This document shows, piece by piece, positions 1 to 64,000 of a stretch of 64,000 bases of DNA. Source of the stretch: Limnochorda sp. LNt (GTDB taxonomy: Bacteria; Bacillota; Limnochordia; Limnochordales; Geochordaceae). Location: positions 186,001 to 250,000 of the forward strand of contig NZ_CP141614.1 in the NCBI RefSeq assembly GCF_035593265.1. The letters are read 5' to 3'. How positions within the stretch are numbered: position 1 is the first letter of the stretch; the number at the start of each line of letters is the position of its first letter. The position numbers and the translations under genes are program-made. The notes beneath the pieces were generated by a model that ran no database searches, was not told where the DNA came from, and saw nothing but the letters and a program-made list of their open reading frames with translations.

Positions 1-576
1 CGCCGCGGTCGGGGCTGCCGGTGCGGAGGCCGCCGGCTGACCCGTGGTGGTGGGGGCTCGGCGGCGCCCGCGACCCTCCGCGGCTGCACCACGCCCTGCC
101 GGCGCTCCCGCCCGCTCTCGTCCCCGTCGGGCCGCAGCCGGTCGCTGGCCCTCGTCGGCCCGGCTCTTGCGCTGGAGGTAGTAGTAGCGCTGGTTGATGT
201 AGTCGGGCGGCTGGCCCATCTCCGCCGAGAGCGCGGCGGCCACGTCCTTGAGGGAACGGCCCTCTCGCTTGGCCTGCTCGAAGGCCTCGACGATCCGCCG
301 GTCCTGCTCCTCGTTGAGACGGGGCTTGCCACCCCGGCGCCGGCGGGGGGAGTTCGTTGCAGCCTCGGCGGACGCTGGCTCGCCCGCCGGCGTGGCCGCC
401 GGCTCGCGGCTCAACGCGTCGGCACCCGCCTCGCTCATGCGATCGCCGGCGCCCTCCTCCAGCCGTGCGGGCGTCGTCTCGACCTCCGCCAGCTCCAGCC
501 CATCCAAGGCCGGCTGCTCCGAGACATCCTCGGTGGGATCGGTCCAGTTGCCCGGACGCTCACGATCGTCGCTCAT
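1..576 (-). CDS. hypothetical regulator-like protein, 3' end cut by window edge
   Basis: The frame is open from the ATG at 576 to the left edge (192 codons, no stop), so the C-terminus is missing. The first ~75 residues are acidic and low in complexity. A basic stretch (PRRRRGGKPR) then leads into a helix-rich ~55-residue module (about residues 80-135) with a RxNEEQDRRIVEAFEQ start and a DYINQRYYYLQRK end. This spacing resembles Myb/SANT-like or RsfA-type DNA-binding domains of sporulating Firmicutes, but no signature is decisive. A low-complexity Ala/Arg tail follows. AAGGGG lies 9 nt before the start and a promoter lies at 685-714. Function unknown; a DNA-binding role is inference. Confidence 0.6.
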   Translation of the reverse strand, partial: MSDDRERPGNWTDPTEDVSEQPALDGLELAEVETTPARLEEGAGDRMSEAGADALSREPAATPAGEPASAEAATNSPRRRRGGKPRLNEEQDRRIVEAFEQAKREGRSLKDVAAALSAEMGQPPDYINQRYYYLQRKSRADEGQRPAAARRGRERAGAPAGRGAAAEGRGRRRAPTTTGQPAASAPAAPTAA

Positions 577-684
577 CCGACCGCACCCCTTCCATGGCCA
601 CGCATCTGGCGATGGCTCCTTCAAACGATCGGGACGAAGGTCCCGGGAAATCCCAAGGCTGGCGGCACCAACCGGACGGTCTAG

Positions 685-714
685 ATTCTATTTGCCCCGG
701 GGCCTTCCTTCCAA
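685..714 (-). promoter_or_regulatory. sigma-A-like promoter of the gene starting at 576
   Basis: On the minus strand TTGGAA (709-714) and TAGAAT (685-690) are separated by 18 nt. They match 4/6 and 5/6 of the consensus boxes and sit between the kamA terminator and the next minus-strand gene. Confidence 0.5.
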
Positions 715-738
715 CGCGCGATTGATTCAAGAGGACAC

Positions 739-766
739 AAAAAAGGGTCGGCTGTCAAGCCGACCC
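739..766 (-). terminator. Rho-independent terminator of the ATP-grasp/kamA operon
   Basis: A perfect 9-bp stem (GGGTCGGCT/AGCCGACCC) with a 4-nt loop is followed on the minus strand by six U. It starts 30 nt after the kamA stop codon. Confidence 0.9.
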
Positions 767-795
767 TGCCTTGGAACGACCGCTTGGTCCCGTGG

Positions 796-2016
796 TCAGG
801 CGCTGGTGGGCGTCTCGGGCGGTCCCGATACCCCATACCCGTTGGAATGTGAGGTCGTCACGCCCTGCCCCTGGACCACCGGCATGGCCTCGTGAGATGG
901 GCCATCCGGCGACGGATTGGGCACGCGCACGGTGCGCCCCTCGTAGTTGCGGAGGACCACGTACCCGTCGCCACGTTCCACCAGATTCTGGGGCATCACG
1001 GGGATCTTGCCGATGGGCGTGTCGACCACGTAGGTCGGGATACCGAAGCCCGTCGTCCATCCCTGGAGCGCCTGGATGATCTCGAGTCCCTTTTCAACGG
1101 GTGTGCGGAAGTGAGCGGTGCCTCGCAACAGGTCGCACTGGTAGAGGTAGTAGGGCCGCACCCGCATCTTCAACAGCCCGTGCACCAGCTGGCGCATCAC
1201 CTCGGGGTCGTCGTTGACCCCCTTGAGTATGACCGTCTGGTTGCCGACGGGGATGCCCGCCCGAAGGAGGCGGTCGACGGCCTGCGCGGCCTCGGGTGTC
1301 AGCTCTCGGGGATGGTTGAAATGGGTGTTGACCCAGATGGGATGGTAGCGCTGCAGCATCTGGCACAGCTCGTCCGTGATGCGCTGGGGCATCGTCACGG
1401 GCATGCGGGTGCCGATGCGGATGATGTCGACGTGCTCGATGGCCCGGATCCGCGAGATGAGCGACTCGAGCCAGGCATCCGACGCCACCAGGGGATCGCC
1501 GCCCGTGATGAGCACGTCGCGGATCTGCGGGGTCTGTCGGATGTATTCGATGGCCCGGTCCACGTCGGCCGCGGTCATCTTGCCGCCTTTGCCCACGAAC
1601 CGCTTGCGCGTGCAGTGGCGGCAGTAGATGGCGCAGTCGGCCGTCACGAGGAAGGCGACCCGGTCCGGGTACATGTGGACGAGCCCCTTGACGGGGGAGT
1701 GATCCTCCTCGTGGAGGGGATCGAGCCCGCCGAGGGGATCCTCGAGTTCGTCGGCGTTGGGGATAGCCTGGCGGCGAATGGGGTCGTCGGGGTCGGACCA
1801 GTCGATGAGGCTCAGGTAGTACGGCGTGACCGCGAAGCGAAACTCATGGGAGCATGCCTCGATGGCCTGCGCCATCTCGGGCGTGACGACGGTGTAACGG
1901 GCCAGATCCTGGGCCGATCGCACCCGGTTGCGAAACTGCCACCTCCAGTCCTTCCACGACTCCGTACGGTCCGGAGGTTCGGCCTTCTCGTCGGGGCTCT
2001 CGACGTGGTCGCTCAT
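796..2016 (-). CDS. kamA: lysine 2,3-aminomutase (radical SAM, PLP-dependent)
   Basis: 406 aa, the usual KamA length (about 416). It should convert L-lysine to L-beta-lysine using a [4Fe-4S] cluster, SAM and PLP. The radical-SAM CxxxCxxC triad is Cys128, Cys132 and Cys135, and the PLP lysine is Lys337 in the GKIPVMP motif, preceded by the VVDTP aspartate. The ATG at 2016 was chosen because the family N-terminus follows it. GGAGGAGG is 14 nt upstream and also precedes a four-codon ORF (ATG at 2027) that overlaps the start. It lies 134 nt downstream of an ATP-grasp ligase and no acetyltransferase (AblB) is nearby, so the usual N-acetyl-beta-lysine osmolyte route is not evident. The EF-P enzyme EpmB is shorter, and no epmA or efp is seen here. 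Confidence 0.92.
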   Translation of the reverse strand: MSDHVESPDEKAEPPDRTESWKDWRWQFRNRVRSAQDLARYTVVTPEMAQAIEACSHEFRFAVTPYYLSLIDWSDPDDPIRRQAIPNADELEDPLGGLDPLHEEDHSPVKGLVHMYPDRVAFLVTADCAIYCRHCTRKRFVGKGGKMTAADVDRAIEYIRQTPQIRDVLITGGDPLVASDAWLESLISRIRAIEHVDIIRIGTRMPVTMPQRITDELCQMLQRYHPIWVNTHFNHPRELTPEAAQAVDRLLRAGIPVGNQTVILKGVNDDPEVMRQLVHGLLKMRVRPYYLYQCDLLRGTAHFRTPVEKGLEIIQALQGWTTGFGIPTYVVDTPIGKIPVMPQNLVERGDGYVVLRNYEGRTVRVPNPSPDGPSHEAMPVVQGQGVTTSHSNGYGVSGPPETPTSA

Positions 2017-2066
2017 GGCCTGACCATGCGCCTCCTCCCGGCTCTGCGGCCGGATCGAATCGGCCC

Positions 2067-2095
2067 CCGGCCGGACGGACCAGCGGTCCGGCCGG
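2067..2095 (-). other. intergenic hairpin between ATP-grasp ligase and kamA
   Basis: A 10-bp perfect GC stem (CCGGCCGGAC/GTCCGGCCGG) with a 9-nt loop lies 51 nt before the kamA start. No U-run follows, so it is not a standard terminator. It could be an RNA-processing or attenuation element, or only a by-product of high GC. Confidence 0.4.
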
Positions 2096-2150
2096 CGGGC
2101 AAAGGTGAAACCTCGGCGGGGCGAGCCCGGTGCCCCTTGCGTGCATACCC

Positions 2151-3314
2151 TCACGCCGCCGGCGGCAAGGTCACCAGCGGGGGCGTCCCCCGGTCCGGGG
2201 AGCGGTCGGGGCCGTCGAGCACCTGCAGCAGGGATCGGCCCCCGCCATGCGATAGCGCCGCTCGAGCCGCCTCGGCCACGGCGAGGAGCCGGCTGCGACG
2301 CGACGGCTCCAGGTCGGGCGCCAGCAGCCACCGGTTGATCGCCGCCAGCAGGATCCCCGCCACCAGGTCGGGCAGGGTGAGCCCCGCCGCCTGTGCCTGG
2401 GCGGTCAGCAGACTGGCGGGCGAAAGCCCCGGCAGAGGGTTGACCTCGAGGAAGTGAGGTACGCCGTCGGCGTCCAGCCGGAAGTCGACCCGTGCCACGT
2501 CTCGCAGGCCCAGCGCCTGGAAGATGGCCTCGCTGTACGCTTGGAGGTCACGCCGCAGCTCGGGATCGATGGGGGCCGGGCAGAGAAACGTCTCGAGGTT
2601 GCCGCTCTTGGTGTGATAGCAATAGACGAACTCCGAGATGTCCCCCACGGGGCGGGTCGGCCGGACCTCCAGCACGGGCAGGACCTCGATGGCCCCATTG
2701 CCCAGGAGACCCACGCTGAACTCCCGCCCCGGCAGGTACGCCTCGACCAGCGCCGGCTGCCGGTACGTGGTGAGCACCCAGTGGACCTGACGGGCCAGCT
2801 CCTGCGAGTCGTGCACCCGGGAGGAGGCCCGCACGCCCTTGCTGGAGCCCTCCGCCAGGGGCTTGACGAAGGCCGGAAACGAGGACCACCGGCCCAACGC
2901 GGCCGGATCGTCGGGATGGCTCGCCACCTGCCACGGTGCAGTGGGCACCCCGGCTGCGACGGCCACGGCCTTGGCCAGCGCCTTGTCCATGGCCACGCCC
3001 AGGGCGACGGGGTCGGAGCCCGTGTACGGAATGCCCATCATCTCCAGCAGGGCCGGTGCCAGCATCTCGCGGCTGCGGCCTGCCTGGCCCTCGGCGATGT
3101 TGAAGACGATGTCGGGCCGTGTCCGCTCCAGGAGCCGGGGGAGGTCCCCCTCGACGGGGAGCAGGTAGACGGTCGACGCGCCCCCAAAAGAAAGGGCCTC
3201 GGCGATCGCCGAGACCGTACTCCAGGCGTCGTACTCCGCCTCCAGGTCCTCCGGGCCGTCGCGGCCGCCCGACCCCCGCAAGTTGAAGGACAGCCCCACG
3301 CGAATCGAGCTCAC
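2151..3314 (-). CDS. D-Ala-D-Ala-ligase-like ATP-grasp enzyme
   Basis: 387 aa with a Ddl-type layout: N-terminal domain, FPAFVKPLAEGSSKGV ATP-binding segment, VEAYLPGREFSVG, and the C-terminal FLEVNPLPGL metal-binding motif. ATP-dependent ligation of an amino or carboxyl group is well supported. The canonical Ddl HGxxGEDG segment is replaced by FNIAEGQAGRSRE, so plain D-Ala-D-Ala synthesis is doubtful. The GTG start at 3314 has GGAGATGAG 9 nt upstream. The promoter at 3430-3458 probably drives this gene with kamA, which suggests, as inference only, that beta-lysine or lysine is a substrate. The alternative is an ordinary but divergent cell-wall Ddl. Confidence 0.8.
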   Translation of the reverse strand: MSSIRVGLSFNLRGSGGRDGPEDLEAEYDAWSTVSAIAEALSFGGASTVYLLPVEGDLPRLLERTRPDIVFNIAEGQAGRSREMLAPALLEMMGIPYTGSDPVALGVAMDKALAKAVAVAAGVPTAPWQVASHPDDPAALGRWSSFPAFVKPLAEGSSKGVRASSRVHDSQELARQVHWVLTTYRQPALVEAYLPGREFSVGLLGNGAIEVLPVLEVRPTRPVGDISEFVYCYHTKSGNLETFLCPAPIDPELRRDLQAYSEAIFQALGLRDVARVDFRLDADGVPHFLEVNPLPGLSPASLLTAQAQAAGLTLPDLVAGILLAAINRWLLAPDLEPSRRSRLLAVAEAARAALSHGGGRSLLQVLDGPDRSPDRGTPPLVTLPPAA

Positions 3315-3429
3315 GGCTCGTGGCTCATCTCCGATCCGATCGCGCTAGCCTGTCTCCTGCGGGCGAGTCGGGCCCGCCCCCGGTCACGCTACGGGGCCAG
3401 GCTCGCTCGAGGACGGCGAGGCTGGCTCC

Positions 3430-3458
3430 ATCCTATGGGGGGGCCCGGGGGCTGTCAA
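3430..3458 (-). promoter_or_regulatory. promoter of the ATP-grasp/kamA operon
   Basis: A perfect TTGACA -35 (3453-3458) is followed after 17 nt by TAGGAT (3430-3435) on the minus strand. The -35 overlaps the galE stop codon. Confidence 0.65.
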
Positions 3459-4429
3459 TATCCTTTCTGATGCCATGCCCAAGCGGTCGCGACCATCTCG
3501 TCGAGCGACGAGAGACGGGGCCTCCATCCCAGGCGAGCCCGTGCCTTGTCGGCGCTGGCGACGAGCACGGCCGGGTCGCCCGGTCGCCGGGGGGCGAGGC
3601 GCACCGCGAAATCGCGCCCGGTGATGCGCCGGCACGTCTCCACTACTTCGCGGACCGACCAGCCGTGCCCGCTGCCCAGGTTGAAGACGTCGCTCTCGCC
3701 ACCCGAGGCCAGGTAGCCCAGGGCCAGGCGATGAGCCTCGGCCAGATCCGAGACGTGGATGAAGTCACGGATGCACGTGCCGTCGGCCGTCGGCCAGTCG
3801 GTCCCGAAGATCTCCACCGCCTCGCGTCGACCGGCAGCCGCCAGCAGCACCGACGGGATGAGGTGCGTCTCGGGAGCGTGGCGCTCCCCCGTCCGGCCGC
3901 CTGGATCGGCGCCCGCCGCGTTGAAGTAGCGGAGGCTGACCCAGCGCAGCCCGTGCGCCTTCTCGAACCAGCGCAGCATGCTCTCCACCATGCGCTTGCT
4001 CTCGCCGTAGGGGTTGGTGGGTGCGAGAGGATGATCCTCGGGGATGGGCGTGCGTTGCGGCTCGCCGTAGACGGCCGCCGACGACGAGAAGACGAACCAC
4101 CGCACCCCCCCTGCGACCAGCGCGCGCAACAACGACAACGTGCCCGCGACGTTGACCGAGAAGTAGCCTCCCGGGTCGGCCATGGACTCGCCGACCTGGG
4201 TGCGTGCCGCGAAGTGCATCGCCGCCTCGAAGGGGCCCCAGGCCCCCATCAGGGCCGAGATGGCCTCGCCATCGGCGATGTCGCCCACCACCAGCCGCGC
4301 GCCGTGCACCGCCTCCTGATGGCCCGTGCTCAAGTCGTCGAGGACCACCACCTCGTGGCCCGCCTCGACGAGCGCGAGGACGGCATGGCTCCCGACGTAG
4401 CCTGCGCCGCCCGTCACCAGGACCTTCAA
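3455..4429 (-). CDS. galE: UDP-glucose 4-epimerase
   Basis: 324 aa extended short-chain dehydrogenase, a usual length for GalE. The N-terminal Rossmann motif is TGGAGYVGS, the catalytic Ser is in the FSSSAAVYG strand, and YxxxK is in NPYGESK (about residues 141-147). An NAAGADPGG loop and the C-terminal GHGWSVREVV motif are typical of GalE. It interconverts UDP-glucose and UDP-galactose for surface glycans. A TTG start at 4429 was chosen because GAGGAGG sits 11 nt upstream and the Rossmann strand begins at once. An ATG at 4480 would add 17 uncharacteristic residues. It is divergent from the two-component genes. Confidence 0.9.
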   Translation of the reverse strand: MKVLVTGGAGYVGSHAVLALVEAGHEVVVLDDLSTGHQEAVHGARLVVGDIADGEAISALMGAWGPFEAAMHFAARTQVGESMADPGGYFSVNVAGTLSLLRALVAGGVRWFVFSSSAAVYGEPQRTPIPEDHPLAPTNPYGESKRMVESMLRWFEKAHGLRWVSLRYFNAAGADPGGRTGERHAPETHLIPSVLLAAAGRREAVEIFGTDWPTADGTCIRDFIHVSDLAEAHRLALGYLASGGESDVFNLGSGHGWSVREVVETCRRITGRDFAVRLAPRRPGDPAVLVASADKARARLGWRPRLSSLDEMVATAWAWHQKGY

Positions 4430-4540
4430 CGCCTGCCCTGCCTCCTCGTTGCAGCCCTCGTCCGAGCCCAAGCATTCCACCCGTGCTTGACGGGCCCCTG
4501 CCGGGGGCCCAAGCTAGAGGCGCGGAGGGAGACCTGAGAC

Positions 4541-5299
4541 GTGACTTTGCCGGGGGGTGCCGCCGCCACCGTGCTGGTGGTGGAGGACGAGGCGCAGATC
4601 GCCGACGTCCTGCAGGCCTACCTCGAGGCCGAGGGGTTTGGGGTGCTCCGGGCATCCGATGGCGAGGAGGCCCTGGAGCTGGCGCGGCGCGAGCGCGTGG
4701 ATCTGGTCCTGCTGGACCTGATGCTGCCCAAGCTCGACGGGCGCGAGGTCTGCCGGCGCATCCGGCGCGACTCGGACCTGCCCATCATCATGCTGACGGC
4801 GCGCGACGACGAGGTGGACCGGGTCGTGGGACTGGAGCTGGGCGCCGACGACTACATCACCAAGCCCTTCAGCCCGCGCGAGGTGGTGGCGCGCATCCGG
4901 GCCGTGCTGCGGCGAAGCCGCCACGGGTCGGACGCGGGAGGCCGGCGGCGATCGGAGGGCGCGGAGCGTCCCGGTGACGCCCAGCCGGTCTGCCGGGTGG
5001 GACCCCTCGTGGTGGATCCGGCGCGGCACCAGGCCTACGTGGGTGAGCGGGAGCTGGACCTGACGCCCACCGAGTTCAAGCTCCTGGCCGCCCTGGCATC
5101 CCATCCGGGCATGGTCTTCACCCGGCTTCAACTGGTGGAGCGCGTCCAGGGCGCCGCCTTCGAAGGCTATGAGCGCACCATCGACGCCCACATCAAGAAC
5201 CTTCGCCAGAAGCTGGAGGACGATCCGCGCCATCCCCGGTTCATCGCGACCGTCTACGGGGTCGGCTACAAACTGGTGACACCGAGGGAGACCCCATGA
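4541..5299 (+). CDS. OmpR/PhoB-family response regulator
   Basis: 252 aa. A receiver domain (residues ~10-125) has the VEDE acidic pocket, phosphoacceptor Asp59 in VLLDLMLP, the TAR threonine and the TKPFSPRE lysine. A linker (~128-155) leads to a C-terminal winged helix (~155-250) with TPTEFKLLAAL and the DAHIKNLRQK recognition region ending in YGVGYKL. The GTG start at 4541 has GGAGGGAG 9-10 nt upstream. The stop overlaps the histidine kinase start by 4 nt (ATGA), so the two are translationally coupled. The target genes are not apparent. The HK has the short extracytoplasmic segment typical of envelope-stress sensors, but the signal is unknown. Confidence 0.93.
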   Translation: MTLPGGAAATVLVVEDEAQIADVLQAYLEAEGFGVLRASDGEEALELARRERVDLVLLDLMLPKLDGREVCRRIRRDSDLPIIMLTARDDEVDRVVGLELGADDYITKPFSPREVVARIRAVLRRSRHGSDAGGRRRSEGAERPGDAQPVCRVGPLVVDPARHQAYVGERELDLTPTEFKLLAALASHPGMVFTRLQLVERVQGAAFEGYERTIDAHIKNLRQKLEDDPRHPRFIATVYGVGYKLVTPRETP

Positions 5300-6588
5300 A
5301 CCGCATCGCGTTCAAGATGGCCGCAGCCTTCGCGCTGGTGGCCGTGCTGTCGGTGGCCGCCGTCGGGCTGGCGGCCCACTGGGCCGTCCAGTCCCAGTTC
5401 GGCCACTACCTCTTCCAGCGGCAGGCCGTGCCGCGCCAGGAGCGCGGGGCCGCCGGCGAGGCCGCGCCGCCGCCACCCTCGGACGTACCGACCTGGATGC
5501 TGCGGCGCACCATGGGCCCCCGCTGGTCCGAGATGCTGCGTCTCATGATGGGACTGCCCGAACGCCGCTTCCTCGACCAGGTCCGCAGCCTGCTCTGGAC
5601 GGTGGGAGGGGGAGCCGCCCTGGCCGGGGCAGGCCTGGGCGTCTTGATGGCCTCGACGATGAGCCGGCGTCTGCGGGAGCTGGCGGGGCGCGCCCTGGCC
5701 CTGGCGCAGGCGGCCCATCAAGCCCCGCCGGCTCGCGGCGACGAGGTGGACCAGCTGGCCGAGGCCTTCGACACCATGGAGGCGGCGCTGGCTCGCAAGG
5801 AGGCCCAGCGTCGCCGGCTACTGGCCGACATCGCCCACGAGCTCAAGACGCCCCTGGCGGTGGTGCAGGCCAACCTGGAGTCGATGCTGGACGAGATGGC
5901 GCCCCCGCGTCCCGAGCGGATCGCGGCGCTGCACACCCAGGTGGCGATGTTGAGCCGACTGGTCAATGATCTGCGAGATCTGGCGCTGGCGGAGGCGGGC
6001 GAGTTGAGTCTGCACCGCCGCCCCACGGACCTGGCCGAGCTGCTGGAGCAGGCGGCCGACCTGTGGCGGCCGCGTTTCGAGGAGATGGGGGCACGGCTGG
6101 TGGTGGAGCACGAGACGCTGCCCAAGGCCTGGGTCGACGGGGACCGCATCGGTCAGGTGCTGGCCAACCTCCTCAGCAACGCGGTGCGCCACCTGCCGGG
6201 CGAGGGCGGCTGGGTACGGCTCCGGCTACGCGCGGGCGGGACGCCCGACCGCCCCGAGGCCATCGTGACCGTGGAGGACAACGGGCCAGGCATCCCGCCG
6301 GAGAGCCTGCCCTACCTCTTCGACCATCTCTTTCGCGCCGACCACAGCCGCAGCCGCCAGACAGGGGGCAGCGGCATCGGGCTCTCCGTCGTCAAGTCGG
6401 TGGTCCAGGCGCACGGCGGGCGCGTCTGGGCAGCCAACCGCCCCGAGGGGGGCGCGGCGTTCGGTGTCGTGCTGCCCCTGCGCCCCGTACCACCAGCGCC
6501 CGCGGCCTCCTCCCGAGCCCCGTCGGCCAAGTCGATGGGCAGGCCAGCCCTCGAGGCCGACGAGGACCCGGCGACGAATCTCGGGTGA
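5296..6588 (+). CDS. sensor histidine kinase (HAMP, HisKA, HATPase)
   Basis: 430 aa membrane kinase and partner of the preceding regulator. TM1 covers residues ~9-28, an extracytoplasmic segment of ~70 residues follows, TM2 is ~101-121 and HAMP is ~122-170. HisKA has His181 in IAHELKTPL. The HATPase domain has the N box (ANLLSNAVRHLP), the G1 box (VEDNGPGIP), the FRADHSRS F box and the GIGLSVVKSV G2 box. A Pro/Ala-rich tail of ~35 residues follows. The periplasmic loop carries a Pro-rich patch. All catalytic motifs are intact. Confidence 0.93.
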   Translation: MNRIAFKMAAAFALVAVLSVAAVGLAAHWAVQSQFGHYLFQRQAVPRQERGAAGEAAPPPPSDVPTWMLRRTMGPRWSEMLRLMMGLPERRFLDQVRSLLWTVGGGAALAGAGLGVLMASTMSRRLRELAGRALALAQAAHQAPPARGDEVDQLAEAFDTMEAALARKEAQRRRLLADIAHELKTPLAVVQANLESMLDEMAPPRPERIAALHTQVAMLSRLVNDLRDLALAEAGELSLHRRPTDLAELLEQAADLWRPRFEEMGARLVVEHETLPKAWVDGDRIGQVLANLLSNAVRHLPGEGGWVRLRLRAGGTPDRPEAIVTVEDNGPGIPPESLPYLFDHLFRADHSRSRQTGGSGIGLSVVKSVVQAHGGRVWAANRPEGGAAFGVVLPLRPVPPAPAASSRAPSAKSMGRPALEADEDPATNLG

Positions 6589-6689
6589 TGCCGGCTCTTC
6601 GGTAGACGACCCGGCAGCAGGACAGGCCCGCGGGCACGGCCGGCGACGTCCGACGGCGGCTCGAGGCGGACCGCCCGGTCTCTCATCGG

Positions 6690-9255
6690 GTGGAACCCCT
6701 TGGGCTCGGCTCTTGCATGGCCGGGCTCGACAGACCCGGGGTCGAGTCTGTGCTAACGTGGGCGCCGGGGATCGCGGCGTTGGTGGGCCACAGACCGCTC
6801 CGGGCCGTCGGCATGGGACTGGTGGCCGGCCTGCTGTGCGGCGCTCGCCTCGGTGGCCTGAGCCCCTTCGGACTCGCCTTCTTCTTCTCGACGTTGCCGC
6901 TGGGGGCCGCGTCAGCGGTGACGGCGCTGGTGGCGGTCCTGGTCACGGCAGCCATCGAGCCCGGCAAGGGGCCGGCCGTCCTGGGGGCCGTCGCGCTGGG
7001 ATGGGCGCTGGCCGGGCCTGCCGGCAGCGCGCGCACGCGACGGCGGGCCGACCTCCTGGCGGCCGCCGCGGTGGCGGCCGCCCGCCTGGTGGCCTCGGAC
7101 TGGGGTGGGGCGCCCCCCCCTGTGGTGGGTCGAGACGGTGGCGGAGGCGCTCCTTGCCTGGAGCCTCGTGCGGCTGTGGGGGCCGCTGGTGGCGCGGCTG
7201 GGTGAGGGGGATCCGGCTGGGGCGTCCCGAGACCGTGCGTCGTCGCAGGACGGAGAGCCTCTCCCGCTGGATGGGCCGGTGGCGGTGCAGCGGGGAGCGG
7301 GGCTGGTGCTGGGCACGGCCCTGGTGGTGGCAGGGCTGGAGCGCCTGGGGCTCGGGCCCGTGCAGCCGGCGGCCGTGGCGGTGGGCTACCTGACGCTGGT
7401 CGTGAGCACGACCCTGGGGGCGACGCCGGCGGTCGCGGTGAGCGTCGTGAGCGGGCTCATGCTGGGGATAGCCGACCCCCGCTGGGTGCCGTACGGGCTG
7501 TTGCAGGCGGCCGCCGCGGTGGCCTGCGCGGCGGCCACCGGCGCCTGGCGCCTCTGGCCCGCGCTCTGCCTCGTGGGCGTCACGGCGGCCGGAGGCCTGT
7601 TGGCTCCTACGGAGCGGTGGGCGCTGGCCGCCCTGGCGCATGCGGGGGCGGCGGCCTTGCTCTTCGTGGTCACCCCCGCCCGCACGCTGGCACGGTGGGA
7701 GCGCCTTGCCCGGCGACTGGTGGGCCCCTCCTGGACTCCGTCCGCGCCGTCGGCCCCGGCGGGCCGCCTGGCGGTGGCGTGGCTGGGGCGGCGCCTCTCC
7801 CAGGGGGTCTCGCGCACCGAGCGGGTGGTGGAGGCGCTGCGCGCGGCCTACGAGACGGCGGCGGCCGACTCGTCGGCGCTGGGTCCCGACCCTGCGGGCT
7901 ACGTCGGCATGGTACAGGAGCGGGCATGCGAGGGGTGTCCCTCGTTCGGCCACTGCTGGGAGGACGGCGCGCAGGCGAGCCTGCTGGACGTGCTCGCTTA
8001 TCTCGAGCGAGCGGAGGCCCGCGGCAGGGCGGAGCCGGCGATGATGCCGCCGGGCCTCGCCCGACGCTGCATACGGCCGGTCAAGCTGGCCGAGGCCGTG
8101 GAGGATGCGGCTCGCACCATGGCAGCCTTGCAGGCAGCCCGTCACCAGTCGGACCGCCAGGCCCGTCGCCTGCTGGCCCAGGTCGACGCCGCCCGGGGCA
8201 TCCTGCAGACGCTGGCCCGGATGGCCGTGACGCAGGCCGCGGCTCTGGACTTCGAGGGAGCCCAACGCCTGGCCCGGTACCTGGCCCGCGAAGGCATGGC
8301 GTGCCGTGAGGTGGTGGTGGGAGGGACGGGGGCCCGGCGCGAGGCCCTGGTGGCCCTCGTGGGGACCTGCCGAGGGCACCAGCGCTGTGCCCGCAGCCTC
8401 GAGCGGCTGCTGGGGGAGTACGAGGGCGTCCCATGGATGGCTGCCTCGGTGCAGTGCCGCCACGGCGCGGATCGGGATGGGGGCGACGGCTGCGAGGTGC
8501 ACCTGGTGCGCCGGCCCGTGTGGGACTTGGAGATAGCCCTGGCCACGCGCACCCGGGACGGCGAGATCTGCAGCGGCGACAGCTTCGCGCGGCTGCAGGT
8601 CGGCCCGGCTCTGGTGGGCCTCGTCCTGAGCGATGGAATGGGGAGCGGGCCGGAGGCGGCCCGTGAGAGCGAGACGGCCGTGCGGCTGGCCGAGGCGGCG
8701 CTGGCGGCCGGCGCGGGGGCCGCGGAGGCGATCCAGGTGGCCAACGCGGTGCTCCTGGCGCGAGCGCCGGACGAGCGGTTCGCCACGCTGGACGTGACGC
8801 TGGTGGACCTGGTGACGGGTGAGCTGGAGCTGGCCAAGGCCGGGGCCTACCCCACGCTGGTGGCGTGCGCAAGCGGCGTCGAGCGGATCGAGGGGCGAGC
8901 GCTTCCTGCGGGCATCGTCGCCGCGGTGGACGTGGAGCCCATCCGCCGGCCCCTGGAGGACGGCACGGTCGTCGTGATGGTGACCGACGGGGCCGGCGAG
9001 CTGGGGGACGCCGCGGAGGGCTGTCTGGTGGGGGCCCTGGAGGCGTTGCGCACCAAGGCGTCGGAGGGCCTGGCGGCGGAGGCGATGCTCCAACGGGTGA
9101 TGGAGCGCCTCGATCGCATGGCCGCCGGCCGGTGGCCCGATGACGTGACGGTGGCCCTGGTGACGGCCCGTCAACTTGACCTTGCTGGGGTGCCGGCATA
9201 TACTGGGGCTGGTGCCAAGCGGCCCGCGAGGGCGACGGCGTCGGCAGGCAGGTAG
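6690..9255 (+). CDS. spoIIE: stage II sporulation protein E, frameshifted at a poly-C tract
   Basis: SpoIIE is the PP2C-type phosphatase that dephosphorylates SpoIIAA to activate sigma-F at the sporulation septum. The multi-TM N-terminus is read in one frame (6690-7205), and the remaining TM region, the Cys-containing middle domain (EGCPSFGHCWED) and the C-terminal PP2C domain (SDGMGSGPEA, VTDGAGELGD) in another (7105-9255). The frames join at eight C (7113-7120). Removing one C gives a continuous ~855-residue protein, close to B. subtilis SpoIIE (827). Both parts look under selection, so a sequencing error or recent indel is likelier than an old pseudogene. The start could be GTG 6690 or ATG 6717; neither has a strong SD. 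The following tilS and ftsH reproduce Bacillus order. Confidence 0.88.
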
Positions 9256-9323
9256 CGCCAGCGACTCGTGTACGTTGCAATCCCACGACCGGGCCCGACA
9301 CCGTTCGAGGGGGGTTGGCGGCC

Positions 9324-9491
9324 GTGTGGCAGAACTGGGTCAACGTCGTCGTTGGTGTCCTGTTGATCATCGTGCCGTGGTTCGTACAGAGCCTCGACTC
9401 GCTCAAGTGGGTCAGCGTCATCGGCGGGATCATCGTCGCGGTAGCCGCGTACTGGGCCAACACCCAGGCACAGGCTAAGACGGGCAGCTGA
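9324..9491 (+). CDS. SPW-repeat-like two-TM small membrane protein
   Basis: 55 aa. The sequence has WQNWVNVVVGVLLIIVPWF followed by a polar turn and a second hydrophobic helix (WVSVIGGIIVAVAAYW). This matches the SPW-repeat family pattern of W-n-vvGvwLiisPw, though with PW where SPW is usual. The GTG start at 9324 has GAGGGGGG 9 nt upstream; a TTG at 9315 would leave no spacing. It sits alone between spoIIE and tilS and is followed by a terminator at 9568. Function unknown; two helices imply an inner-membrane location. Confidence 0.7.
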   Translation: MWQNWVNVVVGVLLIIVPWFVQSLDSLKWVSVIGGIIVAVAAYWANTQAQAKTGS

Positions 9492-9567
9492 CGCCGAGGC
9501 CCGCGCCGGGCTACGGCGGGCCACGTCTTCATCCGACATCCTGCGCTGGCGACTTCCTGGTGCTGCC

Positions 9568-9598
9568 GACGGCTCGCCCTGCGGGCCGTCTCTTTTTT
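9568..9598 (+). terminator. Rho-independent terminator
   Basis: GACGGC/GCCGTC arms enclose an 11-nt loop with an internal CCC/GGG pairing, directly followed by TCTTTTTT. It closes the spoIIE/SPW transcription unit. Confidence 0.85.
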
Positions 9599-9636
9599 GG
9601 CAAGCCCGGACGGGGGGCGACACGGCCTTCGCACAG

Positions 9637-10806
9637 ATGCCGAGCCCATCGGTAGGGCTGGACGGACAGGAGGCGTCCCGTCTCCGAAGGACCCCCCTGT
9701 TTCGCTCGCTGGCTCGAGCGGTGGAGCATCACCGCATGCTGGGACGCTCCGATGGCGTGCTGGTGGCGTTGTCGGGGGGGCCTGACTCGTCGGCGCTCCT
9801 GCACGCGCTGCTGCTGCTGGCGCCTCGGCTGCAGTTGCGGGTGCAGGCCGCTCACGTCCACCACGGGATCCGAGGAGCGTCGGCGGACCGGGACGCCGAA
9901 GCCGCCCGGGCCCTCGCGAGCCGCCTCGCGGTGCCGTTTCGGCGGATCGACGTCGACGTGCGGACCTACGCGCACGCTCAGGGCCTCTCGTTGGAGACGG
10001 CGGCCCGGCAGCTCCGGCTCGAGGCCCTGGAGCGGACCGCCCGGGAGGAGGGGTGCCGGCGCGTGGCGCTCGGGCATACCGCCGACGACCAGGCCGAGAC
10101 GGTCCTGATGTGGGTGCTCCGCGGGACGGGACCGGCCGGGCTGGCCGGGATTCCACCCGTCCGGGGCGTCTTCGTGCGCCCGCTGCTGGGGGTCTGGCGG
10201 CGCGAGGTGCTGGCCTACTGTCGGGCCGCCGGTCTCCGACCGGTCGAGGACGAGACCAACCGGTCGCCCCGTTTCTTGCGCAATCGCATCCGGCTCGAGG
10301 TGTTGCCCTACCTGGAGTCGACGGTGAGGCCGGGGGTGCGCCGGGCCCTGGTGCGCCTGGCGTCGGTGGCCCTCGACGAGCAGGAGTACATGCGAGCTCG
10401 CGTCGACGAGGTGTGGCGGCGAATCGCCACGCCTGGTGAGGGCGGCCGGCTGGAGCTGGACGCGAGGGCTCTGGGCGGCCTCCATCCCGCCCTGGGCCGA
10501 CGCATCCTCGTGCGGGCCTACGAAGAAGTGTCGGGCGGGCACCGGGGCGCCCTGGGCCTGGTCCACATCGAGGCCCTGTGGACGGCGGTGGCACGGGGAC
10601 GCGGCGGCGTCGAGCTGCAGCTGCCTGGCCGCATCGTGACCCGGCTGATGCGGGGGCGGCTCGTCCTGGAACGCGTCGCGACCCTCCGCGCGAAGGGGCC
10701 GACGGGCCGTGAGCCGGAATCGAGAGGCCCTGCGTGTTATAATGACTCTGGGAACGCAGGGCGCCGGGCGAGTGCCCGGCGCGACGCGTCTGAGCGGAGG
10801 ACGTGA
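9637..10806 (+). CDS. tilS: tRNA(Ile)-lysidine synthase
   Basis: 389 aa. It modifies C34 of the CAU-anticodon tRNA-Ile to lysidine using lysine and ATP. The N-type ATP pyrophosphatase PP-loop is SGGPDS (residues ~46-51), followed by HVHHGIR and GHTADDQAETVLMWVLRGTG. The end of the catalytic region carries DETN and FLRNRIRLEVLP. The C-terminal half is shorter than in E. coli (432 aa) and ends in a weakly conserved tail. The annotated ATG at 9637 is uncertain because no SD is obvious; starts nearer residue 34 are possible. The last codons contain the ftsH promoter. The usual neighbour hpt is missing between tilS and ftsH. Confidence 0.9.
   Translation: MPSPSVGLDGQEASRLRRTPLFRSLARAVEHHRMLGRSDGVLVALSGGPDSSALLHALLLLAPRLQLRVQAAHVHHGIRGASADRDAEAARALASRLAVPFRRIDVDVRTYAHAQGLSLETAARQLRLEALERTAREEGCRRVALGHTADDQAETVLMWVLRGTGPAGLAGIPPVRGVFVRPLLGVWRREVLAYCRAAGLRPVEDETNRSPRFLRNRIRLEVLPYLESTVRPGVRRALVRLASVALDEQEYMRARVDEVWRRIATPGEGGRLELDARALGGLHPALGRRILVRAYEEVSGGHRGALGLVHIEALWTAVARGRGGVELQLPGRIVTRLMRGRLVLERVATLRAKGPTGREPESRGPACYNDSGNAGRRASARRDASERRT
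10735..10743 (+). promoter_or_regulatory. extended -10 promoter of ftsH inside the tilS 3' end
   Basis: TGTTATAAT at 10735-10743 is a perfect extended -10 (TGnTATAAT) about 100 nt before the ftsH ATG. No good -35 is present, as is allowed for extended -10 promoters. Confidence 0.65.
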
Positions 10807-10844
10807 AGCGAATGGGGCGTAGGGACCGGAGGGGAGGGGCGGAG

Positions 10845-12791
10845 ATGAATCGATTTCTCCGCGGCATCAGCCTCTATCTGCTGGTGGCCATCGTACTCAT
10901 CGCCATCGTCAGCACCTTCTACTCCCCCTCCGAGAGCAGACGGCAGCTCGAGTACTACCAGTTCACCCGCTTGCTGGAGCAGGGGCAGGTGGCCAACGTC
11001 CGGTTCATCGGGGATCAAAGGCTGGAGGGCACGCTGAAGGACGGCTCCGGCTTCGTCACGTACATCCCCGCCAACACCGGCCAGGAGGTCATGCGACGCC
11101 TGGAGGAGCGCGGCGTACCGGTCTCGGCCGAGCCGCCGCCCAACCCGCCCTGGTGGCTCAACCTGCTGCCCAATCTGCTGACCCTCGTGGTCTTCGTGGG
11201 GATTTGGCTCTTCATCCTCAATCAGATGCAGGGCGGCTCCAACCGGGCGATGTCGTTCGGCAAGAGCCGGGCCCGGCTGCACACGGAGGAGAGGACCAAG
11301 GTCACCTTCGCCGACGTGGCCGGATTGGAGGAGGCCAAGCAGGAGCTCCAGGAGATCGTCGAGTTCCTCAAGCATCCTCGCAAGTTCGTCGAGATGGGCG
11401 CCCGGGTGCCCAAGGGCATCCTGCTGGTGGGCCCGCCGGGCACCGGTAAGACGCTGATGGCACGGGCGGTGGCCGGTGAAGCGGGGGTGCCCTTCTTCAG
11501 CATCAGCGGCTCCGACTTCGTGGAGATGTTCGTCGGCGTCGGCGCGGCCCGGGTGCGGGACCTCTTCGAGACGGCCAAGAAGAACGCCCCCTGCATCGTC
11601 TTCATCGACGAGCTGGACGCGGTCGGACGGCAACGGGGCGCCGGCCTCGGTGGCGGGCACGACGAGCGGGAGCAGACGCTCAACCAGCTGCTGGTGGAGA
11701 TGGACGGCTTCGAGCCCAACAGCGGCATCATCGTGATGGCCGCCACCAACCGACCCGACGTGCTGGACCCGGCGCTGTTGAGACCCGGCCGCTTCGACCG
11801 CAAGGTGCTGGTGGATCGGCCCGACGTCGAGGGACGCTACGAGATCCTCAAGGTCCACAGCCGCAACAAGCCGATGGCGCCTGACGTCGACTTGAAGCTC
11901 CTGGCCCGTCGCACGCCTGGCTTCGTGGGGGCCGACCTGGAGAACGTGATGAACGAGGCGGCCATCCTGGCGGCCCGCCGCGGCAAGAAGCGCATCGGCA
12001 TGGATGAGCTGGAGGAGGCCATCGATCGGGTCATCATGGGGCCCGAGCGGCGCCGCCGGGTCATCCGCCCGCAAGACAAGAAGGTGCTGGCCTACCACGA
12101 GGCCGGCCACGCGCTGGTGGCGCACTTCCTGCCCAACGCCGATCCCGTTCACAAGGTGACCATCGTCGGGCGGGGACTGGCCGGCGGCTACACCATGGTG
12201 CTCCCCGACGAGGACAAGCTGGTGGAGACCCGCTCGGAGCTGCTGGATCGCCTGGCCCACATCCTGGGCGGGCGGGCGGCCGAGGAGCTGGCCTTCGCCG
12301 AGGTGAGCACGGGGGCCCAAAACGACCTGGAGCAGGCCACCAAGCTGGCCCGCCAGATGGTGATGGCCTGGGGCATGAGCGACCGGCTGGGGCCGCTCAC
12401 CTTCGGGCGACAGCACGAGGACCTCATCTTCCTGGGCCGCGACATCGCCCGGGACCGCAACTACAGCGAGCAGGTGGCGGCGGCCATCGATGAGGAGGTC
12501 CGCCGCCTCATCGAGGAGGCCTACGACAAGGCCCGCACCATCTTGCAGGAGCAGCGGGACGCCCTGGAGCGGGTGGTCTCCGCCCTCATGGAGCGGGAGA
12601 CCCTCAACCGGGAGGCATTCGTGGCCGTCGTCGAGGGCCGCGCCCTGCCGGAGCCCGGCGAGGCGGCGGGGGCGGAGGCCGGCAAGCAGCCGGCCCAGCC
12701 CGAGCGAGGCGAGCGCCGGCGCCTGCGGGAGCAGGAGGGGCTGCTGGAGCCGCCGGCCACCAAGCAGCAGCCGAGACCTGCCGAGGGCTAG
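10845..12791 (+). CDS. ftsH: ATP-dependent zinc metalloprotease FtsH
   Basis: 648 aa membrane AAA+ protease that degrades unassembled membrane proteins and some regulators. TM1 is residues ~8-25, an extracytoplasmic domain follows, and TM2 is ~108-126. Walker A GPPGTGKT is 196-203, Walker B is [14 protein letters not shown] is [15 protein letters not shown], and the zinc motif HEAGH lies near residue 420. The C-terminal ~40 residues are charged and low in complexity. The ATG at 10845 was preferred over GTG 10803, which overlaps the tilS stop, because GGAGGGG is 6 nt upstream and TM1 begins directly. It has its own promoter in tilS. Confidence 0.97.
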
Positions 12792-12820
12792 ACCGGGCGC
12801 ATGCAGCGCGAGCGCGCGAA

Positions 12821-12846
12821 GGGAGCGGGCCGTATGGCCCGCTCCC
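12821..12846. terminator. bidirectional hairpin between ftsH and htrA
   Basis: A perfect 11-bp stem (GGGAGCGGGCC/GGCCCGCTCCC) with a GTAT loop lies between two convergent genes. The flanks are pyrimidine-rich (TTCCTT on plus) but lack a long U-run. Confidence 0.7.
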
Positions 12847-12878
12847 TTCCTTCGCCTCTTGTGCGAGTCGCGCTCGCC

Positions 12879-14093
12879 TCAACTGTTGGCAGGCCGCTCG
12901 CCCAGCGTCAGGACCACCGTCACGGTGCGCCCGTTTCGGAAGACCTGGAGCAGCACCTCGTCGCCGGGCTTGTAGCGGTCGAGCTCGGTGATGACGTCGT
13001 CGGCGGTCTTGATCTCTCGCTGGCCCATCCGCCGGATGACGTCGTAGACCCGCAGCCCGGCCTTGTCGGCCGGCGACCCGCTCACCACCGTGCTGATCAG
13101 GGCGCCGTTGGTGTCGGGCAGCCCGAGGTAGCGAGCCAGCCGGCTGTCGATGTCCTCCAGCAGGACGCCCATGTAGGGACGGCGCTGCGGCTGGCCGGCC
13201 TGGGCGATGAGGCCCTCCAGGACCTGCTTGGCCTCGTTGATGGGGATGGCGAAGCCGATGTTTTGACCTTGCGCGTTGACGGCCGTGTTGATGCCGATGA
13301 CCTCGCCGGCGATGTTGACCAGGGGCCCGCCCGAGTTGCCGGGGTTGATGGCGGCGTCGGTCTGCAGCAGGTTTTGGTACTGGCGCCAGCGGCCGGCGTC
13401 CCGGTCGTAGACCCGGATCTGGCGGCCCTTGGCGCTGACGACCCCGACGGTGACGGTGTGCTCGAGCTGCTCCCCGTACGGGTTGCCGATGGCGATGACC
13501 CACTCGCCGGGCCGGGTACGGTCCGAGTCACCCAGCTTGACCACCGGGAGCCGGGCCAGGCCCCGGGGCTTGTCGATCTTGAGCACCGCCAGGTCCAGGC
13601 TGTAGCTGGTGCCCATCAGCTGGGCCGGCACCTCACCCGTGAAGTCGGGCGTCGAGATCTTGACGGTGATCTTCTGGTTGTCGCCCACGTTGCCCACGAC
13701 GTGCTGGTTGGTCAGGATGTAGCCGTCCTCCGAGATGATGAAGCCCGTGCCCGCGCTGGACTGCTCGGGCGCCGGAATCTGCCCGAAGAAGAACTCGAAG
13801 AACGGGTCCCGGGTCACCTGGGGCGTCTGGGGAAACGTGGCCGACACGAAGACCACCGCGGGGCTCACCTGCTCGGCGATGTCGGCCAGGATGTACGGAT
13901 TGCCGATGCCGGGGGCCTCGACTGCCACCGCCTGGGGCAGGTTCGCGGTCGACGCCTGAGGTGCCGGACTCTGCGCCGCCAGGCGCATGTCGACCACGGT
14001 GGTGACGAGCGAGCCCACCAAGAAGCTCACGACGGCCAGCAACGCGAAGCCCACCAATCTACGCCACCGGCCGCGTCGCCTCTCCAACTCCAC
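12879..14093 (-). CDS. htrA: membrane-anchored HtrA/DegP-like serine protease
   Basis: 404 aa. The N-terminus has a basic stretch (ERRRGRWRR) and one TM helix (residues ~12-32), so the protease domain should be extracytoplasmic. The chymotrypsin-fold triad is in TNQHVVG (His), SLDLAVL (Asp) and NPGNSGGP (Ser). A C-terminal PDZ domain starts near MGVLLEDID. The GTG start at 14093 follows AGGGGGAG by 8 nt and the -10 box at 14133-14138. A longer reading frame to 14186 would lie upstream of the transcription start. It is one of two HtrA paralogues here; the other, at 20392, has no membrane anchor. It is convergent with ftsH. Confidence 0.93.
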   Translation of the reverse strand: MELERRRGRWRRLVGFALLAVVSFLVGSLVTTVVDMRLAAQSPAPQASTANLPQAVAVEAPGIGNPYILADIAEQVSPAVVFVSATFPQTPQVTRDPFFEFFFGQIPAPEQSSAGTGFIISEDGYILTNQHVVGNVGDNQKITVKISTPDFTGEVPAQLMGTSYSLDLAVLKIDKPRGLARLPVVKLGDSDRTRPGEWVIAIGNPYGEQLEHTVTVGVVSAKGRQIRVYDRDAGRWRQYQNLLQTDAAINPGNSGGPLVNIAGEVIGINTAVNAQGQNIGFAIPINEAKQVLEGLIAQAGQPQRRPYMGVLLEDIDSRLARYLGLPDTNGALISTVVSGSPADKAGLRVYDVIRRMGQREIKTADDVITELDRYKPGDEVLLQVFRNGRTVTVVLTLGERPANS

Positions 14094-14132
14094 AGCGATC
14101 ACTCCCCCTTCGTGAACCCCTCCACAAGCCGG

Positions 14133-14138
14133 ATTATA
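14133..14138 (-). promoter_or_regulatory. -10 box of htrA promoter
   Basis: A perfect TATAAT on the minus strand lies 40 nt before the GTG start. No convincing -35 is visible. Confidence 0.5.
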
Positions 14139-14229
14139 CCGTCCGGGCCTGCGTCCCCGGCCGTGAAAGTCTGGGGCGGATGCCACCTCACGCTCGGCAC
14201 GCCCGGGGCATGGCGCCCCTCGGTCACAT

Positions 14230-16050
14230 CTATCGTGGGCCGTCGGCCGGAGCTAGCCCATGCGAGGCCGCGGGCCCGTATACCTCCACCTCGGCCACCC
14301 ACATCAGGTCCGGCCGTCCGAGCGCGCCACCGCCGGCCGGCTGATACAGGCGCAAAGCCCGGGTGGTGACGGGCACGAAGGTGACGGAGGTGCGGGCGAC
14401 GCGGTCGGAGGGCTCGGCTTCGTAAGCCCAGACCGTCTGCCACCGCTGCTCCTGGTCCAGCCAGACCTCGACCCGCAGCCGGCTCGAAGGGTAGAGGCGG
14501 CCGCGGTCCAGCGCCCAGTAGATGTCCACCTGGGAGATGGTCTGGTCGGTGGCCCACCGGAGCTCGATCCAGTGGTCGCTGGCGCGCTCGGCCGATGCCC
14601 ACGCCGCCTCCGCCCATCGCCCCACCTCCGGCACGTCGTTGCGCCGGCCGTCGTTGAGGGGAGCGGGCGAGTAGCCCCTAAACGACGAGTCGACGGCAAC
14701 CGAGGCCGTCCTGGCCAGGTTGGCACCCGGCGGTGGGCCGGCGGGCGCCGGCGCCACCTCCGGCGCCGGCATGGCCTGGGGTGGGAGCCCGGGCAGGGCG
14801 GCCATTTCGTGGCGAAGCCGGGCCGGGGGCTCGGCCGGCCCGGCGAAGGGACCCGCGGCCAGGGCTTCCCGGAAGGGCAGGCTCAGATACGAGGTGCTGA
14901 AGAGCACCACCCCTCCGAAGCCGAAGCCTCGCACCAGCCCCATCTGCTCCAGCAGGGTGTCGGGCCGCGTTGCGAACAGGGCGAGCCCCGGCACGACGCG
15001 TGCGCGGAGGCGGTCGGGCGACCGCCAGGGGGCCAGCTCCTCGAGCTCGCCGGAGACCGAGGCCAGCAGGTCGCGCAGGTTGGCCGTCGACGAGGTGTAG
15101 GCCATGGGGATGGCCAGGTCGACGAGCCCGTCAGCCAGCCACGAGACCCAGTCCTGCAGGTGCATGAGGCGGGCCTGGCGGCGCTCGGGCAGCACGGCGG
15201 CCGACAGGATGACGTCGGGTGCGGCGGCCTCCACGGCGTCCCGCACCGCTCGCACCACCGCGGTCACCTGCGCCTCGCGCCACCGCTTCCAGGCGTCCGA
15301 CTCATCAGGCCGGAGCTCCGAGGGGCTCCTCCCGCCGACATCGATGCCCGTGGCGTCGCGAAAGGCCGCCTGCGCGTGCTCGGAGTAGCCGAAGGGATCG
15401 CGCAGCTCGTCGTTGTAACGGATGTAGTCGAGGTGGATCCCGTCGAGCCCGTAGGCAGTGGCCAGGCGGGCCGCCTCGCCCCCCAGCCACCGGCGCACCT
15501 CGGGACGCGAGGGGTCCAGCCAGGCCATCCGGGATCCACCGGCGGCGAAGAGGTCGCCCGAGGCGCTGCGGTCGGCCCATTGGGGGTGGGCCTCCAGCAG
15601 GGGGCTCAGCCCGGCGTGGATGGCCGCCCCCAGCATCCACATCCAGGCGTGCACCGACAGCCCCCTCGCCCGTGCCTCCTCGACCACGACTCTCAGCGGA
15701 TCCTCGCCCCAGGCCGCGAACCGGCCGTCCTGATACGGTCCGGGGTAGAGGGTGTAGCCGCGGTAGAGGCTCTCCACGAAGACCGCGTTGAAGCCCGCGG
15801 CCACCAGCTGATCCATCAGCCGGGCGACTCCCGGGCGCCCGTCGAGGCGGGCGAGGTAGCCGTTGTCGATCCAGATGCCGCGCAGCTGCCACGCCGGCTC
15901 CGGCGCGGCCGGCGACAGGGCCGGGAGGGGCGCCGCCGTCGCGGCCGCGGGATGCGACCACGACACGTCTCCGACGACGGCAGCCAGCGTCAGGATCGCG
16001 ATGGAGCCAAGGGCCGCCAGGAGGCGACCACCTCCCATGCGTGCGCTCAC
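14230..16050 (-). CDS. secreted GHL10-type glycoside hydrolase-like protein with discoidin-like C-terminus
   Basis: 606 aa. The signal peptide is residues ~1-40 (hydrophobic core, then Ala-rich). Residues ~50-390 form a GHL10/DUF187 TIM-barrel with RGIWIDNGY, AGFNAVFVES, VHAWMW and GIHLDYIRYND. The last motif carries the likely catalytic acid, and IPMAYTSS follows. After a Pro/Ala linker (~410-455), residues ~460-600 look like a discoidin/F5-8C carbohydrate-binding fold (NLARTASV start, SQVDIYWALD, LRLYQPAGG). The GTG start at 16050 has GGGAGGT 11 nt upstream. The substrate is unknown. Family members such as YngK are thought to act on peptidoglycan or exopolysaccharide. Confidence 0.85.
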   Translation of the reverse strand: MSARMGGGRLLAALGSIAILTLAAVVGDVSWSHPAAATAAPLPALSPAAPEPAWQLRGIWIDNGYLARLDGRPGVARLMDQLVAAGFNAVFVESLYRGYTLYPGPYQDGRFAAWGEDPLRVVVEEARARGLSVHAWMWMLGAAIHAGLSPLLEAHPQWADRSASGDLFAAGGSRMAWLDPSRPEVRRWLGGEAARLATAYGLDGIHLDYIRYNDELRDPFGYSEHAQAAFRDATGIDVGGRSPSELRPDESDAWKRWREAQVTAVVRAVRDAVEAAAPDVILSAAVLPERRQARLMHLQDWVSWLADGLVDLAIPMAYTSSTANLRDLLASVSGELEELAPWRSPDRLRARVVPGLALFATRPDTLLEQMGLVRGFGFGGVVLFSTSYLSLPFREALAAGPFAGPAEPPARLRHEMAALPGLPPQAMPAPEVAPAPAGPPPGANLARTASVAVDSSFRGYSPAPLNDGRRNDVPEVGRWAEAAWASAERASDHWIELRWATDQTISQVDIYWALDRGRLYPSSRLRVEVWLDQEQRWQTVWAYEAEPSDRVARTSVTFVPVTTRALRLYQPAGGGALGRPDLMWVAEVEVYGPAASHGLAPADGPR

Positions 16051-16123
16051 GGCCGACGACGACCTCCCTGTAAAGGAGATGGCGGGGCGGTGGCCCCGGC
16101 GTCCACCAATTGGCGGGCGGCGT

Positions 16124-16153
16124 TTGACACCCCTTCCCTGCGGTGCGAACAAT
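16124..16153 (+). promoter_or_regulatory. promoter of the isochorismatase-family gene
   Basis: TTGACA (16124-16129), an 18-nt spacer and AACAAT (16148-16153) lie just upstream of the start codon. The leader would be very short. Confidence 0.5.
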
Positions 16154-16170
16154 AGACGGGGGTGGATGCC

Positions 16171-16785
16171 ATGCCCGCCCGGACCATCGAGCTGCCCGAG
16201 CCCCTGCCGGTCGCCGAGAGGGTGGAGGTGGACCCGGATCGCACGGCGCTCGTCGTCGTCGACATGCAAAACGACTTCTGCCGCCCCGAGGGCCGCCTCT
16301 ACGTGCCCGACGCACCCGCCACCATCCCGGCCATCCAGCGGCTGCTGGCCATGGCCCGCCAGCACCACATGCCGGTCTTCTTCACCCAGGACTGGCACGC
16401 CCCCGGCGACCCGGAGTTCGCCATATGGGGCGAGCACGCCGTGGCCGGCACCTGGGGGGCCCGGATCGTCGACGAGCTGGAGCCGCTGGCGTCCGAGCGG
16501 GTCGTGCAGAAGGTCCGATACGACGCCTTCTACGGCACGAGCCTGGACCACGAGCTGCGACTGGCCGGCGCCGACACCCTCGTCATCTGCGGCACCGTGG
16601 CCAACATCTGCGTCCACTACACGGCAGCCAGCGCCGCCCTGCGCTGGTACAAGGTGGTCATCCCCATCGACGCCGTCTCGGCGCTGACGCCCTTCGACAT
16701 GGAGGCCGCGCTGCGCCAGGTCGCCTTCCTCTTCAAGGGACTGATCACCCGCTCCGACGCCATCGTCGCCCACGCGTCGCCCTGA
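16171..16785 (+). CDS. isochorismatase-family cysteine hydrolase (nicotinamidase-like)
   Basis: 204 aa. The Asp-Lys-Cys triad is visible as Asp31 (VVDMQNDF), Lys114 (QKVRYDAF) and Cys147 (VANICVHY), with the cis-peptide motif at GTVAN. Metal-ligand residues typical of nicotinamidase are suggested by DWHAPGDPEF. Nicotinamide to nicotinate deamidation in NAD salvage is the best guess, but N-carbamoyl or peroxyuridine-type substrates occur in the same family. The ATG at 16171 has GGGGG 8 nt upstream; a GTG at 16162 is possible. Confidence 0.85.
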   Translation: MPARTIELPEPLPVAERVEVDPDRTALVVVDMQNDFCRPEGRLYVPDAPATIPAIQRLLAMARQHHMPVFFTQDWHAPGDPEFAIWGEHAVAGTWGARIVDELEPLASERVVQKVRYDAFYGTSLDHELRLAGADTLVICGTVANICVHYTAASAALRWYKVVIPIDAVSALTPFDMEAALRQVAFLFKGLITRSDAIVAHASP

Positions 16786-16821
16786 GGCCCAAACCCGACT
16801 CGGAGGCAGGTGGAGCGTCAC

Positions 16822-18252
16822 ATGCCCGACCCAGCGACCCCGGCCGCACCCGACCCGGTCGAGGCGGCGGCCATGACATGGCTGAGCCGCCACCGCGACG
16901 ACCTCGTCGAGCAGACGGCGGAGCTGTTGCGCATCCCGTCCGTCGAGGGGCCGGCGGAGCCCGGCAAGCCCTTCGGGGAGGAGGTGGAGCGCGCCCTCGC
17001 CTACGTGCAGGAGCTGGCCAGCCGGCTCGGCCTGGAGACGCTGGGCGTCGACGGCTACGCCATCCACGCTCATTGGGGTCCCCCCTCCCCGTTGGTGGGG
17101 GTGCTGGCCCACGTGGACGTCGTGCCCGCCGGCACGGGCTGGAGCGTCCCTCCCTTCGGCGGGGTCATCCGGGACGGACGCCTGTACGGGCGCGGCGCCA
17201 TCGACGACAAGGGCCCCACCATGGCCGCCCTCTTCGCACTGGCCGCGCTGGCCGCGGTCGGCGCCCCGGTGCGCCGGGGGCTGCGCCTCATCGTGGGTGG
17301 CGACGAGGAGACGGGCTTCGCCTGTCTGCGCCACTACTTCAGCCGGCAGCCCCGGCCCGAGCTGGCCTTCGCTCCGGACGCGCTCTTTCCGGTGGTCTTC
17401 GCCGAGAAGGGGATCCTCAACCTGACCGTCGCCCTGCCGGCTGCGCCCGGTGTGGTCGTCGGCCTGCGAGGCGGCAGCCGGCCCAACGTGGTGCCCGACG
17501 AGGCCGAGGCCGAGCTGGCCTTCGGCTCCGCCGCCGAGGCGCGGGCCTGGCGCGACCGCCTGACAGCAGCCGCAGCCGGTCGTCGGGGTGCCGTCGCGGT
17601 GGAGGGCGACGGGGTCCTCAAGTTGCACAGCCGGGGCCGGGCGACCCATGGCAGCACGCCCGAGAAGGGCCTCAACGCGGTGGTGGAGCTGCTCGCCTGC
17701 CTGGTGGAGGCCGACGGCGACAGGCGGGTGCTGGATCCGACGGGCGCCCTGCGCTTCCTGGCCGGGGCGGGGGCGGGCCTGCACGGCCAGGGGCTGGGCA
17801 TCTTCGCGCGCGACGACGTCTCGGGCGTGCTCACGTGCAACCTCGGGGTGCTGCGGCTCGCCGGCGAGGAGCTGGTGGCCACCTTCGACGTGCGGTACCC
17901 CGTCAGCCTGCGGCGCGCCGACGAGCTGGTGGCCAAGGTCGAGTCGTCGGTGCGAGGACTGGGCGGCCGGATCGTGGCCGTCTCCGACGACCCGCCCCAC
18001 CACGTGCCCGAGGACTCCTTGCTCGTGCGCACCCTCCTGGGGGTCTACCGGCGCCAGACCGGCGACGACCTGCCGCCGCTCGCCATCGGGGGCGGCACGT
18101 ACGCCCGCCTCCTCCCGACGGCGGTGGCCTTCGGGCCGGTGGAGCCCTTCTCGGGCATCGTGCCGCACGAGCGCGACGAGTACGTCGAGCTGGACCGGCT
18201 GGAGCGGCTGGCCCGCATCTACGCGGCGGCCCTGTGGGAGCTCGCCCGCTGA
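16822..18252 (+). CDS. pepV: M20-family dipeptidase, PepV-like
   Basis: 476 aa di-zinc exopeptidase. Zinc-site motifs are GVLAHVDVVP (His), GRGAIDDKGP (Asp), GGDEETGF (the catalytic/metal Glu pair), FAPDALFPVVFAEKG, and a C-terminal GIVPHERDEY (His). A lid/dimerisation domain (~185-380) interrupts the catalytic core as in PepV. It hydrolyses dipeptides in the cytosol, and D-amino-acid dipeptides are possible. The ATG at 16822 has AGGTGGAG 6 nt upstream; GTG 16810 is too near the SD. It follows the amidohydrolase by 36 nt, so the two are probably co-transcribed. Its 3' end overlaps the antisense DUF2953 frame by 34 nt. Confidence 0.9.
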   Translation: MPDPATPAAPDPVEAAAMTWLSRHRDDLVEQTAELLRIPSVEGPAEPGKPFGEEVERALAYVQELASRLGLETLGVDGYAIHAHWGPPSPLVGVLAHVDVVPAGTGWSVPPFGGVIRDGRLYGRGAIDDKGPTMAALFALAALAAVGAPVRRGLRLIVGGDEETGFACLRHYFSRQPRPELAFAPDALFPVVFAEKGILNLTVALPAAPGVVVGLRGGSRPNVVPDEAEAELAFGSAAEARAWRDRLTAAAAGRRGAVAVEGDGVLKLHSRGRATHGSTPEKGLNAVVELLACLVEADGDRRVLDPTGALRFLAGAGAGLHGQGLGIFARDDVSGVLTCNLGVLRLAGEELVATFDVRYPVSLRRADELVAKVESSVRGLGGRIVAVSDDPPHHVPEDSLLVRTLLGVYRRQTGDDLPPLAIGGGTYARLLPTAVAFGPVEPFSGIVPHERDEYVELDRLERLARIYAAALWELAR

Positions 18253-18998
18253 GGGCGGAGTTCGGCGACGGGCCCGCCAGCGCCGCCCGGGCGGCGGCCA
18301 GCGCGGCGCGGGCCGCCGCCAGCATGACGACCACGGCCCGCACCTCCACCACCGCCTGCCGCGCGCCTCGAGGCCCGCCTGGCCGTAGGCGGGCCGGACC
18401 ACCAGGCGGGCGGCGGGCTGACGCGGTTGCCGAGCCGGACCAGGCGGGCGAGGGCGGCCGAGAGGAGTGCCTGGAGCGAGGCGGCCCCGATGGCAGCCGC
18501 CGCGGCGTCGGCCGCCCCCCACTTGACCGCTACCCAGAGGCGGGGGGTGGCGAGGCGGCCCTTGAGGGCGCCGGTGAAGGCGACCGCAGCCTGCCGCCGC
18601 CACCGGGCGGGCGAGGCCTTGCGCCGGCCGCGGGGCCCGGTCTGCCGGGAGGGCGAGGCAAGAGGCTCCTCCGAGGGGTGCGGGCCCTTGGCGGGGCGTG
18701 GTGAGACGGCCGGCATCCGCCGCTCCATGGCCAGGGCTCGCACGGTGAGGGGTCCCAGAGCCGGCACGAGCCGGACGCGCCCCGAGGCTCGCCCGCCCAC
18801 CAGCTTGGGAGCGGCCACCAGCGCGCCCCGCAGGCGCACGTGCAGCAAGAGGCAGCGGAGGTGGCCCTGCAGGGCCAGGTGGCCCACCTCCCGCACGCAT
18901 GCCCGCCAGCGCAGGGTCAGCTGTACGGAGGCCAGGGCCATCAACACCTCCATGAGAAGCGCGGCGCCACCGATGGCCCAGAGGGTCACGCCATCCAT
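18219..18998 (-). CDS. DUF2953 protein with disrupted reading frame
   Basis: The ATG at 18998 follows GGATGGAG by 5 nt. One N-terminal TM (residues ~4-25) is followed by a basic, Pro-rich middle, and a VAVKWGAADAAAAAIGA segment matches the conserved G-x-G-D-A-A region of DUF2953 (YtfI in Bacillus). The expected C-terminus is present but in two other frames: RLVVRPAYGQAGLEARG around 18360-18410, then VEVRAVVVMLAAARAAL around 18300-18355. The annotated frame therefore ends in nonsense-like Gly/Arg-rich sequence. Two 1-nt indels within about 70 bp would explain it, and the true stop cannot be placed. It lies downstream of the lipid kinase. Function of the family is unknown; it co-occurs with sporulation. 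Confidence 0.65.
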   Translation of the reverse strand: MDGVTLWAIGGAALLMEVLMALASVQLTLRWRACVREVGHLALQGHLRCLLLHVRLRGALVAAPKLVGGRASGRVRLVPALGPLTVRALAMERRMPAVSPRPAKGPHPSEEPLASPSRQTGPRGRRKASPARWRRQAAVAFTGALKGRLATPRLWVAVKWGAADAAAAAIGAASLQALLSAALARLVRLGNRVSPPPAWWSGPPTARRASRRAAGGGGGAGRGRHAGGGPRRAGRRPGGAGGPVAELRPQRASSHRAAA

Positions 18999-19026
18999 GC
19001 CCGCTCCATCCGCTCGCCAGCCGCGC

Positions 19027-20109
19027 TCAGGCGATGTCGACGCGGCGGCCGGTGTCGACCCGGCCGTCCTGGTGAGGGTCGGCGACAGGCCGCTCGACCA
19101 CCGGACCCGGGCCGGGTGCGGGCGAGGTGCCGGCTGTCGGCGGCTCGTCCGCGGAACGCGGCGCCCAGGCCGTCGCCGCGTGGTCCCTCGTCGTCGCATC
19201 CGACGAACGGCCGAGCAGGCCGATGACCCGGACCGCCGACGGCACCACCTCCAGGGAGAGGGGGCTTGCGGCCACGATCTCCCCGTCGGCCTGGACGGCC
19301 AGGGGGCGCTCCGCCTCGATGCGGACGTGACGGGCGTCGTACACCTCGACCAGAGGGTGCTCGACGTGGCGCCCGGAGAAGACCTTGGGGAGCAGGGAGA
19401 GCACGCTGGGCTTGGGGAGATCGCCGGCCACCACGACCCGAAACGTCCCGTCGTCCATCCTGGCGCCGGGGCAGATCCGCATGCCGCCGCCGTATCCGGC
19501 CCCGTTGCCCACCGCCACCAGCATCACCCGCCGCTCCAGGATCTCTCCGTCCAGCACTATGCGCACGGCGGCGTTGCGGTAACGGCTGAGGGTCCAGAGG
19601 GCCGCGAAGACGTAGGTCAGCGCCCCGGGCACGAACTTGGGCAGCCGGTTGGCCTGCCGCGCCACCTCCGCATCGAACCCGACACCTGCCACGTTGGCGA
19701 AGTAGTGGCCGTTGACCACGCCGACGTCCATGGGGGACGCCGGGCCGCTGGCAAGGAGGGTCGCCAGCGCGGCCGGATCCCGGGGGATCCCCGTGTTTCG
19801 CGCGAAGTCGTTGCCGGAGCCGGCGGGCACCACGCCGAAGGCGATCCGGCCCCGCGCGGCGGGCGAGAGCGCCATGAGCCCGTTGAGGGCCTCGTGCACC
19901 GTGCCGTCTCCACCGACGGCCAGGATGCGGCCGTACCCCTCGAGGGCCGCCCGCTCGGCCAGCTCCCTGGCGTGGCCGGGGCCGCGGGTGTGCCATACGA
20001 CGCAGCGCACGCCCGGCACCCTCTCCAGCACGGCCCGCAGCCGGGCGAAGACGCGCAGGGACCGGCCGTGCCCGGCGACGGGATTGACGACGAAGAGCAG
20101 CTCGTTCAC
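19027..20109 (-). CDS. diacylglycerol/lipid kinase family protein (DgkB/YegS-like)
   Basis: 360 aa. A DAGK catalytic domain covers residues ~1-130, with the VVNPVAGHGRS start, the VGGDGTVHEALNGL nucleotide loop (GGDGT) and PAGSGNDFARN. The C-terminal beta-sandwich contains GAGYGGGMRICPGA and the ADGE motif. It phosphorylates a lipid hydroxyl, probably diacylglycerol, for recycling at the membrane. A ~45-residue disordered Pro/Ala tail is unusual. The GTG at 20109 has GGAGG 7 nt upstream; the ATG at 20142 would add 11 residues before the first strand. Confidence 0.9.
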   Translation of the reverse strand: MNELLFVVNPVAGHGRSLRVFARLRAVLERVPGVRCVVWHTRGPGHARELAERAALEGYGRILAVGGDGTVHEALNGLMALSPAARGRIAFGVVPAGSGNDFARNTGIPRDPAALATLLASGPASPMDVGVVNGHYFANVAGVGFDAEVARQANRLPKFVPGALTYVFAALWTLSRYRNAAVRIVLDGEILERRVMLVAVGNGAGYGGGMRICPGARMDDGTFRVVVAGDLPKPSVLSLLPKVFSGRHVEHPLVEVYDARHVRIEAERPLAVQADGEIVAASPLSLEVVPSAVRVIGLLGRSSDATTRDHAATAWAPRSADEPPTAGTSPAPGPGPVVERPVADPHQDGRVDTGRRVDIA

Positions 20110-20244
20110 GGGCTCGCCTCCACCTGCCTGCCGGTTAAGCATGTCCCCCGAGCGCCCCCGTTCAAACGCCGGTGAGGTTCACCGTGCGCGCGCCGTCCTC
20201 CTGGTCGACCGGGCGGGCGGCCGGAGGAGACGGCCTTGCCTCGA

Positions 20245-20273
20245 TTGACCCGGCCCGGTCGCGGGGTTATAAT
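20245..20273 (+). promoter_or_regulatory. sigma-A promoter of the cytosolic htrA-like gene
   Basis: TTGACC (20245-20250), exactly 17 nt, then a perfect TATAAT (20268-20273). It is among the best promoters in the window. Confidence 0.85.
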
Positions 20274-20283
20274 GCCCCCGAAA

Positions 20284-20300
20284 GGTCAAAAAAGGTCAAA
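20284..20300 (+). promoter_or_regulatory. CtsR operator
   Basis: GGTCAAAAAAGGTCAAA is two perfect GGTCAAA heptads separated by AAA. This matches the known CtsR heptad-repeat consensus (A/GGTCAAA-NAN-A/GGTCAAA). It starts 11 nt after the -10 box, at or just past the expected transcription start, where binding would repress. Confidence 0.85.
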
Positions 20301-20391
20301 CCCGCCGGGTCGGCTCGACGCCGGGCGACGGCGCCGTCCGCTTGCACCTTCGCCGGTGGATGCCCTCCCGGGGGAAGGAGGTCGACCCCAC

Positions 20392-21354
20392 ATGTCCGAC
20401 GAGCCGCTCCTGGATGCGTTCTCCGAGGCGGTCACCCGTGCGGTGCACCGGGTCTCGCCCGCCGTGGTGCGCATCGCCAGCCGCAAGGAGAGCACCCCCT
20501 TCTACGGCCCGTGGCCGTCCCGGCGCGAGGGCATCGGGTCGGGCGTCATCGTGTCGCCCGAGGGCTTGGTGGTGACCAATCACCACGTCGTCGCCGGCGC
20601 CGAGCGCCTCTTCGCCACCCTTCGCGACGGTCGGACGCTGCCCGCGTCGGTGCTGGGCCAGGATCCGGCCCATGACCTGGCGCTGCTGCGATTGCCGGCC
20701 CAGGCGCTGCCGGTGGCCGAGCTGGGCGACTCGGAGGCGCTCAGGGTCGGGCAGCTCGTCATCGCCATCGGCAATCCGCTGGGCCTGGAGGCCACCGTCA
20801 CCACCGGGGTCGTCAGCGCCAAGGGACGCACCCTCCAGACCCCGAGCGGCCTCATGGCCGATCTGATCCAGACCGACGCCTCCATCAACCCGGGCAACTC
20901 CGGGGGGCCCTTGGTAGACGCCAGGGGCCGGGTGGTGGGGATCAACACCGCGGTGATCCTGGGGGCGCAGGGGATCGGGTTCGCCGTGCCCGTCTCGGCG
21001 GTCCGCGACCTGCTGGCGCGCCACGGTCGCACCGGTGAGGCGCAGTCGGGCTGGCTCGGCATCCATGCCGTCGACCAGTGGCTCGAGGCGCCCGCGGGGC
21101 AGCAGGAGGGCCGGCTGGCCGTGCTGGTCTTGCAGGTGGCTCTCGGCAGCCCGGCCCAGCGTGCGGGTCTGCAGCCTCTCGACGTCATCGTCGCCATCGA
21201 CGGCCGACCGGTCGAGGGGCTGGAGGCGCTGCGGCGGGAGTTGGGGCGCCGGGCCGCCGGTGAGCGGGTGGTGCTCGACGTCCTGCGGGGTGACGGGACG
21301 CTGCGCCTGCCGATGGTGCTGGGGCGCTACGGCGAGGTGCGAACGGCGCGATGA
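20392..21354 (+). CDS. HtrA-like serine protease without membrane anchor
   Basis: 320 aa. The trypsin-like domain has TNHHVVAGA (His), AHDLALLRL (Asp) and NPGNSGGPL (Ser). A C-terminal PDZ-like domain follows from ~230 with QRAGLQPLDVIVAIDG. The ATG at 20392 has AAGGAGG 10 nt upstream. The protein begins directly with a soluble helix, with no signal peptide or TM, so it should be cytosolic, unlike the HtrA at 12879. A CtsR operator on its promoter suggests induction by heat or protein-damage stress. Its stop overlaps the adenosyltransferase start (ATGA). Confidence 0.92.
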   Translation: MSDEPLLDAFSEAVTRAVHRVSPAVVRIASRKESTPFYGPWPSRREGIGSGVIVSPEGLVVTNHHVVAGAERLFATLRDGRTLPASVLGQDPAHDLALLRLPAQALPVAELGDSEALRVGQLVIAIGNPLGLEATVTTGVVSAKGRTLQTPSGLMADLIQTDASINPGNSGGPLVDARGRVVGINTAVILGAQGIGFAVPVSAVRDLLARHGRTGEAQSGWLGIHAVDQWLEAPAGQQEGRLAVLVLQVALGSPAQRAGLQPLDVIVAIDGRPVEGLEALRRELGRRAAGERVVLDVLRGDGTLRLPMVLGRYGEVRTAR

Positions 21355-21965
21355 GCCGCACGGGACGAGCCCGCCTCTACACGCGCGGGGGCGACACGGG
21401 CGAGACGGGCCTGCTGGGTCCCCGGCGCGTGCGCAAGGATCACCCGCGGGTCGACGCCTACGGTGCCGTCGACGAGCTCAACGCCCACCTCGGCTGGGCC
21501 CGGGCCGAGTGCGCCGCGGTCCCCGTCCTGGCCGGCCTGGTGCCGGTCCTGCAACGGATACAGCGCCGCCTGCTGGACGTGGGCGCCGAGCTGGCGGTCG
21601 ACCCCCAGCAGCCGGCCCCACCGGCCGTGCCCATGGTGGGAGCGGCCGACATCGCCTGGCTCGAAGCCCAGATCGACGTCCACGACGAGCGGTTGCCGGC
21701 CCTGCGCACCTTCGTCCTGCCGGGAGGAGGGCGGGCCGGAGCCGCCCTGCACACGGCGCGCACGGTGGCCCGCCGGGCCGAGCGCAGGGTCGTGGCCCTC
21801 AGTGCGGTGGAGCCCGTGCGCCCGGAGGTGCTGGCGTTCCTCAACCGGCTGTCGGACCTCCTCTTCGTGCTGGCGCGGTGGGCCAACCACGTCCAGGGCA
21901 TCGGCGACATCCCCTGGAGCCCCGGGTCGGGCGACGCCGCGCCATCCCGTCCTCGGCAGGAATAG
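21351..21965 (+). CDS. ATP:cob(I)alamin adenosyltransferase, PduO type
   Basis: 204 aa helical-bundle enzyme that makes adenosylcobalamin from cob(I)alamin and ATP. The PduO N-terminal ATP-binding signature is present (YTRGGDTGETGLLG, with VRKDHPRVDAYGAVDELNA following). The helix-4/5 region has RTVARRAERRV and FLNRLSDLLFVLARWAN. Co-transcribed with the CtsR-controlled protease through a 4-nt overlap, it would come under the same heat-shock control, an unusual pairing. The C-terminal ~20 residues are poorly conserved. Confidence 0.92.
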   Translation: MSRTGRARLYTRGGDTGETGLLGPRRVRKDHPRVDAYGAVDELNAHLGWARAECAAVPVLAGLVPVLQRIQRRLLDVGAELAVDPQQPAPPAVPMVGAADIAWLEAQIDVHDERLPALRTFVLPGGGRAGAALHTARTVARRAERRVVALSAVEPVRPEVLAFLNRLSDLLFVLARWANHVQGIGDIPWSPGSGDAAPSRPRQE

Positions 21966-22057
21966 CCGGGGCCCACACGAACCTAAGCGGACGTTTGTCG
22001 AAGACCATGGCCGCGTCGTGCTGGGGCGACGGCAGGCGGAGGAGGCAACGGCCACCC

Positions 22058-23290
22058 TTGGATGCATCCGACGTCAAGCGGGTCGTCGTGGTGGGAAACG
22101 GGGTCGCAGGGACGCTGGCCGCCGAGACCGTGGTGCGACAGGCGGGACCCTCGGTCTCCGTGACCGTCGTCGCCGAAGAGCCCTATCCGCTCTACAACCG
22201 GGTCGCGCTGCCCCGGCTCCTGCGGGGCGACGTCCCGGAGAGCAAGGTCTTCATGCGGGACCCGCAGCACCACGTCAAGGCCGGTTACGAGCTCCTGCTC
22301 TCGACACGGGTCGTGCGGGTCGACCCGCGCGAACGGGTGGTCTACACCTCGGACGACCGCGCCCTGGTCTACGACCGGCTGCTGATCGCCACGGGCGGCA
22401 GGCCCAACGCCCTGCAGGCGTCCGGTGCGGAGACGAGGCCACGGGGCCTCGTCTACTTCCAGACGCTCGACGACACCCGCGCCATCCTGGATCTGGTCAG
22501 GGGGGCCCGAAGGGCCGTCACCGTGGGCGGCAGCTACATCGCCTACGAGTTGACGGAGGGGCTGCGCCGCCAGGGGCTCGAGGTGGTCTGGCTGATGCGG
22601 GGCCCCTACTTCCTGCGCCGGGTCCTCGACGAGGATGGCGGACGCCTGGTGGATGCCATCGCCCACGCCCACGGGGTGGAGGTGATCCACGGCGAGGAGG
22701 TCGCGCAGCTGCTGGTGCGAGCGGGGGCGGTGAGCGGCGTCGTGACGACGGCCGGGCGCACCATCGAGGCGGACATCGTGGCCTGTGGCCTGGGGCTGAC
22801 CCTCAACACCGAGTGGCTGGAGGGCTCCGGCGTCGAGGTCCGCAAGGGCGTCGTCACGGACGCCTATCTGCAGACCAACGTACCGGGCATCTTCGCCGCG
22901 GGCGACGTGGCGGAGTTCTACGACGGCTTCATCGACCGCCACCATACCATGGGCACCTGGGACAACGCCTCCACCCACGGCCGCGTGGCCGCCGCCAACA
23001 TGCTGGGGGCTCGCCAGCCCTACCTGGAGGTGCCCAGCTACACCAGCACGCTGTTCGACTCGACGCTGTACGTCCTCGGCATGACGACCGAGGTCGACCC
23101 CCACCTCGCGACGGTCTCCTCGCTCGACATGGAGAGCGGCAACTACCGCCGGCTCTTCTTCCAGGGCGATCGCCTGGTGGGGGCGGTCATGATCGGCGAG
23201 CGCGCCGGGCGGCGCACCCTCAAGCAGATGATCCGGGAGAAGACACCCGTGCCGGCCGGCGAGCGAGCGGCCCTGCTCCACGTGCAGTGA
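22058..23290 (+). CDS. FAD-dependent pyridine nucleotide-disulfide-type oxidoreductase (nitrite/rubredoxin reductase-like)
   Basis: 410 aa with two Rossmann units. The FAD fingerprint is VVVVGNGVAGTLAAE at the N-terminus, ATGG follows in the first domain, and the NAD(P) region (AVTVGGSYIAYELTEGLRR) has GGSYIA where GGGxxG is usual. The second FAD motif is TNVPGIFAAGDVAE. There is no redox-active CxxxxC, so it resembles the FAD/NAD domain of NirB, rubredoxin or ferredoxin reductases. A TTG start at 22058 is chosen, with GGAGGAGG 12 nt upstream; an ATG at 22007 adds 17 basic, unconserved residues. Electron acceptor unknown. An Lpd-like gene follows. Confidence 0.82.
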   Translation: MDASDVKRVVVVGNGVAGTLAAETVVRQAGPSVSVTVVAEEPYPLYNRVALPRLLRGDVPESKVFMRDPQHHVKAGYELLLSTRVVRVDPRERVVYTSDDRALVYDRLLIATGGRPNALQASGAETRPRGLVYFQTLDDTRAILDLVRGARRAVTVGGSYIAYELTEGLRRQGLEVVWLMRGPYFLRRVLDEDGGRLVDAIAHAHGVEVIHGEEVAQLLVRAGAVSGVVTTAGRTIEADIVACGLGLTLNTEWLEGSGVEVRKGVVTDAYLQTNVPGIFAAGDVAEFYDGFIDRHHTMGTWDNASTHGRVAAANMLGARQPYLEVPSYTSTLFDSTLYVLGMTTEVDPHLATVSSLDMESGNYRRLFFQGDRLVGAVMIGERAGRRTLKQMIREKTPVPAGERAALLHVQ

Positions 23291-23342
23291 CGGCCGGCGC
23301 GGCGCATGCGGCGGCGGGGGGCTGCCCAGCCTGGCCGAGGGG

Positions 23343-24803
23343 GTGGCGAGAGTGGCGGCGGAGAACGGGTCCGTGCGCACCTATGACCTGGTGGTGCTCG
23401 GGGGTGGCCCCGGCGGGTACGTGGCGGCCATCCGGGCCGCGCAGCTCGGCATGCGGGTCGCGGTGGTGGAGCGGGATCGGCTGGGTGGCGTCTGCCTCAA
23501 CCGGGGATGCATCCCCACCAAGGCCATGGTCAAGGCCGCCGAGACGCTCACCATGACGCGCCGGGCCGAGCGGCTCGGGATCCGGGTCGGGGAGGCGGGA
23601 CTCGACTACGCGGCCATGCTCCGGTGGCGCCAGGGGGTGGTCGAGACCCTGGTGCGGGGAGTGGAGCAGCTCATGCGGGTCAACCGCGTCGACGTGGTGC
23701 CCGGCGAGGGCCGCCTACAGGCGGACGGCCGCCTGGAGGTGGAGGGCCCGGGCGGTGGGGTCTCGGTGTTGACGGCTCCACGCCTCATCCTGGCCACGGG
23801 CTCGCAGCCGGTGAGGCTCCCCATCCCTGGCGTCGAGCTGCCGGGCGTGGTGGACAGCGACGGGCTCCTGGCCGCGACGTCCCTGCCACCCCGGCTCGTG
23901 GTCATCGGCGGCGGGATCGTGGGGTGCGAGTTCGCGAGCATCTTCCGGGCCTTGGGCTCGGAGGTGACCCTGCTGGAGCTGCTCCCGTCCATCCTGCCCG
24001 TCGCCGACGGCGAGATCTCGCGCCGGCTGGCGGCGAGCATGCGGCGGGCAGGCATCCGGATCGTGACGGGGGCGAGGGTGGAGGCCATCGAGGCCGCCGG
24101 CCCCGAGGGCCCCTGGGGACCGGTCAAGCGGGTGCGCTACAGCCACGCCACCAACCAGGCAGGCGACGCCGAGGGTGAGCTGGTGCTCCTGGCCGTGGGG
24201 CGCCGCCCGTCGTTCTCCGGCTTCCGGCCCGATCAGCTGGGCCTCGAGCTGGCCGGGGGCGCGCTCAAGGTGGACGGCCACATGCAGACGACGCGTCCCG
24301 GGATCTACGCGATCGGCGACGTCAACGGGCTCGCTCAGCTGGCGCACGCGGCCTCGGCACAGGGGCTCATCGCCGCGCAGCATGCGGCGGGGCGGCCCGG
24401 GCGCCCCTGGGGCACGTCCCCGGTGCCGTCGGCGGTCTTCACGTCGCCGGAAGTGGCATGGACCGGCCTGACCGAGGAGCAGGCCCGGGCCGAGGGCATC
24501 CCCGTCCGGATCGGCCGGTTCACCTACGGGGCCTTGGGCCGGGCCCACGTGGAGATGGAGCCGGAGGGGTTCGTCAAGATCCTGGCGCGTGCCGAGCCGC
24601 CCGGGCAGGGCGAGGTGGTGGGCCTCCACATCCTGGGCCGGGGCGCCACGGAGCTGGTGCACGAGGGCGTGCTGGCCATCCGGTTCGGCGCGACGGCGGG
24701 GGAGCTGGCCGAGGCCATCCACGCCCACCCGACCCTCTCGGAGGCCGTCGCGGAGGCCGCCCACGCCCTGGAGGGCCATCCCATCCACCTGGCGAGAAGC
24801 TGA
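23343..24803 (+). CDS. lpdA: dihydrolipoyl dehydrogenase-like flavoprotein
   Basis: 486 aa. FAD motif VVLGGGPGGYVAAIRAAQLG, redox-active disulfide GGVCLNRGCIPTK (CxxxxC), NAD motif VVIGGGIVGCEFASIF, second FAD motif YAIGDVNGLAQLAHAAS, and the C-terminal AIHAHPTLSEAV His-Glu pair. All catalytic elements of E3 are present. No lipoyl acyltransferase or dehydrogenase subunit is nearby, so the partner complex (PDH, OGDH, BCKDH or glycine cleavage) is not identified. The start is GTG 23343 or GTG 23352; the latter has the better-spaced GAGGGGG. Confidence 0.92.
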   Translation: MARVAAENGSVRTYDLVVLGGGPGGYVAAIRAAQLGMRVAVVERDRLGGVCLNRGCIPTKAMVKAAETLTMTRRAERLGIRVGEAGLDYAAMLRWRQGVVETLVRGVEQLMRVNRVDVVPGEGRLQADGRLEVEGPGGGVSVLTAPRLILATGSQPVRLPIPGVELPGVVDSDGLLAATSLPPRLVVIGGGIVGCEFASIFRALGSEVTLLELLPSILPVADGEISRRLAASMRRAGIRIVTGARVEAIEAAGPEGPWGPVKRVRYSHATNQAGDAEGELVLLAVGRRPSFSGFRPDQLGLELAGGALKVDGHMQTTRPGIYAIGDVNGLAQLAHAASAQGLIAAQHAAGRPGRPWGTSPVPSAVFTSPEVAWTGLTEEQARAEGIPVRIGRFTYGALGRAHVEMEPEGFVKILARAEPPGQGEVVGLHILGRGATELVHEGVLAIRFGATAGELAEAIHAHPTLSEAVAEAAHALEGHPIHLARS

Positions 24804-24834
24804 CCAGTCGGGAAGTAGCGGCCACGGGGCCCGC

Positions 24835-25293
24835 TCAACGGGAAGGGTCGGATCGACGGGGGCGGGAGGCCCGCCGCAGGATGTCGCTCGGGATGCGACG
24901 TCTCCCGGCGTAGCCGTCGGTGGGCCCGTGGTAGTACTGGACCGAGGGCTCGCCCAGCTTCCAGCACAGCAACACGTCCTGCCCGAAGAGCCGGGCGGGG
25001 AAGTCGACCAGGCCCACCTCCAGGTGCTTGATCTGGCACCCGTGAGAGTGGACCTCCTCGATGAGGGCCCTCATCCGCTCCACCGCGTGGTCGAGCCGCG
25101 CGGTGGCCCTGGCGTGGTCGACCGCCATGATCCACTGACCGTCGGGACCCTGCCCCACGGCCTCGCAGAGCTGGATCTCCCGGTGGGCTGCCTTGCTCTC
25201 GCGGTAGAGCCGGCGGAGCTCGGTCATGGCCTCCGTCAAGTAGGGGAGCATGGCGTTGGCATCGGCGACGGTAAACAGGCGGCGGGCCGCCAC
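24835..25293 (-). CDS. DUF2203 family protein
   Basis: 152 aa. It starts with RLFTVADANAMLPYLTEAM, as in DUF2203 proteins, has a long helical middle and ends with GLVDFPARLFGQDVLLCWKLGEPSVQYYHG. Function unknown; the family is widespread in Firmicutes and other phyla. The GTG start at 25293 was chosen because GGAAGGGG lies 12 nt upstream and the promoter -10 at 25322-25327 would leave the longer ATG starts (25323, 25317) untranscribed. It is divergent from the large peptidase gene and convergent with lpdA. Confidence 0.82.
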   Translation of the reverse strand: MAARRLFTVADANAMLPYLTEAMTELRRLYRESKAAHREIQLCEAVGQGPDGQWIMAVDHARATARLDHAVERMRALIEEVHSHGCQIKHLEVGLVDFPARLFGQDVLLCWKLGEPSVQYYHGPTDGYAGRRRIPSDILRRASRPRRSDPSR

Positions 25294-25321
25294 GGGGTCA
25301 TCGCACCCCTTCCACATGGAC

Positions 25322-25350
25322 ATTGTACGGTGGGCCCCTCGTCGCAACAA
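25322..25350 (-). promoter_or_regulatory. promoter of the DUF2203 gene
   Basis: On the minus strand TTGTTG (25345-25350), 17 nt, and TACAAT (25322-25327). Its position decides the start codon of the gene. Confidence 0.5.
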
Positions 25351-25412
25351 GGGAACGTCCGGCAACGCCAGCCGGGGAAGGAAGCCGCCGGCCCTGCCAG
25401 AATCCATCCACC

Positions 25413-28406
25413 ATGGGCACTTCTGGCCACGGGTACCCTGGCCTGGGGGCGCTGGCAGGGCGTCCCGGGTGGCGATGGCTGCTGGCGGCCCTCCTGGCCA
25501 TGGCGTTGACGGCGGGCGCCGCGCCCGCCGGAGCGGCCGGGTCCCGCTGGCTCACCCTCTCGACGCCGCGGGTGCGCATCCACTTCCGTCCAGGCTACGA
25601 GGTGGCGGCCATCGAGGCGGCCAGGGCGGCCGAGGCGACCCTCGACGCGATGGCGGACCGCCTCGGTCACGCGCCCCGGGACCCCGTCCACGTCACCCTG
25701 ATGGACGTGACGGACCTGTCCAACGGTTTCACCGACGTCTCCTACTACAACCGGATCGTCATCTACCCGGCCTTCCCGGTGGGCCTGGGCTACTCCACGG
25801 GCCTGAGCCCGCGCATGCGGGACTGGCTCGAGCTGGTGGTCACCCACGAGGTCGTCCATGCCGTGCACCTCGACATGGCGGAGGGGCCGGCCCGGGGCAT
25901 GCGGCAGATCTTCGGCCACGTGCCGCGCTTCGCCACGCCCAACCTCTTCCAGCCGATGGCCTTCATCGAGGGGCTGGCCACCTTCGAGGAGACGCAGCTG
26001 GTCGAGGGGGGGCGGGGCGAGGACCCGCTCTACGACATGTTCTTGCGGGCGGCTGTGCTCGAGTCGGCCCTGCCCGATATCGACCGGGCCTTGGGCCTCT
26101 ACGACCTCGGCCACTTCCAGCCCGGGGCCCACGTGTACCTGTACGGCTACACGTGGTTCGCCCTGGTGGCGGACCGCTACGGGGAGCAGGGCATCCGTGA
26201 CCTGCAGAAGCGCTTCGCCGCAGTCTCGGGCCTGACCATGCCCGGCGAGGTGGTGCGCCGGGTCCTCGGGCAGGAGCTCGAGAGCCTGTGGCGCGAGATG
26301 CGCCAGGAGCTGGAGCGGCACTACCAGGACGAGATCGCCACCATCCGGGCCGCGGGCGAGACGGAGCCGACCCTGGTGGAGGCGGCCGCCCGATCGGGGG
26401 CCTGGGTCGCCGTGTCGCCGCGCCTCTCGCCCGACGGACGCCTGCTGGCCTATGCGGCTTCCGGGCCGTACGTCGAGGACGTGCGACTGGTGGACCTCGA
26501 TACGGGGCGTGACCGGCAGCTGGCCCTGGGCCTGGTCACGGCGCCGGGCGGGCTCGACTGGAGCCGCGATGGCCGCTACGTGATCTACGCGGCGGCGGAC
26601 GAGGTCGAGGGCCGGGTCTACTCGGATCTCTACCAGGTCGAGGTGGCCACCGGCCGCGTGCAGCGGCTCACGCACGGGCGGAGGGCCTACGCCCCTGCCA
26701 CGGGCCCGGGAGGCCTCGTGGCGTACGCCGCCCGCGACGGGCTGACGACCCGGGTCGTGGTGCGGGATCCGACCGGTGCGGAGCGGGTCCTGTGGGAGCC
26801 GCCGCAGGGCTGGCAGCTGCTCAGCCTGGCCTGGAGCCCGCAAGGAGATCGGCTGGCGCTCGCCGTCTGGAAGCCAGGGGGTGGCTCCGACCTGCTGGTG
26901 CTCTGGCTCAGCTCGTCGCCGAGCCCCCGCGATCCGGCGGCCGGCCCCGGGGTGGCGGTGAGCCGGGTGCAGCCGGTGACCGATGACCCCTTCGTGGACG
27001 ACCGGCCGAGCTGGAGCCCCGACGGGCGGCACCTGCTCTTCCACTCGGACCGAGACGGCGTGTACAATCTCTACGCGATCGACCCCGCGTCGGGGGAGAC
27101 GTGGCGGCTCACCAACGTGGTGACCGGGGCCTTCGACCCGGTCATGGCACCCGATGGGCAAAGCGTCTTCTTCTCCTGGTTTTGGGCTCACGGCTACCGG
27201 ATCGCCCGGCTGGATGCCTCCGCTCTGCGATGGGAGGCGGTCCAACGCCCCCGGGCTCCGGCGCCGGATGCGGCGTGGACCCCCGAGCCCAAGGACGCGG
27301 CGGCGCCCGCCGTCGACTCGCTCCCGGCGTCGTGGCGCATCGGGCCGTACACCCCCTTCGAGTCGCTGCGCCCCACCTACTGGGAGCCCCTCATCGGGGA
27401 GAGGTGGCCGGGGCCATTCCTGGGGGCGGCCACCGGGGGGCTCGACGCGGTGGGCGAGCGTGCGTACGCCCTGGCCGGCGCGGTGGGTCTGGCGACGGGG
27501 GCGCCGCTGCTCTACGCGGGCTACGCCCGGCTGCTCGGCGACGGCCGGGGTCCCGTGCTGACCCTCGAGACGTCGGTGACGCCCAAGGTCCACGCGTCGT
27601 CTCCCACGGGCGCCCAGCCGGGGGACCCCTACGACGAGGTGGCCGCCGTGGCCGCCGATCTACGCTGGCAGCGAGGGGGCTTCGGGGGCGGCTGGCAGGC
27701 GTCGGTCGGCGCCGTGCGCTCGTGGATCCGTGAGGCCTCCTCGGGAGAGCCCTGGGCCCAGAGCGGGCGCGAGACCCGGCTGGTGGCCGGCTGGCTGGGC
27801 TACCGGCAGGGCGGCGAGCACCGCTGGGCGAGCGTGCGGCAATGGTCGCTCCAGGGCGAGACCGTGCTCGAGGCAGCCGACCCCGTCGACCCGCTGGCCG
27901 CGTCGGCGCTGGTGGCGGGCTGGGGGTACGTCCGCCAGCGGATCGACGGGACATCCTTCGAGGTGCGGCTGGCAGCCGGCGTGGGCGGGAGGCAGCTCCT
28001 CCCGCCGGGCGGCGGCGAATCGGGGCCCTTCGCCGTCCGGGCGTACGACTCGGGCATCTTCTCGGCTGACGCGGTGGCCGTGGGGTTGTCGGCCGAGCGG
28101 GCCTGGCGCCTCGCCGACTTCCGCTTCGGCCTGGGCGACGCCCCGACGTTCTTCGACGACCTGGGCCTGGCCCTCTTCACCGAGGCGGCGGCGGGCTGGG
28201 ACCGCGCCGATCCAAGTCGGCCGCCGGGCGCGCACCTGGCGCTGGAGCCTTCTCCGGGCTCACCCGCCCTGGGAGCGGGAGCCGAGGTGAGGCTGCGGCT
28301 CAGCCTCGACTACGGCCGGGTGGGCCTGGTGGTGCGGCTGGGATTGGCCCAGGGCTTCGCGCCGGAGCCCGAGACGCGTTGGTACCTGCGGTTGGAGGCA
28401 CGCTAA
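25413..28406 (+). CDS. secreted gluzincin (peptidase MA-like)/beta-propeller/putative outer-membrane barrel protein
   Basis: 997 aa. The signal peptide is residues ~20-43. A peptidase-MA-like domain (~45-320) has HEVVH at 145-149 and the third ligand candidate Glu186 in EGLATFEE (gluzincin pattern). A TolB/PD40-type beta-propeller (~330-640) has repeats such as SPRLSPDGRLLAYAASG, LAWSPQGDRLALAV and PSWSPDGRHLLFHSDRDG. The last ~330 residues are alternating amphipathic strands with no long hydrophobic helices and end in an aromatic-rich strand (RWYLRLEAR), like BamA/TamA-type barrels fused to PD40 domains in diderms. The ATG at 25413 lacks a clear SD. A surface protease or receptor role is inferred. 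Confidence 0.78.
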   Translation: MGTSGHGYPGLGALAGRPGWRWLLAALLAMALTAGAAPAGAAGSRWLTLSTPRVRIHFRPGYEVAAIEAARAAEATLDAMADRLGHAPRDPVHVTLMDVTDLSNGFTDVSYYNRIVIYPAFPVGLGYSTGLSPRMRDWLELVVTHEVVHAVHLDMAEGPARGMRQIFGHVPRFATPNLFQPMAFIEGLATFEETQLVEGGRGEDPLYDMFLRAAVLESALPDIDRALGLYDLGHFQPGAHVYLYGYTWFALVADRYGEQGIRDLQKRFAAVSGLTMPGEVVRRVLGQELESLWREMRQELERHYQDEIATIRAAGETEPTLVEAAARSGAWVAVSPRLSPDGRLLAYAASGPYVEDVRLVDLDTGRDRQLALGLVTAPGGLDWSRDGRYVIYAAADEVEGRVYSDLYQVEVATGRVQRLTHGRRAYAPATGPGGLVAYAARDGLTTRVVVRDPTGAERVLWEPPQGWQLLSLAWSPQGDRLALAVWKPGGGSDLLVLWLSSSPSPRDPAAGPGVAVSRVQPVTDDPFVDDRPSWSPDGRHLLFHSDRDGVYNLYAIDPASGETWRLTNVVTGAFDPVMAPDGQSVFFSWFWAHGYRIARLDASALRWEAVQRPRAPAPDAAWTPEPKDAAAPAVDSLPASWRIGPYTPFESLRPTYWEPLIGERWPGPFLGAATGGLDAVGERAYALAGAVGLATGAPLLYAGYARLLGDGRGPVLTLETSVTPKVHASSPTGAQPGDPYDEVAAVAADLRWQRGGFGGGWQASVGAVRSWIREASSGEPWAQSGRETRLVAGWLGYRQGGEHRWASVRQWSLQGETVLEAADPVDPLAASALVAGWGYVRQRIDGTSFEVRLAAGVGGRQLLPPGGGESGPFAVRAYDSGIFSADAVAVGLSAERAWRLADFRFGLGDAPTFFDDLGLALFTEAAAGWDRADPSRPPGAHLALEPSPGSPALGAGAEVRLRLSLDYGRVGLVVRLGLAQGFAPEPETRWYLRLEAR

Positions 28407-28428
28407 CATAGCGGCGGGAGGTAATCCG

Positions 28429-29088
28429 ATGCGGGTGATCCGCCGCTGGTTCATCGCCGGGCTCGTCGTGCTCCTGCCCGTCATCGTCACCATCTGGGCG
28501 CTGGCCTTCGGCTTCAACTTGCTCGACGGATTGTGGCGCAGCCTCCTCCCCCACCTGATCGGCCGGTACGTGCCGGGGGTGGGAGCGCTGCTGACCGTCA
28601 CCCTGACCGTGGCGGTGGGGGCCGTCGCCACCAACGTCATCGGGCGGCGGCTCATCGGCTGGGGCGAGAGCCTCCTGGAGCGCATCCCGGTCGTGCGTAG
28701 CGTCTACTCCACCGCCAAGCAGATCGTCGACGTCCTGGCGGGCGGGCAGAAGGCCGCCTTCCAGCGGGTGGTGCTGGTGGAGTATCCGCGGCGGGGACTC
28801 TACACCGTCGGGTTCGTCACGTCCACCGACGCGCCGGCGGCCGCGACGGAGGCGGTCGGCGAGGAGCTGTGGTCCGTCTTCGTGCCCACGTCGCCCAATC
28901 CCACCAGCGGGTGGGTGGTGATGCTGCCCAGGAGCCAGTGCAGGGTGCTCCACGTCACCGTCGACGAGGCATTTCGCTACATCATCTCGGGGGGCGTCCT
29001 GACCAACTCGACGCCGCGCCGCCCTGGCGGCCCGCCGAGCCCCAACCGTGCAGAGCCCGTCACAGGCCAAACCACTGGTAATAGTTGA
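28429..29088 (+). CDS. DUF502 family membrane protein
   Basis: 219 aa. It has two TM helices (residues ~7-30 and ~50-73), the family motif RLIGWGESLLERIPVVRSVYSTAKQ cut by a short linker, then a beta-rich cytosolic domain (FQRVVLVEYPRRGLYTVGFVT, FVPTSPNPTSGWVV, MSxEEA-like VDEAFRYIISGG). Function unknown. The ATG at 28429 has GGGAGGT 7 nt upstream. Probably co-transcribed with the preceding barrel protein (22-nt gap). Its 3' end overlaps antisense ccdA by 29 nt. Confidence 0.9.
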   Translation: MRVIRRWFIAGLVVLLPVIVTIWALAFGFNLLDGLWRSLLPHLIGRYVPGVGALLTVTLTVAVGAVATNVIGRRLIGWGESLLERIPVVRSVYSTAKQIVDVLAGGQKAAFQRVVLVEYPRRGLYTVGFVTSTDAPAAATEAVGEELWSVFVPTSPNPTSGWVVMLPRSQCRVLHVTVDEAFRYIISGGVLTNSTPRRPGGPPSPNRAEPVTGQTTGNS

Positions 29089-29851
29089 GGTAGCCGGGCA
29101 GGCGCAGGAAGAAGTTGGTGTAAAGCGCCACCCCGATCAGGATGAGCAGCACGCCGCTGGCGCGCTCGACCCAGGGGCCCCACCACCCGAGCCACCGCGC
29201 GACGGCCGGCGAGCCGCGCTGCATGACGGCGGCCAGCAGGAGGAAGGGCACGGCCATGCCGGCCGAGTAGAGCGCCAAGAGCCCCATGCCGACCCCTACG
29301 GTCTGGGCGGTGCCGGCCATCACGAGGATGGAGGCCAGCACCGGGCCCACGCAGGGCGACCAGCCGGCAGCGAAGGCCATGCCCACCACGAAGGCCCCCC
29401 ACGGGCCACGGATGAGGCGCCGCAGGGCGCCTGCCAGCCCTCCCTCGGACGAGGCCGGTGGCGCCTCCGCACCCGGCCCGGAGGGCAGGCGGTGCATCAG
29501 GCGTCGCTCCACGTCCAGGAAGCCCAGCCGCAACAGCCCCAGCTGGTGAAGGCCCAGGAGCACCACCAGCACCCCCGCCAGCTGGCGCAGGATGACCCGA
29601 TTGGCCCAGAGATGGCGTCCCAGGGCGGTGGCCGAGGCCCCCAGCAGGACGAAGATGGTGGAGAAGCCCAGCACGAAGAGCACGCTGCGCACGATGAGGT
29701 ACCACCGGCCCGAGCCCGACAGGGCGGAGCTCGACAGGTAGCCCACGTACGCCGGCATCAGCGCCAGCACACACGGAGAGAGGAGCGAGACCAGGCCCGC
29801 CGAGAAGGCCAGCGCCCCGGAGGCCGGACTCAGATCAGTCAACGCCGACAC
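29060..29851 (-). CDS. ccdA: CcdA/DsbD-type thiol-disulfide membrane transporter
   Basis: 263 aa with about six TM helices. It carries the two conserved Cys-Pro or Pro-Cys signatures, SLLSPCVLALMPAY in TM1 and GWSPCVGPVLASI in TM4, which pass electrons from cytosolic thioredoxin across the membrane. The start overlaps the tlpA 3' end by 17 nt, so the two form a unit. They should keep extracytoplasmic thiols reduced, for cytochrome c maturation or sporulation. No cytochrome c genes are in the window, so which process it serves is open. Confidence 0.92.
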   Translation of the reverse strand: MSALTDLSPASGALAFSAGLVSLLSPCVLALMPAYVGYLSSSALSGSGRWYLIVRSVLFVLGFSTIFVLLGASATALGRHLWANRVILRQLAGVLVVLLGLHQLGLLRLGFLDVERRLMHRLPSGPGAEAPPASSEGGLAGALRRLIRGPWGAFVVGMAFAAGWSPCVGPVLASILVMAGTAQTVGVGMGLLALYSAGMAVPFLLLAAVMQRGSPAVARWLGWWGPWVERASGVLLILIGVALYTNFFLRLPGYLNYYQWFGL

Positions 29852-30470
29852 CTGCCTGTCGAGCGAACGCCCGGATCTGGTCGGCGGTCATGGCGCCCAT
29901 GAAGGAGCCCCGCACGATGCCCTGCGCGTCGATGAAGTACGAGGTGGGGATGGCGAAGACCCGGTACTGGTCCGTCACGCTCATGGCGGTGTCGGCCATG
30001 AAGCGCCAGGAGTAGGAGTGCTCCGCCAGGAACGCCCGTACCTGCTCGGGGGATTCGCCGACGGCGATCCCCAGCACCTCCACCTGGTCGCGGTGGGCCG
30101 TGTAGAAGGCCTCGATCTGGGGCATCTCCTCCCGGCATGGCGGGCACCACGTAGCCCAGAAGTTGATGAGCACCGCCTTGCCCCGCAGATCCGAGAGCCT
30201 CACGGCCCGGCCCTCGAGGTCGGTCAGGGTGAAGTCGGGCGCCTGCCTGCCGATCTCGGGCAGGCCGACGGGCGCGGCGGAGGTGGTCAGGCTCGCCCCG
30301 GGCCCTTCTGATACAATGGCTTCGGGCGATGCCGCGCCGCCAGGGCCGCCCAACGGGCGGCTGGGGCCCCTGCCGGGGCCGACGTACCACACCGCGGCGG
30401 CGGAGCCCAGCACGAGCACGCCGGAGATCACGAGAGGGACGAGACGGGCCGTCAACACGGGCGACCGCAT
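29835..30470 (-). CDS. TlpA/ResA-like membrane-anchored thioredoxin
   Basis: 211 aa. It has an N-terminal signal anchor (residues ~8-29), a disordered linker (~31-70) and a TlpA-like domain with active site WATWCPPC (Cys109, Cys112) and the cis-Pro loop AIPTSYFID. GESPEQVRAFL corresponds to the insert of ResA-type proteins. It reduces extracytoplasmic disulfides with electrons from CcdA encoded just downstream. The ATG at 30470 was preferred to a GTG at 30488 because AAAGGTGGGG is too close to the latter. Confidence 0.9.
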   Translation of the reverse strand: MRSPVLTARLVPLVISGVLVLGSAAAVWYVGPGRGPSRPLGGPGGAASPEAIVSEGPGASLTTSAAPVGLPEIGRQAPDFTLTDLEGRAVRLSDLRGKAVLINFWATWCPPCREEMPQIEAFYTAHRDQVEVLGIAVGESPEQVRAFLAEHSYSWRFMADTAMSVTDQYRVFAIPTSYFIDAQGIVRGSFMGAMTADQIRAFARQAGVGVD

Positions 30471-30568
30471 GCGGAGCCCATACCCCACCTTTCAGGGGCA
30501 TTTTAGCCTACGGCCTTTCGCCGGGCAAATAGGCAGGGTAGTGCTGGTACGGGCAGGGGTAATACCAC

Positions 30569-31351
30569 ATGATCATCGTCGGGACCTCGGGTTATGCCTA
30601 TGACGACTGGAAGGGTCCCTTCTACCCGCGGGATCTCAAGCCGGGCGACTACCTGGCCTACTACGCGCGCTTCTTCCGATTCACCGAGCTCAACGTGACG
30701 TACTACCGCAGTCCGTCGCCCTTCATGCTCGCGCGCGTGGCCGACAAGACCCCCGACGGCTTCGAGTTCGCGGTCAAGGCTTTCTCCGCCCTGACGCACG
30801 AGCGGGGGGACCCGGAGGAGGCGCGGCGCTTCCGCGCTGCCCTGGCACCCCTCGAGGAGCGCCGCAAGCTGGCGTGCGTGCTGCTGCAGTTTCCCAACAG
30901 CTTCCGTCCGGGGCCGCAGTCCTCCGACTACCTGCGCCGGCTGCGCGAGGTGCTGGCGGACGTCCCGGTGGCCGTGGAGTTTCGTCACCGCGGCTGGGTC
31001 GAGGGCGAGCAGGGCTTCGCGCTGCTGGAGGAGCTGGGGGCCGGCTTCGTCGCGGTGGACGAGCCCCGCATCGGCACCCTCGTGCCCCCCATCGCCCGCG
31101 CTACGGGGCCCCTGGCGTACGTGCGCTTCCACGGGCGCAACCGGGAGAAGTGGTGGCACCACCAGCAGGCCTACGAGCGCTACGACTACCTCTACTCCCC
31201 CGAGGAGCTGCAGGAGTGGGTGCCCCGCCTCGTCTCCCTGGAGGCGCAGACGGGCCGGGTCTACGTCGCCATGAACAACCACTACCAGGCCAAGTCCGTC
31301 ATCAACGCGCGGATGCTGGAGGAGCTCCTGGCGGCCGCTCCGGGCCGCTGA
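30569..31351 (+). CDS. DUF72 family protein
   Basis: 260 aa TIM-barrel-like protein with the family start IIVGTSGYAYDDWKG, a FTELNVTYYRSPSP strand, AVEFRHRGW, and the C-terminal VYVAMNNHYQAKSVINA. Members (E. coli YecE, Bacillus YunF) have no settled function. The ATG at 30569 has AGGGG 11 nt upstream. It is divergent from tlpA and convergent with the DRTGG gene. Confidence 0.92.
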   Translation: MIIVGTSGYAYDDWKGPFYPRDLKPGDYLAYYARFFRFTELNVTYYRSPSPFMLARVADKTPDGFEFAVKAFSALTHERGDPEEARRFRAALAPLEERRKLACVLLQFPNSFRPGPQSSDYLRRLREVLADVPVAVEFRHRGWVEGEQGFALLEELGAGFVAVDEPRIGTLVPPIARATGPLAYVRFHGRNREKWWHHQQAYERYDYLYSPEELQEWVPRLVSLEAQTGRVYVAMNNHYQAKSVINARMLEELLAAAPGR

Positions 31352-31373
31352 GGGGTCAGCTCCTGCTCGAGGG

Positions 31374-31390
31374 CCGGGGCGACCGGCCCC
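31374..31390. terminator. possible GC hairpin between convergent genes
   Basis: CGGGGC/GCCCCG arms with a 5-nt loop lie between DUF72 and the DRTGG gene. There is no U-run, so this is a weak call. Confidence 0.35.
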
Positions 31391-31393
31391 GTC

Positions 31394-32458
31394 TCACGAC
31401 GGGCCGGTGCCCCGCTGCAGCTGCTCCAGCAAGGCGTCGACGTCGACGTGCTTGGCCACCAGCTCCCGGGCGATGCGCAGGCCCTCGGTCTCCTCGGGCC
31501 GCAGCCGGCGGCTGAGCCGGCCCAGGGCCTCCACCGTCGAGTAGGTGTCGCCGGGTACCAGCAGGACGGGCACGCCCTTCTCCTCGGCCTGCTGGAGCAC
31601 CTCGACGTTGGGGAAGAGCCCGCCCGTCAACACGATGACGGAGGTGCTGGTCTCCAGGGCGGCCAGCGCCAGGTCGGAGCGGTCGCCACCGGTCACGACG
31701 GCCTTGCCCGTGGCCCGGCGGAAGTAGCGCAAGGCGCTCTCGAAACTCATCGCCCCGATGACGATGTCCTCGATGGGGCGATGCAGCCCGCGCTCGCCCG
31801 CCAAGAGCTCGGCGCGCAGGAACTCCTTGACCTCGGCGGCCGTCGGCGCCGTGATCTCCAGGCGCTGCGGCACCACGCCCACCACGGGGAAGCCCAGCGA
31901 CTGGAGCAGGGGCCGGTAGACGCTGAGGCTCTTCTCCCAGTTGGCCAGGGGGACGTTGTTGAAGACGTTGCCCACCACCGGCACGCCCTGGCAGCGCATG
32001 TGCTGGTTGCGGACGACCATGACGTCGAACTCCAGGTCGTCGCGCACGTGGTCCACCATGAGGGCCTGGGCGCCCAGCGACCGGGCCAGGGTGAAGGTGT
32101 CGACGCCCAGCGCTGCCCCCGCCTGGGGCGACGTGGGGCTCTCGATGAACAGCACGTCGCAGGCGGCCGCCGCCCGCTCCACCTGCTGGCGGGCCCGCTC
32201 CACGTGGCTGGGATCCGGCCGGAGCCGGGTCAGGTAGTGGGGTCCGAGGGTCAGGGCCACGCCCTCCACGGGCCCGTCGGGGATGACCGCCCGCATGAGG
32301 GCCACGTCGGGGTCGCCGCCGTCGCTGAGGACGGCCAGGTTGGCGATGGGCTTGACGTATCCGGTCTTGTAGCCGCGTTCACGTAAAGCCCCGACCAGCC
32401 CGACGCAGAGGGCGGTCTTGCCGCTGCCCGCCGATCCGGTCAACATCACCTTGTACAC
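31394..32458 (-). CDS. BioD-like P-loop/DRTGG-domain protein (phosphotransacetylase N-terminal-like)
   Basis: 354 aa. The P-loop is TGSAGSGKTAL at the N-terminus, followed by a dethiobiotin-synthetase-like ATPase domain (~1-215) and a DRTGG domain (~220-340) with IGAMSFESALRYF and TGGDRSDLALAAL. The same two-domain block forms the regulatory N-terminus of long Pta enzymes, but no phosphotransacetylase domain follows here. The GTG at 32458 has AAGGGGGG 10 nt upstream. The gene begins 16 nt after the ADP-forming CoA ligase, so a regulatory role in acyl-CoA/acetate metabolism is the reasonable inference. Confidence 0.85.
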   Translation of the reverse strand: MYKVMLTGSAGSGKTALCVGLVGALRERGYKTGYVKPIANLAVLSDGGDPDVALMRAVIPDGPVEGVALTLGPHYLTRLRPDPSHVERARQQVERAAAACDVLFIESPTSPQAGAALGVDTFTLARSLGAQALMVDHVRDDLEFDVMVVRNQHMRCQGVPVVGNVFNNVPLANWEKSLSVYRPLLQSLGFPVVGVVPQRLEITAPTAAEVKEFLRAELLAGERGLHRPIEDIVIGAMSFESALRYFRRATGKAVVTGGDRSDLALAALETSTSVIVLTGGLFPNVEVLQQAEEKGVPVLLVPGDTYSTVEALGRLSRRLRPEETEGLRIARELVAKHVDVDALLEQLQRGTGPS

Positions 32459-32474
32459 GCCTGCCGGGCCCCCC

Positions 32475-34676
32475 TTACGCAAGGGTCATCTTGACGTCGA
32501 CGGCCACGTACCCCTCGCCCGAGCGATACGCGAACAACGGGTTGACGTCGAGCTCCGCCACCTCGGGAAGGTCCAGGGCCAGCCGCGCCACCCGTGCCAG
32601 CGCCTCCTGGATGGCCGCCAGGTCCGCGGGCTCGGCGCCGCGGTAGCCCCGCAGCAGCTGGTAGACCTTGGTCTCCTGGATCATCTCCTCCACGTCGGCC
32701 TGGCTCAAGACCCGGGCCAGTCGGAAGGAGACGTCCTTGAGCAGGTTGACGTAGATGCCGCCCATCCCGAAGGCCAGCACGGGCCCGAACTGGCGGTCCC
32801 GCACCATCCCGATGATGAGCTCCTGGCCTGAGGGCATCATCCGGGAGACCTCGATGCCGTAGAAGCGGTGCTGGGGCATGAGGCTGCTGACGCGCTCCTG
32901 GATCTCGACGAAGGCCTCCCGCACCGCGTCGGCCGAGGCCAGACGCAACCGCACGCCACCGACATCGCTCTTGTGGACGATCTCGGGCGAGGCGATCTTG
33001 AGGGCCACCGGGTAGCCGATGGACTCGGCGGCCGCGACGGCCTCATCCGGTGTGCGCGCCAGCGCCGCCGGCGCCACCCGGATCCCGTAGGCGGCGGCCA
33101 CCTGCGCGGCCTCCGGCCCCAGCAGCACCCGCCGCCCCTCGGACCGGAGCCGCTCCAGCACGGCCCGAGCCTCGTCGGGGCGCACGTCGGCCAACCGGGT
33201 CGCGCTGGGCGACGGCCCGCGCTGGCGCCGCCTCGCGTAGCGGTACATCCCCGCCAGGGCCATGACGGCCTCCTCGGGGAAGGTGAAGCAGGGGATGCGG
33301 TGCGCCACGAGGAAGTCGGTCGCCTCCCGCACCAGCTCGCCGCCGATCATGCTGACCATGATGGGCTTGCCGGGGGCCATCTCCCTGGCGGCCAGCACGT
33401 GGCGCGCCACCTCCGGCGGGCGGGTGGGCACCTGGGGGGTCAGCAGCACCAGGATGGCGTCCACGCCAGGGTCGCGCGCGACGGCCTCGAGGGCCACGCG
33501 GTAGCGCTCGGGGGGCGCGTCGCCCACCACGTCGACGGGGTTGTAAACGGCGCACTCCGGCGGGAGCTGCTCCCGCAGGGCCTTGACCGTCTCGGGGGCG
33601 AGCCGGGCCGTGGCGAGCCCCATGCGCTCCACCGCGTCGGTGGCGATGATCCCGGGGCCTCCAGCGTTGGTCACGATGGCCACCCGGGGCCCCGCCGGGA
33701 GCGGCTGGTTGGCGAAGGCCGTCGCGAGGCTGAAGAGCTCGGTCAACGACTGGACCCGGATGACGCCGGTCTGGTTGAACGCGCACTGGTACGCCCGGTC
33801 GTCCCCGGCCAGGGCGCCGGTGTGGGAGGAGGCCGCACGGCCGCCGGCCTCGCTGGTGCCCGACTTGAGGATCAGCACGGGACGTCGCTGGGTGGCCTCG
33901 CCGACCACGTCGAGGAAGCGAGCGCCGTCCTTGACGTCCTCGAGGTAGGCGCAGACGACGTTGGTGTGGGGGTCCGAGGCGGCGTCGAGGATCAGGTCCA
34001 CCTCGGTCAGCCCGGCCTTGTTGCCCAGGCTGATGAAGCGGGAGAAGCCGATGTTTTGCTGGTGGCTCCAGTCCAGGATGGCCGAGCCCAGGGCCCCGCT
34101 CTGGCTGATGAAGGCGATGCTCCCCCGTACGGGCTGGGCCGAGGCGAAGGTGGCGTTGAGCGGCGTGTGGGTGTCGATGACACCCAGGCAGTTGGGGCCC
34201 ACCAGCCCCATGCCGTAGCGCCGGCAGACCTCCACCAGGGCGGCCTCCCGGCGGGCGCCGTCAGGTCCCACCTCCTTGAAGCCGGCGCTGATGACCACCA
34301 GATGGGCCACGCCGTGGCGGCCGCACGCCTCGGCCACCGGGACCACGGCCTCGGCCGGCACGACGATGACCGCGAGGTCGACCGCGGGCGCCTGCTCGAT
34401 GGATGGGTAGCAGGTGAGGCCCAGGATGGTCTCGGCCTTGGGGTTGATGGGGTAGATGTGGCCCGAGTAGCCCGAGTCGATGATGTTGCGCAGGATCTGA
34501 TGGCCCAGCTTGTCCGGGTTGGCCGAGGCCCCGACGACGGCGATGCTGCGAGGGCGGTAGAGCCGGGCCAGGTCAGGAGCGGGAGGCGTGCCGTTGGGGG
34601 TAGAACTCTCCTGCCGGTCGGCGGCGGGCGTCACCGTCCGATGGCCATGCTCGCGAGCGAGGTCGTCTGCGCCCAT
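32475..34676 (-). CDS. acd: ADP-forming acetate/acyl-CoA synthetase (fused alpha-beta)
   Basis: 733 aa. Order: CoA-binding domain (~30-165; RSIAVVGASANPDKLGHQI), succinyl-CoA-ligase-like domains (~170-460; FISQSGALGSAI, active His in SSHTGALAGDD), and a C-terminal ATP-grasp domain (~500-733; YGIRVAPAALARTPDEAV, PVALKIASPEIVHKSDVGGV, ELIIGMVRDRQFGPV, LDVNPLF). It conserves energy by acyl-CoA + ADP + Pi to acid + ATP + CoA, or the reverse. The ATG at 34676 has GGAAGGGA 9 nt upstream. The substrate (acetyl, propionyl or aryl) cannot be read from the sequence. Confidence 0.92.
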   Translation of the reverse strand: MGADDLAREHGHRTVTPAADRQESSTPNGTPPAPDLARLYRPRSIAVVGASANPDKLGHQILRNIIDSGYSGHIYPINPKAETILGLTCYPSIEQAPAVDLAVIVVPAEAVVPVAEACGRHGVAHLVVISAGFKEVGPDGARREAALVEVCRRYGMGLVGPNCLGVIDTHTPLNATFASAQPVRGSIAFISQSGALGSAILDWSHQQNIGFSRFISLGNKAGLTEVDLILDAASDPHTNVVCAYLEDVKDGARFLDVVGEATQRRPVLILKSGTSEAGGRAASSHTGALAGDDRAYQCAFNQTGVIRVQSLTELFSLATAFANQPLPAGPRVAIVTNAGGPGIIATDAVERMGLATARLAPETVKALREQLPPECAVYNPVDVVGDAPPERYRVALEAVARDPGVDAILVLLTPQVPTRPPEVARHVLAAREMAPGKPIMVSMIGGELVREATDFLVAHRIPCFTFPEEAVMALAGMYRYARRRQRGPSPSATRLADVRPDEARAVLERLRSEGRRVLLGPEAAQVAAAYGIRVAPAALARTPDEAVAAAESIGYPVALKIASPEIVHKSDVGGVRLRLASADAVREAFVEIQERVSSLMPQHRFYGIEVSRMMPSGQELIIGMVRDRQFGPVLAFGMGGIYVNLLKDVSFRLARVLSQADVEEMIQETKVYQLLRGYRGAEPADLAAIQEALARVARLALDLPEVAELDVNPLFAYRSGEGYVAVDVKMTLA

Positions 34677-34804
34677 CGTCAATTGTCCCTTCCGTCACAA
34701 ACTTCCCGGGCGCCATGATACCTCCTGGGACCCCGTTCCGAAAGGGATGTTTGCCCTCTCGTGCGAACTTCGGTGGGCAAGACCGACCTCCTGGGGATGT
34801 GACC

Positions 34805-38417
<3,613 letters not shown>

Positions 38418-38530
38418 GGCGGCCGGCGGCGGCCGCCTGTCCCGACCTGGTGGATGCTTCCTCTCCCGACCGCCTCGGGCGCGCCCCGCCGGGGGGCACG
38501 CTAAGGGGTGGTCGGGGGGCGACTGACGAC

Positions 38531-38746
38531 ATGCCTTGCTTCCAGTGCCCGCACTGCGGACGGCGCCACGTGGTGCGCCCGCTCGACGTCGAAGAGGGCG
38601 GGCGCTGCCCTTGCGGTGCGCGCTACTCGGTCGCCATGTCCACGGAGGAGCCCGCGGACGGCGTCGCCCGGGACGACGGGGCGGGTCCGTCCACCTGGGT
38701 GATGGACCGGGACGGGTCGGTCTACGAGGTGCGCTTCCACCCGTAG
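38531..38746 (+). CDS. small zinc-ribbon-like protein
   Basis: 71 aa. Cys residues are arranged as CFQCPHCGRRH then GRCPCGARYSV, a likely four-Cys zinc ribbon, followed by an acidic tail and a short VYEVRFHP strand. The ATG at 38531 has GGGGGG 12 nt upstream. It ends 1 nt from the convergent darA stop. Function unknown. Confidence 0.6.
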   Translation: MPCFQCPHCGRRHVVRPLDVEEGGRCPCGARYSVAMSTEEPADGVARDDGAGPSTWVMDRDGSVYEVRFHP

Positions 38747-39067
38747 TCAGATGCGCTGCATCTGCTCGACGTGGAGCACCCAGACGATGGCGCCGCCCAC
38801 CTCGACCTCGATGGGCAGCGGGGCGCTCCCCGGCATCTCGGCCACGGGCTGGGGGATGAGGCGCTGGCGCCGCATGCAGGTCGAGCGCACGATGGCGAGC
38901 ACGGCATCGACCTGCTCGTCGGGCACGCCGACCAGCAGGGTCGTGTTGCCCTCCAGCAGGAAGCCTCCCGTGCTGGCCAGCCGCGTCACGCCGATCTGGG
39001 CGCGGTTGAGCGCATCCATGAGCGGTCGGCTGTCGCTGTCGTCGACGATGATGATGAGGAGCTTCAC
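38747..39067 (-). CDS. darA: PII-like cyclic di-AMP receptor
   Basis: 106 aa, close to B. subtilis DarA (109). The family features are intact: KLLIIIVDDSDSRPLMDAL, VTRLASTGGFLLEGNTTLLVG (the TGGF/GNTT ligand loop), a middle B-loop and the C-terminal PIEVEVGGAIVWVL. It binds c-di-AMP as a trimer, and the downstream target is unknown in the family. The GTG at 39067 has AAGGGG 6 nt upstream. Confidence 0.93.
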   Translation of the reverse strand: MKLLIIIVDDSDSRPLMDALNRAQIGVTRLASTGGFLLEGNTTLLVGVPDEQVDAVLAIVRSTCMRRQRLIPQPVAEMPGSAPLPIEVEVGGAIVWVLHVEQMQRI

Positions 39068-39257
39068 CCGCGACCCCTTCCGGTCTGTCCCCTCTGCCGC
39101 TCGGTGATTCCGCGCCGGCCGCTCCATCCCTGCTGGCGCCGCTGCGATGGCGCCTCCAGGCCCCGGCAGGAACGCGCGGGCCCCCCGCGGAATGAGGCCG
39201 CACTGTGGGGCCAGGAGCCTTCCCGAGGTTGCAGCGAGATAGAGGTGAGCGTCGACG

Positions 39258-39833
39258 GTGATCCTCAACGACCGGGAGATCGCGCGGCTGGCTCGCGAAC
39301 ACGGCATGATCGAGCCCTTCGTGCCGCAGCAGGTGCGCGTGCTGGACGAGGGCACCCCCGGCGAGCGCCGGGTCATCTCGTACGGGTTGTCCAGCTTCGG
39401 CTACGACCTGCGGGTGGCGCGGGAGTTCAAGATCTTCACCAACGTCAACAGCTCCGTCGTGGACCCCAAGCACTTCGACCCCAAGGCCTTCGTCGACTTC
39501 GAGGGCGACGTCTGCATCATCCCGCCCAACTCGTTCGCGCTGGCCCGGTCCATGGAGTACTTCCGCATCCCCGAGGACGTGGTCTGCATCACGCTGGGCA
39601 AGTCGACCTACGCCCGGTGCGGCATCATCGTCAACATCACCCCCGCGGAGCCGGGCTGGCGGGGGTATCTCACCATCGAGATCAGCAACACCACGCCCCT
39701 GCCCGCCCGCATCTACGCCGGCGAGGGCATCGCCCAGATGCTCTTCCTGCGGGGGGAGCGGCCCGACGTCACCTACGCCACCCGGCAGGGCAAGTACCAG
39801 GACCAGCAGGGCATCGTGCTCCCCAAGGTGTGA
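39258..39833 (+). CDS. dcd: dCTP deaminase
   Basis: 191 aa, the normal length. It deaminates dCTP to dUTP for thymidylate synthesis. Motifs: [17 protein letters not shown], the [10 protein letters not shown] nucleotide loop, and [19 protein letters not shown] with the catalytic Glu. The C-terminal segment is GKYQDQQG. It lacks extra motifs that would mark the bifunctional dCTP deaminase/dUTPase with certainty. GTG start. Confidence 0.95.
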
Positions 39834-39847
39834 AGGGACGGAGCGCC

Positions 39848-40897
39848 ATGCTCAAGGGACGCGTGGACTTGCGCAGCGATACCGTCACCGAGCCCACCGA
39901 CGAGATGCGCCGCGCCATGTACGAGGCGGAGGTGGGTGACGCCGCCCGGGGCGACGACCCCACCGTCCGGCAGCTCGAGGAGGAGGCGGCCGCCATCCTG
40001 GGCAAGGAGGCGGCGCTTTTGGTGCCGAGCGGCACCATGGGCAACCTGGTGGCCATGCTCACCTGGGTGCGCCGGGCCGAAGAGATCATCGCCGACTGGC
40101 GGGCCCACATCGTGCAGTCGGAGGCGGGCGGGCTGGGCGGCGTCGTGGGGGCCATGGTGCGCACCATCGTCACCGACGACGGCATCCTGCGGCCCCGCGC
40201 CATCGAGGAGGCCATCCGGGCCCCGAGCGTGCTGGCGCCGCGCACGGCCCTGGTGGCCATCGAGGAGACCCACAACTTCGCCGGCGGCACCGTCTGGCGC
40301 GTGGAGGAGGTCGACGCCGCCGCCGAGGTGGCCCATCGCCACGGCATCCCGGTCCACATGGACGGGGCGCGCCTCTTCAACGCGGCGGTGGCCCTGGGGG
40401 TGCCGGCGGCACGGATCGTGCAGGCCGTCGACTCGGTGATGTTCTGCCTGTCCAAGGGGCTATCGGCGCCCATCGGCAGCGTGCTGGTCGGCAGCCGCGA
40501 CTTCATCGAGGAGGCGCGCCGGCGCCGGCAGATGGTCGGGGGCGCCATGCGCCAGGCGGGAGTCATCGCGGCGGCGGGGATCGTCGCGTTGCGCACCATG
40601 ATCAGCCGCCTGGCGGAGGATCACGCCCGGGCGCGGGCCCTGGCGGAGCGGCTGGCGGGCACGCCGGGCATCCGGGTGTCGCCGCCGCCGGTCACCAACA
40701 TGGTCATGGTGGACGTGGCCGGCACGGGACTGAGCGCCGCCGAGTTCGGCAAGCGACTCGCCGAGGGCCACAACGTCTGGGCGCTACCCGTCGGCCCCTC
40801 CGTGCTCCGGTTGGTCACCCACCGGCACGTGGACGATGAGGACGTGGAGCGAGCCGCGCAGGCCATCCGGGCAGTGGCGCAGTCCCGGGCTGCCTAG
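39848..40897 (+). CDS. ltaE: low-specificity L-threonine aldolase
   Basis: 349 aa PLP fold-type I enzyme that cleaves L-threonine and allo-threonine to glycine and acetaldehyde. It begins with VDLRSDTVTEPT, typical of the family, and has PSGTMGNLVA (PLP phosphate), HMDGARLFNA, and the Schiff-base lysine at Lys203 in MFCLSKGLSAP. It starts 14 nt after dcd, so the two are co-transcribed. The strong hairpin at 41045 ends the unit. Confidence 0.94.
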   Translation: MLKGRVDLRSDTVTEPTDEMRRAMYEAEVGDAARGDDPTVRQLEEEAAAILGKEAALLVPSGTMGNLVAMLTWVRRAEEIIADWRAHIVQSEAGGLGGVVGAMVRTIVTDDGILRPRAIEEAIRAPSVLAPRTALVAIEETHNFAGGTVWRVEEVDAAAEVAHRHGIPVHMDGARLFNAAVALGVPAARIVQAVDSVMFCLSKGLSAPIGSVLVGSRDFIEEARRRRQMVGGAMRQAGVIAAAGIVALRTMISRLAEDHARARALAERLAGTPGIRVSPPPVTNMVMVDVAGTGLSAAEFGKRLAEGHNVWALPVGPSVLRLVTHRHVDDEDVERAAQAIRAVAQSRAA

Positions 40898-41044
40898 GGG
40901 CCGGCGTCTGCGCTCACGGGATCCAGCGGGCCATCGGGCGGACGAGCCGCACGATCCACGGGGCGAGACTGAGCAGGGCCAGCGACGCGGCCAGAAGCCG
41001 GTGGTCCTGCAGATCCGGCTCGGTGGCCGTCCGGGACCAGCAGA

Positions 41045-41077
41045 AGAGGCGGAGCCAGGGTGCCTGGCTCCGCCTCT
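41045..41077. terminator. strong bidirectional hairpin
   Basis: A perfect 15-bp stem (AGAGGCGGAGCCAGG and its complement) with a 3-nt loop lies between convergent ltaE and the LysM gene, 18 nt from the latter's stop. There is no U-run. Confidence 0.7.
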
Positions 41078-41095
41078 CGTTCGAAGGCGAGGGGG

Positions 41096-42679
41096 TCAGA
41101 CGCCGGGCAGGACGATGACCTGGCCCGGGAGGAGGTTGTACGGGTCGATGCCCGGGTTGGCGGCCAGGATGGCCTGCCAGTCGACGCCGTAGCGTCTCCC
41201 GATGAGGTAGAGGGTGTCACCGGGCCGCACGGTGTAGCTGCGGCCCTGACCGGGTCGGGTGCCGGAGGGGAGGACGAGTACCTGACCCGGCATCAGCCAC
41301 CAGGCGTCGATGCCAGGGTTGGCGGCCATCAGGGCATCCAGGCTGAGGCCGTAGCGCTGGGCGATGAGCCAGAGCGTGTCGCCCGGCTGTACCACGTAGG
41401 TGCTGCCCCCCGGCGGCGCGGAACCCGACGGGATGACGATGGACTGCCCGGGGATCAGGTTGTAGGGATCGAGGCCGGGGTTGGCGGCCAGGATGGCCTG
41501 CCAGCTGATGCCGTAGCGCAGGCCGATGAGGTAGAGGGTGTCGCCCGTCTGCACGACGTAGCGGCTGCCCTGCGGTGGCTCCTGGCCCGGCGGCTGCTCG
41601 CCAGGGGGCTCGCCGCCCGGCGGCCGCGTACCGCCGCCCAGGATCTCCTCCACCACGTCCCAGAGCGCAGGGTCCTCGAAGCCCAGCCGCCACAGCGCCA
41701 TGCCCCCGAGGTCGTGGCGGCCGATGAGCTGGAGCTTGTAGCGCGCGCTTTCGGCGTTCTCGAAGTAGACGACGCGGGTCACGCCGTTCTCCGCGTAGCT
41801 GAAGTAGGGTACCTGCGCGCCCGCGTCCCACAGGATCGGGACACCCTTCTGCTGAGCCAGGCGGACGGCGTCGCTGGCCTTGAGCATGGTCGCCATGCCG
41901 CCCGTCGAGGGCCAGTCGTAGCCGTAGCCGGCGATCCCGACCAAGAGCTTGTGGGTCGGGATGGTCTGGGAGGCGTAGCGCACCACGTCGCTCACCCAGG
42001 GCATGGAGGCGATGGGCCCGGCCCCCGAGGTGATCCAGTGCTCGTCGTAGGTCATCAGGACGACCTGATCGACGACCTGGCCAATGGCCCGGTAGTCGAA
42101 GGCCCCGCTCCAGCCGTTGTTGGGATCGTCCCAGGTCTTGGCCGGGACGGCGATGCTCAGGGTCGCTCCGCTGGGGCGAAGCCGCTCGGCCAGACGCTGT
42201 AGGAACTGTGTGAAGAGCTGGCGTTGCGCGGGGTCCACGTTTTCGAGGTCGATCTGCACCCCGTCGTACCCCGCTTCGGTCACCAGGCGCGTGATCTGGT
42301 CCAGCGCGCGGGCCTGCGCCGTGGCGTTGGTCAGGATGGACGAGACGACCCCCCGGTCGAATCCACCCCAGTAGTTGTGGATCACGGCCTGCACCTCGAT
42401 GTTGCGCTGGCGCGCCAGATCCATCAAGGCGTGGTCCATCTCGCCGGAGACGTTGCCCTGGGCGTCGATGCGGTAGAGAAACGCTCCGACGGTGTTGACG
42501 GGCGTCGCGGTCAGCAGCGAGTTGAACGCGGTCCTGTCACCTGGATAGTCGACTGGATAGTAGCCGTAGATGATCGGGGGCGTCCCCTGGGCCGCCGATG
42601 CCGGTGGCGAGTGGTATGGCACGGAAATGGCAACGATGGCGATTGCGACCAAGAGAGCCGTCAACTCGAGGCGCCGCAT
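41096..42679 (-). CDS. GH18-family hydrolase with three LysM domains (spore cortex/germination type)
   Basis: 527 aa. The signal peptide is residues ~1-31. The GH18 barrel (~36-365) carries the catalytic motif DGVQIDLE (139-146, acid Glu146) and VVLMTYDEHW. After a Pro/Gly linker, three LysM repeats (~385-527) have YVVQTGDTLYLIGLRYG-type starts and PYNLIPGQ-type ends. The order is GH18 then LysM, whereas Bacillus YaaH/SleL have LysM first. Likely cuts peptidoglycan during growth or germination. The ATG at 42679 has AAGGAGG 6 nt upstream. Confidence 0.9.
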   Translation of the reverse strand: MRRLELTALLVAIAIVAISVPYHSPPASAAQGTPPIIYGYYPVDYPGDRTAFNSLLTATPVNTVGAFLYRIDAQGNVSGEMDHALMDLARQRNIEVQAVIHNYWGGFDRGVVSSILTNATAQARALDQITRLVTEAGYDGVQIDLENVDPAQRQLFTQFLQRLAERLRPSGATLSIAVPAKTWDDPNNGWSGAFDYRAIGQVVDQVVLMTYDEHWITSGAGPIASMPWVSDVVRYASQTIPTHKLLVGIAGYGYDWPSTGGMATMLKASDAVRLAQQKGVPILWDAGAQVPYFSYAENGVTRVVYFENAESARYKLQLIGRHDLGGMALWRLGFEDPALWDVVEEILGGGTRPPGGEPPGEQPPGQEPPQGSRYVVQTGDTLYLIGLRYGISWQAILAANPGLDPYNLIPGQSIVIPSGSAPPGGSTYVVQPGDTLWLIAQRYGLSLDALMAANPGIDAWWLMPGQVLVLPSGTRPGQGRSYTVRPGDTLYLIGRRYGVDWQAILAANPGIDPYNLLPGQVIVLPGV

Positions 42680-42849
42680 TGAACTCCTCCTTTTTGGGAT
42701 TGGGTCTACAACGGAGGAATTCAAAGCGTTCGTTTCCATGCCTTTAGTAGATCGATGGCGCGATTGGCAACGGCGAGGGGAGGGTGGTAGCCCGTGGGAT
42801 ACTTGACAGGCCTGGCTCGTATGGGTTGGCCGGGAGGGTCGTGGTACAA

Positions 42850-43245
42850 GTGGCAAGGTGGAGGAGCCGTCGCCGGTTGCTCTGGCTGGCGCTAGCGGCG
42901 GTCGTGGCACTCGCTGCCGCGTGGGGCGTCGTGCGGGGCACCCGCCAGGGCTATCCCGACGCGGAACTCCGACGCTTGTTGCAACAAGCCCAGACTTTCC
43001 AGGACAACCTCCGCATCGCGCTGGAGCCGGCCTTCAAGCCGATGGCGGTCGCCTTCGTGCGGGATCGATACGGCTCACCCGGGATCGACGTCGCGATCCG
43101 CAGCATCTCCGTGCGAGACGACGGGCGCTTTCCCGTCATCGTCGAGGTCCTGGGGGGCTCGCAGGGGGTCTACCGGCAGGAGAAGTTCCTCTTCTGGTGG
43201 GACCGCGACCGTTGGGACATGCGGTACGTGGAGGGGGACCTGTAG
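42850..43245 (+). CDS. hypothetical single-pass membrane protein
   Basis: 131 aa. A basic N-terminus (RWRSRRR) precedes one TM helix (residues ~11-28). An extracytoplasmic alpha/beta domain of ~100 residues ends in a Trp/Tyr-rich strand (KFLFWWDRDRWDMRYVEGDL). No family recognised. The GTG at 42850 has GGGAGGG 11 nt upstream; GTG 42841 is an alternative. It is flanked by genes for the LysM protein and the amidase, so an envelope role is plausible. Confidence 0.65.
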   Translation: MARWRSRRRLLWLALAAVVALAAAWGVVRGTRQGYPDAELRRLLQQAQTFQDNLRIALEPAFKPMAVAFVRDRYGSPGIDVAIRSISVRDDGRFPVIVEVLGGSQGVYRQEKFLFWWDRDRWDMRYVEGDL

Positions 43246-43260
43246 CAGGGGCGTCGCATC

Positions 43261-44022
43261 TCACCGGCGGGGAGCCTCGGGTACGCCCTCCGGGCGGGGC
43301 GGCGCCCCGGGGTTGGGGAAGCTCCCCCACCACTCGACGATGCCCTCGGCCACCAGTTCGGCCGCGGTCTGTCGGTTCTCTGCCTTGAGGATCCATTGGA
43401 GGTCGGCCCAGTTGCTCAAGAAGACCACCTCCACCACCGCATGGGGCAGGGCCAGCCGGTCCATGTAGAGCCCGTTGACGGCGAAGGGCGGCGCCGACTC
43501 GGGCAGCACCCGGGTCAGCTGTCCGTAGACGGCCTCGGCCAGACGCCGGCTCTCCTCGACGTGCTCGGCGGCCGGCCCCACCTCCGAGTAGACGACCGTC
43601 GTGCCGCGGTCCGACGGATCCGGCGAGGCATTGAGGTGAATGCTAACGTAGAGATCCGCCCCCGGCTGGCTCGCCTGGGGACGAAGCCGCCGGAGGTTGA
43701 GCGCGAAGTAGCTGCGGTCCCGATTGGTCTGCTCCCCGTCCCCGTTGTAGTCCGGAGGCTCCTGATCGCCCTCCCGGGTCAGGTGCACCTCGACGCCGCG
43801 AGCCGAGAGGGCCCCTGCCAGACGGCGCGCGATGTCCAGGGCGAGCGGGTCCTCGTGGACGTCGGCCCAGCGGTTGTACGCCCCGGTGTAGCTGCGGTGC
43901 AGGGAGCTCCACCCGTGGCCGGCATCCACCACCACGACGGGAGGGCGCGGCCTCAACCGTGGCGCCGCCGAAGGGGGCAGCGCCGCCAGCGCGATCCCTA
44001 CCCACGCGGTGAGTGCCAACAA
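43261..44022 (-). CDS. N-acetylmuramoyl-L-alanine amidase (Amidase_3)
   Basis: 253 aa zinc amidase that cleaves the MurNAc-L-Ala bond of peptidoglycan. A short signal-like helix at the N-terminus leads to VVVVDAGHG (His ligand), RWADVHEDPLALDIA (Glu ligand), LYVSIHLNAS (His ligand) and the catalytic Glu in AVVEVVFLSN. The domain fills the whole chain with no SPOR or LysM targeting module. The start is probably TTG 44022 and is not certain. It is 40 nt downstream of an uncharacterised membrane gene. Confidence 0.88.
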   Translation of the reverse strand: MLALTAWVGIALAALPPSAAPRLRPRPPVVVVDAGHGWSSLHRSYTGAYNRWADVHEDPLALDIARRLAGALSARGVEVHLTREGDQEPPDYNGDGEQTNRDRSYFALNLRRLRPQASQPGADLYVSIHLNASPDPSDRGTTVVYSEVGPAAEHVEESRRLAEAVYGQLTRVLPESAPPFAVNGLYMDRLALPHAVVEVVFLSNWADLQWILKAENRQTAAELVAEGIVEWWGSFPNPGAPPRPEGVPEAPRR

Positions 44023-44062
44023 ACGCCTGCTACCCAGAACGGCCGGTCATCCCGTGCGAAGC

Positions 44063-45046
44063 CTATGCCTGGCCGCTCGACGGGAGACCGCGATAGAGCG
44101 CAGCGAGGGTCCAGGCGGCGAGGTGCAGGTCCAGCCGGCGCCGGTGCCGCAGCGCCACCAGGCTCACCCCACCGGCGGCATAGGCGGCGAGCGCGGCAGG
44201 GTGTGCCAGGGCCTCGATGGTCAGGGCGATCCAGCGGTACACGTCGAAGGCCAGGGTGACGCCCAGAAGCCCGCTGCCCATGACGTAGACCAGCGTGGCC
44301 AGCGTGAGGGCCAACCGGCGGCGGGTCGCGCCGACGGCGACGGAGGCTGCGGCGACGAGGCCCGACTCCCAGGCGGCCCCTCTCAGCGTCTCTCGGGCCA
44401 GGCGCCGGACGCACGACTCGACGGAGCCGCAGACGAGGGCCTGGTGGGCCGCGGCGCAGAGGATGGACTGAAACCGCTGGGGCATCGGCAGCGCCTCGGG
44501 GACTCCGTAGACGGCCCCCAGCGTCTCGACCAGCTCCGAGGCGAGTCCCTCCAGTCCCCGGCTGCCCTGCCGCCCATTGAGGCGGCCCTGCAGGGCGTGC
44601 AGATAGCGCACTCGCAGCGAGACGCCCCGAAGCGTCTGCAGCGCCGAGGCTTGCCGGCGCCACTCAGCCTGGAAGCGGCGAGCGGCTGTCGCGGGGCGGC
44701 GGGTACCTTCCGCCAGGTACCGGATGAGACGCCCTGCCGTAGCCGTCTCGAGCAGCGCCACGAGGGAAGCCAGCTCGTCGTCGGGCATCCGAGCGAGGGC
44801 GCCGATCAGGCTGCGTGCCACCTCGGTCGACTGTCCCGGCTGTCCACCCCGGGAGCGGCCACCTCGCCCGGTCTCCGCCGGTGCCCCCCCGAGGGCCTGG
44901 TCGAGGGAGTGGGCGAGCATGGGGTCGTACCGGGGGAGCGCGAGACGGTAGGCCCGGAGCACCTCCGGGCAGGGTGGGCTTCCCCAGACACGCACGGCCG
45001 AAGACGTTGCCCGCCTCGTGATCCTGCACCACCTGCTCCGACGCAA
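44063..45046 (-). CDS. hypothetical membrane protein
   Basis: 327 aa in the longest reading. The N-terminal two thirds are helical and charged (LAHSLDQALGG, PDDELASLVALLETATAGRLIRYLAEG). The last ~90 residues hold two or three hydrophobic helices (LALTLATLVYVMGSGLLGVTL). No family recognised. The first ~20 residues are basic and atypical, and a second frame with its own ATG at 45086 runs parallel upstream. The true start may be a GTG near 44980, or a 1-nt indel may hide the real N-terminus. Probably co-transcribed with the amidase. Confidence 0.55.
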   Translation of the reverse strand: MRRSRWCRITRRATSSAVRVWGSPPCPEVLRAYRLALPRYDPMLAHSLDQALGGAPAETGRGGRSRGGQPGQSTEVARSLIGALARMPDDELASLVALLETATAGRLIRYLAEGTRRPATAARRFQAEWRRQASALQTLRGVSLRVRYLHALQGRLNGRQGSRGLEGLASELVETLGAVYGVPEALPMPQRFQSILCAAAHQALVCGSVESCVRRLARETLRGAAWESGLVAAASVAVGATRRRLALTLATLVYVMGSGLLGVTLAFDVYRWIALTIEALAHPAALAAYAAGGVSLVALRHRRRLDLHLAAWTLAALYRGLPSSGQA

Positions 45047-45147
45047 GGGTCGTACCAGGGGATGCGGGGGCGGGCCCGTCGGCCATGCGAGGCCAGTGCT
45101 AACTTAAGGAACCCGGGACCAGCTGAGCGACGGGAGTGACGCGCTTG

Positions 45148-45172
45148 ACGTAACGCCACATGTAAGTTACGT
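45148..45172 (+). promoter_or_regulatory. inverted-repeat operator on the Clp_N gene promoter
   Basis: ACGTAAC and GTTACGT arms are separated by 11 nt. The repeat covers a candidate promoter whose -35 is TTGACG (45145-45150); the -10 candidate TACGTT (45168-45173) is weak. The geometry suits a dimeric repressor or autoregulation by the downstream protein. Confidence 0.5.
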
Positions 45173-45184
45173 TTACACCGAGGA

Positions 45185-45199
45185 ACCTCCTCGGGAGGT
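45185..45199 (+). promoter_or_regulatory. hairpin masking the ribosome-binding site of the Clp_N gene
   Basis: ACCTCC and GGAGGT form a 6-bp stem with a 3-nt TCG loop. The 3' arm is the Shine-Dalgarno sequence itself, so pairing would block initiation, as in RNA thermometers. Confidence 0.45.
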
Positions 45200-45206
45200 G
45201 ATGCCA

Positions 45207-45929
45207 TTGGTCCTGCAGAGGTTTACGGCCAGGGCCAAGCGGATCATCGAGAATGCCGTCGACGAGGCCCGGCGTCGGGGAGAGCCGGTCGGGCCCCTAC
45301 ACCTGCTGCTGGCCCTGGCACGAGACGAGACGTCGGCCGCAGCTCGCGCCCTTCGGGAGGCGGGCGTGACGCCCGAGGCGGTCGCTGGCCACCTGGTCGA
45401 GCCGGCAGACGGCACCGCCCTGCGCAAGGAGCCCCCCTTCGACCCCGAGGGCAAGCGTGTACTCGAGCGAGGCGCCCGGTGGGCCAAGGAGCTCCGGCAC
45501 CCGTACATCGGTGCCGAGCACGTGCTGCTGGCCCTGCTGGATGACGGCGCCGCGGCCGCCGCGGACGTGTGGCGGGCTCTCGGCGTCGACGTGGCCCGTC
45601 TACGGGAGCGGCTCCTCGCTCAGCCACCCGAACCGGAGGAGCGTCCGGGTCACAAGACGCAAGTCTCGTGGGTCTTCTGGCGCTCCGGGAGCGAGAGCCG
45701 TGACTGGGTCGTCAGCGTGCGGCTGGACGCCCCCACCCTGACCGCGGTGGACGCACTGGTGCGGGCCGGCGTGGCCAAGAGCCGGTCGGAGGCGGTCTTC
45801 ATGCTGTGCCGCAAGGGGATCGAGGCTCACCGCGAGCTCTTCGAGCGGCTCGCGGAGAAGATGGCCTCCGTGGCGGAGCTAGAGGAGGAGATGCGGCGCA
45901 TCTTCGCAGGAGACGGAGGCGAAACCTGA
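45207..45929 (+). CDS. Clp_N-domain protein fused to a ribbon-helix-helix-like region
   Basis: 240 aa. Residues ~1-135 contain two Clp N-terminal repeats as in ClpC (QRFTARAKRIIENA, GPLHLLLALARD; HPYIGAEHVLLALL). No AAA+ module follows. Instead residues ~165-205 read VVSVRLDAPTLTAVDALVRAG with SRSEAVFMLCRKGIEA, which fits a ribbon-helix-helix strand and two helices, then a coiled segment rich in Glu. It may be an adaptor or a repressor that senses Clp substrates. A TTG start at 45207 gives 8 nt to GGGAGG; ATG 45201 and GTG 45198 are too close. The promoter carries an inverted repeat. Confidence 0.8.
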   Translation: MVLQRFTARAKRIIENAVDEARRRGEPVGPLHLLLALARDETSAAARALREAGVTPEAVAGHLVEPADGTALRKEPPFDPEGKRVLERGARWAKELRHPYIGAEHVLLALLDDGAAAAADVWRALGVDVARLRERLLAQPPEPEERPGHKTQVSWVFWRSGSESRDWVVSVRLDAPTLTAVDALVRAGVAKSRSEAVFMLCRKGIEAHRELFERLAEKMASVAELEEEMRRIFAGDGGET

Positions 45930-45942
45930 TAGAAAAGAGAGA

Positions 45943-46033
45943 TGGTGCCGAAGGGGGGATTTGAACCCCCACGGGCGTTACGCCCACTGCGCCCTGAACG
46001 CAGCGCGTCTGCCAGTTCCACCACTTCGGCACC
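45943..46033 (-). tRNA. tRNA-Leu (anticodon CAG)
   Basis: The acceptor stem is GGTGCCG/CGGCACC with A as discriminator. The anticodon stem CTGCG/CGCAG carries loop TTCAGGG, giving CAG. A long variable arm (GGGCG-TAA-CGCCC) marks class II leucine tRNA, and the T arm is GGGGG-TTCAAAT-CCCCC. CCA is not encoded. Confidence 0.97.
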
Positions 46034-46205
46034 GTACGATCCGGTGGCACCGCGGATCCTAGCACGGGACCCCGGCGCCCGTCAACAGCAATGGGAGGGC
46101 CACCGCCACCCGCCGTCGGCCGTCGCGAAGGGATGGCCGACGTGACCGCCTAATCGACTCCGTGCAGGGTCCCGGCGACGGACCGGACGAAGGAGCGCCT
46201 CGAGC

Positions 46206-46982
46206 ATGCTGCGGCCCAAGGTCGAGGCCATCGTGGCCCTCTTCCAGGAGGACGGGCTCCGCACGCCGCTCGCCGCGGTGGTCGAGACCGTGCTGCTCCT
46301 GGTGGGCCCCGGTGCCACCTTCCTGACGGGCCGACGGGGCCGGCTCATGGCCGTCGCCCTCTCGCCGGGGGTCTCCCCCCACCCGCTGGACGCGCAGGCG
46401 CTCGAGGCCGGCACGCTGCCCGACCACCTGGCCGCTGCCTTCCTGCGGATCGATGCTCCCATCGCCGGCCCCGAGGCCGACGCGGTCGTCGGGGTCTCCC
46501 ACAGCGCGGTGCTGCCGGTGCGGGTCGCGGGCCGGCGGCTCGGCACCCTGCTGATGATACGGCCCCGCGCACCCTTCGATGAGGAGGACCTGGTCGTGGG
46601 CCAGGTCGCCGCCCTGGGCGCGGGGCTCGTCGTAGGCGCGGCCGTCAGCGAGGAGGGCGGCCAGGCCGAAGAGCGCCAGCGTGCCCGCATCGCCGTCCGG
46701 AGCCTCTCTTACTCGGAGGCGGTGGCGGTGCATCGCCTCCTGGACGCGCTGGAAGGCGACGAGGGGCTGCTGGTGACGAGCCGGATCGCCGATCAGGCCG
46801 GCATCACGCGCTCCATCGTCGTCAACGCGTTGCGCAAGCTGGCCTCCGCCAGCGTCATCGAGGCCCGTTCCCTGGGCGCCAAGGGTACGTATCTGCGAGT
46901 GCTCAACCGCGAGCTCCGCCGGGAACTGAGTCGCCAGCGCCTGCCCCACTTCGCCGCTCACGGGATGCACCGCCGGACTTGA
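46206..46982 (+). CDS. codY: GTP-sensing transcriptional repressor CodY
   Basis: 258 aa (B. subtilis 259). The N-terminal GAF domain (~1-150) binds branched-chain amino acids. The C-terminal winged helix (~185-245) has LLVTSRIADQAGITRSIVVNALRKL and SLGAKGTYLRVLN, which are nearly invariant in CodY. It represses nutrient-scavenging and sporulation genes when GTP and BCAA are high. A basic tail follows. Its last 80 nt overlap the antisense dinB 3' end. No hslUV/clpQY operon precedes it as in Bacillus. Confidence 0.93.
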   Translation: MLRPKVEAIVALFQEDGLRTPLAAVVETVLLLVGPGATFLTGRRGRLMAVALSPGVSPHPLDAQALEAGTLPDHLAAAFLRIDAPIAGPEADAVVGVSHSAVLPVRVAGRRLGTLLMIRPRAPFDEEDLVVGQVAALGAGLVVGAAVSEEGGQAEERQRARIAVRSLSYSEAVAVHRLLDALEGDEGLLVTSRIADQAGITRSIVVNALRKLASASVIEARSLGAKGTYLRVLNRELRRELSRQRLPHFAAHGMHRRT

Positions 46983-48162
46983 AGAGGCGCCCCCGCACCA
47001 CAACGGGCCGCCGGTAACGGGCGTTGATGGCGTCCACCAGCCGGTCGACCTCGTCGGGCTCTCGACGGCCGGCGTCGTCCCAAAGCTGCCCTTGCTCCAG
47101 CCGGGTCAGCGACTCCACCCCCACCCCGAGGAGCCTGAAGCCGCCCGGCCTCGGGGGCAGGCGCCGCAGCAGCCGGCGCGCCGTCTCCAGGAGCGTGGCG
47201 TCGTCGGCCGCGGGGCGGCCCAGCGTCGTGCGTCGGGTCACCGTCACGAAGTCGGGATAGCGGGCCTTGAGTACCACGGCCTGGGCCCACCACCCCTCGG
47301 CCCTCAGCCGGCGGCCCACCTCCGCGCACAGCTCCGTCAGCCGGGCCACGACCTGGTCCGCGCGCTCGACATCGTGCTCGAAGGTCTGCTCGGCGCTGAT
47401 GGAGCGGGCCTCCTGCCGTGGCTGGACGGGGCGCAGGTCGATGCCGTGGGCGAACTCGTACAGCACCTGCCCCAGCCGCCCCAGGTGGGAGCCGAGGAAC
47501 GATCGAGACCGTGCCCGCAGATCGGCCACCGTGGTGATGCCCAGTCGACGCAGGCGCTCGCCGGTGCGAGGCCCGACGCCCGGCAGGCGCTCGACGGGCA
47601 ACGGCGCCAGGACGCGGTCGACGTCGCCGGGCTCGATCACCATGAGCCCGTCGGGCTTGGATAGCTCGGAGGCCAGCTTGGCCAGCAGCTTGTTGGGGGC
47701 GATGCCCACCGTGGCGGTGAGGCGCTGGGCCGTGACGATGCGCTCCTTGATGGCTCGCCCCAGGGCCTCCAGGCTGGGGAAGCGGGCCCGGTCGGCCGTC
47801 ATGTCGAGGTAGGCCTCGTCGATGGAGACGGGCTCCACGAGGGGGCTGAACTCGTGGAGGATCGCCAAGACCGCCTCCGAGACCTCCCGGTAGAGGCCGT
47901 GGCGGGCCGGGATGAAGATGCCGTGCGGGCAGAGCGCGACCGCCCGCCGGATGGGCATGGCCGACCGCACGCCGTACCGGCGAGCCTCGTACGAGGCCGT
48001 GGCGACCACGCCGCGCCGGCTCTCCCGGCTCCCTCCCACGATGACGGGCTTGCCAGCCAGCTCGGGACGCTCCCGGACCTCGACCGCCGCGAAGAACGCG
48101 TCCATGTCGACGTGCACGATCACGCGTTGGCCGGTGCGCCGGTCGGCCGGGCTGGCGATCAT
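46903..48162 (-). CDS. dinB: DNA polymerase IV (Y family)
   Basis: 419 aa lesion-bypass polymerase. Palm catalytic motifs are HVDMDAFFAAVE and SIDEAYLDMT. ESRRGVVATASYEARRYGV is the fingers segment, the thumb holds the GVGPRTGERLRRLGI helix-hairpin-helix, and the little-finger domain follows. The final ~25 residues (Gly/Ala/Arg-rich) lie in the overlap with codY and look unconserved. The beta-clamp motif is perhaps GRLF. The ATG at 48162 has GGGGGT 9 nt upstream. Divergent from hflX. Confidence 0.92.
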   Translation of the reverse strand: MIASPADRRTGQRVIVHVDMDAFFAAVEVRERPELAGKPVIVGGSRESRRGVVATASYEARRYGVRSAMPIRRAVALCPHGIFIPARHGLYREVSEAVLAILHEFSPLVEPVSIDEAYLDMTADRARFPSLEALGRAIKERIVTAQRLTATVGIAPNKLLAKLASELSKPDGLMVIEPGDVDRVLAPLPVERLPGVGPRTGERLRRLGITTVADLRARSRSFLGSHLGRLGQVLYEFAHGIDLRPVQPRQEARSISAEQTFEHDVERADQVVARLTELCAEVGRRLRAEGWWAQAVVLKARYPDFVTVTRRTTLGRPAADDATLLETARRLLRRLPPRPGGFRLLGVGVESLTRLEQGQLWDDAGRREPDEVDRLVDAINARYRRPVVVRGRLFKSGGASRERRSGAGAGDSVPGGARG

Positions 48163-48179
48163 GCGTTCGCTACCCCCGA

Positions 48180-48188
48180 TGCTATAAT
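48180..48188 (+). promoter_or_regulatory. extended -10 promoter of the hflX-DUF1385-prfA operon
   Basis: TGCTATAAT (48180-48188) is a perfect extended -10, 32 nt before the hflX ATG. No -35 is evident. Confidence 0.65.
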
Positions 48189-48219
48189 GAGCCCGAGATC
48201 CGTCGGGCGGCAAGGGGAG

Positions 48220-49614
48220 ATGGTCCACATCGAGCGAGCGCGTCCGGCTCTCTGGCCCCAGGGGCGGGCCTACTTGATAGCGTGTTCGGAGGACGAAGAT
48301 CTGACCACGTCCCTGGAGGAGCTGGCCGATCTGGCGCGGGCCGCAGGCGCCGAGGTGGTCGGCGTCATGGTGCAGCGGGAGCCCGTGCCCGACTCGGCCC
48401 TCTACTTCGGCCGGGGCAAGGCGGAGGAGCTCCAGACAGCGGCCCTGACGGCCCGCGCCACGCTGGTGGTCGCCGACGACGAACTCGCTCCCACCCAGCG
48501 ACGCAACCTGGAGCGTGTCGTGGGGCTGCCGGTGCTCGACCGCACCCAGGTGATCCTCGACATCTTCGCGCAGAGGGCGCGCTCCCGGGAGGGCAAGCTG
48601 CAAGTCGAGCTGGCCCAGCTCACCTACCTGCTGCCGCGGCTCACCGGGTGGGGGCAGACCCTCTCCCGGCTCGGCGGCGGCATCGGCACCCGAGGCCCCG
48701 GTGAGACGCGGCTCGAGTACGATCGGCGGCGCATCAAGCGGCGCATCGCGGAGCTGCGCCGTCAGATCGCCGAGGTGGCCCGGCACCGGGAGCAGCACCG
48801 CCGAGGCCGCGCGGCCCTGGAGATGCCCGTCGTGGCGCTGGTGGGTTACACCAACGCGGGCAAGTCGACGCTTCTCAACGCTCTGTCGGGATCCCAGGTC
48901 AGCGCCAAGGACCGGCCGTTCGAGACCCTGGACCCGACGGTGCGCCGGGTCTACCTGGCCGAGGGTTCCCACTGCCTGATGACCGACACGGTGGGTTTCA
49001 TCAAGAAGCTGCCGGCGCACCTGGTCGCGGCGTTTCGGGCCACCCTGGAGGAGGTGACCCGGGCCGACTTGCTGGTGCACGTGGTCGACGCGAGCCGCCC
49101 CGACGTGGAGCGTCAGATGCAGGCCGTCTTCGAGACGCTGGAGGAGATCGGCGCGGCGACCCGGCCCGTCGTGCTGGTCTTCAACAAGATCGACCGGGCC
49201 GAGGGGGCCTCCCTGCGCGCGTTGCTCGACCGGTACCCGCAGGCCATCCCCGTCTCCGCCCTCTACCGTACCAACCTGGATCGGCTGCGGGAGGCCATCT
49301 CGGAGGCCTTGCGCGCCGAGGAGGAGGTGCTCGAGCTGGTCATCCCGTATTCGGAGTCGCGGCTGTTGTCCCTGCTCTACCGACGGGGCCGGGTCATCGA
49401 GCAGGCCTACCTCGACGACGCGATCCGGGTACGGGTGGCACTGCCCGAGAGCTTTGCGGGTCGGCTGGCCGCCTACGAGCCGGCCGTGACGGCGACGGGC
49501 CTGGCGGTGCCGGCGAGGCGGCGGGCCGGCGCCGCGGGGAGCCGGTCCGCGTGGCGTCGGGCATACTTCACCGGGGCGGATGCCGGCCGACCCGACGAGG
49601 TGCATGGGGCATGA
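48220..49614 (+). CDS. hflX: GTPase HflX
   Basis: 464 aa ribosome-splitting heat-shock GTPase. The N-terminal HflX domain (~1-195) has YFGRGKAEEL, the QVELAQLTYLLPRLTGWG glycine-rich linker and GPGETRLEYDRR. The G domain has G1 GYTNAGKST (~208-216), G3 DTVGFIKKLP and G4 NKID. The C-terminal domain ends with a basic, low-complexity tail of ~35 residues. The ATG at 48220 directly follows AAGGGGAG, a short spacing. In-frame starts further up fall in the promoter. The stop overlaps the next start (ATGA). Confidence 0.94.
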   Translation: MVHIERARPALWPQGRAYLIACSEDEDLTTSLEELADLARAAGAEVVGVMVQREPVPDSALYFGRGKAEELQTAALTARATLVVADDELAPTQRRNLERVVGLPVLDRTQVILDIFAQRARSREGKLQVELAQLTYLLPRLTGWGQTLSRLGGGIGTRGPGETRLEYDRRRIKRRIAELRRQIAEVARHREQHRRGRAALEMPVVALVGYTNAGKSTLLNALSGSQVSAKDRPFETLDPTVRRVYLAEGSHCLMTDTVGFIKKLPAHLVAAFRATLEEVTRADLLVHVVDASRPDVERQMQAVFETLEEIGAATRPVVLVFNKIDRAEGASLRALLDRYPQAIPVSALYRTNLDRLREAISEALRAEEEVLELVIPYSESRLLSLLYRRGRVIEQAYLDDAIRVRVALPESFAGRLAAYEPAVTATGLAVPARRRAGAAGSRSAWRRAYFTGADAGRPDEVHGA

Positions 49615-50579
49615 GCGACCGCTTCTACTACGGTGGGCAAGCCGTGCTCGAAGGGGTCATGATGCGAGGCCGCAACGGCTATGCGGTGGCGACCCGCTCG
49701 ACCTCGTGCGGCATCCAGGTGTCGCGTCACCCGGGCGAGCCTTGGGTGCGGCGGGCCCGTCCCCTGGGCTGGCCCATGGTACGGGGCGTCGTGGCCATGG
49801 CCGAGGCGCTGGTCATCGGCTATCGGGCCCTCAACGCGTCGGCGGATCGTCTCCTGGCCGAGGAGGCCGAGCTCGGGGGCTCTCCCCCGGGCAAGACGTC
49901 GGCGTCCGTCAGGCTGATGGAGGCGGCCAGCCTCGTGCTGGGCATCGCCCTGGCGGTCGGCCTCTTCGTGCTCCTGCCGGCGGCGGCGGCGCGCTGGCTG
50001 CAGCCCCACGTATCATCCTCCCTGGCCCTCAACCTGGCCGAGGGCGCCATCAAGGCCGGGCTGTTCGTAGCGTATGTGTGGGCCATCGGCTTCTTGCCGG
50101 ACATGGCTCGGGTCTTTGCGTACCATGGGGCGGAGCATAAGGCCATCAACTGCTACGAGGCAGGCTGGCCCCTGGACGTGGCGCACGTGCGGCGTGCCAG
50201 CCGCATCCATCCCCGATGCGGCACCAACTTCCTCTTCCTGGTGGTCCTGGTGAGTGTCGTGGTCTTCTCCGTGGTGACGAGCTTCACCGGGCATCCCCCG
50301 TTGCTGGAGCGGGTGGCCGTCCATCTGCTGATCCTGCCGCTCGTGGCGGGGGCGGCCTACGAGCTGATCCGGGCGGCGGGGCGCCCCTCGGCGCCTTGGT
50401 GGGTGCGGGGCCTGGCGAGGCCCGGCATGTGGCTGCAGCGGTTGACCACCCGCGAGCCCGACGACGCCCAGGTGGAGGTGGCCATCGCCGCACTCGAGGC
50501 GGTGCTGGAGCGCGACGGGGTGTCGCCGCGGCCGGCCGCGTCCGAGCAGACGGCGGGCCAGCTCGCGGTGGTCGGGTGA
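49611..50579 (+). CDS. DUF1385 family membrane protein
   Basis: 322 aa. Conserved N-terminus [15 protein letters not shown], then [18 protein letters not shown], four TM helices, [14 protein letters not shown] and [13 protein letters not shown]. Family function is unknown; in Firmicutes it commonly lies near prfA, as here. Translationally coupled to hflX, and 4 nt before the prfA start. Confidence 0.92.
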
Positions 50580-50583
50580 GAGC

Positions 50584-51681
50584 ATGTTGCCTTCGCACGC
50601 CGATCTGGAGCGACGGCTGGCGGCCGTCGAGGAGCGATACGACGAGCTGACCCGGCGACTGGCCGACCCCGGTCTGGCCTCGGACCCGGCGGAGTTGCGC
50701 AAGGTGGCCCAGGCCCATGCCCGCACGGGCGAGATCGTCGAAAGCTGGCGGGAGTACCGGAGGGTGAGGGAGGCCATCCGGGAGACGCGATCTCTCCTGG
50801 AGGAAGGCCCGGTCGACGGCGAGCTGCGGGAGCTGGCCGAGGCCGAGATCGAGGCCCTGGAGCGCCGGCGTGAGGAGATCGAGCGGCAGCTGTGGATCAT
50901 GCTGCTACCCCGCGACCCCCACGACGACCGCAGCGTCATCGTGGAGATACGGGCCGGCACAGGGGGCGAGGAGGCCGCGCTCTTCGCGGCCGACCTCTTC
51001 AGGATGTACACCCGCTACGCCGAGCGACGAGGCTGGAGGACCGAGCTCATCGCCGCCAATCCCACCGAGCTGGGGGGATTCAAGGAGGTGGTCTTCTCCG
51101 TCACGGGGGAGGGCGCCTTCAGCCGGCTCAAGTACGAGCGGGGCGTCCACCGGGTCCAGCGGGTCCCGGTGACGGAGGCGTCGGGTCGCATCCACACCTC
51201 CACCGCCACCGTGGCGGTCCTGCCCGAGCCAGAGGAGGTGGAGGTGCAGATCCGGCCCGAGGAGCTCGAGATCGACGTCTTCCGCGCCAGCGGCCACGGC
51301 GGCCAGCACGTCAACACCACCGACTCGGCGGTGCGTATCACCCACAAGCCGACCGGCATCGTCGTCACGTGCCAGGACGAGCGCTCCCAGCTCAAGAACC
51401 GTGAGCGTGCCATGAAGGTGCTGCGGGCCCGGCTCTACGACATGATGCTCCGGGATCAGGAGCAGCGCCTGGCGCGGGAGCGGCGCTCCCAGGTCGGCAC
51501 GGGGGAGCGCAGCGAGCGCATCCGCACCTACAACTTCCCGCAAAACCGCGTGACCGACCACCGCATCGGGCTCACGGTGCACCGCCTGGATGCGGTGCTG
51601 CAAGAGGGCGACCTGGACGAGTTCATCGACGCCCTCATCCTCGACGAGCAGTCGCAGCGCCTGGCCGCCATGCAGGTATGA
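50584..51681 (+). CDS. prfA: peptide chain release factor 1
   Basis: 365 aa. It terminates translation at UAA and UAG. Catalytic GGQ lies in [13 protein letters not shown] (~residue 240). The PxT codon-recognition region is in [13 protein letters not shown] and neighbours, and [17 protein letters not shown] is typical of RF1. The Gln of GGQ is the substrate of PrmC, encoded 18 nt downstream. Confidence 0.97.
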
Positions 51682-51699
51682 GGGGCGGGGGGCTCCCGC

Positions 51700-52665
51700 A
51701 TGAGAGGCGCCACCGACCGTGCCCCCCGCGTCGCCGTCGACTTCTTGCGGCTGGCCGAGCCCTACCTGGCCCGGCACGGCTGCCCCAGCCCGCGGCTGGA
51801 TGCCGAGGTGCTGCTGGCCCACGTGCTGGGCACCTCCCGCCTCGAGCTGTACACCCGCCTCGATCAGCCCCTGGAGCCCGACGAGGTCGACGCCTACCGG
51901 GAGGCGCTGCGCCGGCGGGCCAATCGGGAGCCCGTGGCCTACATCGTGGGCTACCGCGAGTTTTACGGGCTGCGCTTCGGGGTGGATCGGGCGGTGCTGG
52001 TGCCTCGCCCCGAGACCGAGTACCTGGTGGAGCTGGCGTTGCGAGCGTGGCAGGGGCGGGAGGGTGCCGGGAGCGGCGCCCGCGCCGGAGGGGCGCGCTT
52101 CGTCGACGTGGGCACCGGCAGCGGTGCCCTGGCGGTGACGCTGACGGCGAGGGTCGCCGACTGGGAGGGCATCGGGAGCGACGTCTCCCCGGCGGCACTG
52201 GCCTGCGCTCGCGACAACGCCCGCCGTCACCAGCTCCTCGACCGGCTCGCCTGGGTGCGGGGCGACGCCCTGTCCTGGGCGGGCGACGAGACCTTCGACC
52301 TGGTGGTCGCCAATCCGCCCTATGTCCCCACCGATACCCTGGATGGCCTCGCCCCCGAGATCCGTCGGTACGAGCCTCGCCTGGCTCTCGACGGGGGACC
52401 TGACGGGCTGTCGGTGGCGCGCCGGGTGGCAGAGGGAGCCGCTCGGGTCTTGCGCGCGGGCGGGCTGCTGGCGATGGAGCTGGGCAGCGCCGACCAGGCC
52501 CGCGATCTGGCGGCGTGGCTGAGGAGCCATGCGGCGTCCACGCTGGCACGCGTCGCGCCAGTGCGGGATCCGGTCAGCGGCACGCCGGCACTGCTGGCCC
52601 AAAGGCCTGGCACGGGGCCGCTCGCATGGCCTGCGACGCCTGCGGAGGAGTTGGCGGGGCCGTGA
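51700..52665 (+). CDS. prmC: release factor glutamine methyltransferase
   Basis: 321 aa SAM-dependent methyltransferase that N5-methylates the GGQ glutamine of release factors. The N-terminal helical domain is ~1-95. The SAM motif is DVGTGSGALAVTL, the catalytic NPPY is near residue 205, and PRPETEYLVE precedes motif I. The C-terminal ~35 residues are longer than usual. GTGA overlap with sua5. Confidence 0.95.
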   Translation: MRGATDRAPRVAVDFLRLAEPYLARHGCPSPRLDAEVLLAHVLGTSRLELYTRLDQPLEPDEVDAYREALRRRANREPVAYIVGYREFYGLRFGVDRAVLVPRPETEYLVELALRAWQGREGAGSGARAGGARFVDVGTGSGALAVTLTARVADWEGIGSDVSPAALACARDNARRHQLLDRLAWVRGDALSWAGDETFDLVVANPPYVPTDTLDGLAPEIRRYEPRLALDGGPDGLSVARRVAEGAARVLRAGGLLAMELGSADQARDLAAWLRSHAASTLARVAPVRDPVSGTPALLAQRPGTGPLAWPATPAEELAGP

Positions 52666-53747
52666 GGACCCGAGTGGTCCGGGTGGATCCCGACAGGCCC
52701 GACCCGGCGGTGCTGGCCGAGGCGGGGGCGGCCATCCGGGAGGGCCAGCTCGTCGCGTTCCCCACCGAGACGGTTTACGGGCTGGGAGCTGATGCGCTCG
52801 ACGAGCGGGCGGTGCGGCGCATCTTCGAGGCCAAGGGCCGGCCGGCGGACAACCCCCTCATCGTGCACGTGGCCACTCGGGAGGACGTCCTGCGACTGGC
52901 CCACCCGGACCCCCAGGGACGCTGGGAGTCACTGGCGCGCCGATTCTGGCCGGGCCCGCTGACGCTGATCTTGCCGAGCCGCCCGGTGGTGAGCCCTGCC
53001 GTCACGGCAGGGCTCTCCACGGTGGCCGTCCGCATGCCGGCCCATCGGGTGGCCCTGGGCCTCATCGAGGCAGCGGGGCGACCCATCGCCGCGCCCAGCG
53101 CCAATCGCTCGGGGCGCCCCAGCCCGTCGACCGCCCGCCACGTCATCGAGGACCTGGCCGGCCGGATCGAGTGGATCCTCGACGGCGGGCCGACAGGGGT
53201 CGGGGTGGAGTCGACGGTGTTGGACCTGACGGGCGATCGGCCGGTGGTGCTGCGGCCCGGCGGCCTCAGCCTGGAGCAGCTGCAGGAGACGTTGGGTGAC
53301 GTGGCCCTGCACCGGCACGAGATCGATCCGGGGGAGGTGCCCCGTTCGCCCGGCTTGAAGTACCGGCACTACGCGCCGGAGGCTCCGGTGGTGGTGCTGG
53401 AGGGCACGCCCCGGGCCGTCGCCGAGGCCATCCGTCGGCGCCTCGCGGAGATCGGGCCCTCGGGGACGACCCCGCTGGGGCTCTTCGTCTCCGACGAGAC
53501 GCTGTCGCTCCTGGATGGGCAAGGGGTGCTGCCCGCTCCGGGCGTGCGGGTGAAGCGGGCAGGGGCGCGGCACGATCTGGAGGGGATCGCCCGGCGGCTC
53601 TTCGGCGCGTTGCGCGAGCTGGATCGGGCCCGCCCGGCGCTGATCCTGGCCGAGGCCGTCGACGAGCGGGGGATCGGCATCGCGGTCAACAACCGCCTCA
53701 AGAAGGCCGCTGCAGGGCGGGTGGAGCGTTGCGTCGAGCCGCCTTGA
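52662..53747 (+). CDS. tsaC: threonylcarbamoyl-AMP synthase (Sua5 type)
   Basis: 361 aa. It makes threonylcarbamoyl-AMP for t6A37 in tRNA. The YrdC domain (~1-210) has FPTETVYGLGADA, KGRPADNPLIVHV and APSANRSGRPSPST. A C-terminal Sua5 domain (~240-361) is present after the PGxxxxHY linker (SPGLKYRHYAPEAP), so this is the long form. The GTG at 52662 overlaps the prmC stop, with GGAGGAG 11 nt upstream. The 3' end overlaps an antisense zinc-ribbon gene by 50 nt. Confidence 0.94.
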   Translation: MRTRVVRVDPDRPDPAVLAEAGAAIREGQLVAFPTETVYGLGADALDERAVRRIFEAKGRPADNPLIVHVATREDVLRLAHPDPQGRWESLARRFWPGPLTLILPSRPVVSPAVTAGLSTVAVRMPAHRVALGLIEAAGRPIAAPSANRSGRPSPSTARHVIEDLAGRIEWILDGGPTGVGVESTVLDLTGDRPVVLRPGGLSLEQLQETLGDVALHRHEIDPGEVPRSPGLKYRHYAPEAPVVVLEGTPRAVAEAIRRRLAEIGPSGTTPLGLFVSDETLSLLDGQGVLPAPGVRVKRAGARHDLEGIARRLFGALRELDRARPALILAEAVDERGIGIAVNNRLKKAAAGRVERCVEPP

Positions 53748-53964
53748 TGAAGAGGCCTTCGTGTCCGGTGAACTGGCAGACGCAGCACCGGACGTCCATG
53801 GCAGGGCGATCCCCGCGGGACAGCGGCAGCAGCTCGTCGGCGGCGTAGAGCACCTGTCCGGTAGCGGGGTCCTTCTGGACCTCCTGGACGAAGTGGAAGA
53901 TGAGCTCGAATCGGCTCCGGTTGCCCTGGCAGCCGGGGCACAGGTAGGGACGCTGGTGATCCAT
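53698..53964 (-). CDS. small zinc-binding protein
   Basis: 88 aa. CPGC near the N-terminus and CCVC near residue 60 suggest one treble-clef or ribbon zinc site around a helical middle (FELIFHFVQEVQKDP). The ATG at 53964 is 11 nt from CGGGAG. Function unknown. It sits antisense within an otherwise plus-strand operon and overlaps tsaC by 50 nt, which slightly lowers confidence. Confidence 0.6.
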   Translation of the reverse strand: MDHQRPYLCPGCQGNRSRFELIFHFVQEVQKDPATGQVLYAADELLPLSRGDRPAMDVRCCVCQFTGHEGLFIKAARRNAPPALQRPS

Positions 53965-54001
53965 GACGTCGTTCACTCCCGAGCCCGATGGCGTGGATAG
54001 C

Positions 54002-54958
54002 ATGCCCCAGACGGCAGGGCGAGGCGGGGAGGCCTCGCCGGGCGGGGCCATCCTCTTCGTCTGCTCGGGCAACACGTGCCGCAGCCCGCTGGCGGCTGCT
54101 CTCTTCCGCAAGGCATGGCGCGAGAAGGGAGGTGCCGTGCCCCTCGAGGCCGAGTCGGCAGGGTTGAGCGCCCGAGACGGAGAACCGGCCAGCCAGCAGG
54201 CCCGGCAGGTAGCGCAGGAATGGGGCGTCGACCTCGCCTCGCATCGCGCACGCCTGCTGACCCGTGAGCGGCTGGTGACGGCCCGACTGGTCCTGACCAT
54301 GACGGAGGACCACAAGCGGCGGGTGCTGGCCATGGCGCCGGAGATGGCGGGGCGGGTCTATACGCTGGGGGAGTATGCGGGGTCCCCGCGCGACGTGGAG
54401 GATCCCTTCGGTCAGGAGCTCGAGCGATACCGTGCGACGGCACGCGAGCTGGAGTCGCTGACCCGTCTGGCGGCGAGCCGCCTGGAGCGGGAGAGCCGGC
54501 AGGCCAGCGGGGTCCGTGCGGTCGCCGTGGGTTGGGACCATGCCGGGCGGCTCCTGCGCGACGCGGTAGTGGAGACCCTCCGCGAGGAGGGGTGGGTCGT
54601 CGAGGAGCACGGCCCGGCCGAGGGGGGGGCGGTCGACTACCCCGACGTGGCCCTGGAGGTGGCGCGGGCGGTGGCGGCCGGACGGGTCGCCTTCGGCGTG
54701 TTGATGTGCGGCACCGGCATCGGGATGAGCATCGCCGCCAACAAGGTGCGAGGGGTGAGGGCCGCGCTCTGCCACGACCCGTACTCGGCCCGCATGGCCC
54801 GAGCCCACAACGACGCCAATCTCCTGGCCATCGGGGGCCGGGTGGTGGGGCCCGCGGTGGCCGCCGAGGTGGTGAGGGCCTTCGCCCGGGGCAGCTTCGA
54901 GGGAGGGCGTCACGCCCGCCGGGTCGACAAGATCGCGCGCATGGAGGACGGAGCGTGA
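54002..54958 (+). CDS. fusion of low-MW protein tyrosine phosphatase and ribose-5-phosphate isomerase B
   Basis: 318 aa. The N-terminal LMW-PTP (~14-165) has the P-loop CSGNTCRS (nucleophile Cys21, Arg27) and the general acid in DVEDPFG. In Firmicutes such proteins (YwlE) act on protein arginine phosphate. The C-terminal RpiB (~170-318) has [22 protein letters not shown] (Cys236) and [14 protein letters not shown] (His269), and interconverts ribose-5-P and ribulose-5-P. The two are adjacent separate genes in Bacillus and are joined in frame here without a stop. The ATG at 54002 lacks a good SD; 53963 is an alternative. Confidence 0.9.
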
Positions 54959-54980
54959 CGAGCGGGGAGGGGGGGCCGTC

Positions 54981-55610
54981 GTGGCGGCGGTGCATGTCAT
55001 CGACCACCCATTGGTGCAGCACAAGCTGACCCTGTTGCGTGACGAGCAGACCGGCCCCAAGGAGTTTCGGGAGCTCCTCGAAGAGATCTCCATGCTGATC
55101 ACCTACGAGGCCACTCGTGACTTCCCCGTCGAAGAGGTCCCCGTCCGGACGCCGTTGGAGGAGACCCGGGGGCGGTCGCTGAGCGGCAAGAAGGTGGCCG
55201 TGGTCCCCATCCTCCGGGCAGGCCTGGGGATGGTCGGCGGGATCCTGCGGCTGGTGCCGGCGGCGAAGGTAGGGCACGTCGGCATCTATCGAGACCCCGA
55301 GAGCCTGCGGCCGGTAGAGTACTACTGCAAGCTGCCCACCGACATCGCCGACCGGGACGTCATCGTCTGCGACCCCATGCTGGCGACGGGCGGCTCGGTG
55401 GTGGAGGCGGTGCGCTACGTCAAGAACCGTGGCGGGCGCAGCATCCGGGTGATGGCCCTCATCGCCGCGCCGGAGGGGTTGCGCCATCTGGAGCGACACC
55501 ACCCGGACGTCGAGGTCTACCTGGCGGCCGTCGACGACCGCCTCGACGAGCACGGGTACATCCGGCCCGGTCTGGGCGACGCGGGCGATCGCCTCTACGG
55601 CACCCGCTGA
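54981..55610 (+). CDS. upp: uracil phosphoribosyltransferase
   Basis: 209 aa. It converts uracil and PRPP to UMP. Typical features are [34 protein letters not shown], the PRPP loop DPMLATGGS and the C-terminal [20 protein letters not shown] start. It follows the PTP-RpiB gene by 22 nt; glyA, which lies between rpiB and upp in Bacillus, is absent. Confidence 0.97.
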
Positions 55611-55702
55611 CCCGGCGGCGGTCGGCGGTGGCCGCCGGCCCTCGTCGGACGGGGTCGGCGGCGAGGGGGTGCAGCCGCGACGTGGAGGGGCACGTGCAGC
55701 TC

Positions 55703-56986
55703 ATGATGGCGGCCGCGGTGGCGGCCTTTTTCGCGGTCCTGGTGACCGCACCGCCGGTGGCGCGGTGGGCCGAGCGGCGGGGCCTCCTGGATCGCCCCGG
55801 CGGCCGTCACCTGCACCGCCGCCCCGTCGCCCGGCTGGGCGGCATCGCCCTCATGGTGGGCTGGACGGCGGGTGCCGTCGCGCTGGGTGTGGGCGGGATG
55901 CCGGTGCAGCCGCTGCTGCAAGTCTTGAGCGGCACCGCGGTGGTCTTCGCGTTGGGGCTGGTCGACGACCTCAGGGGGCTGTCCCCCCAGCTCAAGCTGC
56001 TGGGGCAGGTCGCCGCCGCGGCCGTCAGCGTGGCGATGGGCCTGCGCATCCAGTGGATCTCCGTGCCCTCGCTGTTGGGCGGCACCGCCCTCATGGCCCA
56101 CCTGGGGATCTGGTCCGTACCTGTCACCGTCCTCTGGCTGGTGGGGGTCAGCAACGCCGTCAACCTGCTCGACGGCCTCGACGGCCTCGCCGCGGGCGTG
56201 GCAGCCATCGCCGCGTTGCCCACGTTGATGGCGTCGCTGGCGCTGGGGGTCGAGGAGGCGGCGGCCCTTCTGGCGATCCTGGCGGCAGGATGCGTGGCAT
56301 TCTTGGGGTACAACTTCTCGCCGGCCCGTATCTTCATGGGGGACAGCGGGGCCCTGGCGCTGGGCTTCGCCTTCGCCGGGGCGAGCGCCCTCGGTGTGGC
56401 CAAGGGGCCGGCGGCCATGGCGCTGGTGGTGCCGGTGCTGGCCCTGGGCGTCCCCCTGGCCGATACGGCGTGGGCCATCGTCCGCCGCAGTCTGGCGAGG
56501 CGCTCCCCTGCCGAGGCGGACGACGGGCACGTCCATCATCGGCTGCTGGCCCGCTGGCACGACGTGCCCCGGGTCGTGCTCGCGCTGTATGCGGTGAGCG
56601 CCGCGCTGGGGGCGGTGGCCATGCTCCTCTCCCCCCGGACGAGGCTGACCGTGCTGGCGGCCCTGACGCTGGCCGGGATGGCGGGGCTCTTCGCCGGGAG
56701 GGTGGCCTGGCAGCGTTCGACCCGACGGGAGGTGCACGGCCGCAGTGGCCGTGGTGGTGATGCCCATCTTCGGGACCCGGCCCGAGGCCATCAAGCTGGC
56801 GCCCGTCATTCGGGCCGTGCGGCAGGCCCCGGAGTTCGAGGTGCGCATCGTGGTGACGGGCCAGCACCGGGAGATGTTGGACCAGGTGCTGCGCGTCTTC
56901 GAGCTGGTGCCCGACGCCGATCTCGACCTGATGCGGCCGGGGCAGAGCCTGAGCCACATCACCTGCGGCGCGCTGTCGGGTCTTGA
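55703..56986 (+). CDS. tagO: undecaprenyl-phosphate GlcNAc-1-phosphate transferase (TagO/WecA type), 3' end over-run
   Basis: MraY-family integral membrane enzyme that starts teichoic acid or other glycan synthesis on undecaprenyl phosphate. It has about 10-11 TM helices. Motifs: GLVDDLRGL (DD), NAVNLLDGLDGLAAG (NxxNxxDGxDGLA), FMGDSGAL and the DDGHVHHRLL His pair. The protein should end near 56745 (~350 aa). Instead the frame stays open 242 nt into wecB, giving a Gly/Arg/Ala-rich nonsense tail. A 1-nt indel near the end or loss of the stop is likely. The ATG at 55703 has GGAGGGG 12 nt upstream. Confidence 0.85.
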   Translation: MMAAAVAAFFAVLVTAPPVARWAERRGLLDRPGGRHLHRRPVARLGGIALMVGWTAGAVALGVGGMPVQPLLQVLSGTAVVFALGLVDDLRGLSPQLKLLGQVAAAAVSVAMGLRIQWISVPSLLGGTALMAHLGIWSVPVTVLWLVGVSNAVNLLDGLDGLAAGVAAIAALPTLMASLALGVEEAAALLAILAAGCVAFLGYNFSPARIFMGDSGALALGFAFAGASALGVAKGPAAMALVVPVLALGVPLADTAWAIVRRSLARRSPAEADDGHVHHRLLARWHDVPRVVLALYAVSAALGAVAMLLSPRTRLTVLAALTLAGMAGLFAGRVAWQRSTRREVHGRSGRGGDAHLRDPARGHQAGARHSGRAAGPGVRGAHRGDGPAPGDVGPGAARLRAGARRRSRPDAAGAEPEPHHLRRAVGS

Positions 56987-57926
56987 CGGGCTGCTCCAGC
57001 GAGATCGCCCCGACGTGGTCCTGGTGCAAGGCGACACCACCACCACCTTCGCTGCCGCCCTGGCGGCCTTTTACCATCGCATCCCCGTGGGGCACGTCGA
57101 GGCCGGGTTGCGCACCGACGATCCCTACCGCCCCTTTCCCGAGGAGATCAACCGGCGTCTCACCTCGGTCCTGGCCCGCTGGCACTTCGCCCCGACCGCC
57201 CGGGCAGCCCGGCGGCTCCTCCACGAGGGGATCGAGCCGCAACGGGTCTGGCTGACCGGCAATACGGTCATCGACGCCTTGCGTCACGTCGCCGCTCGCG
57301 CCGGTCCGGTCCGGCATTGGCAGGTGCGTCGTCACCTGGAGCGCGGCCGGCGGCTGCTCCTGGTGACCACCCACCGCCGGGAGAGCTGGGGCGAGCCCCA
57401 CCGCGCGGTCTACCGCGCCCTCAAGGAGCTCATCGGCGCCTTCGATGACGTGGTGGGGGTGGTCAGCGTCCACCCGAATCCTGCCGTGCGCCAGGTGGCC
57501 ACCGAGGAGCTGGAGGGCATCGACCGGGTGGTGCTGCTGGAGCCTCCCGACTACCTGGGGTTCGTGCCGCTGCTGCAGGCGGCGACGCTGGTCCTGACCG
57601 ACTCGGGAGGCCTGCAAGAGGAGGCCCCGGCGCTGGGCAAGCCCGTGCTGGTGCTGCGCGAGGTGACCGAGCGGCCGGAGGCGGTGGAGGCCGGTTGCGC
57701 TCGGCTGGTGGGGACCGACCCGACTCGCATCGTGGAGGAGGCCAGCCGGCTGCTGAGCGACCCCGAGGCGTACCGGGCCATGGCACTGGCGGTCAACCCG
57801 TTCGGCGACGGGCGCGCCGCTGAGCGGATCGTGCAGGCTCTGCGTTGGGCGATGGGCCTTTCGACCACGCCGCCCGAGCCTTTCCGGCCGACTCCGAGCG
57901 GTGGAGATGGTGAAAAACGTTGCTAG
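56745..57926 (+). CDS. wecB: UDP-N-acetylglucosamine 2-epimerase
   Basis: 393 aa non-hydrolysing epimerase (UDP-GlcNAc to UDP-ManNAc) with a GT-B fold. Motifs: FGTRPEAIKLAP, GQHREMLDQVL, HVEAGLRTDD, the catalytic Glu/His region PFPEEINRRL, TTHRRESWG, DSGGLQEEAP and VLREVTERPEA. With TagO it supplies linkage-unit or envelope glycan precursors. The GTG at 56745 is 12 nt from GGGAGG. Order upp-tagO-wecB-atp parallels Bacillus upp-mnaA-atp. The atp promoter overlaps its last codons. Confidence 0.95.
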   Translation: MAVVVMPIFGTRPEAIKLAPVIRAVRQAPEFEVRIVVTGQHREMLDQVLRVFELVPDADLDLMRPGQSLSHITCGALSGLDGLLQRDRPDVVLVQGDTTTTFAAALAAFYHRIPVGHVEAGLRTDDPYRPFPEEINRRLTSVLARWHFAPTARAARRLLHEGIEPQRVWLTGNTVIDALRHVAARAGPVRHWQVRRHLERGRRLLLVTTHRRESWGEPHRAVYRALKELIGAFDDVVGVVSVHPNPAVRQVATEELEGIDRVVLLEPPDYLGFVPLLQAATLVLTDSGGLQEEAPALGKPVLVLREVTERPEAVEAGCARLVGTDPTRIVEEASRLLSDPEAYRAMALAVNPFGDGRAAERIVQALRWAMGLSTTPPEPFRPTPSGGDGEKRC

Positions 57927-57948
57927 CCGCCCTGAGGCCCTCTATAAT
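57921..57948 (+). promoter_or_regulatory. promoter of the atp operon
   Basis: TTGCTA (57921-57926), a 16-nt spacer, then a perfect TATAAT (57943-57948), 41 nt before the first atp reading frame. Confidence 0.75.
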
Positions 57949-57989
57949 ACTCGGCGCCCCCGGACGACAACCCGAGAGGCGGCGCTGGC

Positions 57990-58247
57990 GTGGGTGACCG
58001 AGGCGGTGGTCGAGGAGCCGGGCGCTCGCCGTGGGCGGAGCTGGGCCGCTACGCCGGCCTGTTCGCGTGGGGCTTCAACACGGCAGCCGCGCTGGTGCTG
58101 GGCATCTGGGGCGGCAACTACCTGGATCGCCGGTGGGGGACGGCCCCCTGGCTGGCCGTCACGGGCGTCGTCCTGGCCGTGACGCTCTCGCTCTACTCGT
58201 TGGTACGCGAGATCTCAAGGGTCGAGTCGCGCGAACGGCGCCGTTGA
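57990..58247 (+). CDS. atpZ: AtpZ/AtpI-type ATP synthase accessory protein
   Basis: 85 aa. Two TM helices (GLFAWGFNTAAALVLGIWGG and WLAVTGVVLAVTLSLY) with GNYLDRRWGTAPW between them match the AtpZ/AtpI (PF09527) pattern. Members help c-ring assembly or Mg/Ca uptake. GTG start at 57990, preceded by GAGAGGCGG. First gene of the operon. Confidence 0.85.
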   Translation: MGDRGGGRGAGRSPWAELGRYAGLFAWGFNTAAALVLGIWGGNYLDRRWGTAPWLAVTGVVLAVTLSLYSLVREISRVESRERRR

Positions 58248-58358
58248 CGCGGCCGGCCTGGAGACGAGAAATGTTCGCAACAGGAGGGAACGCTCTGCGC
58301 GCGACGTACAACATACGGCGTGCGCCTCGAGCTCCATCCATGATGGAAGGTCGAGACG

Positions 58359-58775
58359 GTGCCGACCCCGGCGGAGCGTCGTGACGAGGCCTCGGGGCCG
58401 CCGTCGCCGCGCCGTTGGCCGGGTCTCGGCACGTGGCAGCTCGCGCTGACCGGTGGGGCACTGGCAGCGTTGGCGTGGTGGATAGGGTATCCGGATGCGG
58501 CCTGGGGCGTCGCCGCCGGCACGCCGGCGGGCATGGTCAACCACGGCCTCACCCGGCGGGCCCTCGAGCGCTGGCAGGCCGGCGGCAGCGGCAGCGGCTG
58601 GGTGCTGGGAGCCTCGATGTTGAGGCTGGCGGTCGCGGCGACCTTGCTGTGGTGGGCCGCCGGGCGGGGGCTCCCCTTCCTGCTGGGGATGCTGGCGGGG
58701 TTGATGGTCGAGGTGATCGGGTACGTGCTGACGGCGCCGCGATACATCCGGCACAGCAAGGCGGACGGGCGGTAG
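58359..58775 (+). CDS. atpI: ATP synthase subunit I
   Basis: 138 aa with four TM helices. It has GYPDAAWGVAAGTPAGMVNHGLTRRALE and a C-terminal APRYIRHSKADGR, typical of the ATP_synt_I family, a chaperone for c-ring assembly. The GTG at 58359 is 8 nt from GGAAGG. It ends 6 nt before atpB. Confidence 0.82.
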   Translation: MPTPAERRDEASGPPSPRRWPGLGTWQLALTGGALAALAWWIGYPDAAWGVAAGTPAGMVNHGLTRRALERWQAGGSGSGWVLGASMLRLAVAATLLWWAAGRGLPFLLGMLAGLMVEVIGYVLTAPRYIRHSKADGR

Positions 58776-58781
58776 GGCGCG

Positions 58782-59486
58782 ATGCTGGAGCGCTTCTTGG
58801 AGTCCAAGCTGGCCGCGATCGGGCACGTGCTGGAGGAGGTGGCCCCTCGCACCCTCTGGCAGGTGGGGCCTTTCGAGATCACCACGACGGTGGTCAACAG
58901 CTGGGCGGTGGTGGCCATCATCGCGGTGGTGGCCGTCCTCCTGCGGCGCCAGATCCAACAGCGCCCCCGGGGGCTTCAGACCCTGGCCGAGGTCTTCTAC
59001 CGGTTCATCGAGGGGCTGCTGGAGCAGTCGCTGGGGCATGCCGACCGCCGCTTCGTGCCGCTGGTGGGCACCTTCTTCGTCATGGTGCTGGCCCTCAACT
59101 ACGCCTGGTTCATCCCCGGGGTGGTGCCGCCGACGACGGACCTCTCCACCACGGTCGCCCTGGCCGCTACCGACATCCTCCTGGTCCAGGTCTTCGCGGC
59201 CCGGGCCGTCGGGTTGCGACGCTATCTCAAGCGATTCGTGGAGCCCATCCCCTTCCTGTTGCCGATGAACGTCCTCGAGGAGCTGGTGAAGGTCTTCTCC
59301 TTGTCGGTGCGTCTGTTCGGCAACCTCTTCGGCGGCGACATGGTGGTGGCGGCGCTGTTCGTGCTGGTGCCGTTTCTGGCGCCAACGCCGGTGATGCTGC
59401 TGGAGGTCCTGTTCGGCTTCATCCAGGCCTTGATCTTCGCAACCCTCACATCCGTTTACGTGGCCACGGCCATGGGCCATCACTGA
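58782..59486 (+). CDS. atpB: ATP synthase Fo subunit a
   Basis: 234 aa, five to six TM helices. It forms the proton half-channels against the c-ring. The essential Arg is in FSLSVRLFGNLFGGDMV, and the last helices have FGFIQALIFATLTSVYVATA. The VGTFFVMVLALNY helix is normal. Compact form without the long N-terminal extension. Confidence 0.95.
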   Translation: MLERFLESKLAAIGHVLEEVAPRTLWQVGPFEITTTVVNSWAVVAIIAVVAVLLRRQIQQRPRGLQTLAEVFYRFIEGLLEQSLGHADRRFVPLVGTFFVMVLALNYAWFIPGVVPPTTDLSTTVALAATDILLVQVFAARAVGLRRYLKRFVEPIPFLLPMNVLEELVKVFSLSVRLFGNLFGGDMVVAALFVLVPFLAPTPVMLLEVLFGFIQALIFATLTSVYVATAMGHH

Positions 59487-59564
59487 ACTTCCCCTGCCGA
59501 CGACGGGGAGACGACGTCGGGTCGAAACGGACGGGTTGGCGCAGGAAAGGAGGAGCGAACGCGC

Positions 59565-59780
59565 GTGGAATTCCTGGCAGTCACGCTGGCCATCGCCATG
59601 CCGGCCATGATGTCCGCCTTCGGGCAGGCATGGGCGACCTCCCGAGCGGTGGAGAGCATGGCCCGCCAGCCGGAGGCGGCGGGTGACATCCGGGGCGCTC
59701 TGCTGATCGCCCTGGCGTTCATGGAGGCCCTGACCCTGTTCTCGTTCGTGATCGCGTTCATTCTCTCGGGCCGGGTCTGA
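59565..59780 (+). CDS. atpE: ATP synthase Fo subunit c with degenerate glycine motif
   Basis: 71 aa hairpin of two TM helices. The ion-binding Glu54 in [11 protein letters not shown] and the ARQPEA loop are intact, and no Na+-type Gln/Ser set is seen, so proton coupling is likely. The helix-1 GxGxGxG motif that packs neighbouring c subunits reads M16-A18-G20-A22 when aligned with chloroplast c, and Pro13 lies in the same helix. This should alter helix packing and perhaps ring size. GTG start at 59565 with AAGGAGG 11-12 nt upstream. Confidence 0.93.
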
Positions 59781-59936
59781 GGCTCGAGGCGAAGGCAGCC
59801 GCCCATCGGGTGACGAGGGCCCCGTCGACTAGGCCGTGGCAAAACGGGAACACCGGGCGCCGGCTCCCGCCAGGGCGCCGGCCCCGCCCCTTCCCGAGCT
59901 TTGGACTTGTGCAAGGAAACGGGGGCTAACCCCACG

Positions 59937-60497
59937 ATGGAGTGGATGGCGGGCGCAGCAGAACATCTGGTGGCGCTGGCGGCCGCGGGTGGCGAGGCGG
60001 CGGCCACGCCGTTGCAGATCAATCTGACGACGTTCGCGGCGCAGGTCGTCAACGTCCTGGTGGTCATGCTCCTCCTCACCCGCCTGGTCTTCAAGCCGCT
60101 GGGCGACGTGCTGGCCAGGCGGGAGGCCGAGGTGAGCGAGGCCGTCGAGGGGGCGCGCCGCTCCCGCGAGGAGGCGGAGCGCCTGCGTGACGAGATGCGT
60201 CACGAGATGGAGCAGACCCGGCGGCGGGCCCAGGAGGAGCTCCAGCGGGCGTTGGAGGCCGCCGAGCAGGAGCGTCAGCGACGCCTGAGGCAGGCCGAGG
60301 AGGAGGCGCACCGCTCGCTGGAGCAGGCGCGGGCCGAGATCCGCATGGAGCGCGACCAGGCGCTGGCGGCTATCCGGGAGGAGGCCGCGACCCTGGCGGT
60401 GGCCGCGGCGGAGCGGCTGCTGCGGCGCCAGATCGATGAGGCTGATGGCCGACGGATCGCCCGGGAGTTCATCGAGCAGGTAGGTGAGCGCCGGTGA
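59937..60497 (+). CDS. atpF: ATP synthase Fo subunit b
   Basis: 186 aa peripheral stalk. One TM helix (residues ~31-48; FAAQVVNVLVVMLLLTRLVF) is followed by KPLGDVLARRE and a long charged coiled coil rich in Glu, Arg and Gln. The ATG at 59937 is 11 nt from GGGGG; a TTG at 59901 lacks an SD. A 156-nt gap after atpE contains no gene. The GTGA at its end couples it to atpH. Confidence 0.93.
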   Translation: MEWMAGAAEHLVALAAAGGEAAATPLQINLTTFAAQVVNVLVVMLLLTRLVFKPLGDVLARREAEVSEAVEGARRSREEAERLRDEMRHEMEQTRRRAQEELQRALEAAEQERQRRLRQAEEEAHRSLEQARAEIRMERDQALAAIREEAATLAVAAAERLLRRQIDEADGRRIAREFIEQVGERR

Positions 60498-61081
60498 CGG
60501 GCCGGCGCATCCTGGTGCGCCGGTATGCGCTGGCACTGGCCGAGCTGGCCTCCGAGCGCGGCCTCCTCGACGAGGTGGAGCGCGGCCTGAGCCGGGTGGC
60601 CCGGCGCCTGCAGGAGGACGCGGCCCTGCGCCGCCTGTGGCTCGAGGGCCACGTGGAGGCCGAGCGTAAACTGACGGCCATCCGTGAGGCGCTGGGTGAC
60701 GACGTCCCGGAGATGGTCTACGGCTTCCTGCGCGTGGTCGCCCAGAAGGGGCGCGAGGGCTTGCTGTCGGCCATGGCGGAGCAGGTGCAGGTCGAGGCGG
60801 ACCGGCTCCGCGACGTGGTCCGGGTCGAGGTGGAGACGGCCGTGCCCCTGACGCCCGACCAGGAGCAGATGCTCTCGCAGCGCCTGCGGGACTTCCTGGG
60901 AGCCAGCGGCGTGCGGCTGTCGGTGCGGGTCAATCCGGACCTGATCGGTGGCCTGGTGGTGCGGGCCGGCGACCTGCGCCTGGACGGGAGTCTCTCCCGG
61001 CAGCTCTGGCGCTTGCGCGACCGGCTTCGCACGGCACCCATGCCGCCCATGGCGGTCTCGGCGGACGGAAAGGCAGGTTGA
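60494..61081 (+). CDS. atpH: ATP synthase F1 subunit delta
   Basis: 195 aa. The N-terminal helical bundle starts [15 protein letters not shown]. The C-terminal part has [13 protein letters not shown] and [21 protein letters not shown], the OSCP/delta signature. It joins F1 to the b stalk. A basic tail of ~20 residues follows. The GTG start overlaps the atpF stop. Confidence 0.94.
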
Positions 61082-61088
61082 TCGGGCG

Positions 61089-62642
61089 GTGGCGATCCGA
61101 CCGGAGGAGATCACGTCGGTCTTGAAGCGGGAGATCGAGCGCTTCGAGGCCCAGCCGGCCGTCGAAGAGGTGGGCACCGTCATCTACGTCGGTGACGGGA
61201 TCGCTCGGGTGCACGGCCTGAGCGACTGCATGGCCAGCGAACTCTTGCGCTTCCCCGGTGACCTCTTTGGCATGGCCCTCAACCTGGAAGAGGACAACAT
61301 CGGGGCGGTGCTGATGGGACCCTACGCCCACCTCAAGGAGGGGGACCCCGTCTACCGCACGGGCCGTGTCATGGAGGTCCCTGTCGGCGAGGCCCTGCTG
61401 GGGCGGGTGGTCAACCCGCTGGGCCAGCCCCTCGACGGCAAGGGGCCTATCACGACGGACCAGCGCCGACCCATCGAGACCCGGGCGCCGGGCGTTGTCG
61501 ACCGGCGCAAGGTGTCGGTCCCGCTGCAGACGGGCCTCAAGGCCGTCGACTCCATGATCCCCATCGGCCGGGGTCAGCGGGAGCTCATCATCGGGGACCG
61601 CCAGACGGGCAAGACGGCCCTGGCCGTCGACACCATCATCAACCAGAAGGGCCAGGGCGTCATCTGCATCTACGTCGCCATCGGCCAGAAGGCGTCGACC
61701 GTGGCGGGCGTCGTGGACGTCCTCGACCGCCACGGGGCCATGGAGTACAGCATCGTGGTCTCGGCGACGGCCAGCGAGCCGGCGCCCCTGCTCTACATTG
61801 CCCCCTACGCCGGCACGGCCATGGGCGAGTACTTCATGTACAAGGGGCAGGACGTGCTGGTCGTCTACGACGATCTCTCCAAGCACGCGGCGGCGTATCG
61901 CGAGATGTCGTTGCTGCTGCGGCGTCCTCCCGGGCGTGAGGCCTTCCCGGGCGACATCTTCTACCTGCACAGCCGCCTGCTGGAGCGATCGGCCAAGCTG
62001 GATGACCGGCTCGGCGGCGGTTCGCTGACGGCCCTACCCATCATCGAGACGCAGGCGGGCGACATCTCGGCGTACATCCCCACCAACGTCATCTCCATTA
62101 CCGACGGGCAGATCTACCTGGAGAGCGACCTCTTCTACGCCGGCATCCGGCCTGCCATCAACGTCGGGCGCTCGGTCAGCCGGGTCGGCGGCGACGCCCA
62201 GGTCAAGGCCATGCGCCAGGTGGCAGGCCGGCTGCGCCTGGACCTCTCCCAGTACCGTGAGCTGGCCGCCTTCGCGCAGTTCGGCTCCGACCTGGATCGG
62301 GCCACCCAGGCCCGCCTCATCCGGGGCGAGCGGGTGACCGAGGTGCTCAAGCAGGGCCAGTACCAGCCCATGCCGGTGGAGGAGCAGGTCGCCATCATCT
62401 TCGCGGGGGTCAACGGCCTGCTGGACGACATGCCGGTCGAGCAGGTGCAGCCGTTCGAGCAGCAGTTTTTGCAGTATCTGCGCACGCAGCGGCCCCAAGT
62501 CTTGGAGGCCATCCGGGAGCGCAAGGAGCTGACCGACGAGACCGCGGCTGCCCTCAAGGAATCCATCCTCGAGGTGAAGGAGCGCATGCGGGCGGCGGCT
62601 GCCTCGAGCCCCCAGGCGGCCTCGGGGACGTCCGCTCGCTAG
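61089..62642 (+). CDS. atpA: ATP synthase F1 subunit alpha
   Basis: 517 aa. Non-catalytic nucleotide-binding subunit. N-terminal beta barrel ([17 protein letters not shown]), Walker [14 protein letters not shown] (~residue 170), [31 protein letters not shown] split by no gap, and the Arg-finger region in [13 protein letters not shown]. The GTG at 61089 is 12 nt from AGGCAGG. Confidence 0.97.
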
Positions 62643-62675
62643 CGTCCACCATCACGGGAAGAGGGAGCGCCAGCG

Positions 62676-63677
62676 GTGGCCGGGCAGTCGGTACGAGACA
62701 TCCGGCGGCGCATCCAGAGCGTCCGCAACACCCAACAGGTGACCAAGGCCATGGAGATGGTCTCCGCGGCCAAGCTGCGACGCGCCCAGAGTCGCACGCT
62801 GGCCGCCCGACCCTTCGCCAACCGGATCGCCGAGGTGCTGGCGCGGGTCGTGGGCACCACGCTGGCCGAGCAGCCGGAGCTGGCGCGTGCCCACCCGCTG
62901 CTGGCCCGGCGCGAAAACGGCCGTACCCTGCTGTGCGTCATCGCGGCCGACCGGGGGCTGGCCGGCGGCTACAACGCCAACATGGGCCGGGCACTGGAGG
63001 CCGCCCTCCGGGCCGAGGAGCGCCAGGGGCGCCAGGTTGAGATCGTGGCCGTCGGGCGCAAGATGCGCGACTGGCTGCGGCGCACCGGGCGGCCGGCCCG
63101 TCAGGTCTTCGTCCATCTGGGCGACCACGTGGAGTACGGCACGGCCCAGGAGGTGGCGCGGGCCTTGACGGAGCCCTACGTGGCGGGCGAATGCGACCGC
63201 GTATTGCTGCTGTTCACCCAGTTCGTTAGCGCCGTCGTCGGTCGGCCCGTGCTCTTCCAGTTGCTGCCCATCCCCGAGGGCGGGCCCAAGCCGTGGCCCG
63301 TGCGGGAGCGGGAGGGTGCGATCTGGCCGCGGGGCGGCACGGCCACGGAGGCGGACGGGGCTGGATCGAGCGATCCGGCCATCCCGGCGCGCCGGGCCGG
63401 CCGGTGGGAACCGCCCTACATCTACGAGCCGTCGCCCGAGGCGGTCATCGGCGTCTTGCTGGAGCGCTACGTGGACGCGGAGGTCTTCCGGGCCCTCCTG
63501 GAGGCCAAGGCGAGCGAGCACGGCGCACGGATGACGGCGATGCGCAACGCCAGCGACAACGCCGAGGAGATGATCGAGGCGCTGACGCTCTCCTTCAACC
63601 GGGCACGGCAGGCCGGCATCACGCAGGAGATCACGGAGATCGTGGGCGGCGCCGAGGCCCTGGCGCACCAGATCTGA
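62676..63677 (+). CDS. atpG: ATP synthase F1 subunit gamma with an insertion
   Basis: 333 aa against about 287 usually. The coiled-coil ends are normal: RRRIQSVRNTQQVTKAMEMVSAAKLRRA at the N-terminus (two short motifs joined) and ASEHGARMTAMRNASDNA at the C-terminus. The Rossmann-like middle has ADRGLAGGYN. About 35 extra residues, rich in Arg, Gly, Ala and Pro, lie at ~200-240 between the RPVLFQLLPI strand and the YIYEPSPEAVIG motif, on the exposed part of the subunit. They may be lineage-specific regulation of rotation. GTG start. Confidence 0.95.
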   Translation: MAGQSVRDIRRRIQSVRNTQQVTKAMEMVSAAKLRRAQSRTLAARPFANRIAEVLARVVGTTLAEQPELARAHPLLARRENGRTLLCVIAADRGLAGGYNANMGRALEAALRAEERQGRQVEIVAVGRKMRDWLRRTGRPARQVFVHLGDHVEYGTAQEVARALTEPYVAGECDRVLLLFTQFVSAVVGRPVLFQLLPIPEGGPKPWPVREREGAIWPRGGTATEADGAGSSDPAIPARRAGRWEPPYIYEPSPEAVIGVLLERYVDAEVFRALLEAKASEHGARMTAMRNASDNAEEMIEALTLSFNRARQAGITQEITEIVGGAEALAHQI

Positions 63678-63695
63678 CGGAGGGACGCAAGCAGC

Positions 63696-64000
63696 ATGGC
63701 CCGACAGCGAGTGGGACGGATTTCGCAGGTGCTCGGGGCGGTGGTCGACATCGTCTTCCCCGAGGGGGAGCTGCCCGACCTCTACAACGCCATCGAGATC
63801 CCGCGAGCGGCCGATGGCGAGACACCCCGTGACGGGAGACCGGAGGTGCTGGTGGTCGAGGCGGCGCAGCACCTGGGCAACAACACGGTCCGGTGCGTCG
63901 CGATGGACAGCACCGACGGGTTGCGCCGGGGCATGCCCGCCTACGACACGGGTGGCCCCATCACGGTGCCCGTCGGGCGGGGCGTGCTGGGCCGGGTCGT
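63696..64000 (+). CDS. atpD: ATP synthase F1 subunit beta, 5' part only
   Basis: The first 101 codons are present and the gene runs off the right edge. The N-terminal beta barrel is visible: [36 protein letters not shown] and [21 protein letters not shown]. The catalytic P-loop lies beyond the window. The ATG at 63696 is 18 nt after atpG with GGAGGGA upstream. Confidence 0.96.

What the first reader, a model, noticed from the sequence alone, without database searches (positions are those of the whole stretch)
45207..45929. Stand-alone Clp_N double repeat joined to a ribbon-helix-helix-like domain
The N-terminal substrate-recognition domain of ClpC lacks its AAA+ motor and is followed by a segment with the spacing of an RHH DNA-binding dimer. 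ClpC N domains recognise adaptors and arginine-phosphorylated proteins. This could be a sensor-repressor that reads protein damage and acts on DNA. The phosphatase-like YwlE homologue (54002) lies in the same window.
Basis: inference. Interest (0 to 1): 0.62.

Follow-up and report, generated by a model that had tools for sequence, protein, structure and literature searches.

The report
ClpC sensor domain fused to DNA-binding domain
A bacterium carries a small protein that joins the part of the ClpC protein-destroying machine that recognises its targets to a DNA-grip, and it very probably switches its own gene off until something that binds ClpC turns up; mycobacteria have a comparable switch of different build (ClpC2).

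Summary
The gene at 45207-45929 (TTG start, good ribosome site) encodes 240 aa: a ClpC-type double Clp_N domain (residues 3-137, no AAA+ motor), a linker, and a ribbon-helix-helix (RHH) domain (165-208) that runs on into a long helix. RHH rests on Pfam RHH_1 in all four orthologues, a PHROG repressor family, an AlphaFold strand-helix-helix (core pLDDT 90-95) and structural matches that are mostly RHH proteins. The fusion occurs in all four held genomes of one family (Limnochordaceae) and in no other genome searched. Two relatives carry two Clp_N pairs before the same RHH.

The inverted repeat CGTAAC-N11-GTTACG (45149-45171) overlaps a promoter-like sequence and is one of two such sites in the 3.02-Mb genome. 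CGTAA-N5-TTACG occurs exactly once in each of two relatives' genomes, just upstream of the orthologue, even where the neighbours differ. So it is most likely an autorepressor whose Clp_N part senses a ClpC ligand. Ligand and derepression are inferred. Arginine-phosphate as the signal is only half supported: one binding Glu is kept, the other lost. The YwlE neighbour is irrelevant. It works like mycobacterial ClpC2 but fails ClpC2's defining features: a new architecture for a known principle.

The parts
45207..45929 (+). gene for the 240-aa Clp_N x2 - RHH fusion protein (TTG start, stop codon included)
   Evidence: orthologues
45213..45617 (+). ClpC-type N-terminal domain (two Clp_N repeats, residues 3-137)
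   Evidence: Pfam Clp_N 6.4e-22, 2 stretches; PDB ClpC/ClpC1 NTD 1.5e-20; Foldseek prob 1.00
45618..45698 (+). linker (residues 138-164), low-confidence in the model and poorly conserved
45699..45830 (+). ribbon-helix-helix domain (residues 165-208): strand WVVSVRL 167-173, helix A 175-186, turn, first part of helix B from 193
   Evidence: Pfam RHH_1 in 4/4 orthologues; PHROG 4738; AlphaFold; Foldseek and VIA-align matches to MazE, ParD, NikR, ArtA, HicB
45831..45908 (+). continuation of helix B (residues 209-234), predicted long helix, possibly for dimerisation or tetramerisation
45149..45171 (.). candidate operator: inverted repeat CGTAAC-N11-GTTACG
   Evidence: 1 of 2 CGTAA-N3..13-TTACG sites in the genome; same words in an inverted repeat upstream of orthologues
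45145..45173 (+). weak promoter-like element TTGACG-17-TACGTT overlapped by the operator (read by eye)
   Evidence: parallels TTGCCG/TTGCGG-17-TACGAT upstream of the orthologues in G002/G003; not flagged by the consensus scan
45194..45198 (+). ribosome-binding site GGAGG
44063..45046 (-). divergent uncharacterised gene, probably a membrane protein, that shares the intergenic region; may be co-regulated
   Evidence: conserved neighbour (39% identity) in G001 only
45943..46030 (-). tRNA-Leu(CAG), convergent neighbour, conserved in G001; not part of the system

Best explanation
A self-regulating repressor built from a ClpC N-domain (ligand sensor) and an RHH DNA-binding domain. The RHH dimerises and binds CGTAA/TTACG half-sites over its own promoter, keeping expression low (RHH fold and operator: well supported; binding and repression: inferred). 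When molecules that normally dock on the ClpC N-domain accumulate (unfolded or arginine-phosphorylated proteins, adaptors, or ClpC-targeting peptide antibiotics), they occupy the Clp_N part. DNA binding is lost, and the protein is made in quantity, sensing and probably also sequestering the ligand away from ClpC (inferred by analogy to mycobacterial ClpC2).
For: RHH. ClpC-type N-domain without motor. Operator: the inverted repeat at 45149-45171 is one of two CGTAA-N3..13-TTACG sites in the genome, the other lying in the coding sequence of a dehydrogenase-like gene (read by eye). CGTAA-N5-TTACG occurs once in the whole genome of G001 and once in that of G003, both times directly upstream of the orthologue start; G002 has CGTCA-N5-TTACG there. 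In G002/G003 the gene sits between different neighbours, so the site goes with the gene. Dinucleotide shuffles give such a pair in 0.1-0.3% of cases. The RHH is more conserved (65-88% identity) than the whole protein (41-60%), with 42 of 69 RHH positions invariant. F80, K85 and E89 (cyclic-peptide contacts in Mtb ClpC1 according to PMC10030653 and PMC12583610) and E106 (pArg1) are kept in the window protein. Precedent: ClpC2 represses itself and is released by cyclomarin A (PMC10030653).
Against: No binding or expression data. Half-site spacing differs between the window (N11-13) and relatives (N5), so the exact operator geometry is uncertain, and part of the right half-site could be conserved as a -10 box (TACGAT). 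E32 (pArg2) and F2 are lost, so the domain does not keep every known ClpC ligand site. The Clp_N part diverges faster than the RHH. The Foldseek E-values for the RHH model are individually weak (best 0.4). The full-length model has low confidence in the linker and last helix.
Confidence: 0.55

Rival explanations
1. Proteolysis-coupled repressor: the Clp_N part does not sense a small ligand but docks ClpC adaptors or McsB, bringing the repressor to ClpCP for regulated degradation, so stress removes the repressor.
For: ctsR-mcsA-mcsB-clpC is present in the genome. Clp_N domains bind adaptors such as MecA (solved complexes among the matches).
Against: The Clp_N part is the recognising module, not a degron; attaching it to a repressor would make it compete with ClpC for adaptors. 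The relatives' doubling of the Clp_N pairs fits ligand capture better.
Confidence: 0.15
2. Mainly a decoy or sponge for ClpC ligands (peptide antibiotics, phage proteins, adaptors) whose RHH serves only to set its own level.
For: The only intergenic operator found in the genome is its own. Two relatives have doubled Clp_N pairs. ClpC2 acts as a sponge for cyclomarin (PMC10030653).
Against: One copy per genome, F2 lost, and module 1 in G002 has lost F80 and E89. It differs from the best explanation only in emphasis.
Confidence: 0.15
3. Regulator of the divergent membrane-protein gene (44063-45046) or of other genes, with the Clp_N part as a protein-protein contact module unrelated to stress.
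For: The divergent gene shares the intergenic region and is a conserved neighbour in G001.
Against: In G002/G003 the neighbours differ but the operator words remain upstream of the fusion gene.
Confidence: 0.1
4. Degenerate ClpC fragment with a chance RHH-like tail and no DNA-binding role.
For: The RHH_1 match in the full-length scan lies just under the cut-off (17.9 against 20.5 bits).
Against: Strong conservation of the C-terminal domain across two genera, RHH matches in 4/4, AlphaFold and structure matches, and recurring operator.
Confidence: 0.04

Closest known systems
Mycobacterial ClpC2 (Rv2667 and relatives; PMC10030653)
   Same: ClpC N-domain homologue without AAA+ motor; probable autorepressor with a palindromic operator at its own promoter; ClpC still present separately.
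   Different: ClpC2 is a dimerising four-helix N-terminal domain followed by Clp_N, with DNA contacts from Arg185/Arg189 of the Clp_N part. Here Clp_N comes first and an RHH last; the Arg pair is not conserved; the operator words differ (CGTAA/TTACG against CGTCAAC/GTTGACG); the lineage is Limnochordaceae. The Clp_N part scores higher against ClpC1 (76 bits) than against ClpC2 (39-59 bits).
ClpC N-terminal domain (Bacillus ClpC, Mtb ClpC1)
   Same: Fold and about 35-40% identity; K85 and the pArg1 Glu106 kept.
   Different: No AAA+ rings, M-domain or ClpP contact; pArg2 Glu32 and Phe2 lost.
RHH/CopG-type repressors (ParD, MazE, NikR, CopG)
   Same: Strand-helix-helix fold; NikR is also an RHH with a ligand-sensing domain.
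   Different: RHH is C-terminal here and the sensor is a Clp_N double repeat; no toxin partner gene was seen next to it.
CtsR
   Same: A repressor in the ClpC/McsB circuit (established knowledge).
   Different: CtsR has its own fold and no Clp_N; the genome encodes it separately near mcsB and clpC.
AbmR (NF058631)
   Same: Weak similarity to the C-terminal region (27 bits).
   Different: Far below the family cut-off (160 bits); not a member.

Membership tests
ClpC N-domain (Pfam Clp_N PF02861) | two Clp_N repeats over the curated cut-off | tested here: met
   77.9 bits against 20.7, two stretches; ClpC-NTD fold
ClpC unfoldase | two AAA+ domains after the N-domain | tested here: not met
   240 aa, no AAA+ family hit; separate full-length ClpC in the genome
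ribbon-helix-helix superfamily (RHH_1, PF01402) | sequence match to the RHH profile | tested here: met
   C-terminal part 21.5 bits, cut-off 20.5 (full length 17.9, below); 4/4 orthologues match, best 1.1e-5
ribbon-helix-helix superfamily (RHH_1, PF01402) | strand-helix-turn-helix fold | tested here: met
   (Z up to 5.8; most of the list are RHH proteins, though single scores are weak)
ribbon-helix-helix superfamily (RHH_1, PF01402) | intertwined dimer with two-stranded ribbon in the DNA major groove | not testable with these tools
   only monomer models available
ClpC2 (actinobacterial) | N-terminal four-helix dimerisation domain before Clp_N | tested here: not met
   Clp_N starts at residue 3
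ClpC2 (actinobacterial) | Arg185/Arg189 DNA-contact pair in the Clp_N part (ClpC1 positions 93/97 by offset from F172=F80) | tested here: not met
   window R and E, G001 E and K, read from the alignment; positions from PMC10030653
ClpC2 (actinobacterial) | cyclomarin residues F2, F80, E89 | tested here: inconclusive
   F80 and E89 kept, F2 is Leu
ClpC2 (actinobacterial) | palindromic operator at its own promoter | tested here: inconclusive
   a recurring inverted repeat is present, but its sequence differs from CGTCAACn5GTTGACG and binding is untested
pArg-reading ClpC N-domain | both Glu32 (pArg2) and Glu106 (pArg1) | tested here: not met
   E106 kept in all modules; E32 is Leu here, Glu in G001, Pro/Tyr in G002. 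One site may still work.
AbmR (NF058631) | score over the equivalog cut-off | tested here: not met
   25-27 bits against 160

The most novel reading that the evidence does not exclude
An independently evolved one-protein proteostasis sensor: a bacterium has fused the ClpC substrate-recognition domain to an RHH repressor, so that the load of ClpC clients, arginine-phosphorylated proteins or ClpC-targeting toxins is converted directly into transcription, without the protease or CtsR.
Probability: 0.4. Interest if true: 0.7.

Novelty: new variant of a known kind. Interest (0 to 1): 0.52.

Why it matters
If right, it shows that turning a ClpC N-domain into a transcriptional sensor evolved at least twice with different DNA-binding modules (ClpC2 in actinobacteria, RHH fusion in Limnochordaceae). 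That would argue that bacteria repeatedly need to sense ligands of the ClpC N-domain. It gives a compact, testable reporter for such ligands (arginine-phosphorylated proteins, adaptors, ClpC-targeting antibiotics).

Tried and rejected
YwlE co-location as evidence: rejected; it is an LMW-phosphatase/RpiB-like fusion next to a Sua5-type gene 8 kb away. Membership in ClpC2 and AbmR: rejected (see membership test). TyrRS-like C-terminal hits (SYY_C-terminal; G009 and G006 matches): the G009 match is the S4-domain end of a tyrosyl-tRNA synthetase, an incidental short match; G006 was not read. Wider distribution: relatives, order, a 398-genome phylum sample, plasmids, phages and viral contigs gave no further fusion. 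The genome-contig scan with the RHH alignment found only the Limnochordaceae Bu05 MAG, but it needs near-exact short peptides and cannot exclude distant relatives. Small stand-alone Clp_N ORFs in other genomes have no RHH. The consensus promoter scan did not flag the promoter read by eye. Sequence search of the RHH alignment against PDB gave nothing convincing.

Full report
What is there. The ORF at 45207-45929 starts with TTG 8 nt after GGAGG (45194-45198) and encodes 240 aa. Upstream in-frame ATG/GTG codons at 45201 and 45198 lie too close to, or inside, the ribosome site, so 45207 is the best start. Pfam finds two Clp_N repeats (E 6.4e-22) and RHH_1. The Clp_N part (residues 3-137) matches solved ClpC/ClpC1 N-domains by sequence (1.5e-20) and by structure (Foldseek probability 1.00). 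There is no AAA+ segment. The genome has its own full-length ClpC in a locus with McsB, CtsR and an McsA-like ORF between them (by eye).

Is the tail an RHH? The full-length RHH_1 score is just under the cut-off (17.9 against 20.5 bits), but the C-terminal part alone passes (21.5), all four orthologues match (best 1.1e-5), and PHROG 4738, a phage repressor family, matches at 9.1e-7. AlphaFold on the C-terminal part gives an extended strand (WVVSVRLD), helix 175-186, turn and helix 193-234, with pLDDT 90-95 in the helices. Foldseek and VIA-align list mainly RHH proteins (MazE, ParD, NikR, ArtA, HicB). Single scores are weak, as expected for a 45-residue fold; the agreement of the list is the evidence.

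Distribution. The fusion is present once in each of the four held genomes of the window's family: G000, G001 (same genus, 56-60% identity) and G002/G003 (another genus; G003's locus corresponds to the Limnochordaceae Bu05 MAG, contig JADBKR010000002.1). It is absent from the ten other genomes of the order and from the remaining relatives searched with the RHH alignment (101 genomes). In a 398-genome phylum sample the matches listed elsewhere end in or just after the Clp_N part; one exception, G439, was read and is a ClpC-type sequence (the list is truncated). In G002/G003 the protein carries two Clp_N pairs before the same RHH. The RHH is the most conserved part: 65-88% identity to the window, 42 of 69 positions invariant, while the whole protein has 41-60%.

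Operator. In the whole 3.02-Mb genome CGTAA-N3..13-TTACG occurs at two places, this one and one inside a dehydrogenase-like coding region. The reversed control pattern occurs three times per strand, so a site somewhere in the genome is expected by chance, but not in this position. Asked next in the relatives, CGTAA-N5-TTACG occurs exactly once in G001 (4.5 Mb) and once in G003 (2.9 Mb), each time just upstream of the orthologue (about -83 and -64 from the start); G002 has the one-base variant CGTCA-N5-TTACG. G002 and G003 are close to each other and count as one case. In dinucleotide shuffles of each upstream region a CGTAA/TTACG pair appears in 0.1-0.3%. G002/G003 have other neighbours than the window, so the site follows the gene. 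By eye the right half-site overlaps the -10 position of TTGACG-17-TACGTT in the window and of TTGCCG/TTGCGG-17-TACGAT in G002/G003. That suits repression by occlusion, but also means part of this half could be conserved as a promoter. The consensus scan did not call this promoter.

What could it sense? Aligned with 44 ClpC N-domains, the window protein keeps T7, F80, K85, E89 and E106 but has lost F2 (Leu), T81 (Asp) and E32 (Leu). E32 and E106 are the pArg2 and pArg1 glutamates (PMC12583610); F2, F80 and E89 are cyclomarin contacts (PMC10030653). So one pArg site may work, and the hydrophobic groove is partly kept. Of these positions only K85 and E106 are kept in all modules examined. The signal therefore remains open among pArg-proteins, unfolded clients, adaptors and ClpC-targeting peptides.

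Comparison. ClpC2 of mycobacteria is the closest known system: a motor-less ClpC N-domain protein that represses its own gene at a palindromic operator, is released by cyclomarin A and then acts as a sponge (PMC10030653); later work confirms the cyclomarin response and its limits (PMC12913811). The present protein fails ClpC2's defining features (four-helix dimerisation domain in front; Arg pair for DNA contact) and has a C-terminal RHH instead. Its Clp_N part scores higher against ClpC1 than against ClpC2. Convergent origin is therefore likely but not shown by a tree. No paper on a Clp_N-RHH fusion was found in the open library, which misses most subscription journals.

Shown: gene, both domains, family-restricted fusion, rare operator-like repeat recurring at orthologous promoters. 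Inferred: dimerisation, DNA binding, autorepression, ligand release, sponge action.

Noticed in passing
L040 6182-7342 and L042 (G002/G003): Relatives carry two Clp_N pairs in one protein before the same RHH; the first pair has lost E32, F80 and E89 equivalents but keeps E106.
   Followed up: partly
L037 1099-1575 (-), L038 1245-1721 (+), L035 1494-2276 (-): G002, G003 and G005 encode further small stand-alone double Clp_N proteins without an RHH.
   Followed up: no
L102 (G371:C89:5800-7400): A 186-aa stand-alone double Clp_N protein with an N-terminal hydrophobic segment that looks like a membrane anchor.
   Followed up: no
window 46206-46982 (+): CodY-like regulator (HTH_CodY 9.5e-24, weaker CodY GAF match) downstream of the fusion gene and the tRNA-Leu, conserved there in G001.
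   Followed up: partly
window 53963-54958 (+): LMW protein phosphatase (YwlE-like) apparently fused to an RpiB-like isomerase domain in one ORF.
   Followed up: no
L040/L042, about 100 bp inside the fusion gene: A perfect palindrome GGTTACGTAACC lies within the coding sequence in both G002 and G003, plus extra TTACG words at -155 and -118; possible further half-sites.
   Followed up: no
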